DNA from: an uncultured Acetobacteraceae bacterium
GTDB lineage: Bacteria > Pseudomonadota > Alphaproteobacteria > Acetobacterales > Acetobacteraceae
DNA: 46,608 nucleotides
Direction of reading: 5' to 3'
NCBI GenBank assembly: GCA_937873095.1
Contig: CALMVI010000030.1
Span: 1-46,608 of the forward strand
Of the stretch, positions 1 through 46,608 are shown piece by piece. The notes under the pieces were generated by a model that was not told the origin of the DNA, did not search any database, and saw only the letters and a program-made list of their open reading frames with translations. Both the position numbers and the translations under genes were made by a program. The stretch's first letter is position 1. Each line of letters begins with the position of its first letter.

Positions 1-1
1 G

Positions 2-127
2 GACCTGTTCGACGGGCGCGACGAGGCGGCGGTCGCGCTGGCGCGGGTGCGGTGGCGGGCGGCCAAGGGGGGGGGGCACACTATCACTTATTGGCAGCAG
101 GGGGAGAGGGGGTGGGATAAGAAGTAG
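2..127 (+). CDS. holC: DNA polymerase III chi subunit, 3' end only
   Basis: The first 41 codons of the window read as the C-terminus of a HolC-like chi subunit, ending with TAG at 125-127. Chi links the clamp-loader complex to single-strand binding protein at the replication fork. The visible signature is a D-L-F-D-G-x-D segment, an amphipathic helix, then G-H-T-I-T-Y-W-Q-Q and a G-W-x-K-K end, which is the usual chi C-terminal pattern. The gene is cut by the window edge, so length, start and neighbours cannot be judged. A run of ten G (67-76) lies inside the reading frame and encodes Gly-Gly-Gly just before the conserved His. Recognition rests on a short stretch, so the call is good but not certain. 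Confidence 0.65.
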   Translation, partial: DLFDGRDEAAVALARVRWRAAKGGGHTITYWQQGERGWDKK

Positions 128-136
128 GTAAGAAGG

Positions 137-167
137 CCAGGGGTTCTGCCCCATAGGCGCGAACTTA
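137..167 (+). repeat. 31-bp element, left inverted copy
   Basis: This 31-bp stretch begins CCAGGGG and ends GCGCGAACTTA. Its reverse complement recurs at 1376-1406 with 25 of 31 positions identical. It starts 10 bp after the holC stop codon. The core has a GGGG..CCCC stem-like arrangement. It may be a 3'-end-linked repeat or the left boundary of an inserted segment carrying the HNH gene. Confidence 0.6.
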
Positions 168-391
168 TGCATCTGGGCCCAGCAAAATTGAGCTAACCGT
201 CGGTCGACCTGCTCTACGTATCCCGAGGGGACGTCTGCTTTCGACCCGAAGCCGGGCTCTAATGCCTCGGTCGGCAGCCCTGAAACCGACATCACCGTGT
301 AGCGCGGAAAAGCGAAGCGCCTTCCCCCGCAAGACGCTGGCGAGTATGGAGGCCGGATGCTGGACGGCGTGGCCTAAAGGGGATCAGACTG

Positions 392-1255
392 TTGGATCGA
401 GATGAGATCGCTGAGCATTTGGATACTTCGCTGCAATTGCCCGTAATAAAAGAGCGAGCTTACACAACAGAGTATCGAGCGCACGATTATCCATTTTACC
501 TGAAAAAGGCGAATAGGTGTCCGATCGTTTTGCACCCAGATGTAGCGGCGGACCTTCGCCAGCGACCAATCACCGGAGTCGACTTGGAGGACGCACTCTA
601 CCACAACTCAAATCTTGCAGAATTTCCTGCGCTGATTCCGGGTAAGGAAAAATGCGGTTACGACTTGCGCGTCAGAGATCTCGCGAGTCTGGAAGAGCTA
701 TTGACCAGGATTGGAGCTATTCCACGTGGCTTAACTAGCCCGGATACGCTCGCAGAGATAGACGACGCAGATGCGACTTTGAATGGCATATCGGAAACCG
801 AGCGCCGCGCTTTGATCCAGGCCCGGCTCGGACAGGGGTGCTTCCGCGATCGTCTTATGTCTTACTGGGAAGGTAAATGTGCCGTCACGGGAGTTGATAT
901 TCCAGAACTTCTGAGGGCGTCACACATCAAACCGTGGCGGTTGAGCGACAACTTTGAACGATTAGATCCGGAAAACGGTCTGCTTTTAACAGCGAATCTA
1001 GATGCTGCATTCGACCGGAATTTGGTATCTTTCAGCGATTCCGGCGCGATCCTCTTCTCAATGAAATTAGGGGCTGCCGCCTACCATATTCTCGGGATTG
1101 ACCCTGGAGCCTGTCTGACCAAGCCCCTCTCAGCCAAGCAGAAGTCTTTTCTTGAGCTGCACAGAAAAGCGGGTGGTTGGCAGGAAGTTGACCGTGTCTG
1201 TAGTATGTCCCTTGAGTTGAGACCAACGTTTCGTCGTGAGACAAAAGGCGTGTAG
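392..1255 (+). CDS. HNH endonuclease family protein
   Basis: A 287-residue protein whose C-terminal part (about residues 155-220) is an HNH nuclease domain of the HNH_2 type. Visible are G-K-C-A-V-T-G with Cys about 163, S-H-I-K-P-W with His about 178, then an N-G-L-L-L-T-A-N-L-D-A-A-F-D segment that completes the metal and DNA-cleavage site. The first 150 residues match nothing I recognise and may bind DNA or a partner. The start is a TTG at 392; no better ATG was seen, so the 5' end is uncertain. Base composition is clearly lower in GC than the flanking housekeeping genes. The gene lies alone between holC and trmJ, bracketed by inverted 31-bp elements. This suggests horizontal acquisition, possibly as a restriction or defence nuclease, but the target is unknown. 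Confidence 0.8.
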   Translation: MDRDEIAEHLDTSLQLPVIKERAYTTEYRAHDYPFYLKKANRCPIVLHPDVAADLRQRPITGVDLEDALYHNSNLAEFPALIPGKEKCGYDLRVRDLASLEELLTRIGAIPRGLTSPDTLAEIDDADATLNGISETERRALIQARLGQGCFRDRLMSYWEGKCAVTGVDIPELLRASHIKPWRLSDNFERLDPENGLLLTANLDAAFDRNLVSFSDSGAILFSMKLGAAAYHILGIDPGACLTKPLSAKQKSFLELHRKAGGWQEVDRVCSMSLELRPTFRRETKGV

Positions 1256-1375
1256 GCTTTGGATGCTCTGTTAAAGCTTGGCTGTATCGGCTTGTTTGAA
1301 GCGATGTCGAGGGGAACGGGCGATGCAGACTGCGTCCGGCTGACAAGTCACACACTATCGCGTCGCTACGAATCT

Positions 1376-1406
1376 TAAGTTCGCGCCCATGGGGCTTTGC
1401 TCCTGG
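1376..1406 (-). repeat. 31-bp element, right inverted copy
   Basis: Reverse-complement copy of the element at 137-167 (25 of 31 identical). On the minus strand it follows the trmJ stop codon by about 36 bp, just as the left copy follows holC, so both copies have the same orientation relative to the gene they trail. Confidence 0.6.
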
Positions 1407-1415
1407 ACCAAGCTA

Positions 1416-1428
1416 GGGTTTGAAACCC
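1416..1428 (-). terminator. Candidate hairpin after trmJ
   Basis: The palindrome GGGTTT-G-AAACCC lies 15 bp beyond the trmJ stop codon. It could form a small stem-loop that ends the cysS-trmJ transcript. The stem is short and no U-rich tract follows on the minus strand, so it is a weak candidate. Confidence 0.35.
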
Positions 1429-1442
1429 CAGGCTCCCGATGT

Positions 1443-2246
1443 TCAGATTTTCTCGATCATGTCTCGTTCCAGGCGGCCGCGTTGACGGCGGCCCAGGGCG
1501 AGTTCGGTGACGACGCCGTGCAGGGTGCGCAGCTCCTGCTCGGTGATCTCGCCGCGCTGGAACAGGTGGCGCAGGTTGCGCACCATGCCTGGGCGCTTGG
1601 GCGCGTTGCGCAGGAAGCCGCAGGCGTCGAGCTGGTCCACGAGGTGGGTGAGAAAATTCTCCAGCTTGGCCTTGGTGGCGACCTGCGTCTCGTTGGTCAT
1701 CAGCGTGCGGGGAAGTGTTTCGTCTGCCGTCTGCCACCACTCGTACGCCATCACCATCACGGCCTGCGCCAGGTTGAGCGAGGTGAAGGCGGGGTTCATC
1801 GGGTAGCGTATCAGCGCGTCGGCCTGGGCCATGTCGTCGTTGTCGAGCCCTGCCCGCTCCGGCCCGAACAGCAGGCCGCAGCTTAGCGCCCTGTTGCAGG
1901 CCTCTCGCAGTTCGGCGGCGGCGCCGCGCGCGGTCAGCACGGTTTTGACGATGTGGCGCGGCCTTGGACAGGTGGCGAAGACGCGGTGCAGGTCGGCCAC
2001 CGCATCCTGCACCGTGTCGTGCACGGTCAGCGCATCGAGCAGGCGTTGCGCGCCGGACGCGTTGTTCCACGCGCGCTGCTGCGGCCAGCCGTCGCGCGGG
2101 GCGACCAGGCGGAGGTGGAACAGCCCGCCATTGGCCATGGCGCGCGCGACCGCGCCGATGTTGTCGGCCAGTTGCGGGCGTACCAGGATGACGACGGGGC
2201 TGTGTCCGATCGGGCGCAGGTCCGCCCCGCCATCCCGGCCGGTCAC
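1443..2246 (-). CDS. trmJ: TrmJ-type tRNA/rRNA 2'-O-methyltransferase (SpoU family)
   Basis: A 267-residue SPOUT-class methyltransferase that would transfer a methyl group from S-adenosylmethionine to a ribose 2'-OH, most likely at tRNA wobble-proximal position 32 as for TrmJ. The three SpoU motifs are visible: N-I-G-A-V-A-R-A near residue 35, L-L-F-G-P-E-R-A-G-L near residue 125 and S-L-N-L-A-Q-A-V near residue 155, which together build the trefoil-knot cofactor site. A C-terminal helical extension of about 90 residues is typical of TrmJ. The start is GTG at 2246, overlapping the cysS stop (GTGA), so the two genes are translationally coupled. RNA specificity is inferred from family resemblance and not from any substrate-defining residue. 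Confidence 0.85.
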   Translation of the reverse strand: MTGRDGGADLRPIGHSPVVILVRPQLADNIGAVARAMANGGLFHLRLVAPRDGWPQQRAWNNASGAQRLLDALTVHDTVQDAVADLHRVFATCPRPRHIVKTVLTARGAAAELREACNRALSCGLLFGPERAGLDNDDMAQADALIRYPMNPAFTSLNLAQAVMVMAYEWWQTADETLPRTLMTNETQVATKAKLENFLTHLVDQLDACGFLRNAPKRPGMVRNLRHLFQRGEITEQELRTLHGVVTELALGRRQRGRLERDMIEKI

Positions 2247-3589
2247 GCGCGGCGCCAGGTTGTGCCGGTGGGAGAGTCTTCGAGGATGATGCCCTGGTTC
2301 GCCAGCGCCTGACGTATGCCGTCGGCAAGCTCGAAATTTCGTGCCTTGCGAGCTTCCAGCCGTTCAGAGATTGCCGCATCTATCGTCTGATTCGCACCGC
2401 CGCGGAACCAGTTTTCTGGTGACATCTGCAGCAATCCCAGCAGCTCTCCTGTCGCGAGGAGTCTTGACGACGCTTCACGATCACCCTCCATCGCGGCGTC
2501 TGCCAACAGTCGCATCGACCCAATTGCTCCAGGCGTGTTGAGGTCGTTGCACAACGCCTCAGTCGCCCCGGCTCCGGCGTTGAGAGGCAAATCGGGTGGC
2601 GTGCGTTCGAGCGCACGATAGAATCGATCCATTTCAAGTCTGGCTCTCAGCAGATCAGGAAACGTGAAATCCAGCACCGCGCGGTAGTGCGTGCGCAGGA
2701 TTGACAGCCGCACCGCTTCGGCCGGCGCGCGCGCCAGCACGTCGCGCAGGGTGAAGAAATTGCCTGCGCTCTTCGACATCTTCGCGCCGTTCACCTGCAG
2801 CATGCCGTTATGCAGCCACACGCGCGCGAACTTGCTATCCGGGAACGCGCACAGGCTTTGCGCGCGCTCGTTCTCGTGGTGCGGAAACAGCAGGTCGGAA
2901 CCGCCGCCATGGATGTCGAAGCTCTCGCCCAGATAGCGCCATGCCATGGCGCTGCACTCGACATGCCACCCCGGCCGGCCGCGGCCCCACGGGCTGTCCC
3001 AGCCCGGCTGGTCCGGCGTGGACGGCTTCCACAGTACGAAATCGCCTGGGTCGCGCTTGTAGGGTGCGACCTCCACGCGCGCGCCGGCCAGCAGATCTTC
3101 CGGGCTGCGGCCGGACAGGGTGCCGTACTGCGCGTAGCTGGCCACCGCGAACAGCACGTGGCCCTCGGCCTCGTAGGCGTGGCCGCCGGCGATCAGCCGT
3201 TTGATCACCTGCACCATCTCCGGCACGTGCGCGGTGGCACGCGGCTCCTCGGTGGGCGGCAGGTTGCCGATGGCCGCCATGTCGGCGTGGTAGTCGCGCG
3301 TGGTGCGGGCGGTGACCGCGTCGATCGTCTCGTTGTTCTCGGCGGCGCGCGCCGCAATCTTGTCGTCCACGTCGGTGATGTTGCGCACGTAGGTGACGCA
3401 CGCGTCCGAATACAGCGTGCGCAGCAACCGGAACACGACGTCGAACACCACGGTGGAACGCACGTTCCCCAGATGCGGCAGGTCGTACACGGTTGGGCCG
3501 CACACGTACATGCGCACGTTATTCGGGTCGGCAGGGGAGAACGGCTCGCGCCCGCGGGTGGCGCTGTTATAGAGGACCAGGTCCGGCAT
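2243..3589 (-). CDS. cysS: Cysteinyl-tRNA synthetase
   Basis: A 448-residue class I aminoacyl-tRNA synthetase that charges tRNA-Cys in the cytosol. The N-terminal catalytic domain shows Y-V-C-G-P-T-V-Y with a zinc-binding Cys near residue 30, followed by the HIGH-type H-L-G-N. The adenylate-binding W-H-V-E-C-S, with a further zinc Cys, lies near residue 210, the H-H-E-N-E zinc/substrate motif near residue 240, and K-M-S-K-S near residue 270. The C-terminal part is the anticodon-binding helical bundle. Length matches the family. ATG start at 3589. The gene is upstream of trmJ in a two-gene operon and divergent from the Nramp-type transporter. Confidence 0.97.
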
Positions 3590-3648
3590 GGTGGCGGGTT
3601 GTGCGGAAAATCGGCCCCGCGCGCAATGCGGCCGCCTGGCCCCCGACG

Positions 3649-3677
3649 TTGACAGCGCGAGGCGGGTGGCCTAGCTC
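3649..3677 (+). promoter_or_regulatory. Candidate sigma-70-type promoter of the transporter gene
   Basis: A perfect -35 box TTGACA (3649-3654) is followed after 17 bp by TAGCTC (3672-3677) as a weak -10. It points to the transporter start at 3701, and transcription would begin inside the palindrome at 3682-3696. The -35 and the spacing are good; the -10 is poor. Confidence 0.5.
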
Positions 3678-3681
3678 AAGT

Positions 3682-3696
3682 TGCGAACGGTTCGCA
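3682..3696. promoter_or_regulatory. 7-1-7 palindrome, Fur/Mur-like operator
   Basis: TGCGAAC-G-GTTCGCA is a perfect inverted repeat with a one-base centre. It lies between the candidate -10 and the GTG start of the Nramp-type gene. The geometry is that of Fur-family boxes, and the TGC..GCA ends resemble alphaproteobacterial Fur/Mur sites. Binding of a Fur-family regulator with Fe or Mn would block transcription. Regulator identity is inferred. Confidence 0.55.
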
Positions 3697-3700
3697 TCTT

Positions 3701-4966
3701 GTGGCGGAGATACCATTGCTCGACCAAGCCGCCCTACGGCCAGCAACGACGCGGCTCGCCAGGTCGCTCGCGGTGTTCGGGCCGGGGCTGGTGGTGATGC
3801 TGGCCGACACCGATGTCGGCTCCATCATCACCGCGGGCCAGAGCGGCACCCAGTTCGGCTATCGCCTGCTGTTGCAGCAGCTGATCCTGGTGCCGATCCT
3901 CTACATGGTTCAGGAGCTGACGGTGCGGCTCGGCATCTTCACCGGCCGCGGGCACGGGGAGCTGATCCGCGACACGTTCGGCCGCTTCTGGGCCTGGCTC
4001 TCGGCGGCGGGCCTGGCGGTGGCGACGGCGGGGGCGCTGCTGACCGAGTTTTCCGGCGTGGCGGGGGTGGGCGAGCTCTACGGCGTGTCACGCTCGGTCA
4101 CCCTGCCGCTTGCCGCGGCGGCCCTGCTGGCCGTGGTGCTGACCGGGTCTTACCGCCGGGTGGAGCGGGCGGCCATCGTGGTCGGGCTGTTCGAGTTCGC
4201 CTTCTTCTACGTGGCCTGGGCCGCCCACCCCTCGTTGCACGAGTTGGGGCGCGGGGCGGTCAGCATTCCTTGGACCGACCCGAAATACCTGTATCTGTCG
4301 GCGGCCAATATCGGCGCCGTCATCATGCCGTGGATGGTGTTCTACCAGCAATCGGCGGTTGCCGACAAGAAGCTGCGGCCCGAGCACTACACGGCGGCCC
4401 GGTGGGACACTGCGGCGGGCGCGCTGCTGACGCAGCTGGTCATGGGCGCGGTGCTGATCGCCTGCGCGGCCACGATCGGCGCCCGCAACCCGAACGCCTC
4501 GCTGACCAGTGTCGGCGAGATGAGCCAGGCGCTCACCCCGTTCATGGGCGAGGGTGCGGGCAAGCTGGTGTTCTCGCTGGGCGTGCTGGGGGCGGGGCTG
4601 GTGGCGGCGATCGTGGCCTCCCTGGCGCTGGCCTGGGGCGTGGGTGAGGTCGCCGGCTATCAGCGCTCGCTCGAGCTGCGTCCGTTGCAGGCGCGCTGGT
4701 TCTACGGCGTGTATGCCGCCTGCGTGGTGGCCGGCGCGGCGCTGGTGGATCTGTGGCCCAACCTGGTCTCGCTCAATGTGGGCGTGCAGGTGATGAACGC
4801 CTTGCTGCTGCCGCTGGTGCTCGGATTCCTGATCGCGCTGGCCATCTTCAGCCTGCCGGCCGAGTGCCGCCTGAGGGGCTGGTACATGTGGGTGGTGATC
4901 GTCGTCGCCTCGCTGACGACGGCCCTGGGCGTGTTCGGCGGCCTGCAGGGCGCGGGGCTGGTGTAG
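3701..4966 (+). CDS. Nramp-family divalent metal transporter with atypical metal-site motif
   Basis: A 421-residue integral membrane protein with about 11 hydrophobic segments, of the Nramp/MntH family, which import divalent metals with protons. The helix-1 region reads L-A-D-T-D-V-G-S (residues 34-41). The canonical D-P-G-N is replaced by D-V-G-S, so the Asp ligand is kept while the Asn is lost. Helix 6 reads I-M-P-W-M near residue 209: the Met-Pro pair is kept but the usual His-Asn is replaced by Trp-Met. The substrate may therefore differ from classical Mn/Fe, for example Mg as in the divergent NRMT branch, but that is inference. GTG start at 3701. The upstream promoter and Fur-like palindrome argue for metal-responsive control. 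It stands alone, convergent with the exosortase gene. Confidence 0.85.
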   Translation: MAEIPLLDQAALRPATTRLARSLAVFGPGLVVMLADTDVGSIITAGQSGTQFGYRLLLQQLILVPILYMVQELTVRLGIFTGRGHGELIRDTFGRFWAWLSAAGLAVATAGALLTEFSGVAGVGELYGVSRSVTLPLAAAALLAVVLTGSYRRVERAAIVVGLFEFAFFYVAWAAHPSLHELGRGAVSIPWTDPKYLYLSAANIGAVIMPWMVFYQQSAVADKKLRPEHYTAARWDTAAGALLTQLVMGAVLIACAATIGARNPNASLTSVGEMSQALTPFMGEGAGKLVFSLGVLGAGLVAAIVASLALAWGVGEVAGYQRSLELRPLQARWFYGVYAACVVAGAALVDLWPNLVSLNVGVQVMNALLLPLVLGFLIALAIFSLPAECRLRGWYMWVVIVVASLTTALGVFGGLQGAGLV

Positions 4967-5094
4967 CGGTCCGGCGGCCGCGGGCGGCTGCGAGTGGCGC
5001 GCGTTCAGCCTCAGACCGTATGATCGGCAGGCGCTGTGGCCGTCTGAGTGGGGTTGTTCACTCCCGCCTGTTTCCAGCCTGCATCGGACCGGCT

Positions 5095-6522
5095 CTACGG
5101 AGACAGCTTGCTGAGGACCGCCTTCAAGGCGTCCTCCTCGCCTATGGCATCGATCATCCTTACGGCTCGCGCCAGCGGCGGTGGACCCTGGGCGCCTGCG
5201 ACCATGTCGCGCATCATGCGGAGTCGGTCGTGCAAACCCCCCACGCCCTGCTCGCCATCGACCTGAACCGCATAGGCGGCGATCCGGCCGGTCTCTCTGG
5301 CGCGCACCAGCATCCAGGGCGGCGACCCTGGCAGTGCTGCGCGCCAGACCTGGGAGTCGAGGTCCTCGCCCAGTCCGGACGACGCCGCTGCCCTTGCCGC
5401 ACCCACGATCCGTGCCGGGTCTGCCCGGCGGGACAGCGCCACGTCCACGACGCGCACGATCTGTCCGTTGCAGCGGAACTCCCACGTGCCCACGGCGCCC
5501 TCGATGCCGCCGGATGCCGCCATGCAACCGGGCGGCGGCGCCAGACGTGGCGGGGCCAGCAGCGCTTCGGTGGGCGGGCCGCGGTCGGACAGGACCGGTC
5601 CGGCCAGGGCGCAGAGCACGACGGCGCCGCAGGCTGCAGCAGCGACTGCGGGTCTGGCCGGGGTGGCGCGGACGGGCGCCAATGGGCTGTCCAGCACCGG
5701 TATCTCCCGAAACGGCAGCCCGGCCATCGCCAGCAGCACGATGACGAACGAGAAGAACACCCAGCCATAGATGACATGGTCGGCGGCGCCCGCCTGTGCG
5801 CTGCCCAGCGCATGCCCCAGCAACACGATGCCGAGCGCGCGAACGCCGTTGGCGAGGACGGGAACCACGCAGGACACCGCGATGAAACAGGCCCGCCGGC
5901 CTGGCGAGCGGAACATGGTCAGCGCGTACAGCACGCCGAACGCCACGGACGCGATCAGAAAGCGCAGCCCCGCACAGGCTTCGGCCACGTAGAAGACGCC
6001 TTCCGGTATGGTGATCTGGAAGCTGTCCGCATCGAACGGCACATCCAGCGCCCGCAGACCGAACGCGACGAAGCTCGCTGTGAAACTCTGCAGCGCGGGT
6101 GTCAGGAACGCGCCGAACGGCACCAGGAACACGAGGTAGAGGAACGCAGCCGACAAGCCCCACCAGAGCCGCCAGCCCAGCGCCGCCAGCAGCAGTATGA
6201 GCACGAAGCCCAACGCTGCCAGTTGCCGCCCTTCCATGATCCCCAGCCAGCGGGAGACGAGCCAGACCGACGCAAGCGGGACGGCAAGCAGGGCTGGCCA
6301 CAAGACGGCGTGCGCGGCCACCGCCTGCACGACCGCCCGACGCTCCCACAGCAGCCAGGCCACGATCGGCAAAACCAGCCAGCAATGGCCATAGGCCGTC
6401 GAACTTGACCAGACAGAGACGGCCGCGGCGATTTCGGGGCGGAATACCAGGCACAGCGTGGCCACTCCGGCAGCGGCGATCAGCCACGTGGCCGTGTTGC
6501 GCCCGGCGTGCCGCGCCGTCAT
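5095..6522 (-). CDS. xrtA: Exosortase A fused to an EpsI-type domain
   Basis: A 475-residue membrane protein. Residues about 10-275 carry eight or so hydrophobic segments and the exosortase catalytic triad: Cys183 in E-A-C-A-G-L-R, Arg228 in N-G-V-R-A-L-G, and His249 in A-D-H-V-I-Y-G-W. Exosortase A (EpsH-like) is a transpeptidase-type enzyme that recognises the C-terminal PEP-CTERM signal of exported proteins. After a further hydrophobic segment (about 288-310), residues about 320-475 look like EpsI (DUF3485), a periplasmic domain that in other genomes is often a separate gene. The start is ATG at 6522, overlapping the FemAB stop (ATGA). It is the last gene of the minus-strand XrtA operon. 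No protein with a PEP-CTERM tail was seen in this window, so substrates must lie elsewhere. Confidence 0.92.
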   Translation of the reverse strand: MTARHAGRNTATWLIAAAGVATLCLVFRPEIAAAVSVWSSSTAYGHCWLVLPIVAWLLWERRAVVQAVAAHAVLWPALLAVPLASVWLVSRWLGIMEGRQLAALGFVLILLLAALGWRLWWGLSAAFLYLVFLVPFGAFLTPALQSFTASFVAFGLRALDVPFDADSFQITIPEGVFYVAEACAGLRFLIASVAFGVLYALTMFRSPGRRACFIAVSCVVPVLANGVRALGIVLLGHALGSAQAGAADHVIYGWVFFSFVIVLLAMAGLPFREIPVLDSPLAPVRATPARPAVAAAACGAVVLCALAGPVLSDRGPPTEALLAPPRLAPPPGCMAASGGIEGAVGTWEFRCNGQIVRVVDVALSRRADPARIVGAARAAASSGLGEDLDSQVWRAALPGSPPWMLVRARETGRIAAYAVQVDGEQGVGGLHDRLRMMRDMVAGAQGPPPLARAVRMIDAIGEEDALKAVLSKLSP

Positions 6523-7559
6523 CCGACGCCCCTGACCAGCATCGGGCCCACCAGCTTGGTCACCGGCAACGGCAGGCGTTTCCACGCCGCGATCATCAGC
6601 CGGTATTTCGGGTTGAGCGGGTTGACGTCCGGAATGGTTTGCCCTGGCGCCAGCTTGAACCGGTATGACAGTGCGGTCGGTGCAAAGCCCCAGTTTTTCT
6701 TGAAGGCGTAGGCGCCGGTGCCCTGTTTGCTGCGGCCGAAATCGAACAGGCGGCAGCCGCGGGCCGCCGCTCTGCGCATCACCTCCCAATACATGAAGTC
6801 GTTGGCGTAGCAGCTGCGCGCCGCTTCCGTTCCGCCGCCGTAATACGGGATGACCTCGTCGCGCCAATAAAAATTCATCACCGACGCGACCGGCACGTCT
6901 TTGTCCTGCACGGTGACGACGTCGAGGGCCGTGCCGAACGTGTCTGCCAGGATGCGGAAATACTTGCGGGCGAAGACGGGCGTGCCAAGGTTGCGGACGC
7001 TCTGCGCGTAGATGGCGTAAAGTTGGTCGACGTTGCGGCCGACGGAGGCCGTCAAGCCACGCTCGATCCCCTTGCGCACGACGGCCCTCTGCTTGCGCGG
7101 TATGGCCTTGAGGTTGACGTCATCGTCGGCCACGATTGCGCGCCGGAACGTGACGTAAAGCGCGTCGCGTGGCTGCCAGGTATCGTCCAGCCAGTCACTG
7201 GCGGGCGGCTCCAGGTAGCGGAACTCGCAGACGCGCGCGCCCAGCTTTGCCCGTAGCATGGCCGCATGCTCCGCCAGCGCGCGTGCCGCTTCAGCATGCG
7301 CGGCAAGCGGACCGCCATAGACGCAGAACGGATTGCTGATCAGCATGTGTCCGAACAGTCGGGTGCGCACTTGCACGAGCGGCAAAACGCCGACGACCGC
7401 GCCGTCCTGCTCGGCCATCACGTAATGCGAGCGATGGGCGAAGGATGTTTCGATCACGCGCCGCCAGGCAGCAAGGTGGAAGAAAGTGGCAGCCGTTTGG
7501 GCGCGCACGAAGGCGTCCCAGGCCGTCGGATCGGGGCCGAGTGGCACCACCCGGATCAA
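6519..7559 (-). CDS. FemAB-like protein, XrtA/PEP-CTERM system associated
   Basis: A 346-residue GNAT-fold protein of the FemAB/BioF2-acyltransferase type that accompanies exosortase A loci. Motifs visible include R-K-Q-R-A-V-V-R-K-G-I near residue 155 and the C-terminal G-C-R-L-F-D-F-G-R-S-K-Q-G-T-G-A-Y-x-F-K-K-N-W-G-F segment, typical of this subgroup. Classical Fem proteins add amino acids from aminoacyl-tRNA to peptidoglycan precursors. The role here is unknown and may be modification of the polysaccharide or of the sorted protein. The start is TTG at 7559, in a TTGA overlap with the deacetylase stop; GTG codons a few residues later are alternatives. It is also coupled to xrtA downstream. 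Confidence 0.88.
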   Translation of the reverse strand: MIRVVPLGPDPTAWDAFVRAQTAATFFHLAAWRRVIETSFAHRSHYVMAEQDGAVVGVLPLVQVRTRLFGHMLISNPFCVYGGPLAAHAEAARALAEHAAMLRAKLGARVCEFRYLEPPASDWLDDTWQPRDALYVTFRRAIVADDDVNLKAIPRKQRAVVRKGIERGLTASVGRNVDQLYAIYAQSVRNLGTPVFARKYFRILADTFGTALDVVTVQDKDVPVASVMNFYWRDEVIPYYGGGTEAARSCYANDFMYWEVMRRAAARGCRLFDFGRSKQGTGAYAFKKNWGFAPTALSYRFKLAPGQTIPDVNPLNPKYRLMIAAWKRLPLPVTKLVGPMLVRGVG

Positions 7560-8434
7560 GGCCGCACAAGCTCCGCCTCAAACACCCGGTCGACCCGGCT
7601 CCAGGCAAAATCGCGCAGCAGATTTCTTACGCGTCCGGCGGTGCGGGCGATGTTGACGTAGTGCCGAAACTTGGCAGTTGACGGCGCGGCATCGACCCTA
7701 GGCTGACCGTCATCGATCTCCCAGGGATGGGTGTAGAACACGCCCGGGACGCGGTCCTGTCGGTTGAAACGGCGGAGGCCGGCGCGAAAGATGCCGTAGG
7801 GCAGGAGGCGAAAATAGCCGCCGCCCGAGCACGGAAGGTTGCGACCGCCGAGGCGTATGGTGGTCATCGGGATTTCGAGCAGTGCGCCGCCCGACACGCG
7901 GTGTGGGAAACGCGGGGCGTCGGGCACGCCGTACAGGTCGTGCTTGATCGGGTAGATGCTGGAGCTGTAGTCGTAGCCTTCCTCGGCGAGGACATCGAAT
8001 GCCCAAAGGTTGCGGCCGTTGATCGAGAAGGTGGGCGCTCGGTATCCCCGCACGGCGACGCCGCCCAGTGCTTCAAGCTGGTACTTGGCGCGGCGGACGT
8101 CCTGGCGAAATTCATCGGGCGACTGCTCGTGGGCGAGGCGGTGTTCATACCCGTGGCTGGCCAGTTCGTGTCCTGCAGCGACGATCTGGCGCACCAGCGC
8201 GGGGTAACGGTCCGCGACCCATCCAAGGGTGAAGAACGTGGCCTGTACGCCGGCATCGGCGAACATGGCCAGGAACCGTTCGGTGTTGGCTTGCACACGG
8301 CACGGTAGCCCGTCCCACTGCGCGCGTGCGATGACGCCGGCAAACGCCTGGACCTGGAACCAGTCCTCCACGTCCACGGTCATAGCGTTGACGACACGTG
8401 GCGCCGCCAGGTCGGATCTTGGGGCGTGGTGCAT
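7556..8434 (-). CDS. XrtA-system polysaccharide deacetylase (NodB/CE4 family)
   Basis: A 292-residue carbohydrate esterase of family 4, expected to remove acetyl groups from N-acetylated sugars of the exopolysaccharide. The first motif is T-V-D-V-E-D-W near residue 20, with the metal-binding Asp. The second is H-E-L-A-S-H-G-Y-E-H near residue 88, with the metal His pair. A R-A-P-T-F-S motif lies near residue 130. The C-terminal Y-T-H-P-W-E-I-D segment belongs to the DUF3473 extension that marks the exosortase-linked subgroup. No signal peptide is evident, so it may act in the cytosol or be exported by an unrecognised route. It lies 7 bp after the barrel gene and overlaps the FemAB gene. Confidence 0.92.
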   Translation of the reverse strand: MHHAPRSDLAAPRVVNAMTVDVEDWFQVQAFAGVIARAQWDGLPCRVQANTERFLAMFADAGVQATFFTLGWVADRYPALVRQIVAAGHELASHGYEHRLAHEQSPDEFRQDVRRAKYQLEALGGVAVRGYRAPTFSINGRNLWAFDVLAEEGYDYSSSIYPIKHDLYGVPDAPRFPHRVSGGALLEIPMTTIRLGGRNLPCSGGGYFRLLPYGIFRAGLRRFNRQDRVPGVFYTHPWEIDDGQPRVDAAPSTAKFRHYVNIARTAGRVRNLLRDFAWSRVDRVFEAELVRP

Positions 8435-8441
8435 CGTCCGT

Positions 8442-10142
8442 CTAGAACCGCTTCACGCCGCCCACGATGACCGTGGTGTCGTTACCGTTCAGCCCCTGGT
8501 AGCCCGACGCCGCGAACGCCGAACCACCCACCACGTAGGTTCCGCCCGCGCGGACATAGCCAGTCAGCGTCGGCGAGAAGCTTCGGTTCAACCCGACCGA
8601 CACGCTGACCGTGTCGCCGCTCCCTTCGCGCAGGAGGCCGGTGCGGTTGCTCCCATACTGGACGAACAGGTTGAGGCTCATGACGGGTGTCAGTTCGTGG
8701 CTGTCGGTGAGCGAGCCGAACGTGCCGCTCGTGCTGGCGGGCGCATACCCGACTGGGCGGCCAACCGGGCTTGTGGTCTCATGCTGGACGGAGGCGGTGA
8801 CCGTGTCGACGACGCCAAGATACGTGGCCGTTGCATCGAGGCGGTGCAGCCGATTGAGGTTCTGATTGGCTGAAAATGCGTTTGTTCCGCCGAGCAGCGG
8901 TGCTGCCTGAAGCACCGTTGCCGCAGCCCCCGTCGCGTCGTTTGACGTATCGAGCAACATGGTCTGCGTGTCTTGTTCGAATGTGGAGATGCCAGCAGAA
9001 TAGCCGCCGAACACCCTGATCCGCGCAGTCACCTGCGCCGACCCCTGCACGTAAGCCGATCCGAACCCGTCCACGTAGCGGTATTCCACCGTCACGTTAC
9101 TGTTCCGGTTGGGAGTGAGCTTCACGCCACCGGAGCCTACCGGACCGGAGTAGAAGTAGTCGCTTCGCGGATAGGCCAGATCCTCGTAGCCAGCCTGGCC
9201 GAGAAGCGTGACGACACGCGAGATGGCGTAGCTCACGTCGTCGGTCACCAGGATGCGTCGACCACCTGCCAGCGCCCCGCCGCCGTCATAGAAATTATCG
9301 TCAGTGCCTATCCTGTTGCTAAGCCGACCCAGGTTTTCACCAGTCGTGTAGCTGGCGAAAGCGCGTTTGGTCGCCAGGTAGGAGCTGCCGTAGGCGCCGT
9401 ATCCGGCGAAGGATGGGTTGAGGCCAGCCTGGTTCGGCGCGTCGGTGGCGCTGTAGACGTAGCCGACGCCGAGTTGCACCGTGCCAGCACCGCCGAGGCT
9501 TCGCGCGAGATAGGGGGAAACGGACACGCTGCTGACGGTCTCTCGGTTGTCCGGAGCCAGCGTCACCGTGCTGGCGGGGCCCAAACCGCCGTAGACGGAT
9601 TGCTGGCTTATGGAGCCGCGCAGATCGACGTAAAACCAGCCCGGCAGTGCGGTGAGCAGAACGTTGCCGGTGGCCTGTTGCTGGAATTGCGAGAAATCCG
9701 AGTTGCGCGCGTAGATCTGACCGATTGGCTGGTAGGCGATGTTCGCCTGCAAACGCTGGGTCGTGTCGATAAACGAGATGCCGGGCTGAAGTTGCGTGAT
9801 GAAGTCCGAGCCGCGATTGAGCGAACCGCCGGCCTGGGTTCCCACGTTCGAGGTGAACTCCTCCGACGCGCCGAACATCGCGTCGATATGCCAGTCCGGT
9901 CCGCTATACGTTGGCTTGACCTGGTCGCCGTAGGTTTGCAGAAGATGCTCGCGTATGTCCGACACCGCAGTGTCGATACCGGTTCGCGGAAGCACACTGT
10001 CTGTCGGTGTGGGAAGTGCTGGCGGAGCGGACGTGGAAACGTCAGGGTCGGACTGCGCCCTGGCCAAGGGGGAAAACAGCATCGTCCCAACCAGCATCGG
10101 TTGGCAGAGCAACGCCAGGCGGCCGTTTGAGGTGCGAGGCAT
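8442..10142 (-). CDS. XrtA-associated outer-membrane beta-barrel protein
   Basis: A 566-residue exported protein with an N-terminal signal peptide (hydrophobic segment about residues 9-27, cleavage probably after A-R-A). The rest is rich in alternating polar/aromatic strands, Gly, Ser and Thr, and ends in K-R-F with a terminal Phe, the usual end of an outer-membrane beta-barrel recognised by the BAM machinery. Repeated strands such as N-V-T-V-E-Y-R-Y-V-D are visible. It matches the family of outer-membrane proteins found in PEP-CTERM/XrtA loci. A role as the polysaccharide exit pore is inferred from its position between the autokinase and deacetylase genes. The start is ATG at 10142, 4 bp beyond the autokinase stop. 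Confidence 0.82.
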   Translation of the reverse strand: MPRTSNGRLALLCQPMLVGTMLFSPLARAQSDPDVSTSAPPALPTPTDSVLPRTGIDTAVSDIREHLLQTYGDQVKPTYSGPDWHIDAMFGASEEFTSNVGTQAGGSLNRGSDFITQLQPGISFIDTTQRLQANIAYQPIGQIYARNSDFSQFQQQATGNVLLTALPGWFYVDLRGSISQQSVYGGLGPASTVTLAPDNRETVSSVSVSPYLARSLGGAGTVQLGVGYVYSATDAPNQAGLNPSFAGYGAYGSSYLATKRAFASYTTGENLGRLSNRIGTDDNFYDGGGALAGGRRILVTDDVSYAISRVVTLLGQAGYEDLAYPRSDYFYSGPVGSGGVKLTPNRNSNVTVEYRYVDGFGSAYVQGSAQVTARIRVFGGYSAGISTFEQDTQTMLLDTSNDATGAAATVLQAAPLLGGTNAFSANQNLNRLHRLDATATYLGVVDTVTASVQHETTSPVGRPVGYAPASTSGTFGSLTDSHELTPVMSLNLFVQYGSNRTGLLREGSGDTVSVSVGLNRSFSPTLTGYVRAGGTYVVGGSAFAASGYQGLNGNDTTVIVGGVKRF

Positions 10143-10146
10143 TCGG

Positions 10147-10947
10147 TTAGGATCTGGCTGGCGGTGGCAGGTTCGGCTTGGCGTAGTAGCCGCCCGTGTA
10201 GCTATAGGCGCCGAAGGCCGACCGGTTTTGGCCAGTCTGCTTGTTCAGAAGAAGCATGACTTTCGGGCAGGCCTTGATCATCTCAAGCGCTGCCTCGAGC
10301 TCGCTGCGCTGGGTCCTCGCGGCCTCGACCACCATGAGGATTTGAGAGGCGACGGGCGCCAACACGCTCGGATCGCTGGTAGCCAGCAGGGGACCTGTAT
10401 CGATCACCAGAGTCCACGCCGAGAAATGGGCCGAAAGCCGCTCAACTGCTGCCGGCAGTGATTGGCCATTGTTGGGAAGTGCGTCTGTGACGGCCCCGAG
10501 TGGCAGCACGAACAGGTTATGAACCGGAGTGCCGATCGTCAGTCGGTCGAGCTGAAGGGTGCGGTCAGAGGTGATGTTCAGCAACCCCGCGCGTCCGGAC
10601 AGGCTGAGAAGTTCGCTCAGGCAGCGTACCTTGGCATCCGCATCGATCAGCAGTACGGGCCGCGAGCCGGTTCGGGCGAGGGACGCCGCGATGTTGAGAG
10701 CGGCAAAGCTTTTGCCCTCGGCGGGCCGGGTGCTTGTCACAAGAACCAGGTTTCCGCAGCGCTCCTCCGCGGCGATGGAGGTGCTGATCACTGCCTGCAA
10801 ACGGCTGGCAGCAATACGGAACTCGTCTCCTAACCTCGTTCTTCCCTCGGTCTCGATGATCAGGCCTGCCTGAGCCATGTTGGCCAAGGTGCAGGATTGT
10901 GAAACCTCCGGTCCTGGCCCGAGGTCAAGCGGAAGGTGCATGTCCAT
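10147..10947 (-). CDS. XrtA-associated bacterial tyrosine autokinase
   Basis: A 266-residue cytosolic BY-kinase, the partner of the chain-length determinant. Walker A reads S-T-R-P-A-E-G-K-S (residues 72-80), Walker A' V-L-L-I-D-A-D-A (98-105) and Walker B W-T-L-V-I-D-T (178-184). The C-terminus has a Tyr cluster, Y248, Y250, Y254 and Y255, the expected autophosphorylation tail. Phosphorylation cycling of this tail controls chain length and export in Wzc-type systems. The ATG at 10947 has GAGG five bases upstream. It is immediately preceded by an in-frame TAG that ends a 39-codon ORF, so the kinase either starts here by translational coupling or was once longer at its N-terminus. Confidence 0.9.
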   Translation of the reverse strand: MDMHLPLDLGPGPEVSQSCTLANMAQAGLIIETEGRTRLGDEFRIAASRLQAVISTSIAAEERCGNLVLVTSTRPAEGKSFAALNIAASLARTGSRPVLLIDADAKVRCLSELLSLSGRAGLLNITSDRTLQLDRLTIGTPVHNLFVLPLGAVTDALPNNGQSLPAAVERLSAHFSAWTLVIDTGPLLATSDPSVLAPVASQILMVVEAARTQRSELEAALEMIKACPKVMLLLNKQTGQNRSAFGAYSYTGGYYAKPNLPPPARS

Positions 10948-11067
10948 CTAAACCTCGCCCGTGCTGAGCTTGGGCCACTCTGTCACGGGCAGTGGCATTG
11001 GAACGTCGCCGAGCGGACGAGCGGGGGCGGCGGGAAACATCGATGAAGCTTGGACGTGGTCGGTCAT
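10948..11067 (-). CDS. Short ORF (39 codons) abutting the autokinase start
   Basis: An ATG at 11067, 7 bp after the chain-length-determinant stop, opens a 39-codon frame rich in Pro (starts M-T-D-H-V-Q, ends L-S-T-G-E-V). It ends in TAG, and the next codon in the same frame is the autokinase ATG. It may be a leader peptide that couples translation, or the former N-terminus of the kinase cut off by an amber mutation. I do not recognise the sequence and its ribosome-binding site is weak. Confidence 0.35.
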   Translation of the reverse strand: MTDHVQASSMFPAAPARPLGDVPMPLPVTEWPKLSTGEV

Positions 11068-11074
11068 CGTCGCT

Positions 11075-12574
11075 TCAGATCCGCTGTGTGTAACGCAGGA
11101 GAACGCCGCCGAGCACGACCAGGAGGAGGCCGATCGTCGACCCAAAGATTGCGGCATGACGTACCCGTGTCATGATAGTTGGCGGGACGCAGGCGAGCGA
11201 GATGGCGCCGATGATCGGACGCCCCATCACTCGAAGGTCGATAGTGCTATGAAAGGACTGGTCCAGGCCGATCATCGCTGCCACGACGCCGCAACCGCCT
11301 GCCAAACTGGCGAGCAGCACAGCGATCGACAGCAATATCCGTGCTGGTGCAACCGGCGTTTGCGGAACCAGAGGCGGATCGATGATGACCATCTTCACAT
11401 TGCTGGCACGTACCTGTGCCGCGGTCGCAATGCGCATCCCTTCTCGGCGCGCCAGCAACTCGTCATAGTTTTTTCGCAGCACGTCATAATCGCGATTGAG
11501 GTTGAGGTAGCGGGCCTCGAGGTTAGGGGCGCCGTGGGCGATGCCATCCAGCCTGTCCCGTTCGTGCGTGGCGTCGTCGATCTGCCGCTGTAGGCTGCCG
11601 ATCAGCGCGTCTGTCTCGACGACCCGGAGCTTCAGGTCTTCATAGACCGGATTTGGAGCCGAGCGGCCACCGCTGCTGGTCGCGGGGCCACCTTCAGTGC
11701 TGCGAAGTTTGTCGACGAGCCGTTTTTGCGTGACGACTTCGGGGTATGCGTCCGTGTAGATCTGCTGTAGCTCCCGCAGCTTGATCTCTGCGGCACGCAG
11801 GGCTGCTTTCGGGTCGCTGCTACCGTTCGACGCAGCCTCGGTCACCACGAGCGGCGGCGTTGTCGCGAGTTCGCGGGCCAGGAGTGCGCGCCGGGTGCGG
11901 GCGTCGGCGAACTGTCCGGTCAGCGTCGTCACCAAGGCCCGGGCCTGCTCAAGCCGGTTCATGCCGCCGTCGCCGGGGATCAGGTCGACGTAACGGGTCC
12001 GAAACTCGGCGCGCTTGGCCTCCGCGTCGCGAAGCTGCCGCTCATAGCTTGCGATTTGCTCGTCGAGAAAGGCAGAGGCCTTCTCCATATCGTCACGATT
12101 ATCGCCGGCCCGGTTTTCGATGTAGCTGGCCAGCACCGCCTGAACAACGTCGTATGATAACTGCCGATCGGAGTTTCGGAACGCGATCGAGAAAATGTTG
12201 CGGGTCTGAGCGTTGACTTTGATTGTCTGGCCGAGCTTGGCGACCATGAGCTCGAGATCGGTAGGAGTTTTCGCATCGAGCTGCAGATCAGTCTTGGCGA
12301 TGATCTTCTCTAGGTTGGGTCTTGATAAGAGCATGTGCTGCAGCAGGTCGATCTGATCGCTCATCGAGCTGTCGGCAGCGATCCCGCGCAGCAGTGGCGT
12401 GAGGACGGCGTCAGCGTCGATATAAACGCGCGCGCTGGCTTCATATTGGTTCGGCATCAGCGCGACGCCGACCCAGCCCACGATGCATAGCATCCAAGCC
12501 GTTGCCGCGCCCCACCACCGCTTGCGCCAGGCCAGCGTGCCATACCGGCTGATTATGTCATGCAGGGACTCCAT
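11075..12574 (-). CDS. XrtA-system polysaccharide chain-length determinant (Wzz/PCP family)
   Basis: A 499-residue inner-membrane polysaccharide co-polymerase. One transmembrane helix lies near residues 22-40, followed by the Wzz-type beta segment (Q-Y-E-A-S-A-R-V-Y-I-D). A long periplasmic region contains coiled coil (about 160-380, with Q-L-R-D-A-E-A-K-R-A-E-F) and a second transmembrane helix lies near 412-435, in the P-P-x-x-P-x-x-P-V-A-P-A-R region. A last hydrophobic segment is near 472-492. It sets polymer length and recruits the tyrosine autokinase encoded downstream. Length and architecture match the exosortase-linked subgroup. ATG start at 12574, 43 bp after the export-protein gene. 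Confidence 0.92.
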   Translation of the reverse strand: MESLHDIISRYGTLAWRKRWWGAATAWMLCIVGWVGVALMPNQYEASARVYIDADAVLTPLLRGIAADSSMSDQIDLLQHMLLSRPNLEKIIAKTDLQLDAKTPTDLELMVAKLGQTIKVNAQTRNIFSIAFRNSDRQLSYDVVQAVLASYIENRAGDNRDDMEKASAFLDEQIASYERQLRDAEAKRAEFRTRYVDLIPGDGGMNRLEQARALVTTLTGQFADARTRRALLARELATTPPLVVTEAASNGSSDPKAALRAAEIKLRELQQIYTDAYPEVVTQKRLVDKLRSTEGGPATSSGGRSAPNPVYEDLKLRVVETDALIGSLQRQIDDATHERDRLDGIAHGAPNLEARYLNLNRDYDVLRKNYDELLARREGMRIATAAQVRASNVKMVIIDPPLVPQTPVAPARILLSIAVLLASLAGGCGVVAAMIGLDQSFHSTIDLRVMGRPIIGAISLACVPPTIMTRVRHAAIFGSTIGLLLVVLGGVLLRYTQRI

Positions 12575-12617
12575 GTCTGAACCTTCGATTTCCCCAGCCG
12601 TCAGGCTGGTCCTTCCG

Positions 12618-13313
12618 TCAGAAAAAGCTTTGCGGAATGATAAGCGTGTCGCCGGGCCGCATCATGACGTTTTGGCTTGTATCGCCATCCTTGATCAGAT
12701 CCGACAGCCGCACCCTGATCCTTTGCTCCGAGGCGCCCGTGCGGCGAACGATCACGGCACGATTGCCGGCCGCGAACTTGGTCAGCCCCTTGGTGGCGAT
12801 CATGACGTCGAGCAGGCTCATGTTCTCCTTGAATGGAATGGCCTGGGGATCGGTCGCCTCCCCGATCACGCGCACCTGCCGGTCGGTTGGTCCTTGAAAC
12901 GACCGGACCATGACCGTCACGTTCGGGTTGTTGACGTATTTCTTCAGGCTTGCGGCTATTGTTGCCCCGAGTTCCGACGGCGTTTTCCCAGCCGCCAAGA
13001 CGTCCGGGACGAGCGGAACCGAGATGCGGCCATCCGGGCGTACGGGTAATTCGGTGACCGACAGAGGAGGCGCCTCGTAGACGAAGATCGACAGAACGTC
13101 CCCTGGCCCGATGACGTACTGCCCCGAATCGGTCGATGCGGCAACGGCAAGTTGCGACGGGGTGGCCGAAGGCGCCCCGCAACCCCCGAGCACGAAAATC
13201 GCGGGGATGAGCGCTACCCACGGCGAAAGGCGCTTGCTGGCTGTGGAGGGAGGCGAACCCTTGAGTTTGAGGTTTGAGCAGGTTTTTCCTATTGAGCTAC
13301 ACGCCTCAGCCAT
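12618..13313 (-). CDS. XrtA-system polysaccharide export lipoprotein (Wza-like)
   Basis: A polysaccharide biosynthesis/export protein. A hydrophobic signal ends in the lipobox V-L-G-G-C, so it would be an outer-membrane lipoprotein. The mature part begins with the Poly_export motif Y-V-I-G-P-G-D-V-L-S-I-F-V-Y and continues with V-R-P-D-G-R-I-S-V-P-L. A second region (R-V-I-G-E-A, later M-R-P-G-D-T-L-I-I-P) is a SLBB-type fold. ATG at 13313 gives 231 residues with an unusually long 45-residue presequence. A TTG/ATG pair at 13400/13397 would add 28-29 residues and has its own AGG upstream. I prefer the shorter form because it places the signal nearer the start. It is the first gene of the minus-strand operon, divergent from prsT. 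Confidence 0.88.
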   Translation of the reverse strand: MAEACSSIGKTCSNLKLKGSPPSTASKRLSPWVALIPAIFVLGGCGAPSATPSQLAVAASTDSGQYVIGPGDVLSIFVYEAPPLSVTELPVRPDGRISVPLVPDVLAAGKTPSELGATIAASLKKYVNNPNVTVMVRSFQGPTDRQVRVIGEATDPQAIPFKENMSLLDVMIATKGLTKFAAGNRAVIVRRTGASEQRIRVRLSDLIKDGDTSQNVMMRPGDTLIIPQSFF

Positions 13314-13400
13314 GGTGCCCGTGCGTCTACCCTGACGGGAAAGGGCAAGCCGTTTGACACCGAGACCGATCAAATCGTATATAAATACGTCTCGCATCAA

Positions 13401-13598
13401 CCTGCAAGTGTCCTTATTGATCCGCCACTCGTCCGAGTTGCGGCGTCTTGGATGTTACCACCGCCGTCCTAATAGGGAGTTAGCGTCCTTGAAAGGCGCA
13501 TCTAACATCCTTTTAGGCTTGCCTTAAGGTATACCATCATAGTTTTGCCTTAGATACGTCGCAGGTGAGCGGTTGAGTTCTATATATTGCGGGTCCAA
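13401..13598. promoter_or_regulatory. Divergent control region between export gene and prsT
   Basis: This 198-bp gap separates the two arms of the exosortase cluster and must hold promoters for both. It is visibly AT-richer than its surroundings. TTGCCTTA occurs twice in direct orientation (13519-13526 and 13545-13552), 26 bp apart, which could be a regulator site. I see no convincing sigma-54 -24/-12 element, although PrsR-type control is known for some such loci. No clear -10/-35 pair can be assigned. Confidence 0.3.
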
Positions 13599-16370
13599 AT
13601 GCGGAAGATACAATTTGTAGGTGCGGCTAGCCTAGCTGTCGTCATTGCAGCTGCAGTTGTGGCGTGGTTTCGGTTGCACCCGGCGGACCCAGTGGCCGAT
13701 GCACGTCAGCGTATGGCGCGTCAGGACATGAGGGGGGCGGAAGTCGATCTCAGGCAAGCTTTACGGCGGCGGCCGGACAACGCGGAGGCGGCTTTCTTGC
13801 TCGGGCGGGTCGACCTCGCCACTGGCAACCCGCAAGCGGCCGAGCTTGAGCTGCGACGAGCGCGTGATCACGGCTACAGTCAGGCTGCCATCGTGTTTCC
13901 GTTGGGTCAGGCTTATCTGCAGCAGCAGCATTACGACGCTCTTCTGAGAGAGTTTGATCCGGACCGTGCGCCGGCGGGCGAACGGGGGGACGTGCTTACG
14001 TTGCGCGCAGCTGCTCAGCTGGCGCTGGGGCAATACGACGCGGCGTCGTCTACGATCGCATCCGCCGAAGCGACATCTCCTGATGCGCGCGAGACGGTGT
14101 TGGCCGCCGCTCGGATAGCGCTCGCGCGGAACGATCTGGACGGCGCGGCGAAGCGCATCACGCGCCTCCTCGCGCGGGAGCCTCAGCAGCCGGACGCGAC
14201 TCTGCTGCAAAGCGAGATCTCGATGCGGCGCAACAACCCAAGCGCAGCATTGGCAGGTGCACAGGCTGTTCTGGCTGGCGCTCCTGGACGCCTTGATGCC
14301 CGTATGATGGAGGCTCGCGCGCTCGCCGCATCCAACAAGATCGATGCTGCCCGCAGGTCGGCCGGTCAGGTACTTAGGGGCGCTCCGAACAACACCAGCG
14401 CCAATTTCCTGAGCGCCATGCTGGCGATACAGCAGAACGACTTTGCTGCAGCTGACGCCGCCCTTACGCGCATCGGCCCGGTGGTGGACCGTCTGCCGCG
14501 CGGCTTCTACCTTCTCGCCGTGACCAAGCTTGGGGTGGGTCAGCCAGCCCAGGCTGAAGAGGCTGCCTCGAAGTTTCTTGCCAAGTCGCCGGACGATGTT
14601 GCCGGGCTCAAGCTGCTGGCATCGATCGAGTTGGCGCGCCGCCAACCCGCCGAAGCTCTTCGCGTGCTTCAGCAAGGGCCCCTGACCGCCCATCAAGACG
14701 CAGATACCTTCGACCTGACTGGTCGGGCGCAGGCGATGTCCGGCGACATCCGAGCTGCTACTGCGAGCTTCGCACAGGCGGCGACCAGGGCTCCGTCCGA
14801 CGCCGGTATATTGAACCGGCTCGCACTCGCGCACATAGACCTCGGCGATGACCAGTCCGCGGTTACGGACTTGCGCCGGTCTCTCCAGATCGAACCCGGA
14901 CAACGTGTAGCCCAGGCCGCTATCGTAGAGGCTTCGCTTGCTCGCGGCGATATCGCCAGTGCCGAACAGGCTCTGACGGATCTCCGCCGCACGGTTGGCG
15001 ATGACGAGCAGGTCGGAGTTCTATCGGCCCAGGTCAAGCTTGCCGCGCTCGACACGGACGGTGCCGAAGCACAGCTCGAACAGGTGCTTCAGAAGTTCCC
15101 CAACAGCCAAGCGGCGGTGTTCGGTCTGGTGCGCATCGCCAGCGCGCGGGGCGACAAGGCGCGAGCCGAAACGCTGCTGAAATCGTTGCTCAGCCGCGAT
15201 CCGGGCAATGCCGCCGCACTCGACCGGCTGCTTCCATCATTGCTCGCCGGGAAGCGCTATGACGAAGCAGTGAAGCTGACGGAGGCGGCCCATCTCGCAG
15301 CGCCAGACAATCAGGCAATCACTGCGGCTTTGGCCAACGTCTATCAGGTCGCTGGCCAGCCGGAGCGCGCCGTCGGCCTGCTCGATCGCGCCAGCGCGCA
15401 AGGGAGTCCTCAACTCGACGAGTTGCGCGCTGACGTGCTCGTCCGTGAGGGGAAGGACGGACAGGCGGAACAGGTTTTCAGAGACATTCTCCGACAGACG
15501 CCGGCCAACCTGCGTGCGCGCCTGGATCTGGCCGGCATGCTCACGCGCGCAAAGCATTATGAGGACGCCCGGACCGCTCTCCGTGACGGTTTGCGAGAAG
15601 ACCACGGCAACCCTGTGCTGTTGGGTGCCCTGGTCGGTGTGGACCTGAAGGAGGGTGGCATTAAACAGGCGATCGCAACCGCGACCGCCCTGAAAGCGGA
15701 CCCCGCGAACCTGCCGGCGGCCAACGCATTGCCCGGCGACGCGTGGCGCGCCGCCGGTGATCCTGGCAGGGCCGCCGACGCGTATGTTGCCGCGCAACTG
15801 ACAACTCCCAGCTCCGAACTCGTGACCAAGGCTGCCGGAGCGCTGACCGCCAGTGGAAAGGACGACCAAGCTGTCACGCTTCTGACAGCCTGGACGGCGA
15901 GCCACCCCCGCGATCTGCAAGCGCAGCTGCTGCTGAGTTCGCTGTTCATCAAGCAGCGCAGGCTCCCCGATGCTGACCTGCATCTGAGCAGCATGTTGGC
16001 CGTTCGTCAGAATGACATCGGCACACTCAACAATCTGGCCTGGGTAAAACAGCAAGAGGGCGACCTTGAGCAGGCCAGGAGACTGGCGGAGCGCGCCTAT
16101 TTTCAATCACCAGTGCCGGAAATTGCGGACACACTGGGCTGGATATTGGTTCAGCAGGGTGACTTGCGTCGCGCACTTTCCTTGTTGGCCCAAGCCGCCA
16201 CCAATCCCAACCCAGGTCCACAAGCGACGGCGCAATACCATCTGGGATGCGCTTTGAAGGCTGCGAACCGGACGGCTGAAGCGCGCGCCCAATTTCAGAA
16301 AGCAGTGACAACGAGTGCAGTTTTCACCGAAAGGGATGAGGCGAAGAAACTGCTGGCGACACTGCCGTAA
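13599..16370 (+). CDS. prsT: XrtA/PEP-CTERM system TPR-repeat protein PrsT
   Basis: A protein of about 923 residues. A single N-terminal transmembrane segment (F-V-G-A-A-S-L-A-V-V-I-A-A-A-V-V-A-W-F, near residues 5-24) is followed almost entirely by tetratricopeptide-like helical pairs of about 34 residues with recurring A-x-x-x-L-x-x-A patterns. It matches the long TPR protein found next to exosortase A clusters. It would be anchored in the inner membrane with the superhelix in the periplasm, probably scaffolding assembly of the polysaccharide or the sorted proteins. No lipobox Cys is visible, unlike many relatives. ATG 13599 is chosen; a TTG at 13587 in the same frame would add four residues. 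Transcribed away from the minus-strand XrtA operon. Confidence 0.88.
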   Translation: MRKIQFVGAASLAVVIAAAVVAWFRLHPADPVADARQRMARQDMRGAEVDLRQALRRRPDNAEAAFLLGRVDLATGNPQAAELELRRARDHGYSQAAIVFPLGQAYLQQQHYDALLREFDPDRAPAGERGDVLTLRAAAQLALGQYDAASSTIASAEATSPDARETVLAAARIALARNDLDGAAKRITRLLAREPQQPDATLLQSEISMRRNNPSAALAGAQAVLAGAPGRLDARMMEARALAASNKIDAARRSAGQVLRGAPNNTSANFLSAMLAIQQNDFAAADAALTRIGPVVDRLPRGFYLLAVTKLGVGQPAQAEEAASKFLAKSPDDVAGLKLLASIELARRQPAEALRVLQQGPLTAHQDADTFDLTGRAQAMSGDIRAATASFAQAATRAPSDAGILNRLALAHIDLGDDQSAVTDLRRSLQIEPGQRVAQAAIVEASLARGDIASAEQALTDLRRTVGDDEQVGVLSAQVKLAALDTDGAEAQLEQVLQKFPNSQAAVFGLVRIASARGDKARAETLLKSLLSRDPGNAAALDRLLPSLLAGKRYDEAVKLTEAAHLAAPDNQAITAALANVYQVAGQPERAVGLLDRASAQGSPQLDELRADVLVREGKDGQAEQVFRDILRQTPANLRARLDLAGMLTRAKHYEDARTALRDGLREDHGNPVLLGALVGVDLKEGGIKQAIATATALKADPANLPAANALPGDAWRAAGDPGRAADAYVAAQLTTPSSELVTKAAGALTASGKDDQAVTLLTAWTASHPRDLQAQLLLSSLFIKQRRLPDADLHLSSMLAVRQNDIGTLNNLAWVKQQEGDLEQARRLAERAYFQSPVPEIADTLGWILVQQGDLRRALSLLAQAATNPNPGPQATAQYHLGCALKAANRTAEARAQFQKAVTTSAVFTERDEAKKLLATLP

Positions 16371-16421
16371 GCGGCCCTGGCTTACCCGGCCCAGGCGTCC
16401 TGCGCCAGCTATCACGCCACC

Positions 16422-17588
16422 ATGAGAGTGCTCACCTTCACCACGCTGTTTCCGAACGTAGCCAATCCCAACCACGGGATTTTTGTCGAGAACCGACTGC
16501 GTCACCTGCTCCGGGAGCAAGGGGTGGAGTCCACCGTGCTGGCACCCGTCGCCTGGCTGCCGGGGCGTCATCGGCCGGTCCCTGCCGAGGAGATGCGGAA
16601 TGGTTTGCGCGTCCTGCACCCTCGCTGGACGCCGATCCCGGCCATCGGGATGCCCGTATCGCCCTGGATACTATACGCCTATGCCAAACGGGCGCTTTCC
16701 AGACTTCTGCGGGAGGGTTGCAGGTTCGATCTGATCGATGCGCATTATTTCTACCCCGACGGCGTCGCGGCAACCTGGCTCGGCCGACGGTTCGGCCTTC
16801 CGGTCGTGGTCACGGCCCGAGGCTCCGACGTGACGCAGTTCCCACACTACGCCGTGCCGCGTCGATTGATCTGCGAGGCTGCACGTCAGGCCGGGGCGGT
16901 GATCACAGTCAGTGCCGGACTTCGCGACGCCCTGATCGGACTTGGCGTCTCACCCGACAAGATCACGGTTCTTCGCAACGGCGTCGATCTGGATGTCTTC
17001 AAGCCGATGAACCGGATGGAGTGCCGGCAGGCATTCGACGCGAAAGGCCGGGTACTCGTGTCCGTCGGAAGCCTGATCGAGCGAAAAGGCCACCACCGAA
17101 CGATTGCGGCTCTGGCGCAGCTGCCCGACTGGCACCTGTTCATCGCGGGCGAAGGGCCTGAACGCTCACGCCTGCCATCGCTGGCCCAGTCTCTCGGGGT
17201 CGCCTCGCGGGTGACACTTCTCGGGCCCTTGCCGCACGCCAGGTTGCCCATCCTGTACAACGCGGCCGACCTGTCGATGCTGTCGTCGTCGCGTGAGGGG
17301 TGGGCAAACGTGCTGCTCGAATCGATGGCATGCGGAACCCCGGCCATTGCGAGCCCCATCGCCGGCAACCCGGAGGTTGTGCAGTCGCCGGATGCCGGGC
17401 TGATTGCGGAGGAGAACTCACCTGCCGGTCTTGCCAAGGCCGTCCGCGCCTGGGAGGCGACACAGCGAGACCGCCGGCTTACCCGGTCCTATGCCGAACG
17501 GTTCGGATGGGATGAGACGAGTGCCGGGCAGTTGAAGGTGTTTGAGATGGTGCTGGCTGCGCGCGGTATCTCGCCCCAACCATCGTGA
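16422..17588 (+). CDS. Glycosyltransferase family 4 (GT-B)
   Basis: A 388-residue retaining glycosyltransferase. The N-terminal Rossmann half begins T-F-T-T-L-F-P and contains N-H-G-I-F-V-E-N-R, the acceptor-side loop. The C-terminal half shows S-V-G-S-L-I-E-R-K-G-H near residue 215, the S-S-R-E-G-W-A-N-V-L-L-E-S-M-A-C-G-T-P segment near residue 295 (E-x7-E-type donor-binding motif) and P-x-x-G-N-P-E-V-V. It would add a sugar from a nucleotide donor to the lipid-linked intermediate of the cluster's polysaccharide. It follows prsT by 51 bp on the same strand and is probably co-transcribed. Sugar specificity cannot be read. Confidence 0.9.
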   Translation: MRVLTFTTLFPNVANPNHGIFVENRLRHLLREQGVESTVLAPVAWLPGRHRPVPAEEMRNGLRVLHPRWTPIPAIGMPVSPWILYAYAKRALSRLLREGCRFDLIDAHYFYPDGVAATWLGRRFGLPVVVTARGSDVTQFPHYAVPRRLICEAARQAGAVITVSAGLRDALIGLGVSPDKITVLRNGVDLDVFKPMNRMECRQAFDAKGRVLVSVGSLIERKGHHRTIAALAQLPDWHLFIAGEGPERSRLPSLAQSLGVASRVTLLGPLPHARLPILYNAADLSMLSSSREGWANVLLESMACGTPAIASPIAGNPEVVQSPDAGLIAEENSPAGLAKAVRAWEATQRDRRLTRSYAERFGWDETSAGQLKVFEMVLAARGISPQPS

Positions 17589-17835
17589 CGTGTGTCATGC
17601 GGTTGCAAACACGAGGCCTGACCAGGATGCTGGTCTTGTGAGATCGCGGCTGCATCTGGTGCAGCATCAAGGAATGTAGGGCATACAGAGCCTTCGGTCG
17701 TAAGCCACTGTTTTGTCGGGTGCGGCGCCTGAGCGTGTGAACGTAGGTGCCACACGGGGCGATCATCGGGAGGATCATCAGTCTTTGCTTCTTCTTTAAC
17801 CGTCATATGTTGGCTGCCTGGACGAGGTTTGTGCG

Positions 17836-18302
17836 GTGATGTCCGCTCTCGCGCCTAAGCTTAGGGTGAGGGTGATGCCGGTTTGCTGTGGTCAGCGTTG
17901 TGCGTCGCCGTCGCAAGTGGACGGCGGAGCAGGGGCTTCCTTGGTTGAGGAGGTTGACCGGCCCGGTTCCTCCCTGGCCGTGGTAGCCGACCGGCACGGG
18001 TTCAGCCGGAGCCTGCTGTTCGAGTGACGACGCCGGCGCGAGGGACAATGCCTGCGATCAGCCACGCCTTGGGGAGAGTTCGGGGCGAGGTTCGCGCCGG
18101 TGCGTTTGGTTCATGAGGCTTCGGTGACAGCGCCTGTATCTCGCCCGGCGCCGAACCGTCCTGCTGGGCGGCCACAGGGAGCGGTGCCGATCATCGAGCT
18201 TGCCGTGCATGACGGCCGAGCGTTGCGTGTGCCGAGACGATCGCGCCCGAGACGATCGCGCCCGAGACGCTGGCGCGGCTGGCGGCGGCTCTGGACGATA
18301 GT
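17836..18302 (+). pseudogene. IS66 tnpA (OrfA) pseudogene
   Basis: Pieces of the IS66 OrfA helix-turn-helix protein are readable in different frames. They are R-R-R-R-K-W-T-A-E-Q near 17903, then S-L-V-E-E-V-D-R-P-G-S-S-L-A-V-V-A-D-R-H-G in another frame. A TGA then replaces the Trp codon expected after L-L-F-E (18024-18026). A later piece ends L-A-R-L-A-A-A-L-D-D-S. A 15-bp unit coding P-E-T-I-A is tandemly duplicated at 18233-18262. At least two frameshifts and one nonsense change rule out function. Confidence 0.75.
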
Positions 18303-18640
18303 GCTCGCACCGCCCACTGGGCTGCGCATCCACCTTGGCCTCGGCAACACGGACATGGTCGGGGGTTCGACGGCGTTTCGGCGCAGATGCACAGGGTGCT
18401 GCGCGGGGGGACCCGTCCTCTGGCCACCTGTTCCCGTTCCGCGGCAAGGGCGGCGACCTGGTCGAGGCGTTGTGGTGGGATGCCAAGGCATGTGCCTGTT
18501 CGCCAAGCGGCTGGAGCATGGCCGGTCTTTTGGCCCACGCTGGCTTACGACGGCACGGTGGCGCTGACCGCCGCCCATGGCCATGCTGCTGGAGGGTTTG
18601 GACTGGCGCACACTCCGGCCCACGTGGCGGCCTGAGGTCG
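18301..18640 (+). pseudogene. IS66 tnpB (OrfB) pseudogene
   Basis: GTG at 18301 opens the characteristic P-P-T-G-L-R-I-H-L-G-L-G-N-T-D-M. The remaining conserved blocks lie in shifted frames: G-H-L-F-P-F-R-G-K-G-G-D then A-L-W-W-D in one, C-L-F-A-K-R-L-E-H-G-R in another, T-V-A-L-T-A-A-H in a third, and M-L-L-E-G-L-D-W-R back in the first. Several small indels have destroyed the gene. Intact OrfB is about 115 residues and is required for IS66 transposition. Confidence 0.78.
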
Positions 18641-18897
18641 CGCTGTGGACGCGAATTTCCACTTGCCGCGACTCGCGCTGCGGGCGAGATTCCGGCATGT
18701 CGCGGCCCATCGACATCACCGATTTCTTCAATGACGTGACCGCTCTGCGCGGAGGTGGGGCACCGCCCAGTGCATATGCCGGCACACGCTTTGGCAAAGT
18801 GTTGCGCTTGGTTGGCACCGGCGTGACCGAGGTGCTTGAGTCCGTGCCGGGCCGCGTCGACGTTGCCTACCTCCTGCCCTGGGCGGTGGCAACCTGA
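18641..18897 (+). pseudogene. IS66 tnpC transposase remnant with large internal deletion
   Basis: The frame that ends at TGA 18895-18897 contains L-R-L-V-G-T-G-V-T-E-V-L-E-S-V-P-G-R, which corresponds to the region around the zinc-finger segment of IS66 TnpC. It is followed directly by R-V-D-V-A-Y-L-L-P-W, which resembles the extreme C-terminus of TnpC (x-L-D-E-L-L-P-W). About 350 residues including the DDE catalytic core are therefore missing. The residual frame still overlaps the passenger start codon (TGATG). Confidence 0.6.
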
Positions 18898-19568
18898 TGC
18901 CGGTCGACCCGGTCGCACGGCTTGAAGAACTCGAGGAGCTGCTCTTGGCGCTCCCGGGCGAACCGATGCTGGCAAGCACACTGGACGGGTTCGTGGCCGG
19001 GCTACTCGTCTGCCCGACGCTGATCCCGCCCGGCGAATGGCTACCGGAGGTTTGGGATGCCGACACGGCCATCGATTCCGCGCCGGTCTTCGAGACCGAG
19101 CAGCAGGCCAAGGACATCACCCGGCTCATCATGGCGCATTACCACGCCGTGGCGCGTGCGCTGCTGGCCAAACGCGGTCGCTACGAAGCGGTGTATGATG
19201 TCGACACCCGGAACGACGACACGATGTGGGAGACCTGGATCGAAGGGTTCGCCCGCGCCATGGCGCTGCGGCCATCCAGCTGGGACAGCATCGCAGCAGC
19301 CGACGGAGGCACTCGCGCCGCCCTGGCTGGCTTGGAGGCTTTGATCGAGATCGCCGACGGAACGACCAGTCTGGCCAAGCCCGAAATCGACGAGCTGACC
19401 AGGATGGCCCCCGATCTGATTCCCACCTGGATCGACGACCTCTACGCCTGGCGTGTCGCAAAGCCTTCGGCCAGGTCGATCATGCCGGGCAGCAGCAAAG
19501 TCGGCCGCAATGAACGTTGTCCGTGCGGATCAGGACGGAAGTACAAGAAGTGTTGCGGGGCAAACTGA
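18897..19568 (+). CDS. UPF0149 family protein with C-terminal SEC-C zinc motif (IS66 passenger)
   Basis: A 223-residue protein with a UPF0149 (YecA/YgfB-like) helical domain in the first 150 residues, marked by L-D-G-F-V-A-G-L-L-V-C-P near residue 28. A terminal SEC-C motif follows, G-R-N-E-R-C-P-C-G-S-G-R-K-Y-K-K-C-C-G, with the C-x-C-x8-C-C zinc ligands. SEC-C motifs bind zinc and occur in SecA and in many accessory proteins. The ATG overlaps the stop of the tnpC remnant, so this looks like a passenger gene once coupled to the transposase. It is intact while all three transposase genes are broken, which hints at either recent decay or selected retention. Its molecular role is unknown. Confidence 0.85.
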   Translation: MPVDPVARLEELEELLLALPGEPMLASTLDGFVAGLLVCPTLIPPGEWLPEVWDADTAIDSAPVFETEQQAKDITRLIMAHYHAVARALLAKRGRYEAVYDVDTRNDDTMWETWIEGFARAMALRPSSWDSIAAADGGTRAALAGLEALIEIADGTTSLAKPEIDELTRMAPDLIPTWIDDLYAWRVAKPSARSIMPGSSKVGRNERCPCGSGRKYKKCCGAN

Positions 19569-19722
19569 CCGCTAGCCCCGGCGCCGTCGCCGACCGGCAC
19601 AGCCCGTAGCCAACACACGGCGTCAGGCCGCCCGCCTGCGACCCCGGATTGGCCAGGACCTGGCTGCTCGCCCACCTCATCGCCGCTGTCCTGACCGACG
19701 GGATCGCCAACGAGATTGGGAT

Positions 19723-19762
19723 CCAAACGCCCTGCGTTTGGCGGGGTGCGGGGCAGAGCCCC
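19723..19762. repeat. Two GC-rich hairpins of a dispersed intergenic type
   Basis: CCAAACGC / GCGTTTGG (19723-19730 and 19734-19741) and GGGGC-AGA-GCCCC (19750-19762) form adjacent stem-loops. The same style, a GGGGCt(c/t)TGC(c/t)CC core plus a second palindrome, is seen on the other strand at 1376-1428 and in part at 137-167. Such sequences are, to my knowledge, scattered between genes in Acetobacteraceae. A transcription or mRNA-end role is possible. Confidence 0.45.
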
Positions 19763-19805
19763 CCGTTGCCGGTTGGCCCCCCGGCGCCGATAGATTAACA
19801 CGCTC

Positions 19806-19821
19806 AACGCCCCAGGGCGTT
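19806..19821 (-). terminator. Candidate terminator hairpin after hisN-like gene
   Basis: AACGCC-CCAG-GGCGTT (read on plus) forms a six-pair stem with a four-base loop, 12 bp past the phosphatase stop codon on the minus strand. A second weaker stem, GTTAGC / GCTAAC, overlaps the stop. No long U-tract follows. Confidence 0.4.
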
Positions 19822-19833
19822 AGCAGCAGCCAG

Positions 19834-20631
19834 CTAACCCGGGCAAAGTTTTTGGACGGCCATCGGTAGCAAGGCGGGGTCGCCGACTGCGACGACCCGC
19901 CCGTCGCTGGAGGCATCGAGCGCTTTCCCGCTCCAGCTTCGCAGGCAGCCGCCCGCGCCCTCGATCACCGGGAGCAACGCCGCCCAGTCCCATATCTTGA
20001 GGTCGCATTCGGCGACGATGTCGATCTGGCCGAGCGCAAGAAGGCCGTAGGCGTAGCAGTCGCCGCCCCAGGAAACCCGAGCGACGCTGCCGGCCAGGTT
20101 CCGCCAGGCGGCGGTGTTGCCACCGAGCATGTCGGGCGAGGTGCAGGACAGTTCAGCGTCCGACAAGCGGGGGCAGAGCCGGGTGCGGGGCGTGCCGCCA
20201 AAGGGGCCGCTGAAACGGGTTGGCTCGCCTGCCAGGCCGACCCAGCGTTCTCCCGTCACGCATTGATCGATGATGCCGAGGATGGGCACGCCATCCTGCA
20301 GCAGGGCAACGAGCGTGCCGAACACTGGCCGGCCGGTGATGAAGGCTCGGGTGCCGTCGATCGGGTCGAGCACCCAGCGGTGGGATGCGCCGGGATTGTC
20401 GAGGCCGTACTCCTCGCCCTCTATGCCGTGGCCGGGATGCGCGTCGGCGAGCGCCGTGCGCATCGCCAGTTCGGCGCCACGGTCGGCGAGGGTGACGGGG
20501 CTGGCGTCCGACTTGCGCTCGGCGGAGAGCGGCGTCCGGAAATAGGGGCGGATGACCGCGCCGGCGGCGTCTGCGGCAGCCAGCGCGGCATCGAGGTACG
20601 GCAGCCCAGCGCTAGAGCCTGTTCCGTTCAC
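19834..20631 (-). CDS. hisN: Inositol monophosphatase family protein, probable histidinol-phosphatase
   Basis: A 265-residue Mg-dependent phosphatase of the IMPase superfamily. Metal ligands are visible in G-E-E-Y-G near residue 73, D-P-I-D-G-T near residue 89 and the late C-D-L-K-I-W-D-W-A-A near residue 212. The W-D-x-A motif and the compact length fit the HisN-type histidinol-phosphatases, which hydrolyse L-histidinol phosphate in histidine synthesis. Inositol or other sugar phosphates remain possible. The start is a GTG at 20631 that lies inside the dispersed repeat at 20612-20715. No usable internal ATG, GTG or TTG precedes the conserved domain, so the repeat seems to provide the start codon and the first half-dozen codons. 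Confidence 0.85.
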   Translation of the reverse strand: MNGTGSSAGLPYLDAALAAADAAGAVIRPYFRTPLSAERKSDASPVTLADRGAELAMRTALADAHPGHGIEGEEYGLDNPGASHRWVLDPIDGTRAFITGRPVFGTLVALLQDGVPILGIIDQCVTGERWVGLAGEPTRFSGPFGGTPRTRLCPRLSDAELSCTSPDMLGGNTAAWRNLAGSVARVSWGGDCYAYGLLALGQIDIVAECDLKIWDWAALLPVIEGAGGCLRSWSGKALDASSDGRVVAVGDPALLPMAVQKLCPG

Positions 20632-20715
20632 TGTCGTTCACTTCACAGGCTCTAGCTCGTTTTGCGAGCATCTTCACCCGATCAGACGATTCCGTCTGAT
20701 CGGGATCTGCTCTAG
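20612..20715. repeat. REP-like repeat family 1, copy A
   Basis: A unit of about 104 bp shared with 39234-39339. It has a 10-bp inverted pair CTAGAGCCTG (20612-20621) / CAGGCTCTAG (20646-20655). A perfect 12-bp stem, CCCGATCAGACG / CGTCTGATCGGG with ATTC loop, occupies 20677-20704, and the unit ends in GCTCTAG. It fills the whole gap between the cytochrome c and hisN-like genes. Its right end supplies the cytochrome TAG stop and its left end overlaps the hisN start. The strong stem could act as a terminator. Confidence 0.85.
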
Positions 20716-21797
20716 TTGCCGTCGGCGGGCCTCGTGGTGTTCGAGGCAGGGGTGTGGACCGCTTGCGGCGAAGCGGGGCCGGGTGCTGCGGTCGTCGACC
20801 CGCCGGCCACGGGCGGCAGCGGCAGGGGTTGCTTGGCCAGCGTGTGCAGGTAGTCGATGACGTCGGCCCTGGTCTGGTCGTTGCCGATGCCGGCATAGGC
20901 CATCTTGGTGCCGGGCGCGTAGGCGCTCGGTTTGTAGAGCCACTTGTTCAGCTCTTCGTACGTCCAGTCCCCCGGCTTCCCCTTCAGCGCCGTCGAGTAG
21001 GTGTAGCCGGGGTAGCTGGCGCGCGGACGCCCGACGACGCCGTAGAGGGCCGGGCCGACCTTGTTCGCGCCGCCCTCGTTGAAATTGTGGCAGGCGATGC
21101 AGATTTTCTTCGTCAGCGCCTGGCCACGCGACGGGTCGGCAGAGGCCAGCAAGGGAGGCAGGGGCGGTAGGCCTGGTGTTGCCGTCTGCGCAGGCGTGGA
21201 CTCGGTCTTCAGCGCGCTTGCACTGGCAGCCTTTTCCTCTGCCGCGGCTTCGGCGGGAGTGGGCAGGGGCTCCGGCGAGGTGCTCAGCGTGCGCAGGTAG
21301 TCGATGACGTCGGCACGGATCTGGTCGTTGGAGATGCCGGCATAGGCCATCTTGGTGCCCGGCGCATAGGCGGCGGGCTTGAGCAGCCACTTGTTCAACT
21401 CGGCATAGGTCCATTTGCCGCTGTGGCCTTTCAGCGCGGAGGAATAGGTGTAGCCAGGGGCGCTGGCCTGCATGCGGCCGACCACGCCGTAGAGTGCGGG
21501 ACCGACCTTGTTTGCGCCACCCGCGTTGAAGTTGTGGCAGGCGACGCAGATTTTCTTTGTCAGCGCCTCGCCATCCGCCGGCACCGCCTTCACCAGCAGC
21601 GGCGCGATCGGCGGTATCGGAGCCTCGGCCGGCGAAGACGCGACCGGGGTGGGTGCATCGGCGCCCTTTATGTTCAGGGCGCTCCGCTCAAGCTTGGCCG
21701 GGTGCACGAGATTGTCGGACACGATCCCAAGGCCGACGAAAGCTATCCCGGCGGTCAGCACAGCCCCGAAGATCTTGTTGAATTCCAGACTGTCCAT
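20712..21797 (-). CDS. Membrane-anchored diheme cytochrome c with tandemly duplicated domains
   Basis: A 361-residue protein with an uncleaved N-terminal transmembrane anchor (about residues 8-27) and two class I cytochrome c domains of the c550/c552 (CycM) type. Haem-binding C-V-A-C-H is at 84-88 and C-I-A-C-H at 233-237. Axial Met ligands fall in G-T-K-M-A-Y-A-G-I at Met150 and Met299. The two domains (about 78-172 and 227-321) differ at only about 16 of 95 positions and are joined by a Pro/Ala/Glu-rich linker, so the duplication is recent or homogenised. It would carry electrons between the bc1 complex and a terminal oxidase at the periplasmic face. CycM is usually a single-haem protein. 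The C-terminal tail is Pro/Ala-rich and ends at a TAG provided by the repeat. Confidence 0.9.
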   Translation of the reverse strand: MDSLEFNKIFGAVLTAGIAFVGLGIVSDNLVHPAKLERSALNIKGADAPTPVASSPAEAPIPPIAPLLVKAVPADGEALTKKICVACHNFNAGGANKVGPALYGVVGRMQASAPGYTYSSALKGHSGKWTYAELNKWLLKPAAYAPGTKMAYAGISNDQIRADVIDYLRTLSTSPEPLPTPAEAAAEEKAASASALKTESTPAQTATPGLPPLPPLLASADPSRGQALTKKICIACHNFNEGGANKVGPALYGVVGRPRASYPGYTYSTALKGKPGDWTYEELNKWLYKPSAYAPGTKMAYAGIGNDQTRADVIDYLHTLAKQPLPLPPVAGGSTTAAPGPASPQAVHTPASNTTRPADGN

Positions 21798-21864
21798 TGC
21801 GGCGGAATAACCCTCAAGCTTGATCGGTGGCCAGGCGGTTTGCGCCGTCCTTGACCCCTAACCT

Positions 21865-22785
21865 ATGATGGAGCGCACCCTAGAGAAGGGTACAATCGGC
21901 GACAACCGCAGATCGGATGGCCAGGTGTCAGTTTTCGCTCGTCAGGCGCCGGCTGGGGCGATCGCTTTTCAGGGCCGGGCGGGGGCGTATTCGGACCTGG
22001 CCTGCAGGACGGCGTTTCCCGCCCTGCGCACCCTGCCCTGCGACACGTTCGAGCAGGCGATCTCTGCCGTGCATGACGGTCGGGCGATGCTTGCCATGCT
22101 GCCGTGCGAGAACTCGCTGGCCGGCCGGGTGCCCGACATCCACGCGCTTTTGCCGGATAGCGGCCTGTCCATCGTGGGCGAGCATTTCCAGCGGGTGGAG
22201 CATTGCCTGATGGCGCCTTCCGGGGCGACGCTTGCCGGATTGCGGCGGGTGCACTCGCACGCCGTGGCGTTGGGCCAGGTCCGCAACATCGTGCGCGAGC
22301 TCGGGGTGCAGCCGGTGATCGAGGCCGACACGGCCGGCAGCGCCCAACTGGTTGCCGAATGGGGGCGCCTTGAGGACGCGGCAGTCGCCTCTGCGCTGGC
22401 CGCAGAGCTGTACGGCCTGACGATCCTTCGCGCCAACGTGGAGGATGCTGCGCACAACACGACGCGGTTCTATGTTGCGGCCCTGGAACCGAGCCCTCCG
22501 CCGGCGAACGTGCCGGGGCTGATGACCACGTTCGTGTTCCGAGTGCGCAACGTCCCAGCGGCGTTGTTCAAGGCGTTGGGCGGATTCGCGACCAACGGGG
22601 TGAACATGACCAAGCTGGAGAGCTACATGGTCGGCGGCCAGTTCACCGCCACGCAGTTCCTGTGCGACGTTGAGGGGCACCCAGAGCAGCCGTCGCTTCG
22701 GCTGGCGCTGGAGGAGTTGTCGTTCTTTTCGCGCGAGATCCGTATCCTGGGCGTGTACCGGCAAGCGGCTGCACGGGTCGGTTAG
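21865..22785 (+). CDS. pheA: Prephenate dehydratase with C-terminal ACT domain
   Basis: A 306-residue monofunctional prephenate dehydratase, which converts prephenate to phenylpyruvate for phenylalanine synthesis. The catalytic domain begins at A-F-Q-G-R-A-G-A-Y-S near residue 34 and ends with the N-T-T-R-F motif near residue 196, containing the essential Thr. An ACT regulatory domain follows, with G-G-F-A-T-N-G-V-N-M-T-K-L-E-S-Y near residue 250; the E-S-Y variant of the usual E-S-R is common in alphaproteobacteria. Phe feedback inhibition is therefore expected. ATG at 21865 or 21868. There are 67 bp between it and the divergent cytochrome gene. The TAG stop is the first three bases of a dispersed repeat. 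Confidence 0.95.
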   Translation: MMERTLEKGTIGDNRRSDGQVSVFARQAPAGAIAFQGRAGAYSDLACRTAFPALRTLPCDTFEQAISAVHDGRAMLAMLPCENSLAGRVPDIHALLPDSGLSIVGEHFQRVEHCLMAPSGATLAGLRRVHSHAVALGQVRNIVRELGVQPVIEADTAGSAQLVAEWGRLEDAAVASALAAELYGLTILRANVEDAAHNTTRFYVAALEPSPPPANVPGLMTTFVFRVRNVPAALFKALGGFATNGVNMTKLESYMVGGQFTATQFLCDVEGHPEQPSLRLALEELSFFSREIRILGVYRQAAARVG

Positions 22786-22853
22786 ACCATGATGGTTCGC
22801 ATCGGCTCACCGGTCATGGTCCACCTCGTTGCTTCGGCGAGCAGGTTCACGCG
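22783..22853. repeat. REP-like repeat family 2, copy C
   Basis: A unit of about 70 bp beginning TAGACCATGA and ending GGCGAGCAG followed by GCG, similar to 25304-25370. GACCATGA (22786-22793) and TCATGGTC form a perfect 8-bp inverted pair. Its initial TAG is the stop codon of pheA. Confidence 0.75.
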
Positions 22854-22884
22854 TTCGGGTGATTCCACCTGTACGCAATCTGCT

Positions 22885-23796
22885 TCAGGGGCTGAGATCC
22901 ACCCACTCGTCGATCAGGCGGCGGGCGATGGAGAGGTCTGGAGGCAGAACGATGCCGGACCGCGCACGCAGCTCGTCGCGGGTGAACCAGCGGGCTTGCA
23001 CCAGCTCTTCGGTGTCGATCGTCAGCACGTCGTCCTCGGCTTCGGCGGTGAAGCCGAGCATGAGGCTGGCGGGGAAAGGCCAGGGTTGGCTGGAGCGGTA
23101 GCGGACGTTGCCGACCCGAACACCGGCCTCCTCGTTGACCTCGCGCGCCACCGCCTCTTCGAGCGACTCGCCCGGTTCGACGAACCCGGCCAGCGTGGTG
23201 AAGAGGGGAACGTCGCGAAAGCGGGCGGGCTGGCCGAGCAAGGCGCGGTCTTGGTGAACCACGAGCATGATGACGGCCGGGTCGCTGCGGGGGAAATGGG
23301 TGACGCCGCAGCCCGTGCAGGCCATGACGTGGCCCGCCGACCCGGCCACGCAGGATGCGCCGCACACGCTGCAGAACCGGGTGCGGGTCCGCCAGTGCAT
23401 GAGTCCGCGCGCATAGGCGAGGATGGCGGCATCGGCGGGTGTCAGCATCCCGCCGGCACGGCGCAGATCTTCGAACCGTCCGGGGTGGTTCGGCGGAATC
23501 GGTGCGTCCAGGCTGCTGAGATCGACCGCGACCAAGGTGCGGCCGGCGTGCTCGCCAAGGAGCGCCCAGGGGTGGGACGACAGCAAAGCCTGGGCCAGAT
23601 CGGGGAGCAGTGCACCCGGCGAAGGTGCCGGTGCGTCTCCGACGATCAGGTTGCGGGCTCGCCATACAGGGAGCACGACGGTGGAGGGGTGCGCAAGACG
23701 GGCGCTGACCTGGGCCTCGTCTTTCCGGATTGCGCCGATACGGTCGAGAGGACTGCCGGAGAAGACGTTCGGGCGATAGGGGTGAACCGGCTGCAT
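22885..23796 (-). CDS. nudC: NADH pyrophosphatase (Nudix hydrolase NudC)
   Basis: A 303-residue Nudix hydrolase that splits NAD(H) to NMN(H) and AMP and, as known for NudC, can remove NAD caps from RNA. The Nudix box G-x5-E-x7-R-E-x-x-E-E-x-G is present as G-F-V-E-P-G-E then A-R-E-V-N-E-E-A-G near residue 210. Upstream is the four-cysteine zinc ribbon, C-S-V-C-G near residue 142 and C-T-G-C-G near residue 160, with an N-terminal NUDIX-like domain before it. The S-Q-P-W-P-F-P-A-S-L-M motif after the box is specific to NudC and supports the symbol. ATG start at 23796. It lies downstream of the DUF2382 genes but beyond a strong terminator. Confidence 0.95.
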   Translation of the reverse strand: MQPVHPYRPNVFSGSPLDRIGAIRKDEAQVSARLAHPSTVVLPVWRARNLIVGDAPAPSPGALLPDLAQALLSSHPWALLGEHAGRTLVAVDLSSLDAPIPPNHPGRFEDLRRAGGMLTPADAAILAYARGLMHWRTRTRFCSVCGASCVAGSAGHVMACTGCGVTHFPRSDPAVIMLVVHQDRALLGQPARFRDVPLFTTLAGFVEPGESLEEAVAREVNEEAGVRVGNVRYRSSQPWPFPASLMLGFTAEAEDDVLTIDTEELVQARWFTRDELRARSGIVLPPDLSIARRLIDEWVDLSP

Positions 23797-23836
23797 CGGG
23801 GCGTCCTGCCAGTCCGGCAGGCCCCAGGCAAGCAGA

Positions 23837-23864
23837 CGCTCCCGGAACCGAAGTTCCGGGAGCG
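23837..23864 (-). terminator. Strong UUCG-loop terminator hairpin
   Basis: CGCTCCCGGAAC pairs perfectly with GTTCCGGGAGCG over 12 bp. On the minus strand the loop is TTCG, the extra-stable tetraloop. It lies 13 bp past the stop of the DUF2382 gene and is followed by TCTGCTT. Confidence 0.75.
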
Positions 23865-23877
23865 TGCCGCTCGGAGT

Positions 23878-24780
23878 CTAGACGGTCGGCTTGTAGGGGG
23901 CCGAGCCGACCGTTCCGGTCGTGCTGGTGGCGCTGGTCGAGCCTGTGGTGGTGCTCGTCGACGCCATTCCTGGCTCCTTGACGATCTCCACGTCTTCCCT
24001 ACGCACAGTGTCGCGCACCGTTTCGGTACGGTCGGCCGCGTCCTTCCGGATCACTACCTCCTCGCGCACATGAGCCTGCTTGCCGACCACGGCTTCCTCG
24101 GCGGTTTCGGTCACTTCGATGACCTTTTCGCTGAAATCGGCCCCTGTCACGGCACGGCCGTCAGTCACCGGGCGGCGCTCGATGGACACGGTTTCGTTGT
24201 GCAGGCTGACCTGCTCCTCGACCGGGGTTTCCACGACGTAGCGGCGAACGCGGGTCGTGCCGCGGTTGACGGCGCGCTTGCCGACCACCAGCCGTTCTTC
24301 GGACAGGCTCAGCGTTTCAGGCATGTCGGTGGCAGCGGTCGCGCCGGCGGTTGCGGTGCTGGACGACATGGCGCCGGAGGAGGTCGTGCTGCCGGTCATG
24401 CCTGTTGCGGCAACACCGTAGCTTGCTGCACGCTCGTCGATGTCGATCGGGTTATGGCGTTCGAGGATGTCGAGTATCTGGGTGGCGTGTGCCTCGCCGC
24501 CCTTGACGGTCAGGACCGTGGAACCGCCCTGCAGGCTTCGGTCGTAGACGGCCGTGTCGTGACCGTAGTCAGGCTCGCCTCCGAACAGGCTGGACCAAAA
24601 GCCCTTTTCCTGACCTGGCGCGGCCGCGGACGTGCTGGTGCCGGTGGTCATTCCGGAGGCGCCCGAGCCGGCATGCTGCGAAATGGCGCTCGACGGCACG
24701 CCGGCCGCTTCGAGATCCTTTACCGCAGCGGCGGCATGTTCGGCGGTGTCGAAAACTGCGACTATCGTTTCATTGTCCAT
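23878..24780 (-). CDS. DUF2382 (YsnF/AvaK) stress-type protein, long form
   Basis: A 300-residue cytosolic protein. Residues 1-120 contain an N-terminal segment like general stress protein 17M (V-A-V-F-D-T-A-E-H-A-A-A-A-V then V-L-T-V near residue 80). A Ser/Thr/Ala-rich linker follows, and the DUF2382 domain occupies about 150-265, recognised by S-E-E-R-L-V-V-G-K-R and the heptad-like V-E-T-P-V-E-E-Q-V pattern with alternating charged and valine residues. The C-terminus is a Ser/Thr/Gly tail. Proteins of this type are associated with stress and often linked to PRC-barrel or photosystem-related families; the biochemical role is unknown. It follows a second DUF2382 gene after 23 bp and ends at a strong terminator, so the two form an operon. 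Confidence 0.82.
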   Translation of the reverse strand: MDNETIVAVFDTAEHAAAAVKDLEAAGVPSSAISQHAGSGASGMTTGTSTSAAAPGQEKGFWSSLFGGEPDYGHDTAVYDRSLQGGSTVLTVKGGEAHATQILDILERHNPIDIDERAASYGVAATGMTGSTTSSGAMSSSTATAGATAATDMPETLSLSEERLVVGKRAVNRGTTRVRRYVVETPVEEQVSLHNETVSIERRPVTDGRAVTGADFSEKVIEVTETAEEAVVGKQAHVREEVVIRKDAADRTETVRDTVRREDVEIVKEPGMASTSTTTGSTSATSTTGTVGSAPYKPTV

Positions 24781-24803
24781 TATCGTATTCCCTATATCTG
24801 AGG

Positions 24804-25232
24804 TCAGCTTACCAATGCCGTGGAGTTCGTCGTGGTGTCGGACGCTATCGGGCTGCCCTTGGCGCCGATCCGTTCGACGTTCGCCTGCTGGTCGCGCAGG
24901 GTGACCGTCTCACGGTAAAGGTTGCTGGTCCGCACCCTCGTCAGGCGTATCTCCTCTTTGAGGACGAGCCGCTTTTCGGTGACGACGATCTCCTCGACCA
25001 CCGGGATGATGGTAGTATCACCTTCTTCGCGGACCGCCGGGATGCTGTCGACGATCCGTCCGATGGCGACTCTCTCCACCTCCACGCGTTCAGACGCGAG
25101 ATTTTCATCGACGACCTGATCGCGCGTATGTGTCTGCAGGCTGACACGAACGACGCCGGTTACGGTCTGGCGCCTCTGTATCGTCAGCTGCTCCGTATGT
25201 AACGGAATGCTTAGCTCGTCCTGCATGACCAT
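24804..25232 (-). CDS. DUF2382 protein, short form
   Basis: A protein of about 142 residues consisting of one DUF2382 domain. Visible are I-P-L-H-T-E-Q-L-T-I near the start, the alternating V-x-V-E-R-V pattern, and V-V-E-E-I-V-V-T-E-K-R-L-V-L-K-E-E-I near residue 95, the hallmark of this family. The frame is open much further upstream but that part is composition-biased and overlaps the glycosyltransferase region. ATG 25232 is chosen, with ATG 25226 as an alternative. First gene of the two-gene DUF2382 unit. No function is established. Confidence 0.75.
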   Translation of the reverse strand: MVMQDELSIPLHTEQLTIQRRQTVTGVVRVSLQTHTRDQVVDENLASERVEVERVAIGRIVDSIPAVREEGDTTIIPVVEEIVVTEKRLVLKEEIRLTRVRTSNLYRETVTLRDQQANVERIGAKGSPIASDTTTNSTALVS

Positions 25233-25303
25233 GGTTGTAGAGACGCCATGCGATGATGTTGGTCGCACAACAATCGGCCGTTCTCGGAAACGTGAAGAGC
25301 GGC

Positions 25304-25370
25304 CTAGACCATGACCGGTTATCGGCTCACCGTCGTGGTCCGCCTCGTTGTCCGGCGAGCAGATCAGGCG
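25304..25370. repeat. REP-like repeat family 2, copy D
   Basis: Second copy of the TAGACCATGA unit, with inverted arms GACCATGACCGGT / ACCGTCGTGGTC. Read on the minus strand it encodes the last dozen residues of the large glycosyltransferase (D-L-L-A-G-Q-R-G-G-P-R-R) and its TGA stop, so the repeat has probably replaced or extended that gene's 3' end. Confidence 0.75.
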
Positions 25371-28293
25371 CGGCTTGCGCCAGCATCGACAAGTCCAGTG
25401 TCGTGCCGCGGGGTTGTGAAACGATCCGGCAACCGCTTGCCTCGTGGGGGACATGGTCCTGAGTGGTCAGGCTGAGATTGGGATTGTAAAAGTCGTCGCC
25501 CGCCTGCAAGACGGTTCCCCAGCGCTTTATCATGCGCTGTGTGTCTTCAGGGTGAAAGACCTGCTTGGTTTGGCTCCTGGTCGCCGACTCGTAATGGTAG
25601 AGCAACGTCGCTCCATCGTAGAGGATACGCAGCCCGAGCTGGCGTATGCGCAGGCACAGATCGGTGTCGTTGAAGCCGATGCTGAAGGAGGGGTCGAAAC
25701 CGCCGAGCCTGTCGAACACGTCGCGACGAAGCATCAGGCATGCTGCAGTCACGGCAGAGTAGTCGCGCACCGACGTCAGGGCGCAGTTATAGCCAAGGTT
25801 GCGTCGGCCATCCTCGTCGAGGAAGACGTTCTGGAACTTGAGGGCATGTTCGGCCGAATCGTTGAATCCCAAGATGACGCCCGCGTGCTGAACGGTGCGA
25901 TTGGAGTACATCAGGAGCGGGCCCACCGCACCGACGTCACGCCGGTGAGCCAGGCTTTTGAGGCGGTCGAGCCAGCCGGTCTGTGTGGCTTCGATATCGT
26001 TGTTGAGAAACAGCACGAAGGCCGCGTCGCCGCCGTGGGCGCGAACGGCCGCGTTGTTCATTTCGGAAAAATTGAACGGGCCTTCGTAAGGCATGACGGT
26101 GTGGCGGCTGGACAGCTGTGCCATGTAGGCGCGCGTTTCGGCATCGTCGGAACTGTGGTCGATCACGACCAGCTTGTAATCGGCGGCCGTGGCGGTCCGT
26201 TCGATCGAGTCCACCGCGGTGCGCAGCAGCTCGACCCGGTTTTTCGTCGGTATGACGATCAGGACCTTGCCCGGCGCTTCCGGCCAATCGATGCGGAACT
26301 GATTGAACCAGACGCCGGGCGAGGCCCGGGCGCCTGTGTGCAGCCGGTCCAGGTGCCGCTGGATGGCGCCGGTCGTGGCAGCCATGACGCTGCTCTGCTT
26401 GCTGTGGCCGGTGCTGCTGCCGTGCGTGCGCCAGCGGTAGAGTACTGCCGGCACGTGCGTGACCACCGATGAGGCTTCGACCATGCGCAAGACGAAATCC
26501 ACGTCGGCGGAGATCGCCATGGCTTCGTCCCAGCCGCCGATCGATCGTGCGATGGCGGTGCGGGCGCAGACGATGTGAACGAAGTAGGGATGGCTCAGAT
26601 AGTAATCATGGCTGAAGGCAGGACGCAGGCGCAGTTCGGTAATCGCGTCCGTATTGTCGGCGGTCTGGGCTTCGTCGCTGTACAGCAGGTCAGCGTTTGT
26701 CATTCGCGCCGCCCGGATGAGCTGCCATGCGGCATCCGGCTCCAGCCGGTCGTCATGGTCGATGAAGGCGACGTAATCGTGGCGGGCCGCGCGAAGCCCG
26801 AAATTGACCGCGCGCGCGATGCCGACGTTCTGGGCGGACCGCAACACGCGGATCCGCGGCTCCCGCGCCGCGTAACCGGTCAGGATTTCGTGGACGTGGG
26901 CCGCCTGTGACCCGTCATCGACGCAGATCAGCTCCCACGCACCGCAGAACTGGGCCCGCACGCTTTCGAGCGCCTCGATCAACCAGGCACGGGGCGGCTC
27001 GTGCACCGGCATGATGAAGCTGATCGCATGCTGGCCGGCACGATGGTTCAGGGCACGCCGCAGCCGGGGCAGCACGCCCGACGGCAGGTCCTGCCGGCGG
27101 CGGCCGAACCGGCGGATGTTGGCGTTGGTGGAGACGCGGCGGGGCGATCCTGGCAGAACCTGGCGTGTGCCAGCGACACGAACGATCAGATCCTGATCCA
27201 TCATCCGGTCGTAATGGGCCGACAGATCGATCTTGAAGGCGCACAGCCCGGCGTTCAGGCCCGCATCGAGCAGGTCGCCCCGAAACTGCGAGGCCGGCCC
27301 GGTGCCGAGCACCTCGCCATCCGGCCCGACGACTTCGACCTGCACAGGCGTTTGCGGGCTGGCATGGTCCAGCGCCCAGCCGTGGGCAGACATGCCGTGC
27401 AGAGTATCGAAGCTGCCGGCAAGTCCAGGCATCGGGTCGACCACGACCGGACTGCCGGCCAGTTCGAGGCGCCGGCCCGACAGGCGCACCGAGAGGCGAC
27501 GTCTGGCTGCCGGGTCGGGATGATCGGGCAGCCGGATGGAAAAGCCGCAATTCTCCGGATAGCCGAGACTGACGACATCCGGCCGCGGCTGGCAGGCCGT
27601 TGCAGTGGCGACCGTCTGCTGGTCGACCAGCACGTCGAGCTGCACCGGGTGACCTGGCCGTTTCAGGTCGATGGCCCAACCCTCGACATGGAGTGGACTT
27701 GCTGCGTCGAGGCAGCCGAGGAACCCCGGCAGGTCGGGTTGCAGCGTCAGCAGCGGGCCCGGCAGCACCATGCCGCCGACCCTCGGCTGCAGCGTGCGGA
27801 TTTCGTTCGGCAGCGGCAGCGTGCGCAGGGGTAGGCTGAAGCGCCAGACCGGCCCGTCCGGCTGGTCCGCGTCCCGCGCCGCGACTGCCCGGCCGATGAG
27901 CTTGCCTGCGGACAGCCACTCGACGCCTATGTCCGGCGAGACGAAGGCTGCGGCGGTGAACGAGCCGGTGATGGTTTCGCCATCGCTGTCCGCATCCAGC
28001 ATGCGGAAACCGTAGGTGGCGTCCAGCTTGCAGGGCTGAGCGAGCAGGCTTTCGTCGCTTGGCAGGGCCAGGATGTCGAGTTCCCGGAAGAACAGGGTGC
28101 GGGGCAGGTGGTGCGCGAAGGTGGCCTTGCCGCGCGGGCCCGCATCAGGCGTCAGGGTGTCGTGCACCGTGCCGTCCAGCACGATGGCGATGCGGCTCGG
28201 CAGGGAGCGGGGCGGGCCACTCAGCGTGCCCAGCACGCGCCCATCGGGCGCGAGTGTGAGCCGGAGTGTGGGCGTGGCGGCGTGTCGGGTCAT
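25327..28293 (-). CDS. Large two-domain GT2 glycosyltransferase with N-terminal GWA repeats
   Basis: A protein of about 988 residues from ATG 28293; the frame is open to 28401 but that part runs toward the divergent rfbB. Residues about 190-280 and 285-380 are two related modules with G-W-A-I-D / G-W-A-L-D, then P-V-Q-x-x-V and a late C-G-F or C-A-F, probably beta-sandwich carbohydrate-binding units. The first GT2 (GT-A) domain starts at about 423, with V-D-D-G-S at 458-462 and D-H-D-D at 512-515. The second starts at about 658 (V-I-P-T-K-N-R), with L-N-N-D-I-E near 745 and D-T-D-L-C-L-R-I as acidic catalytic region. Two active sites suggest synthesis of an alternating or branched surface glycan. 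Divergent from the rhamnose operon. The last residues are encoded by a dispersed repeat. Confidence 0.9.
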   Translation of the reverse strand: MTRHAATPTLRLTLAPDGRVLGTLSGPPRSLPSRIAIVLDGTVHDTLTPDAGPRGKATFAHHLPRTLFFRELDILALPSDESLLAQPCKLDATYGFRMLDADSDGETITGSFTAAAFVSPDIGVEWLSAGKLIGRAVAARDADQPDGPVWRFSLPLRTLPLPNEIRTLQPRVGGMVLPGPLLTLQPDLPGFLGCLDAASPLHVEGWAIDLKRPGHPVQLDVLVDQQTVATATACQPRPDVVSLGYPENCGFSIRLPDHPDPAARRRLSVRLSGRRLELAGSPVVVDPMPGLAGSFDTLHGMSAHGWALDHASPQTPVQVEVVGPDGEVLGTGPASQFRGDLLDAGLNAGLCAFKIDLSAHYDRMMDQDLIVRVAGTRQVLPGSPRRVSTNANIRRFGRRRQDLPSGVLPRLRRALNHRAGQHAISFIMPVHEPPRAWLIEALESVRAQFCGAWELICVDDGSQAAHVHEILTGYAAREPRIRVLRSAQNVGIARAVNFGLRAARHDYVAFIDHDDRLEPDAAWQLIRAARMTNADLLYSDEAQTADNTDAITELRLRPAFSHDYYLSHPYFVHIVCARTAIARSIGGWDEAMAISADVDFVLRMVEASSVVTHVPAVLYRWRTHGSSTGHSKQSSVMAATTGAIQRHLDRLHTGARASPGVWFNQFRIDWPEAPGKVLIVIPTKNRVELLRTAVDSIERTATAADYKLVVIDHSSDDAETRAYMAQLSSRHTVMPYEGPFNFSEMNNAAVRAHGGDAAFVLFLNNDIEATQTGWLDRLKSLAHRRDVGAVGPLLMYSNRTVQHAGVILGFNDSAEHALKFQNVFLDEDGRRNLGYNCALTSVRDYSAVTAACLMLRRDVFDRLGGFDPSFSIGFNDTDLCLRIRQLGLRILYDGATLLYHYESATRSQTKQVFHPEDTQRMIKRWGTVLQAGDDFYNPNLSLTTQDHVPHEASGCRIVSQPRGTTLDLSMLAQAAPDLLAGQRGGPRR

Positions 28294-28424
28294 GATCGAC
28301 TGCTTACCGTCCAGACACGTGCGCGCAAGGGTGCGAGCGCGCACGACGACCGGACTGCCATTGGTTGAGGTCGCCGCCGGCCGCTGTGCTATACCATGCA
28401 CGCAACAAGGGTGGTCCAGGACGA

Positions 28425-29480
28425 ATGCGGATACTCGTGACCGGGGGCTGCGGGTTCATCGGCTCGGCGGTGGTCAGGCACATGTTGCGGCATACCGGGC
28501 ATGATGTCGTGAACGTGGACAAGATGACCTATGCGGCATCCCTCGACGCGCTTGAGGAAGGGCAGGACCATGCCCGCCATCGTCTGGTCCGGGCGGACGT
28601 TGCGGATTTCGAAGCGATGCGTCGGGTGTTCGACGAGGCGGCGCCGGATGCGGTCATGCACCTGGCCGCCGAAAGCCATGTCGACCGCTCCATCGACGGC
28701 CCCGGCGATTTCATCCGCACCAACGTCGTCGGCAGCTTCATCCTGCTTGAGGCCGCCCGCGCCTATTGGGCCGGCTTGGACGGCGATGCTCGGGGCAGGT
28801 TTCGCTTTCACCACATTTCGACCGACGAGGTCTTCGGTGCGCTCGGACCATCGGACCCGCCGTTTACCGCAGCGACCCCCTACGACCCACGCAGCCCGTA
28901 CTCGGCCAGCAAGGCCGCGTCCGACCACCTGGCGCGCGCCTGGATGCACACTTATGGATTGCCGGTCATCGTCAGCAACACGACCAACAACTATGGTCCC
29001 TGGCAATTCCCTGAAAAGCTCATCCCGCTGATCCTGCTCAACGCGCTGCACGGCCAGAGCCTGCCGGTCTACGGGGCGGGGTTGAACCAGCGGGACTGGC
29101 TTTACGTGGAGGACCATGCCGAGGCGCTGCTGGCTGTGCTGGAAGCAGGAGAGCCCGGGCAGACCTACGCGATCGGGGCCGGCCAGCCGCGGCGCAACAT
29201 CGATGTGGTTCTGGCGATCTGCGCCTTGCTCGACGACATGCTGCCCGACCCGAACGGCCCGCGGTCCCGCCTGATCACCTACGTGGCCGACCGACCGGGG
29301 CACGATTTCCGCTACGAGATCGACCCGGCGCACGCGCAGTCTGCCCTTGGCTGGCGTGCGGCGCACGACTTCGACAGCGGGCTGCGGCGCACGGTGGTCT
29401 GGTATCTCGACAATCGGCGGTGGTGGGAGACGATCCGCGCGGGCCAGTATGCCGGGCAGCGACTCGGCGCAGCGGCGTAG
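28425..29480 (+). CDS. rfbB: dTDP-glucose 4,6-dehydratase
   Basis: A 351-residue extended short-chain dehydrogenase, second enzyme of dTDP-L-rhamnose synthesis, which makes dTDP-4-keto-6-deoxyglucose with bound NAD. The Rossmann motif G-G-C-G-F-I-G-S is at residues 7-14, the catalytic S-T-D-E-V-F-G near residue 130, and the Y-S-A-S-K pair with Tyr about 159. [14 protein letters not shown] is characteristic of RfbB/RmlB. ATG at 28425 is chosen because the preceding residues do not fit the family. First gene of rfbBACD; the divergent gap to the large glycosyltransferase is about 131 bp. Confidence 0.97.
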
Positions 29481-29490
29481 GAGAGTGAGC

Positions 29491-30372
29491 ATGAGCATGA
29501 AGGGCATCGTGCTGGCCGGTGGCTCGGGCACCAGGCTGCACCCGGTGACGCTTGGCACGTCCAAGCAGCTTCTGCCGGTGTACGACAAGCCGATGATCTA
29601 CTACCCGCTGACAGTCCTGATGCTGGCCGGGATTCGCGACATCCTGATCATTTCCACACCGGAGGATCTGCCGCAGTTCCGCCGTCTGCTGGGCGATGGC
29701 GGGTCGCTCGGACTACGCTTCAGCTACGCCGAGCAGCCCCGGCCGGAAGGCATTGCCCAGGCGTTCCTGATCGCGGACGTCTGGCTGGCCGGGCAGCCCT
29801 GCGCTCTGGTGCTGGGCGACAACCTGATTTTCGGGGAACACCTGTCCGGGCTGTTCCGCGCCGCGGCAGAGCGGCCCGAGGGGGCGACCGTGTTCGCCTA
29901 CCAGGTTCGCGACCCGGAGCGCTACGGGGTGGTTCTGTTCAACGAGGCGGGACAGCCGGACGACATCGTCGAGAAGCCGACGGTCGCGCCGTCACCCTGG
30001 GCGGTGACGGGTCTATACTTCTATGACGCGCGGGTGACCGAGTTCGCGCGCGCCGTAAGACCCTCTGCCCGCGGCGAACTGGAGATCACCGACCTGAACC
30101 GCATGTACCTGGAGGAAGGCAGCCTTCAGGTGGAGCGCCTTGGCCGCGGCTGTGCCTGGCTGGACGCGGGCACGCCCGACAGCCTGTTGCAGGCGGCCAG
30201 CTTCGTGCAGACGATCCAGTCACGCCAGGGCATGCTGGTCGGGTGCCCGGAGGAGGTTGCCTACCGCATGGGCTACATCGATGCATCCTCGCTGCACGGT
30301 CACGCGCGCCGGCTGGGCAAGACGGAGCTGGGGCGGTTGCTGAAGGATGTGGCAAGCGGCTTGCACGCCTGA
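29491..30372 (+). CDS. rfbA: Glucose-1-phosphate thymidylyltransferase
   Basis: A 293-residue nucleotidyltransferase that makes dTDP-glucose from dTTP and glucose-1-phosphate, the first step to dTDP-L-rhamnose. The signature [11 protein letters not shown] near residue 9 is followed by [16 protein letters not shown], both specific to the RmlA family. L-G-D-N-L-I-F-G near residue 110 holds the metal-binding Asp. ATG at 29491 is preceded by AGGAGAG. It begins 10 bp after rfbB. The length is typical. Confidence 0.97.
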
Positions 30373-30482
30373 GGCTGCCGGGTCGGCGGTTTGACCGTCT
30401 TGGCGCCCGTGCTGCATTGCTCTGCCGCGGTAGGCTTCCCTGACCGGGAACTGCTCGCGAGCCAGCCTGGCTGGGGAGGCAA

Positions 30483-31043
30483 GTGATGAAAGTCGAGCCG
30501 TTGAACATCCCTGGCCCTCTGCTGGTCACGCCGCCGCGTTTCGGCGATGGGCGCGGGTATTTCAGCGAGACGTATTCCGCGCCGCGCTTTGCGGACGCCG
30601 GCATCACCGCCCCGTTCGTTCAGGACAACCAGAGTTTCTCGGCGGCACGGTTCACCGTGCGAGGCCTGCACTGTCAGTTGGCGCCCTATGCGCAGGGCAA
30701 GCTGGTGCGGGTGCTGCGGGGGGCGATCTGGGACGTGGCGGTGGATGCGCGTCGCGGCTCGCCCCATTTCGGCCGACATGCCGCAGCCATCCTGTCGGCG
30801 GAGAACGGCAGCCAGCTTTGGGTGCCCCCTGGGTTCCTGCACGGGTTCTGCACGACGGAGCCCGACACCGAAGTCGCCTACAAGGTGACCGCCGTCTATG
30901 ACCGGGCGAGCGAGCGCGGCGTGATCTGGTCGGACGCGGCACTGGCGCTGCCCTGGCCGATGCCGGAAACGTCGGCCGTCCTGTCGGACAAGGATGCTGT
31001 CCTTCCGGGCTGGGGCGCCGCTTCGGACTGGTTTTCGACGTGA
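30483..31043 (+). CDS. rfbC: dTDP-4-dehydrorhamnose 3,5-epimerase
   Basis: A 186-residue cupin-fold epimerase that converts dTDP-4-keto-6-deoxyglucose to dTDP-4-keto-L-rhamnose. R-G-L-H-C-Q near residue 60 carries the catalytic His (the family norm is R-G-L-H-Y/F-Q, so Cys is a mild variant). W-V-P-P-G-F-L-H-G-F near residue 119 and Y-K-V-T near residue 139 complete the active site. The start is GTG 30483 or ATG 30486, with GGGGAGG just upstream. Third gene of the rhamnose operon, overlapping rfbD. Confidence 0.95.
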   Translation: MMKVEPLNIPGPLLVTPPRFGDGRGYFSETYSAPRFADAGITAPFVQDNQSFSAARFTVRGLHCQLAPYAQGKLVRVLRGAIWDVAVDARRGSPHFGRHAAAILSAENGSQLWVPPGFLHGFCTTEPDTEVAYKVTAVYDRASERGVIWSDAALALPWPMPETSAVLSDKDAVLPGWGAASDWFST

Positions 31044-31942
31044 CTGGGCCGATCATGGCGACCGGCGGCACAGGGCAGCTTGCCACTGCGCTGGCCACGG
31101 CCCGTCCGGATGGCGTTCAGGTGGTGGGCCGACCGGCGTTCGATTTCGACCGGCCGGGTACGATCGCCGACACCCTGCAGGCGGTGCGGCCTGCGCTGGT
31201 CGTCAACGCTGCCGCCTGGACCGCCGTCGACGCGGCGGAGACCGCGCGAGAGGCAGCCGACCGCGCCAACCATATCGGCCCTTCGGTGCTGGCAAGGCAT
31301 TGCGCAGCGCTGCGCATACCGTTGATCCACATCTCGACGGACTACGTGTTCGACGGGTCGAAGCGCGCCCCCTACGTGGAGACGGACCCGACCAACCCGA
31401 CAGGGGTGTATGGCGCCACCAAGCTGGCCGGAGAGGAGGCGGTGCGCGCAGCCGATCCAGGGGCGGTCATCCTGCGAACGTCTTGGGTGTATGCGCGCCT
31501 GGGCAAGAACTTCGTGCTCACCATGCTTGCTGCAGGCAGGCGGCTGAAGCAGCTCCGCGTGGTTGCCGACCAGTTGGGCTGCCCCACCAACGCGGACGAC
31601 CTCGCTCGAGCGGTGCTTGGGGTCAGCGAGCGGCTTCTCTCGGCGGGGGACGCAGCCCACGGCCTGGGGGGTATCTATCATGCGGCCGGGGGTGGCGAGA
31701 CAAGCTGGCACGGCTTTGCCCAGGCTATCTTTGAAGCAGCGCGGCCGCTGGGCTGGCCGCAGCCCGACATCGAGGCGATCGCAACCCGGGACTGGCCGAC
31801 GCCTGCGAAGCGGCCGCTCGACTCGCGCCTCGATTGCGGACGGTTGGACGCTGTCTTCGGCATCCGGCTGCCGCATTGGCGGTCGAGCCTGGGCCCTGCG
31901 GTGGCTGCGGTCTGCGCCCGTGCGCCGGCCTTGGGAACCTGA
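31040..31942 (+). CDS. rfbD: dTDP-4-dehydrorhamnose reductase
   Basis: A 300-residue short-chain reductase that completes dTDP-L-rhamnose using NAD(P)H. The nucleotide-binding start is G-G-T-G-Q-L near residue 9. N-A-A-A-W-T-A-V-D near residue 55, D-Y-V-F-D-G-S near residue 99 and Y-G-A-T-K-L-A-G-E with the catalytic Tyr/Lys near residue 124 are all family features. The start is GTG at 31040 overlapping the rfbC stop (GTGA), giving translational coupling. Confidence 0.96.
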   Translation: MTGPIMATGGTGQLATALATARPDGVQVVGRPAFDFDRPGTIADTLQAVRPALVVNAAAWTAVDAAETAREAADRANHIGPSVLARHCAALRIPLIHISTDYVFDGSKRAPYVETDPTNPTGVYGATKLAGEEAVRAADPGAVILRTSWVYARLGKNFVLTMLAAGRRLKQLRVVADQLGCPTNADDLARAVLGVSERLLSAGDAAHGLGGIYHAAGGGETSWHGFAQAIFEAARPLGWPQPDIEAIATRDWPTPAKRPLDSRLDCGRLDAVFGIRLPHWRSSLGPAVAAVCARAPALGT

Positions 31943-31947
31943 GCCGC

Positions 31948-32871
31948 ATGCAGTCGGGCTCGGACGTCGCCATCCTGCTCTCGACCCGTAACGGCGCCCC
32001 CTACCTTGCCGAGCAGCTCGACAGCCTGATGGCGCAATCGCATGCCGAGTGGCAGGTTTTCTGGCGGGACGACGGTTCGCACGACGACACGCCCAGTCTG
32101 ATGCGCCGTTTTGCGCAAACCGCAGGTCAGGGCCGTATTGTCGATCTGAACGACGATGCAGGCCATGTCGGCATCACCGCAAGCTTTCTGGGGCTGCTGC
32201 GGAGGGCGCCGAGGGACCGCATCGTGGCGTTCGCGGATCAGGACGATGTCTGGCTGCCCGACAAACTGGCCAGGGGGGTGGCCGGTCTGCAATCGGTGCC
32301 GGCTGGGCAGCCTGGCCTGTATTGCGCGCGCCAGCATCTTGTCAGCGCCGATCTGAGCCCGATCCGCACCAGCCCCAGGCTGAAGGGCCCGCTTGGCTTT
32401 CCGAAATCGATGACCCAGAACGTGGCGACGGGCTGCACCGTGATGCTGAACGCGCAGGCGACGGCGTTGCTGGCCGGCGCACGCGAGCCAGACCGGACGC
32501 TTCATGACTGGTGGGCATACCTTCTTGTCACCGCCTCCGGCGGGCAGGTGCTTGCCGATGAGACCCCGACGGTGATGTATCGGCAGCACTCAGGCAACGC
32601 GGTCGGCGTACCCGTGTCACCCGCCAGGCGCGCATGGGGCGCATTGCGACGCGGGCCCAACGCGTTCATGGACACCTTCCGCGCCCACATGGAGGCGCTG
32701 CAGTCGCAGCAGGAGTTGCTCAGCCTTCAGGCGCGCCGCGACCTGGCGCTGATCGCGTCTGGTCTGCATGATGGCTGGCCAAAGCGTCTGCAGGCGCTGG
32801 CCCGTCCTGGGCTGACGCGTCAGAGCTGGGCAGAGACCCAGCTGTTTCGGCTCTGGTTCCTGCTGGGCTGA
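31948..32871 (+). CDS. GT2 glycosyltransferase, probable rhamnosyltransferase
   Basis: A 307-residue inverting GT-A glycosyltransferase. The N-terminus V-A-I-L-L-S-T-R-N-G-A-P-Y is followed by W-R-D-D-G-S near residue 43 and A-D-Q-D-D-V-W near residue 95, the pattern of RfbF/WbbL-like rhamnosyltransferases. H-D-W-W near residue 190 is the usual C-terminal acceptor-site motif. ATG 31948 lies 5 bp after rfbD, so it is probably the user of the dTDP-rhamnose made by the operon; specificity is inferred from this context. Its 3' end runs 152 bp antisense into the pseudouridine synthase gene. Confidence 0.88.
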   Translation: MQSGSDVAILLSTRNGAPYLAEQLDSLMAQSHAEWQVFWRDDGSHDDTPSLMRRFAQTAGQGRIVDLNDDAGHVGITASFLGLLRRAPRDRIVAFADQDDVWLPDKLARGVAGLQSVPAGQPGLYCARQHLVSADLSPIRTSPRLKGPLGFPKSMTQNVATGCTVMLNAQATALLAGAREPDRTLHDWWAYLLVTASGGQVLADETPTVMYRQHSGNAVGVPVSPARRAWGALRRGPNAFMDTFRAHMEALQSQQELLSLQARRDLALIASGLHDGWPKRLQALARPGLTRQSWAETQLFRLWFLLG

Positions 32872-33508
32872 GTCGGGCAAGGTGTCGTGTCATATGCTCC
32901 GGCACCGGGGCGGTGGCACGGACGGTCTCCGAGACGTCGATCTCGAGCGAGCGGGCGAGCAGTTGCAGCTTGCCCTGGGCGTCGCCGTAGATCGGGTCGC
33001 CGACCAAGGGGCAGCCCAGATGGGCGCAGTGCACGCGGATCTGGTGCGTGCGCCCGGTCTGCGGGTGCAGTTCGAGCCAAGTCAGGCCATTGGCGCTGCC
33101 GAGGGTGCGCCAGGTCGTCAGCGCGGGCTCACCAGTCTGCGTGACCGTCATGTGCCAGCCGTTCGGAGCAGTCCGTTTCTGTAGTCGCGCGTCTGTCGAG
33201 CCGGTCGGGGTGGGCGGGGCGCCTTGAACGACGGCCCAATAGGTTTTTCTGACACGGCCAGCGGCAAACTCGGCCTGAGCCGCGTGCAGGGCTGCACGTC
33301 GCAACGCCACCAACAGGCACCCTGAAGTGTCGGTGTCGAGCCGGTGGGCCAGCCAGGGCCCGACCCTGCGAGGGCCGAGTTGCGGGAAGCAGTCTTCCAC
33401 CGAACGCGTCGTGCGCGGGCCGCCATGCACGGGGAGCCCGGCCGGCTTGTCGACGACGACGTAGTCCCGGTTTCGGAACAGAATGGTCAGGGCTGGCTGT
33501 GTTGACAC
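32720..33508 (-). CDS. RluA-family pseudouridine synthase
   Basis: A 262-residue RNA pseudouridine synthase without an S4 domain. The catalytic Asp is in H-R-L-D-T-D-T-S-G near residue 55; family landmarks are V-V-D-K-P-A-G-L-P-V near residue 18, K-T-Y-W-A-V-V near residue 88, and L-E-L-H-P-x-T-G-R-T-H-Q-I-R-V-H near residue 146. It would isomerise a uridine in 23S rRNA or tRNA; the target cannot be read. The last 50 residues are low-complexity (Ala, Ser, Pro) and are encoded opposite the 3' end of the GT2 gene, so the tail may be a read-through extension. Confidence 0.92.
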   Translation of the reverse strand: MSTQPALTILFRNRDYVVVDKPAGLPVHGGPRTTRSVEDCFPQLGPRRVGPWLAHRLDTDTSGCLLVALRRAALHAAQAEFAAGRVRKTYWAVVQGAPPTPTGSTDARLQKRTAPNGWHMTVTQTGEPALTTWRTLGSANGLTWLELHPQTGRTHQIRVHCAHLGCPLVGDPIYGDAQGKLQLLARSLEIDVSETVRATAPVPEHMTRHLARLSPAGTRAETAGSLPSSDASAQDGPAPADALASHHADQTRSAPGRGAPEG

Positions 33509-33535
33509 CGGTCGCTCCTGGGCGGATGCCGCCGC

Positions 33536-34246
33536 ATGCAGACGGACACGATCTGCGGCGCCAATGCGGTGGCCGCCTTGTTCAGGCGACGCCCGGAATC
33601 GGCATTGCGCCTATACTACACGGACGCGGCGCGCAGCGTGGCAGGTCCGTTCTGCGCCGAGCTTGCCCGCCGCCACGCGCCGTACCGCTTGCTGCCGTCC
33701 GACGAGATGGCGCGCGCGGCAGGAACGCCGCATCACGGCGGCATTGCCGTGGTTGCCCGTGCCAGGGTGATACCGATCCTGCAGCCCGCAGACGTTCCTC
33801 GGGAACAGATGCTTCTTGTCCTGGACGGTGTCGGCAACCCCCACAACCTTGGGGCGATTGCGCGAAGTGCGGCGTTTTTCGGGGTTCGCACCCTGGTGCT
33901 GAACCACGTCCCCGGTGCTGCCTTGCCGTCCGATGCCGCCTACCGCACGGCCGAGGGGGCGATGGAGGAGCTGGTTCTCTATCGAAGCAGAGGCCTGCCG
34001 GCGCTCTTGCAGGCTTTGACGCCGTTTTACCGCACGGTGGCGGCCACCCTGCGCCCTGGCGCGCTGGCGCTGGCAGACCTGCCTCGCGACCGCCCGGTGG
34101 CGCTCGTGCTCGGCGGTGAGGAGCGCGGCGTCTCGCCCGCCGTGCTGGCCGCCTGCCGGCGGGAGGTAAGGATTGTGGGAAGCGGGCGGGTGCAAAGCCT
34201 CAACGTGGCCCAGGCGGCCGCGGTGCTGCTGCATGCTCTGGGATGA
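33536..34246 (+). CDS. TrmH/SpoU-family rRNA 2'-O-methyltransferase (RlmB-like)
   Basis: A 236-residue methyltransferase with the N-terminal L30e-like substrate-binding domain (I-C-G-A-N-A-V, later T-P-H-H-G-G-I-A) and a C-terminal SPOUT domain. Motif 1 is D-G-V-G-N-P-H-N-L-G-A-I-A-R near residue 99, motif 2 L-V-L-G-G-E-E-R-G-V-S near residue 190, and motif 3 S-L-N-V-A-Q-A-A-A near residue 220. RlmB methylates a guanosine of 23S rRNA; the exact target here is inferred. ATG 33536, divergent from the pseudouridine synthase gene. Confidence 0.92.
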   Translation: MQTDTICGANAVAALFRRRPESALRLYYTDAARSVAGPFCAELARRHAPYRLLPSDEMARAAGTPHHGGIAVVARARVIPILQPADVPREQMLLVLDGVGNPHNLGAIARSAAFFGVRTLVLNHVPGAALPSDAAYRTAEGAMEELVLYRSRGLPALLQALTPFYRTVAATLRPGALALADLPRDRPVALVLGGEERGVSPAVLAACRREVRIVGSGRVQSLNVAQAAAVLLHALG

Positions 34247-34410
34247 GACGGGCGACAACGCCCGGAAGAACATGGTCAGAGTTGAAGCCACCTCCTGGGA
34301 CGGCACCATGGCAGACACACCGGCGTTTGCGACCGGAACGGGTATCGGCGGCGCTTGACGGTCTGGCCGCTTGTGAGGTGGAAGGGGCAGGTAGGAACAG
34401 GAGCACTAGA

Positions 34411-35040
34411 ATGAGACCCGGTAAACCGCTGCTGCTGCTCGGAGGCGCCATGGCTGCCTCGTTCCCCGCCTGGGCGGACCCGAGTTTCGTGCTCGACCAC
34501 GTGACGATCACCGGCAACACATCGGTGACGACCGACAAGCTGATGGACGTGATCCAGGAGCGGCCGGGCAGCAGGATTTCGCAGGCCGACATCCTGGCCG
34601 ATCGGGACTCGATGATGAAGGTGTTGGAGGGCGCCAACGTGGTGGGGAGCGTCGGCGCCAGGATCACGACGAAGCCCAACAAGCACGTCCTGGTCGAGTT
34701 TACCGTCGACGACAGGGGCGTGCAGGCGCCGACCGTGACCAAAGTCGCAGCACGGCTGAACACGCAGGTTTTCGAGGGCAACAAGGCGTTGACGACCGAG
34801 CAACTGAGGGCGGCGAGCGGCCTCAATCCAGGCGACACGCTGACAGACGCGACGGTTCAGGCGGCCGAAAAGGCGATCCAGGCTGCCTATGCCAAATCGA
34901 AACTGCCGCTCGACGTCAACATCACCGGCAGCATTGCGCAGAATGCCGGCAAGGTGGACATCACCTGGCATATCACTGAGAAGAAGGGCAAGCCGAAGCG
35001 CAACACCGACGACGAGGGCGGCCAGAAGCTGGACCAGTAG
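34411..35040 (+). CDS. Periplasmic protein with two POTRA domains and no barrel
   Basis: A 209-residue protein with a clear signal peptide (M-R-P-G-K then L-L-L-L-G-G-A-M-A, cleavage after A-W-A). Residues about 22-100 read as a POTRA domain (F-V-L-D-H-V-T-I-T-G-N, then an E-F-T-V-D-D strand). Residues about 110-195 read as a second one (V-F-E-G-N-K-A-L-T, L-N-P-G-D-T-L, V-D-I-T-W-H-I). POTRA modules normally precede the beta-barrel of BamA/TamA/TpsB proteins or sit in FtsQ; here the gene stops after the second module with a charged tail. It may bind a barrel or peptide in the periplasm. Good ribosome-binding site (AGGAACAGGAG). It lies between rlmB-like and ftsK. I do not know a named homologue. 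Confidence 0.75.
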   Translation: MRPGKPLLLLGGAMAASFPAWADPSFVLDHVTITGNTSVTTDKLMDVIQERPGSRISQADILADRDSMMKVLEGANVVGSVGARITTKPNKHVLVEFTVDDRGVQAPTVTKVAARLNTQVFEGNKALTTEQLRAASGLNPGDTLTDATVQAAEKAIQAAYAKSKLPLDVNITGSIAQNAGKVDITWHITEKKGKPKRNTDDEGGQKLDQ

Positions 35041-35154
35041 CCAGCGTGGAGCGGCTTTGGGGGCGAGCCACCTCAGGGGTCGCCCGTATCGGTCCAAGCA
35101 GGTTTGGGGTAGCGTCAGTCGGGCTTATGCCCCGAACTGTCCGGAGTTTTGACG

Positions 35155-37587
35155 ATGGCGTCTGCCGCTCAAGGCCGCCTGACGGCGGGCCGCGTCCCGC
35201 GCAGCCTGGCTTCCCCAGCGATACGGGCGATCCTCGGGCGCCGGCTTGCCGAGCTGTCGGGTATTGGCCTTGCCGCGGCAGGCCTGGCCGTGTTCGTGGC
35301 GCTGGCCAGCTACAACCCTCGCGACCCTTCGCTGAACACCGCCACATCGCAGCACGCGACCAACCTGATCGGTCCCGTGGGGTCGGTGGTTGCTGACCTG
35401 CTGTTGCAGGGGTTTGGGGTGGCGGGAGGATTGCCGGGGTTGGCACTGTTCGCCTGGGCCTGGCGGACCATCAGCGGGCGGGGTCTCAGCCGCCCGCTGC
35501 TGCGCCTGGTGGCCGTCCTGTTTGCAATCCCGGCCTGGGCGACGGTCCTGGCTATCCCGCCCGGTCTGGCTTGGCCGACCAGCGCAGGGCTTGGCGGTGC
35601 AGGAGGCTATCTTCTGTCGGCAACCATCCTCGGCCTGTCTCCGGGTTCGCTCGCGTCGGTCACCGCTATCCCGGTGTTTGGTCTGGCGATCTGCCTGAGC
35701 CTGGCGCTGACGGCATTCGGCCTGGGGTTGACGTCGGCGGAGTGGCGCGCGGCGGGCCGTCGTGCGGCCACAGCCGCGCGTGCGGGGTCAGGCGGGCAGG
35801 CGGTGACCGGCCTGTTTGCGCGCGGCCCGCAACAGGACGAGGACGACGAGGCGGAGGCCGTTTCGGCCTGGCCGGATCCGGTCGCGACCGTGTCCAGCCC
35901 GTCGCTGGCGCCGAGCGCGCGTACGCTCGTGACGCGTCGGGTGGCCGAACCGCCGACTGCGCGACCGTCCGAGGCGAGCGCCGCACCGCCGAGGACCGCC
36001 ATCCGTGCCCGGGTTTCGACGATGGAGCGTCGTCCGCCGATGGGTGCGCGGCAGGAGAGCCTGCCCTTGCAGGAAGCAGGGTGGCGCTTTCCGCCCAACA
36101 GCCTGCTCAAGGCCGCACCGTCGCGAGCGACGGCAGGGCCGGATGAGGATGCCCTGCAGAACAACGCTCGACTGCTGGAATCAGTGCTGTCGGATTACGG
36201 GGTGCAGGGCACCATACGCGACATTCGCCCCGGTCCTGTGGTGACGCTTTACGAACTGGAACCAGCGCCCGGCATCCGCAGCGCTCGGGTGATCGGGCTT
36301 GCCGACGATGTGGCGCGCAGCCTGTCGGTGACGGCGGTGCGCATTGCGACGGTGCCGGGGCGCAACGTGATCGGCATAGAGGTGCCAAACGCGAAGCGCG
36401 AGACGGTCTTCCTGGCCGAACTGTTCGACAGCGAGGCGTGGACGCGGCATCAGGGCCGGTTGCCGATCGCTTTGGGCAAGGATATCTCAGGCACGCCGGT
36501 GGTGAGCGATTTGGCGCGCATGCCACATTTGCTGATTGCGGGCACGACCGGTTCGGGCAAATCGGTGGGGATCAACGCGATGATCCTTTCGCTGCTGTTC
36601 AAGCTTTCGCCTGAACAATGCCGGCTGATCCTGATCGACCCGAAGATGCTGGAGCTTTCGGTTTACGAGGGCATTCCGCATCTGATGGCGCCGGTGGTGA
36701 CAGAGCCGGCCAAGGCGGTGCAGGCGCTGAAATGGACGGTGCGCGAGATGGAGCGCCGCTACCGCGCCATGAGCCAGTTGGGCGTGCGCAACGTTGGCGG
36801 CTATAACGAGCGGGTTGAAGAAGCGCGCGCCAAGGGCGAGGTGATCAGCCGTCGCGTGCAGACGGGCTTTGACTCTGAAACCGGTCGCCCGACCTTCGAG
36901 GAACAGCCGCTGACGCTGGAGGCGCTGCCGTTCATCGTGGTGGTCATCGACGAGATGGCCGATCTGATGATGGTGGCCGGCAAGGACATCGAGGCCGCGG
37001 TGCAGCGTTTGGCCCAGATGGCGCGTGCGGCCGGTATCCACGTGATCATGGCGACGCAGCGCCCCTCGGTCGATGTGATCACCGGCACGATCAAGGCGAA
37101 CTTCCCGACACGCATCAGTTTCCAGGTGATCAGCAAGTTCGACAGCCGCACCATTCTGGGCGAGCAGGGGTCTGAGCAGCTGCTGGGCCATGGCGACATG
37201 CTCTACATGGTGGGCGGCGGCCGCATCACCCGCGTGCACGGCCCCCTGGTGACCGACCGTGAGGTGGAAGATACGGTCGCGTTCCTGCGCCAGCAGGGGG
37301 CGCCGGATTACCTGGACGAGGTGACCGAGCCGGCTGATGACGAGGCGTCGGTGGGTGCGATGCCGTCCGGTGCCGCGGGCGAGGGGGAGTTCGGGTTGTT
37401 CGACCAGGCGGTGGCGCTGGTTGCGCGCGAGGGGAAGGCTTCGACCAGCTTTATCCAGCGGCACCTCAACATCGGCTATAACAGGGCGGCCAAGCTGATC
37501 GAGCAGATGGAAAAGGAGGGGATCGTGAGTGCCGCCAACCACGTGGGCAAGCGCGAGGTGCTGTGCCGGCGGACCAACGAGGACTGA
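35155..37587 (+). CDS. ftsK: DNA translocase FtsK
   Basis: A protein of about 810 residues. The N-terminal 190 residues hold about four transmembrane helices that anchor it at the division septum. A linker rich in Ala, Pro and Arg spans about 200-320. The motor domain follows, with Walker A A-G-T-T-G-S-G-K-S-V near residue 463, Walker B I-V-V-V-I-D-E-M-A-D near residue 597 and R-P-S-V-D-V-I-T-G near residue 637. The C-terminal gamma winged helix (F-I-Q-R-H-L-N-I-G-Y-N-R-A) reads KOPS sites and activates XerCD. It pumps the chromosome terminus across the septum and aids dimer resolution. ATG 35155 with GGAG 8 bp upstream; a TTG at 35149 is also in frame. Confidence 0.97.
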   Translation: MASAAQGRLTAGRVPRSLASPAIRAILGRRLAELSGIGLAAAGLAVFVALASYNPRDPSLNTATSQHATNLIGPVGSVVADLLLQGFGVAGGLPGLALFAWAWRTISGRGLSRPLLRLVAVLFAIPAWATVLAIPPGLAWPTSAGLGGAGGYLLSATILGLSPGSLASVTAIPVFGLAICLSLALTAFGLGLTSAEWRAAGRRAATAARAGSGGQAVTGLFARGPQQDEDDEAEAVSAWPDPVATVSSPSLAPSARTLVTRRVAEPPTARPSEASAAPPRTAIRARVSTMERRPPMGARQESLPLQEAGWRFPPNSLLKAAPSRATAGPDEDALQNNARLLESVLSDYGVQGTIRDIRPGPVVTLYELEPAPGIRSARVIGLADDVARSLSVTAVRIATVPGRNVIGIEVPNAKRETVFLAELFDSEAWTRHQGRLPIALGKDISGTPVVSDLARMPHLLIAGTTGSGKSVGINAMILSLLFKLSPEQCRLILIDPKMLELSVYEGIPHLMAPVVTEPAKAVQALKWTVREMERRYRAMSQLGVRNVGGYNERVEEARAKGEVISRRVQTGFDSETGRPTFEEQPLTLEALPFIVVVIDEMADLMMVAGKDIEAAVQRLAQMARAAGIHVIMATQRPSVDVITGTIKANFPTRISFQVISKFDSRTILGEQGSEQLLGHGDMLYMVGGGRITRVHGPLVTDREVEDTVAFLRQQGAPDYLDEVTEPADDEASVGAMPSGAAGEGEFGLFDQAVALVAREGKASTSFIQRHLNIGYNRAAKLIEQMEKEGIVSAANHVGKREVLCRRTNED

Positions 37588-37641
37588 CACGCCGTTCGGT
37601 CGGGCGAGTCTGACGCAGATGTCATTTGATAGGGTGTAGTT

Positions 37642-38721
37642 TTGACAGACGACGTGCATAGCCTGCTCGATCCCGAGGCTGCCGCCAAAGCAGCCCACTT
37701 GCATTACGTGCACGATACGAGGCCAGGCATCACCCGAAAGCCCGCCGCGGAAGGCGGCTGGGACTATTTCATGCCCGACGGCAAGCTGATCACCGACGAG
37801 AAAACCATCCAGCGCATCCGCAAGCTTGCCATTCCACCCGCGTACACCGACGTGTGGATTTGCCGCGATCCGAACGGCCACCTGCAAGCCGTCGGCCGGG
37901 ATGCGCGCGGGCGGAAGCAGTATCGTTATCACCCGCGCTGGCGGGAAATCCGCGACGAGGCGAAATACGGCAAGATGCTGGTGTTCGGGCGCAAGCTGCC
38001 GGACATCCGCGCGCGCGTGGAACACGACTTGGCAAAGCCCGGCCTGCCGCGCGAGAAAGTCTTGGCGGCGCTGGTGCGATTGCTGGAGCGCACGCTGGCG
38101 CGGATCGGCAACGAGGAATATGCGCGCACCAACAACAGCTTCGGGCTGACCACGTTGCGCGAGCGCCATGCCAAGGTCCACGGCAGCGTGGTGGTGCTCG
38201 ACTTCCGCGCCAAGCATGGGATCCAGCGGCACATCGAGCTGAAGGATCGCAAGCTTGCGGGCATCATCAAGCGCCTACAGGATATTCCCGGCCAGGAATT
38301 GTTCCACTACATCGACGAGGCGGGTGAGAGCCACACGGTCGGTTCCGATGACGTGAACGCCTACCTGCACGAGATCACCGGCGAGGACATCACCGCGAAG
38401 GATTTTCGCACGTGGGCGGCGACCAATCTGGCGGCCCTGGCGCTGCGGGAGTTCGAGATTTTCGACAGCGAGGCGAAAGCCAAGAAGAACGTATTGCGGG
38501 CGGTCGAAGCCGTTTCCGGGATGCTCGGCAACACGCCCAGCATATGCCGCAAGTGCTACATTCATCCGGCAATCTTCGACGGCTACCTGGATGGCAGCCT
38601 GCTCGAGGGTCTCAAGGCGCGGGCGGACGAGGTGCTCGATCATAAGGCGGGGGGGCTGACGGCGGAGGAGATTGCCGTCACTGCGTTCCTCGACCGGCGC
38701 TTGAGCCAAATGCAGGGATAG
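37642..38721 (+). CDS. DNA topoisomerase IB (poxvirus-type)
   Basis: A 359-residue type IB topoisomerase that relaxes supercoils through a 3'-phosphotyrosyl intermediate. The N-terminal domain shows R-I-R-K-L-A-I-P-P-A-Y-T-D-V-W near residue 55 and R-D-A-R-G-R-K-Q-Y-R-Y-H near residue 88. Catalytic positions follow in the active-site region: E-x-Y-A-R-T-N-N-S-F-G-L-T-T near residue 160, K-H-G near residue 192, F-R-T-W-A-A-T near residue 255, and the nucleophile Tyr306 in C-R-K-C-Y-I-H-P. The start is TTG at 37642, with GTG 37654 as a second choice. Downstream of ftsK by 54 bp, on the same strand. Confidence 0.95.
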   Translation: MTDDVHSLLDPEAAAKAAHLHYVHDTRPGITRKPAAEGGWDYFMPDGKLITDEKTIQRIRKLAIPPAYTDVWICRDPNGHLQAVGRDARGRKQYRYHPRWREIRDEAKYGKMLVFGRKLPDIRARVEHDLAKPGLPREKVLAALVRLLERTLARIGNEEYARTNNSFGLTTLRERHAKVHGSVVVLDFRAKHGIQRHIELKDRKLAGIIKRLQDIPGQELFHYIDEAGESHTVGSDDVNAYLHEITGEDITAKDFRTWAATNLAALALREFEIFDSEAKAKKNVLRAVEAVSGMLGNTPSICRKCYIHPAIFDGYLDGSLLEGLKARADEVLDHKAGGLTAEEIAVTAFLDRRLSQMQG

Positions 38722-38772
38722 AATCGTAGGTCCCTGTCTGTTCTCGCCGGCGGCCACACGGTATCGTCCGGT

Positions 38773-39228
38773 ATGGACCTGTCGCTGCCAGAACGCACCG
38801 CTGCCGTTCGGAGAGAGGCTGCTCGGCTGTGCCGGCAACTTGGTTGGGCGCCGCTTCACGAGGTGGCGCTGCCGAATGGCCGGCGCGCCGACATTTTGGC
38901 GCTGAAGAAGGACGGTGATTTTGCCTGCATCGAGGTGAAGTCGGTCGCGAGCGACTTCTTGTCTGACGCCAAATGGCCGGAGTATCGAGAGTTTTCAGAC
39001 GCTTTCTATTTTGCTGTCGATGGCGATTTCCCGCAGGCGCTGTTGCCGCCCGAAGTGGGGCTTATCGTGACGGCGTGGCAGGATGCCGCCGTGTTGCGGG
39101 AAGCGCCCGTGCACCGTATGGCGTCTGGGCGAAGGCGGGCGTTGACGCATCGTTTTGCCATGCTTGCGGCCTGTCGGCTTGAAGGCATGATCGACCCTCT
39201 CGACCGCTTTGCGCTCAGCTGCGAATGA
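38773..39228 (+). CDS. mmcB: MmcB family DNA repair protein (PD-(D/E)XK-like)
   Basis: A 151-residue protein of the DUF1052 family. The nuclease-like core is visible as N-G-R-R-A-D-I-L-A-L then C-I-E-V-K-S near residue 55, i.e. the D..E-x-K metal site of the PD-(D/E)XK fold. In Caulobacter MmcB is LexA-controlled and promotes survival after mitomycin C damage. No clear LexA box was seen upstream here, so regulation is unconfirmed. The start is ATG 38773, 51 bp after the topoisomerase gene. Its stop is about 5 bp before repeat copy B. Confidence 0.88.
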   Translation: MDLSLPERTAAVRREAARLCRQLGWAPLHEVALPNGRRADILALKKDGDFACIEVKSVASDFLSDAKWPEYREFSDAFYFAVDGDFPQALLPPEVGLIVTAWQDAAVLREAPVHRMASGRRRALTHRFAMLAACRLEGMIDPLDRFALSCE

Positions 39229-39233
39229 CGTCT

Positions 39234-39339
39234 CAGAGCATGTTTTGTTCACTCGCGTTCACTCCACAGGCTCTAACTTGTTGTTTTGCGAGCATCTTCA
39301 CCCGATCAGACGATTCCGTCTGATCGGGATCTGCTCTAG
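39234..39339. repeat. REP-like repeat family 1, copy B
   Basis: Second copy of the family seen at 20612-20715. The 28 bp of the CCCGATCAGACG / CGTCTGATCGGG hairpin (39301-39328) are identical in both, as is the flanking GCGAGCATCTTCA and the GCTCTAG end. The left half is more diverged. It fills the gap between convergent mmcB and the heptose-kinase gene, and its right end supplies the latter's TAG stop. Confidence 0.85.
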
Positions 39340-40709
39340 CCTGCAAGGACCTCTCCGCCCCAGCCACGCACGAGGTCCGCAACGGACGCAACAGGGGTCT
39401 TGTCGATCAGCAGGTCCGGGCGAAGCTGAACGAGCGTTTCCGTCTGGCCTCCTTCGGGGAACACGCAGATCAGGTCGACGGAGGCGAGACCCGCTGCCTC
39501 GGAGAGTGTGCGCTTGGCTGCGGCATCGTCGGTTCCTGCCGCCGTCTCGACGCCCAGCACCAGCCGGTCGCAGGCGGCACGCGCCGTGTCCAATCGGGTG
39601 CGGCTCAGCCGGTGGCTGGGCGTTGTGATCAGACCCGTCCGCAGGCCCATACGCCGCCAGCGGTCCACCTGCTCCACGGCCACCTCTGTCGCGACGATCT
39701 TGCGCAGCGCGCGGCCTTGTGGCGTCAGCATGGCGACCAGATCGGTTCCTTGGGCCACGGCCATGCCTGGCTGACCGGCAGACACGCTCATGGCCAGGTT
39801 GGCGAGCCTGACGGCAACCGGGAGTTTGAGCCCGATCGCCAATCCTGCGGCAAGAGCCGAGACGACCGTATCGGCCGACCCGGACAGGTCGAACACTTCG
39901 GTGATGGCGGGTTGCAGGTGCAACGCACCCTCGGCGTCAATCATCGAGAGGCCATCGGCGCCCCTGTTCACGATCACCGCGCCAAATCCGTGCGCAGTGC
40001 GGAGCCAGGCCGCTGCGGCTGCAACCTGGGTGTCGCTGCTCACGGCCATTCCGGTTGCCGATGCCAACTCCCGCGACGTCGGCATCGCGACGTCGGCGCC
40101 TGCAAAACGGTCGTAATCGGGGCCGCGCGGGTCCACGATCGTTGGCCGGCCTGCAGCCTTTGCGGCGTCGATGATGCGGCGGGGCACGTCGCCGGTCAGC
40201 ACGCCCTTACGATAGTCGGACAGCACCGTTATGCTGGTCGCAGCCAGGGCGTCGCCGGCGATACGAAGCATGCGTTCGGCGAGCTTGGGGTGGACGGGGC
40301 CGGTGACCTCCTGATCGGAGCGCAACAATTGCTGGCCGCCGGCGATGAACCGGGTCTTCACAGTCGTGCATCGGCCGCCCTGGACCAGCAGCCAAGGCTC
40401 CACGTTTGGCTGGCCGCCGATCAGTCCTGTCAGGTCCGAGCCCGCCTGGTCGTCGCCGACCACCGAAACGAAGGCGACTGCCGCACCGAGGGCGGTCAGG
40501 TTGCGCACGACGTTGCCGGCGCCCCCTGGCAAGGCCAGTTCGCGGTCCACCGACAGGACGGGCACCGGAGCTTCCGGGCTGATCCTGGCTACGCTTCCGA
40601 ACACGTAGCGGTCCAGCATGACGTCGCCAATCACCAGAACGCTCGCTCTAGTCAGCCGCGGGATCCCCTCGGCGAGTTCAATGTCCTGGGCTGTCTCAGT
40701 TTGATGCAT
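39336..40709 (-). CDS. hldE: HldE-like heptose 7-phosphate kinase with degenerate, shortened adenylyltransferase domain
   Basis: A 457-residue protein. Residues about 20-320 form a ribokinase-type kinase (G-D-V-M-L-D-R-Y near residue 29, L-P-G-G-A-G-N-V near residue 60) that should phosphorylate D-glycero-D-manno-heptose 7-phosphate for LPS core. The usual G-A-G-D catalytic loop reads G-S-A-D (277-280), keeping the Asp. The C-terminal half aligns with the HldE adenylyltransferase, but its H-x-G-H nucleotide site is T-P-S-H (363-366) and the K-G-x-D-Y motif is missing. It stops at G-G-E-V-L-A-G, without the usual final 15-20 residues. That domain is probably inactive. ATG 40709 has AGGCAGGGG upstream. 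The TAG stop comes from repeat copy B. Confidence 0.85.
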   Translation of the reverse strand: MHQTETAQDIELAEGIPRLTRASVLVIGDVMLDRYVFGSVARISPEAPVPVLSVDRELALPGGAGNVVRNLTALGAAVAFVSVVGDDQAGSDLTGLIGGQPNVEPWLLVQGGRCTTVKTRFIAGGQQLLRSDQEVTGPVHPKLAERMLRIAGDALAATSITVLSDYRKGVLTGDVPRRIIDAAKAAGRPTIVDPRGPDYDRFAGADVAMPTSRELASATGMAVSSDTQVAAAAAWLRTAHGFGAVIVNRGADGLSMIDAEGALHLQPAITEVFDLSGSADTVVSALAAGLAIGLKLPVAVRLANLAMSVSAGQPGMAVAQGTDLVAMLTPQGRALRKIVATEVAVEQVDRWRRMGLRTGLITTPSHRLSRTRLDTARAACDRLVLGVETAAGTDDAAAKRTLSEAAGLASVDLICVFPEGGQTETLVQLRPDLLIDKTPVASVADLVRGWGGEVLAG

Positions 40710-40769
40710 TGGCCCCTGCCTTATCGACCCATGGCGCGGCAATCAAGGCAAGAACGCCGGCCGGACCGG

Positions 40770-41483
40770 TCAGGCCACCAGGAAGTGCATCCGGTCCTCT
40801 TCCAACACCAGGCAGGTCAGCAGGCCGCCCATGAAGGCCCCTGTGTCGATGCCGATACGATTGTTGCGCACAACGGGAACGGGTGACGGCGTATGTCCGT
40901 GCACGATCACAAGCGGGTGGCGGTCCTGACTGGACAGGAACGGCTCACGTATCCACAGCAGGTCCTCATCGGTCTGGCGATGGAGTTTGCGTCCAGGCCG
41001 GATACCGGCGTGCACAAAGAGGTAACCGCCCTCCTTATGGGTCAGAGCGCGGGATGCGATCCACTGGCGGTGGGCGGACGGGATGGCCTCTGCCCACTGC
41101 GTAGGCAAGGCATCGGACGACACCCCGTAGCTTGCCAGAGTGGCGTCGCCGCCATTCATCAGCCAGGCGTCGGCGGCCCGCAGGTCTTCCGAAAGCGCAG
41201 CGCACATCATGGCTTCGTGGTTACCGCAAAGATCTGCCCGACGGCCGACCGGTGGCGTCACATCTTCGGAGAGCAGTGCAACGACGCCCGCGCTGCCTGG
41301 TCCACGGTCGATGTAATCTCCGAGATGGACGAGCACGCTGTCCTGTATCGGGCGCAAGGCGAGATCGCTTGCAACCATGCCGTGCAACGACGCTAATTGT
41401 GTCAGGCAGCCATGCACGTCTCCGATGACGTAAACGCGGGTTTCGGGAGGTAGGCTGGACGGCGCTAACGAAGTGTCAACCAT
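40770..41483 (-). CDS. PPP-family metallophosphatase
   Basis: A 237-residue calcineurin-like phosphatase of the PP1/ApaH type. All metal-site motifs are present: G-D-V-H-G near residue 21, G-D-Y-I-D-R-G near residue 54, G-N-H-E near residue 88 and V-H-G-H-T near residue 193. It could be a bacterial Ser/Thr protein phosphatase or a diadenosine tetraphosphatase; sequence alone does not decide. It lies upstream of the heptose-kinase gene on the same strand (60 bp), perhaps one transcript, and is divergent from the pseudo-GGDEF/EAL genes. Confidence 0.9.
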   Translation of the reverse strand: MVDTSLAPSSLPPETRVYVIGDVHGCLTQLASLHGMVASDLALRPIQDSVLVHLGDYIDRGPGSAGVVALLSEDVTPPVGRRADLCGNHEAMMCAALSEDLRAADAWLMNGGDATLASYGVSSDALPTQWAEAIPSAHRQWIASRALTHKEGGYLFVHAGIRPGRKLHRQTDEDLLWIREPFLSSQDRHPLVIVHGHTPSPVPVVRNNRIGIDTGAFMGGLLTCLVLEEDRMHFLVA

Positions 41484-41566
41484 TCGAACGTCATCCTATG
41501 GAGTAGCGGCCGAGCCCGACAAGATCGGTGTGGCGAACGGGAGGCGAGGAGGCCGGTTATCCGCAT

Positions 41567-43099
41567 ATGTCGGAACGAAGCGACTGGCAGATGCAGATGC
41601 AGATGCAGATGCAGATGCAGGCACCCCACATGATCGGCGGGACGGCGGCAAGTCACTCTACCTCTCTGAAGGAGTGGCACGGGACCAAGGCTGCTTACGG
41701 GAGTTTGACGGAAAGCGAGCGGCTCCTCCGGGTGGCAGGCGAGCGCGCGTTGTCTCAGCCGCGAGATCGTTCGGTTCTGGTGTTGCACCTGTCACGGCTG
41801 ACTCCGCCCGCACCGCGGTCCTACCACATCCGGATTGCGCGTGTTCTTATGCAGGATTACGCAGCCCGATTCGATGGCCAGGTTTTCGCGATGAGGAACC
41901 AGGACCTCGTGCTGCTGTGTCGGAGTGGCGGTTCTTCGATCGAACGGCCTGAACGGACGCCCGATGGTCCTGACCCCGCTGAACGTTTAGGCGAGGATCA
42001 TGGCGCAGGTCCAGGCTCGCTGCCGACAATGCTAGGAAAGCTGTTCTCGGCCGATGCCGATCCAGCTATGCTGACTTCGTTTTGGCGGCTGGATCGCGAT
42101 GCGCCGTTGCTGCTTTCTTACCTTGCTGAGCACGCAGGCGGAGTACTCTCGGCCGAAGCGCGCGATGAGCAGTGCGACGCGGTATTCGGTCTGGCGGCGC
42201 TACAAGGGATTTTTTCAAAGGCACGGTTGAACGACCTTATAACGCAACGGACTGGCATGCTGCTCAGGGCCGAGCGCAGCAGGGTTTTAGCCGACCGGCT
42301 TGTGCCAGCTTTCCGCGAAATCGAACTCTCGCTGGAACCGCTCAACCTTAGGCCGCTGGTGACCCGTGCCACTGCCGACCCATTCCTGCTCCGCCACTTC
42401 ATGTCCGGGTTGGAGGCCCGTATTGTTGCACTGCTGCACGATGATCTGGCCGTGCATGGCCCGCTCACGCGTGCATCGATCCGTGGCAGGTTGCCGCTCC
42501 ACGTCAAGCTTGGGCCGGAAATGGTTTTGTCCCCTGGCTTTGCCCGTCTGGCACGCCAGGCGATCTCAGTCGGAGTGAGGCTTGGGGCGTCGATCTCGCT
42601 TATGCAAATTTGCGCCGATCTCGAATTGATGAAGGATGTTCGCCGGACCCTGACGCTGTTGGAAGCGGAGTTGGTTGTGGCCGATGTCGATGCGGTTGGC
42701 TTGAGGATGGTCAGAGCTGCTGAGTTGCGGTCGAAAACGATCAAACTGTCTTGGTCGCCGGTCATGGCAGGCTCGGATGGCGGGCGTTTGGCAAACCAGA
42801 TCGGCACGCTGCCAAAAGAGGTTATTTCGTCACAATTGGTACTGCAGAACGCGACCTCGTACGATGCCGTCGCGTGGGGACAGGCGCAAGGCATTACCCG
42901 ATTTCAGGGGGCCTTTCTTGACCAGGTGCAGACGGCGACCCGAATGGCGCTCTGTCCGGATGCCGGAGGCTGCACAATGCGTCAGTGCGGCACACGAGCA
43001 GCCGCCGGCAACATGGCAAGTCGGGCCGGTTGTCATCGCCCAGAGCTGTTGGACTCCGGACACCATATAATCCAGGATCGCTCTGTCCTGTGCTCGTAA
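41567..43099 (+). CDS. Degenerate GGDEF/EAL-like protein, first of a tandem pair
   Basis: A protein of about 510 residues with no named homologue that I recognise. The segment about residues 68-120 (V-L-V-L-H-L-S-R-L then G-Q-V-F-A-M-R-N-Q-D-L-V-L-L-C-R) has the strand-helix-strand pattern of a GGDEF-type cyclase domain without the GGDEF loop. Residues about 270-480 follow an EAL outline: L-P-L-H-V-K-L-G-P-E-M-V-L-S-P-G-F-A-R-L and late A-W-G-Q-A-Q-G-I-T-R-F-Q-G-A-F-L. They lack the E-A-L motif and metal-site residues. A role as a non-catalytic c-di-GMP sensor or partner is inference. The N-terminus holds five Gln-Met repeats. The start is unsure: ATG 41567 is preferred; GTG 41528 is upstream. 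The C-terminal 30 residues are Cys/His-bearing. Overlaps the next gene by 10 bp. Confidence 0.65.
   Translation: MSERSDWQMQMQMQMQMQAPHMIGGTAASHSTSLKEWHGTKAAYGSLTESERLLRVAGERALSQPRDRSVLVLHLSRLTPPAPRSYHIRIARVLMQDYAARFDGQVFAMRNQDLVLLCRSGGSSIERPERTPDGPDPAERLGEDHGAGPGSLPTMLGKLFSADADPAMLTSFWRLDRDAPLLLSYLAEHAGGVLSAEARDEQCDAVFGLAALQGIFSKARLNDLITQRTGMLLRAERSRVLADRLVPAFREIELSLEPLNLRPLVTRATADPFLLRHFMSGLEARIVALLHDDLAVHGPLTRASIRGRLPLHVKLGPEMVLSPGFARLARQAISVGVRLGASISLMQICADLELMKDVRRTLTLLEAELVVADVDAVGLRMVRAAELRSKTIKLSWSPVMAGSDGGRLANQIGTLPKEVISSQLVLQNATSYDAVAWGQAQGITRFQGAFLDQVQTATRMALCPDAGGCTMRQCGTRAAAGNMASRAGCHRPELLDSGHHIIQDRSVLCS
41587..41620 (+). repeat. GCAGAT hexanucleotide tandem repeat
   Basis: Five full copies of GCAGAT plus a partial one, inside the N-terminal coding region of the first pseudo-GGDEF/EAL gene. 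Each unit adds Gln-Met, so copy-number change keeps the frame but alters the N-terminus and the number of potential ATG starts. Confidence 0.9.
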
Positions 43100-44220
43100 G
43101 CTCTCCTCGCGCCGAGACACAGAGCGTTCTGCACGAGCTTGTACGCCAGTGCGAGCGGTCCGGCGCCAAACGCAACGCGGTTCTTTTTCATACGGACCGA
43201 CTGCGGCCTTACCTTGCCAGGCCACACCATACGCGCATGGCGCGTCAGACGTTGCTTGCGCTGGTTGACGTAGATCGAGCGCAGTTTTTCGATCTTCCGC
43301 ACGGACGGGTGGCGGTCACGTGGCGCAATGGCGGGCGAGATGAACTCGATCAAGTGCGAGCCGCTTTGCGGCAATTGCTTGCCGAAGACGGCACAGACCT
43401 GGACGATCTCCTAACATTGTATGAGCTGCCTGACCAAGCCATCTGGTTGTTGGACCAGCTGGCTGAAGCACCGAAACTAACGTCGAAGCCGCTCGCCAAG
43501 CGAGAGCTGCTCACTGTCAATCTTCTAGCGCGGCTGGAGGCAGGACTGGCCCAGGCAGACCTCTCCCACTTCGTTCGCCGGCGTCCTGTCATGACATGGT
43601 CTGCAAACACAGACAGCCTTGCCGCCGAGGCTGCGACCGATGCCTGGGAAGATCGTTTTTTTGCTCTGGACGAACTGTCAGAGAGCCTGTGTCCGGAGCG
43701 CGATATCGGCGGTGATCCCTGGCTTTATCGTCGGCTTAGTCGAACATTGGACCGGCGCATGTTGGCCGCTTTGTCGTCGCAGCGAGAATTTGCAAAGCCC
43801 CACACCTACGCACTGCACATGAACGTAGCATCCATTCTGTCGTCGGAATTTCTTCGTTTCGATCAGACACTGCCCCTGAAAACTCGTGGTCAAGTCGTCC
43901 TGAACCTCAACCTGGCCGACGTAATGTCCGACCCTTCGAGTTTCACGTTCGCTCGAAGCTTTGCGCAGGCCCGTCAGTATCGCTTGGCCCTTGCCGACGC
44001 GACGTGGCAGACATTGGAACTGATCGATGTTGCGGCGATGGGCCTGGACGTGATCAGAGTTGCGTTCTCCCCGGATCTTCAGGCCAACCTCTCCGCTTTC
44101 AGGCGGCTGGCGCCCCAAGGTGTGATTGTCGTGCTGACCGGTCTGCAACGCCCGAGCGAGCTTCGATGGGCCAAGAACCAGGGTTTCACTTACGGACAGG
44201 GGGCAGTCTTCGGCTTGTAA
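43090..44220 (+). CDS. Degenerate GGDEF/EAL-like protein, second of the pair
   Basis: A 376-residue paralogue of the upstream product. N-terminal residues about 20-75 show A-V-L-F-H-T-D-R-L then A-Q-F-F-D-L-P-H-G-R-V-A-V-T-W-R, parallel to the first protein's pseudo-GGDEF part. Residues about 230-375 trace an EAL barrel: A-L-H-M-N-V-A-S-I-L-S-S-E-F-L-R-F, then R-L-A-L-A-D-A-T, and a final L-R-W-A-K-N-Q-G-F-T-Y-G-Q-G-A-V-F that matches the EAL C-terminal L-x-x-L-G-x-x-x-x-Q-G-x-x-F. The catalytic E-A-L, D-D-F-G and E-G-V-E motifs are absent. GTG at 43090 sits 10 bp inside the end of the previous gene, so the two are translationally coupled and likely form a complex. Convergent with the PLP enzyme, 18 bp apart. 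Confidence 0.68.
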   Translation: MLVSSPRAETQSVLHELVRQCERSGAKRNAVLFHTDRLRPYLARPHHTRMARQTLLALVDVDRAQFFDLPHGRVAVTWRNGGRDELDQVRAALRQLLAEDGTDLDDLLTLYELPDQAIWLLDQLAEAPKLTSKPLAKRELLTVNLLARLEAGLAQADLSHFVRRRPVMTWSANTDSLAAEAATDAWEDRFFALDELSESLCPERDIGGDPWLYRRLSRTLDRRMLAALSSQREFAKPHTYALHMNVASILSSEFLRFDQTLPLKTRGQVVLNLNLADVMSDPSSFTFARSFAQARQYRLALADATWQTLELIDVAAMGLDVIRVAFSPDLQANLSAFRRLAPQGVIVVLTGLQRPSELRWAKNQGFTYGQGAVFGL

Positions 44221-44238
44221 GCCGTCTGTAGGACGCAC

Positions 44239-46158
44239 TTATGCGTTCGGCCTTGCTGGCGTTGCCTTCGGCCACTCGGTGCCGGTATACGCGTCAAGCA
44301 ACAGGCGAAGTTTGTCCATCACCACGATCAGACCATCCCGTTGGTCGCTGCCGTCGGCAACCTGGGCCGCGCTGATGGCGATCCGCAATCCAGCCTTGCC
44401 GGCCGAACCCAGTTCCACCGGTTGGCCGACTTGGCAAAGCCTGGCGGCTTGTCGCTGCTGGTCAAACGGAAGCCAAGCCGACACGTCGGTACTCAGCGCA
44501 GCGTACAGGGCGCGCAAGCCAGTCGCGTTCAGCCATTCCCCCCTTGACCGGACGGCAAAGGTGAACACGCTTCGATTGCCGGACCATCCGGACGTTTCGC
44601 GTCTGGGTGCGTCCATGAGTGCCAGTCGCTTATCGGTCTCGAGCAGTTTTACGACGGAGGACCCTATTCGACGAAGGCGCAGCCCGACTTCGCCGTCGTC
44701 CAGCATTCCAAACGCGGACATCTCGTGCAGAGCCGCCCGCCAGCGTAATATGAGGCCCGGGCATCGACGTGACCCGAACCCGCCCTCCAACCGAGCGTAA
44801 GGGGCCAATCCCGCCGGCAATCGGCCGTGCTTGGCGATCCTTTGTAGCCGAGCTCGTGGAAACAGCACGGCCCCGCAAAAGCCTGGAGCGGCGAAAAACT
44901 TGGAGCCGGTGACAAGAACGGGAAAGCCTTGGCTCAGATACCATCTGACCAATGCCGGCTCGACACGGGCCTGACAGGCATCGACGACGATATCGAGCTT
45001 CCCGGCATAGGTTTCCGCGAGCCGCTGACAGGTTTCCCGGTCGGGAGCAGTCAGACCTGTCTTGGAGCCATCAATCGCGTGCAACACCACGCGTCCGTGC
45101 GCCACTCCGGCGTGGATTGCTGCGGTGCACTCGGCCGCTATGTCGGCTGGCGCGCGTGGTGCGCCGCATGGCTGGCGTAGAGATATCGTGATCAGATGAG
45201 GGCCAAGCGGCAAACCTTCGATAGGCTGGCCTTTTCCGACCTTACAACCGGCCGCGGCACTCGCGGCAAAATGGCGTCCCTGTACGGCATCCGGCACGCC
45301 GCTGCCTGTTTCGGACGGGCTCATCAACACGCTCGTCAGCGTATCGCCGGTGTGCTCCGCCGCCAGCAATCCGGTCACCACCAAGGCCGCATCGGTTCCA
45401 GACGCGGCCAGCACTGCTTCGGCGAGATCCGCAACGTTGTAATAGTTGAGCAACGCGGTTGCGATGTCATCCGAGGCTTGGGCTAGAGCGACCGATGGTG
45501 CGGTGCGCAAAGTCTCAGCGACAAGTTGCCGACGCGCAGCTTCCGCAGCGGCGAAGGCGGGGGCGGACAGGCTGGAGGCCGTGCACGACCCGAAGGAAAC
45601 AACGCCGGGTCTCGGCCAGGGAGCGCATCCGTAGCGGTTGAGGCCGGTCTGCGTATCAAGAAGCAGCCTTTCGTCGCCCCCAGACGCCAAGAGGCATTCC
45701 GTCGGGACCACCACGGGCCAAAGCGCTTCGATACTCGCAGCGTCGTGGTCGGTCAGGGTAGTTTGGGCCTGACCTGTCGGCGTCAGAGCGTGGCAGGCTG
45801 CGGCGATGATTACTGATTCGGGCGTTTGACCAATCAGGGAACCGAAAACCGGATGCACACTCGAGTCTTTTTCCATGCCAGGAAGGGCGGCAAAGCATCC
45901 TGCGGCTCGCGCTGCCAGAACAGACGCCGCACGTAAGCTAAGCCTTGGAAGATCGGCGAGCCAGGCCAACTCCGACTGGTATCGCGTCGCAACCGGCTGA
46001 CCGCCCCTCGCCATCACAGCCGCATCGGTCTCGAAACTCGGCCAACTCGCCGCATCGCCGCGGGAGGGGTCTGTGCCTGGCGTCCCGGCAGCAGTGAGGA
46101 CGCGCGGGGTGTAAGCAGACTGATGTGGGGAACCGCGATTATCCACTGGCAGCTGCAA
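44239..46158 (-). CDS. PLP-dependent fold-type I (class V-like) enzyme with extra N-terminal region
   Basis: A 639-residue protein. The middle reads as an aminotransferase/cysteine-desulfurase-type PLP domain: V-V-D-A-C-Q-A-R with the PLP ring-binding Asp about 393, and V-T-G-S-K-F-F-A-A-P-G-F-C-G-A with the Schiff-base Lys about 420. An S-P-S-E-T-G-S-G-V-P loop near residue 280 may bind phosphate. The first 170 residues match no family I know; the C-terminal 200 form the small domain. Function cannot be assigned: decarboxylase, lyase and kynureninase-like reactions are all possible. The start is TTG at 46158 in the best frame, but GTG or later starts are possible. It ends 18 bp from the pseudo-EAL gene. 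Confidence 0.65.
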   Translation of the reverse strand: MQLPVDNRGSPHQSAYTPRVLTAAGTPGTDPSRGDAASWPSFETDAAVMARGGQPVATRYQSELAWLADLPRLSLRAASVLAARAAGCFAALPGMEKDSSVHPVFGSLIGQTPESVIIAAACHALTPTGQAQTTLTDHDAASIEALWPVVVPTECLLASGGDERLLLDTQTGLNRYGCAPWPRPGVVSFGSCTASSLSAPAFAAAEAARRQLVAETLRTAPSVALAQASDDIATALLNYYNVADLAEAVLAASGTDAALVVTGLLAAEHTGDTLTSVLMSPSETGSGVPDAVQGRHFAASAAAGCKVGKGQPIEGLPLGPHLITISLRQPCGAPRAPADIAAECTAAIHAGVAHGRVVLHAIDGSKTGLTAPDRETCQRLAETYAGKLDIVVDACQARVEPALVRWYLSQGFPVLVTGSKFFAAPGFCGAVLFPRARLQRIAKHGRLPAGLAPYARLEGGFGSRRCPGLILRWRAALHEMSAFGMLDDGEVGLRLRRIGSSVVKLLETDKRLALMDAPRRETSGWSGNRSVFTFAVRSRGEWLNATGLRALYAALSTDVSAWLPFDQQRQAARLCQVGQPVELGSAGKAGLRIAISAAQVADGSDQRDGLIVVMDKLRLLLDAYTGTEWPKATPARPNA

Positions 46159-46295
46159 TCACCCAATCCATCGACGGGTCGACCTGACGAGGCGCGTATG
46201 GCCACATGTGTCTGTGGTGCCAGCTAGGCACCGGCCTGTCGATATTGATCGCGCCGATGTGGCTTCCACGCCACGCCCTATCACCTTTTAGCCGG

Positions 46296-46451
46296 CTAGC
46301 AGCCGCGCCGGCCTTCGGCAACGCAGTCCTGAACGACCCCTACAGCCGAAAGGCGCTGCGCAAGCCACAATCCCATCACGACCAAAATGGCGGCGGCGAG
46401 GAGCGCGAAGCACCCCTGCCGACGTCCACCCTGCGGTCCACCATCGCTCAA
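46296..46451 (-). CDS. Small single-pass membrane protein (51 residues)
   Basis: From TTG 46451 a 51-codon frame gives a Gly/Arg-rich start, one transmembrane helix (C-F-A-L-L-A-A-A-I-L-V-V-M-G-L-W-L, residues 14-30) and the tail A-Q-R-L-S-A-V-G-V-V-Q-D-C-V-A-E-G-R-R-G-C. The tail pattern V-Q-D-C-x-x-x-G-R-x-x-C looks conserved from memory of short proteins in Acetobacteraceae. GGGG lies about 13 bp upstream. It starts 27 bp after the Gly-rich gene ends. Function unknown. Confidence 0.55.
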   Translation of the reverse strand: MSDGGPQGGRRQGCFALLAAAILVVMGLWLAQRLSAVGVVQDCVAEGRRGC

Positions 46452-46478
46452 GGCGGGATCACCCCGACCCCGGCTTGG

Positions 46479-46608
46479 TTATCTGTGCCAGGTCGACGGG
46501 CTGCCGAGCCCGCCATGGCTGCCCGCGACGAAGCCGCCTCCCCGACCGAAGCCGCCGTGATAGCCGTAGCCATAATGGCCGCCCCATCCGTAGCCTCCAT
46601 GCCAGCCC
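46479..46608 (-). CDS. Gly/Tyr/His-rich protein, C-terminal part
   Basis: The minus-strand frame entering at the window edge reads repeated G-Y, G-H and G-W pairs (G-W-H-G-G-Y-G-W-G-G-H-Y-G-Y-G-Y) and ends with S-T-W-H-R and TAA at 46481-46479. Such tails occur in small secreted or envelope glycine-rich proteins. The start and any signal peptide lie outside the window. It could be low-complexity noise, but the frame is clean and the spacing to the next small gene is operon-like. Confidence 0.5.
   Translation of the reverse strand, partial: GWHGGYGWGGHYGYGYHGGFGRGGGFVAGSHGGLGSPSTWHR

Follow-up and report, generated by a model that had tools for sequence, protein, structure and literature searches.

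CcrM-associated intergenic repeats (CIR) of Caulobacter were reportedly described by Chen and Shapiro in 2003. In the account given by Delihas (2007; PMC2229807), CIR are intergenic elements of alphaproteobacteria, about 110 bp in length, in which two long stem-loops are joined by a linker, with TA at the termini and GANTC at a terminal loop; a 2024 review of MITEs calls them strictly intergenic (PMC10969869). A second group of relevance, the GTAG REPs, consists of 20-40 bp palindromes carrying GTAG at one end, and neighboring ORFs often take their TAG stop from a terminus of such a repeat (Di Nocera et al., 2013; PMC3733652). Some GTAG REPs are found at ORF N-termini, and the same report notes that many of these may be extragenic, with translation starting further downstream. 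Rickettsia palindromic elements (RPE), as summarized by Delihas, are small palindromic elements that add to coding sequence through in-frame insertion within genes (PMC2229807). The repeat family analyzed here resembles CIR in its two-hairpin plan, although it is likened to them by description, not by sequence. Like the GTAG REPs, it gives TAG stops through its termini, whereas its copies measure about 104-108 nt, form two hairpins and carry CTAG at each terminus; like RPE it is palindromic and can add to coding sequence, but its copies sit at gene ends, and the copy considered first lies between two ORFs. The use of REP termini as TAG stops is known from the report of Di Nocera et al. (PMC3733652), while a CIR-like family in Acetobacteraceae, with counts of how often its copies fall on stop codons, is new; a literature search, with most subscription papers outside it, returned nothing on this family or on the siting of CIR in stop codons.

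The window, meaning the whole analyzed stretch of 46,608 nucleotides from an uncultured Acetobacteraceae bacterium, carries copy A of the repeat at 20612-20715, a 104-nt element with CTAG at both termini that was recognized from the sequence itself, from matches elsewhere in the genome and from its alignment with 39 other copies. Folds and the consensus structure place hairpin 1 at 20612-20655, with an 11-bp terminal stem and a small inner stem, and hairpin 2 at 20666-20712, whose interior contains a 12-bp palindrome (20677-20704). GATTC, a GANTC site, stands at the hairpin-2 loop on the plus strand (20688-20692). The minus strand of copy A folds with a z-score of -8.03, and none of 200 shuffled sequences was equally stable. 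The 40 aligned copies, drawn from 21 genomes, extend over 108 columns and have both hairpins in common, with compensatory changes on both sides in 16 of the 29 consensus pairs. The two stem-loops with a linker, spanning 104-108 nt, and the terminal T and A, kept in 78-89 of 91 full-length copies, agree with the published outline of CIR (PMC2229807). The GANTC site occurs in the hairpin-2 loop stretch of only 54 of the 91 copies, copy A among them, and is absent from all sampled copies of four genomes (G156, G186, G070 and G023). The host likeness extends to a single RAMA-domain protein (PF18755) that scored over the cut-off in the genome of the window, a domain which we take as a proxy for the CcrM methyltransferase; among 14 control genomes only Caulobacter matched. 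One departure concerns location, in that CIR are termed intergenic (PMC2229807), whereas the element ends studied here overlap stop codons. Membership of an Rfam family was rejected: no match was found in the whole window at gathering thresholds, and the one match near copy A at E≤1 was chance-like, scoring 16.1 bits where the family cut-off is 38.

In its own genome, copy A gave 88 match rows at E≤10, which merged into 53 separate places, some of them partial or belonging to a sister family, and 35 of the 53 were full-length by the filter used. Pattern searches of this genome for the two halves of the element returned 50 and 39 matches, against 0 for both with the reversed control pattern. 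Two other genomes of the same genus contained no copies of the family. Matches occurred in 40 of 200 genomes and 31 of 102 genera of a family-level sample, and in 6 of 385 genomes of a class-wide sample (own genome included in both), the listed matches of the other five being mostly of the right half only. The 91 full-length copies comprise 35 from the own genome and 56 from 20 other genomes; the 56 come from 60 regions among the best-scoring matches, with at most four scored per genome, and are thus biased toward copies like copy A. As partial, 26 of 117 rows were left out, 12 of which end on a stop too. At three loci (L101, L115 and L120) the hairpin-2 part is repeated in tandem (2 to 4 units), which suggests that it can multiply independently of the other half.

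Copy A is flanked by two genes of the minus strand. The cytochrome c gene (20712-21797; two haem domains, PF00034 in two stretches) ends ...GGC AAC TAG, with its stop codon at 20712-20714, inside the right CTAG of the element. The hisN-like gene (19834-20631) encodes a protein of the inositol monophosphatase family (PF00459, E 1.5e-42) that resembles the histidinol-phosphatase HisN (TIGR02067, 253.3 bits, under the curated cut-off of 275.15), and its GTG at 20629-20631 lies in the left end of the element. The preliminary description, which had copy A filling the whole gap and the GTG within the left end of the repeat, is borne out on both points, as everything from the cytochrome stop codon to the GTG is repeat sequence. 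It had also proposed that the repeat supplied the stop and created a new N-terminus, and the reports on GTAG REPs offer precedents for both halves of that idea (PMC3733652). The gene pair itself is old, judging from relatives: a CxxCH-bearing ORF ends no more than 150 nt upstream of hisN at 22 of 38 distinct loci (42 rows minus the own row and 3 duplicates), with stops that are TAA in 11, TGA in 10 and TAG in 1. In one same-genus relative (L032 in G001), a different, A/T-rich inverted-repeat sequence of ~130 nt occupies the cytochrome-hisN gap, which may thus have been hit twice independently.

Where hisN translation starts can be read in two ways. After the upstream stop in the hisN frame, the GTG is the only ATG, GTG or TTG before the conserved domain, the next lying 149 nt beyond the element, and when copy A is removed and its flanks are joined, the nearest such codon falls within the cytochrome gene, 64 codons further upstream. 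Compared with homologues in relatives, whose starts fall 3 to 15 codons ahead of the alignment point, the leader carried by the repeat is not exceptional in length. Opening of the RNA at the GTG, which lies in the strong hairpin 1, is predicted to cost 21.5 kcal/mol, more than at 14 of the 17 window genes compared (range 6.8 to 26.4 kcal/mol), and no good Shine-Dalgarno match accompanies it. Capture of the hisN start by the repeat is plausible at about an even chance. If the start does lie inside the element, hisN would be a clear natural example of a housekeeping gene with a captured start codon.

The competing reading, to which we give a somewhat less than even chance, has hisN starting at a CTG at codon 10 (20602-20604, minus strand), just outside copy A, with the GTG of the repeat a bystander. 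The same-genus homologue L032 has its ATG exactly at this CTG, and the absence of ATG, GTG and TTG from the corresponding stretch is shared by 4 of the 38 relatives. In two relatives a CTG is likely to be the start of hisN, once with GGAG 8 nt upstream (L051) and once positioned one base after the cytochrome TAA (L052). Joining the flanks would likewise bring the CTG to 7 nt after the cytochrome TAG, at an opening energy of 18.7 kcal/mol, and coupling between genes, as reported, requires such short distances (PMC10666635). With the element present, opening at the CTG would cost 33.9 kcal/mol, which exceeds the value for every one of the 17 window genes compared, and coupling across the present gap is unlikely. 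CTG is also a rare start codon in bacteria. The earlier claim that hisN has no alternative start thus holds for ATG, GTG and TTG but not for the CTG, and the new N-terminus becomes one of two live readings. For E. coli and Haloferax, a spacing of ~20 nt is reported nearly to abolish coupling (PMC10666635), and on that basis the insertion of copy A probably ended any coupling of the cytochrome and hisN genes. Start capture as a general property of the family was rejected: of 12 confident own-genome ORFs leading away from a left end, 5 have the GTG in frame, no more than chance would give (P 0.37).

The stop codon is a different matter, and here the family as a whole was informative. For both ends of every full-length copy, the ORF with the highest score among those entering the element was followed to its stop, with confidence judged by codon scores that were trained on the own genome and used for the other genomes also. 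A confident flanking ORF stops exactly at the terminal TAG in 57 of the 91 copies, namely 37 of 56 in other genomes and 20 of 35 in the own genome; 19 of 21 genomes have at least one such copy, and 16 copies are without a confident ORF at either end. In 5 copies both ends serve as stops of convergent genes. By end, 62 ORFs stop on the terminal TAG and 34 stop 1-75 nt before the element; the two misfits are an ORF that reaches a TGA 38 nt into the element and one that stops on a TGA one base off. Thus, of the confident ORFs still open on reaching an end, 62 have the terminal TAG as their stop and 2 have another, whereas random insertion would be expected to give about one-third. The ratio was stable across score thresholds, from 69:7 at 5 to 54:1 at 30. 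Copy B of the window (39235-39339), of the same family, repeats the arrangement, its right TAG (39336-39338, minus strand) being the stop of the ORF at 39336-40742.

CTAG tetranucleotides elsewhere provided a baseline. They are scarce, with 89 sites outside elements in 307,901 bases of the own genome, where base composition predicts ~898. Outside elements and outside coding sequence, CTAG sites serve as stops at 16 of 63 sites in the own genome and 4 of 19 in others, and stops at element ends are enriched relative to these (Fisher test on pooled counts, 4e-7). A rougher gene-calling, superseded by the test of individual ends, had divided the 89 own-genome sites into 19 stop, 45 non-coding and 25 coding. 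With the comparison restricted to sites on a stop or shortly after one, the difference was not significant (62:34 against 21:21, p 0.13), and a preference for stops beyond CTAG siting near 3' ends was rejected.

Congeners lacking a copy were compared at four filled loci (L198, L196, L172 and L178). At L198 (G129), the G184 homologues of both neighbors share the stop position, and 60-odd unrelated bases separate them. In G184 the flanks of L196 abut with a 4-nt overlap, and the left gene has the same stop codon while the right gene stops elsewhere in the relative. The right gene at L172 (G018) has its stop at the same codon in G186; for L178, compared with G018, one flank only was aligned, away from the element. 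In all, 4 of 5 gene ends in copy-free congeners match in stop position, and all 4 of these congener stops are TGA, never TAG. As the position of the stop is shared by relatives without the copy, the alignments indicate that at those loci the stop position is older than the element, though no TAG or CTAG preceding insertion was observed directly. The data contain no empty site for copy A itself, the two genus members without the family being too divergent; its joined flanks with one CTAG kept still read AAC TAG, which holds by construction.

Together, the 62:2 frame ratio and the shared congener stops argue that stops already in place were most likely the landing sites and that the element rebuilt their TAG, rather than creating stops. 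With stops enriched, but without a significant excess over sites near stops, the plain account is that the target is CTAG-like, insertions that break genes are lost and TAG is restored on landing. The element ends are consistent with it: 85 of 91 copies retain an unbroken core GAGC at the left and 86 an unbroken GCTC at the right, whereas only 53 keep CTAG at both ends, and outer bases taken from the target would be expected to vary in this way around an intact core. Of the traits of MITEs, terminal inverted repeats (GAGCA.../...TGCTC) match over ~5 bases only, and the greater variation of the outer bases may reflect a target-site duplication of either TA or CTAG. The outermost bases would accordingly derive from a CTAG (or TA) target. 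Landing in the palindrome CTAG at a gene end would double the target bases, and with G as the first base of the element TAG would be read again on each side, keeping the stop of the gene; two convergent genes sharing one CTAG would each come away with a TAG of their own. At the locus of copy A, the element would have landed in the cytochrome TAG, immediately ahead of hisN, and pushed the genes ~100 nt apart. The left-end GTG would by chance have fallen in frame with hisN, to become the sole ATG, GTG or TTG available, and hisN would now start in the repeat, with about even chances, or still at the CTG seven bases beyond. We regard this whole explanation, with either start, as likely. A mobile repeat would in this manner occupy gene edges without breaking genes, by using a palindromic target that holds the stop and is rebuilt on both sides.

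A stronger version, in which the element homes on stop codons, integration favoring the CTAG of a gene's TAG or one shared by convergent genes, the terminal G rebuilding TAG on both sides and an outward GTG occasionally serving as a start, as at hisN, is doubtful. Somewhat less probable still is that the siting reflects selection for hairpins at 3' ends, through mRNA stability or termination, and not a CTAG target. The 34 further ends located 1-75 nt past a stop would fit such selection, and REPs are known near 3' ends (PMC3733652); it would leave unexplained both the exact stop on the terminal TAG at 62 ends and the convergent genes that end on the two termini of 5 copies, and no U-run follows the hairpins in the sequence of copy A. 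That the repeat created both coding ends, truncating the cytochrome with its TAG and giving hisN a new start, is very unlikely: both codons do lie within the repeat, the cytochrome C-terminal tail is too variable to align, so that an old stop elsewhere is conceivable, and joined flanks without any kept CTAG have no stop directly after AAC, but random truncation would stop in three frames at varied depths inside the element, against the family-wide 62:2, and the congener stops fall at the same codon. The TAG of the cytochrome gene does sit in the terminal CTAG, as first described, while the notion that the repeat supplied it is not supported. For gene callers the case carries a caution, as codons found within a repeat at the edge of a gene may not owe their existence to that repeat.

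Two other arrangements were seen. Partial copies at L088 and L125 lie inside long open frames that read through them and are possible in-gene copies. Within the window, a decayed sister copy of the hairpin-2 part (22832-22888; listed also as L089 5238-5285) carries at its end the TGA stop (22885-22887, minus strand) of the ORF at 22885-23796; TGA stands there in place of the TAG of copy A, and the stop of the neighboring ORF has outlived the base changes.
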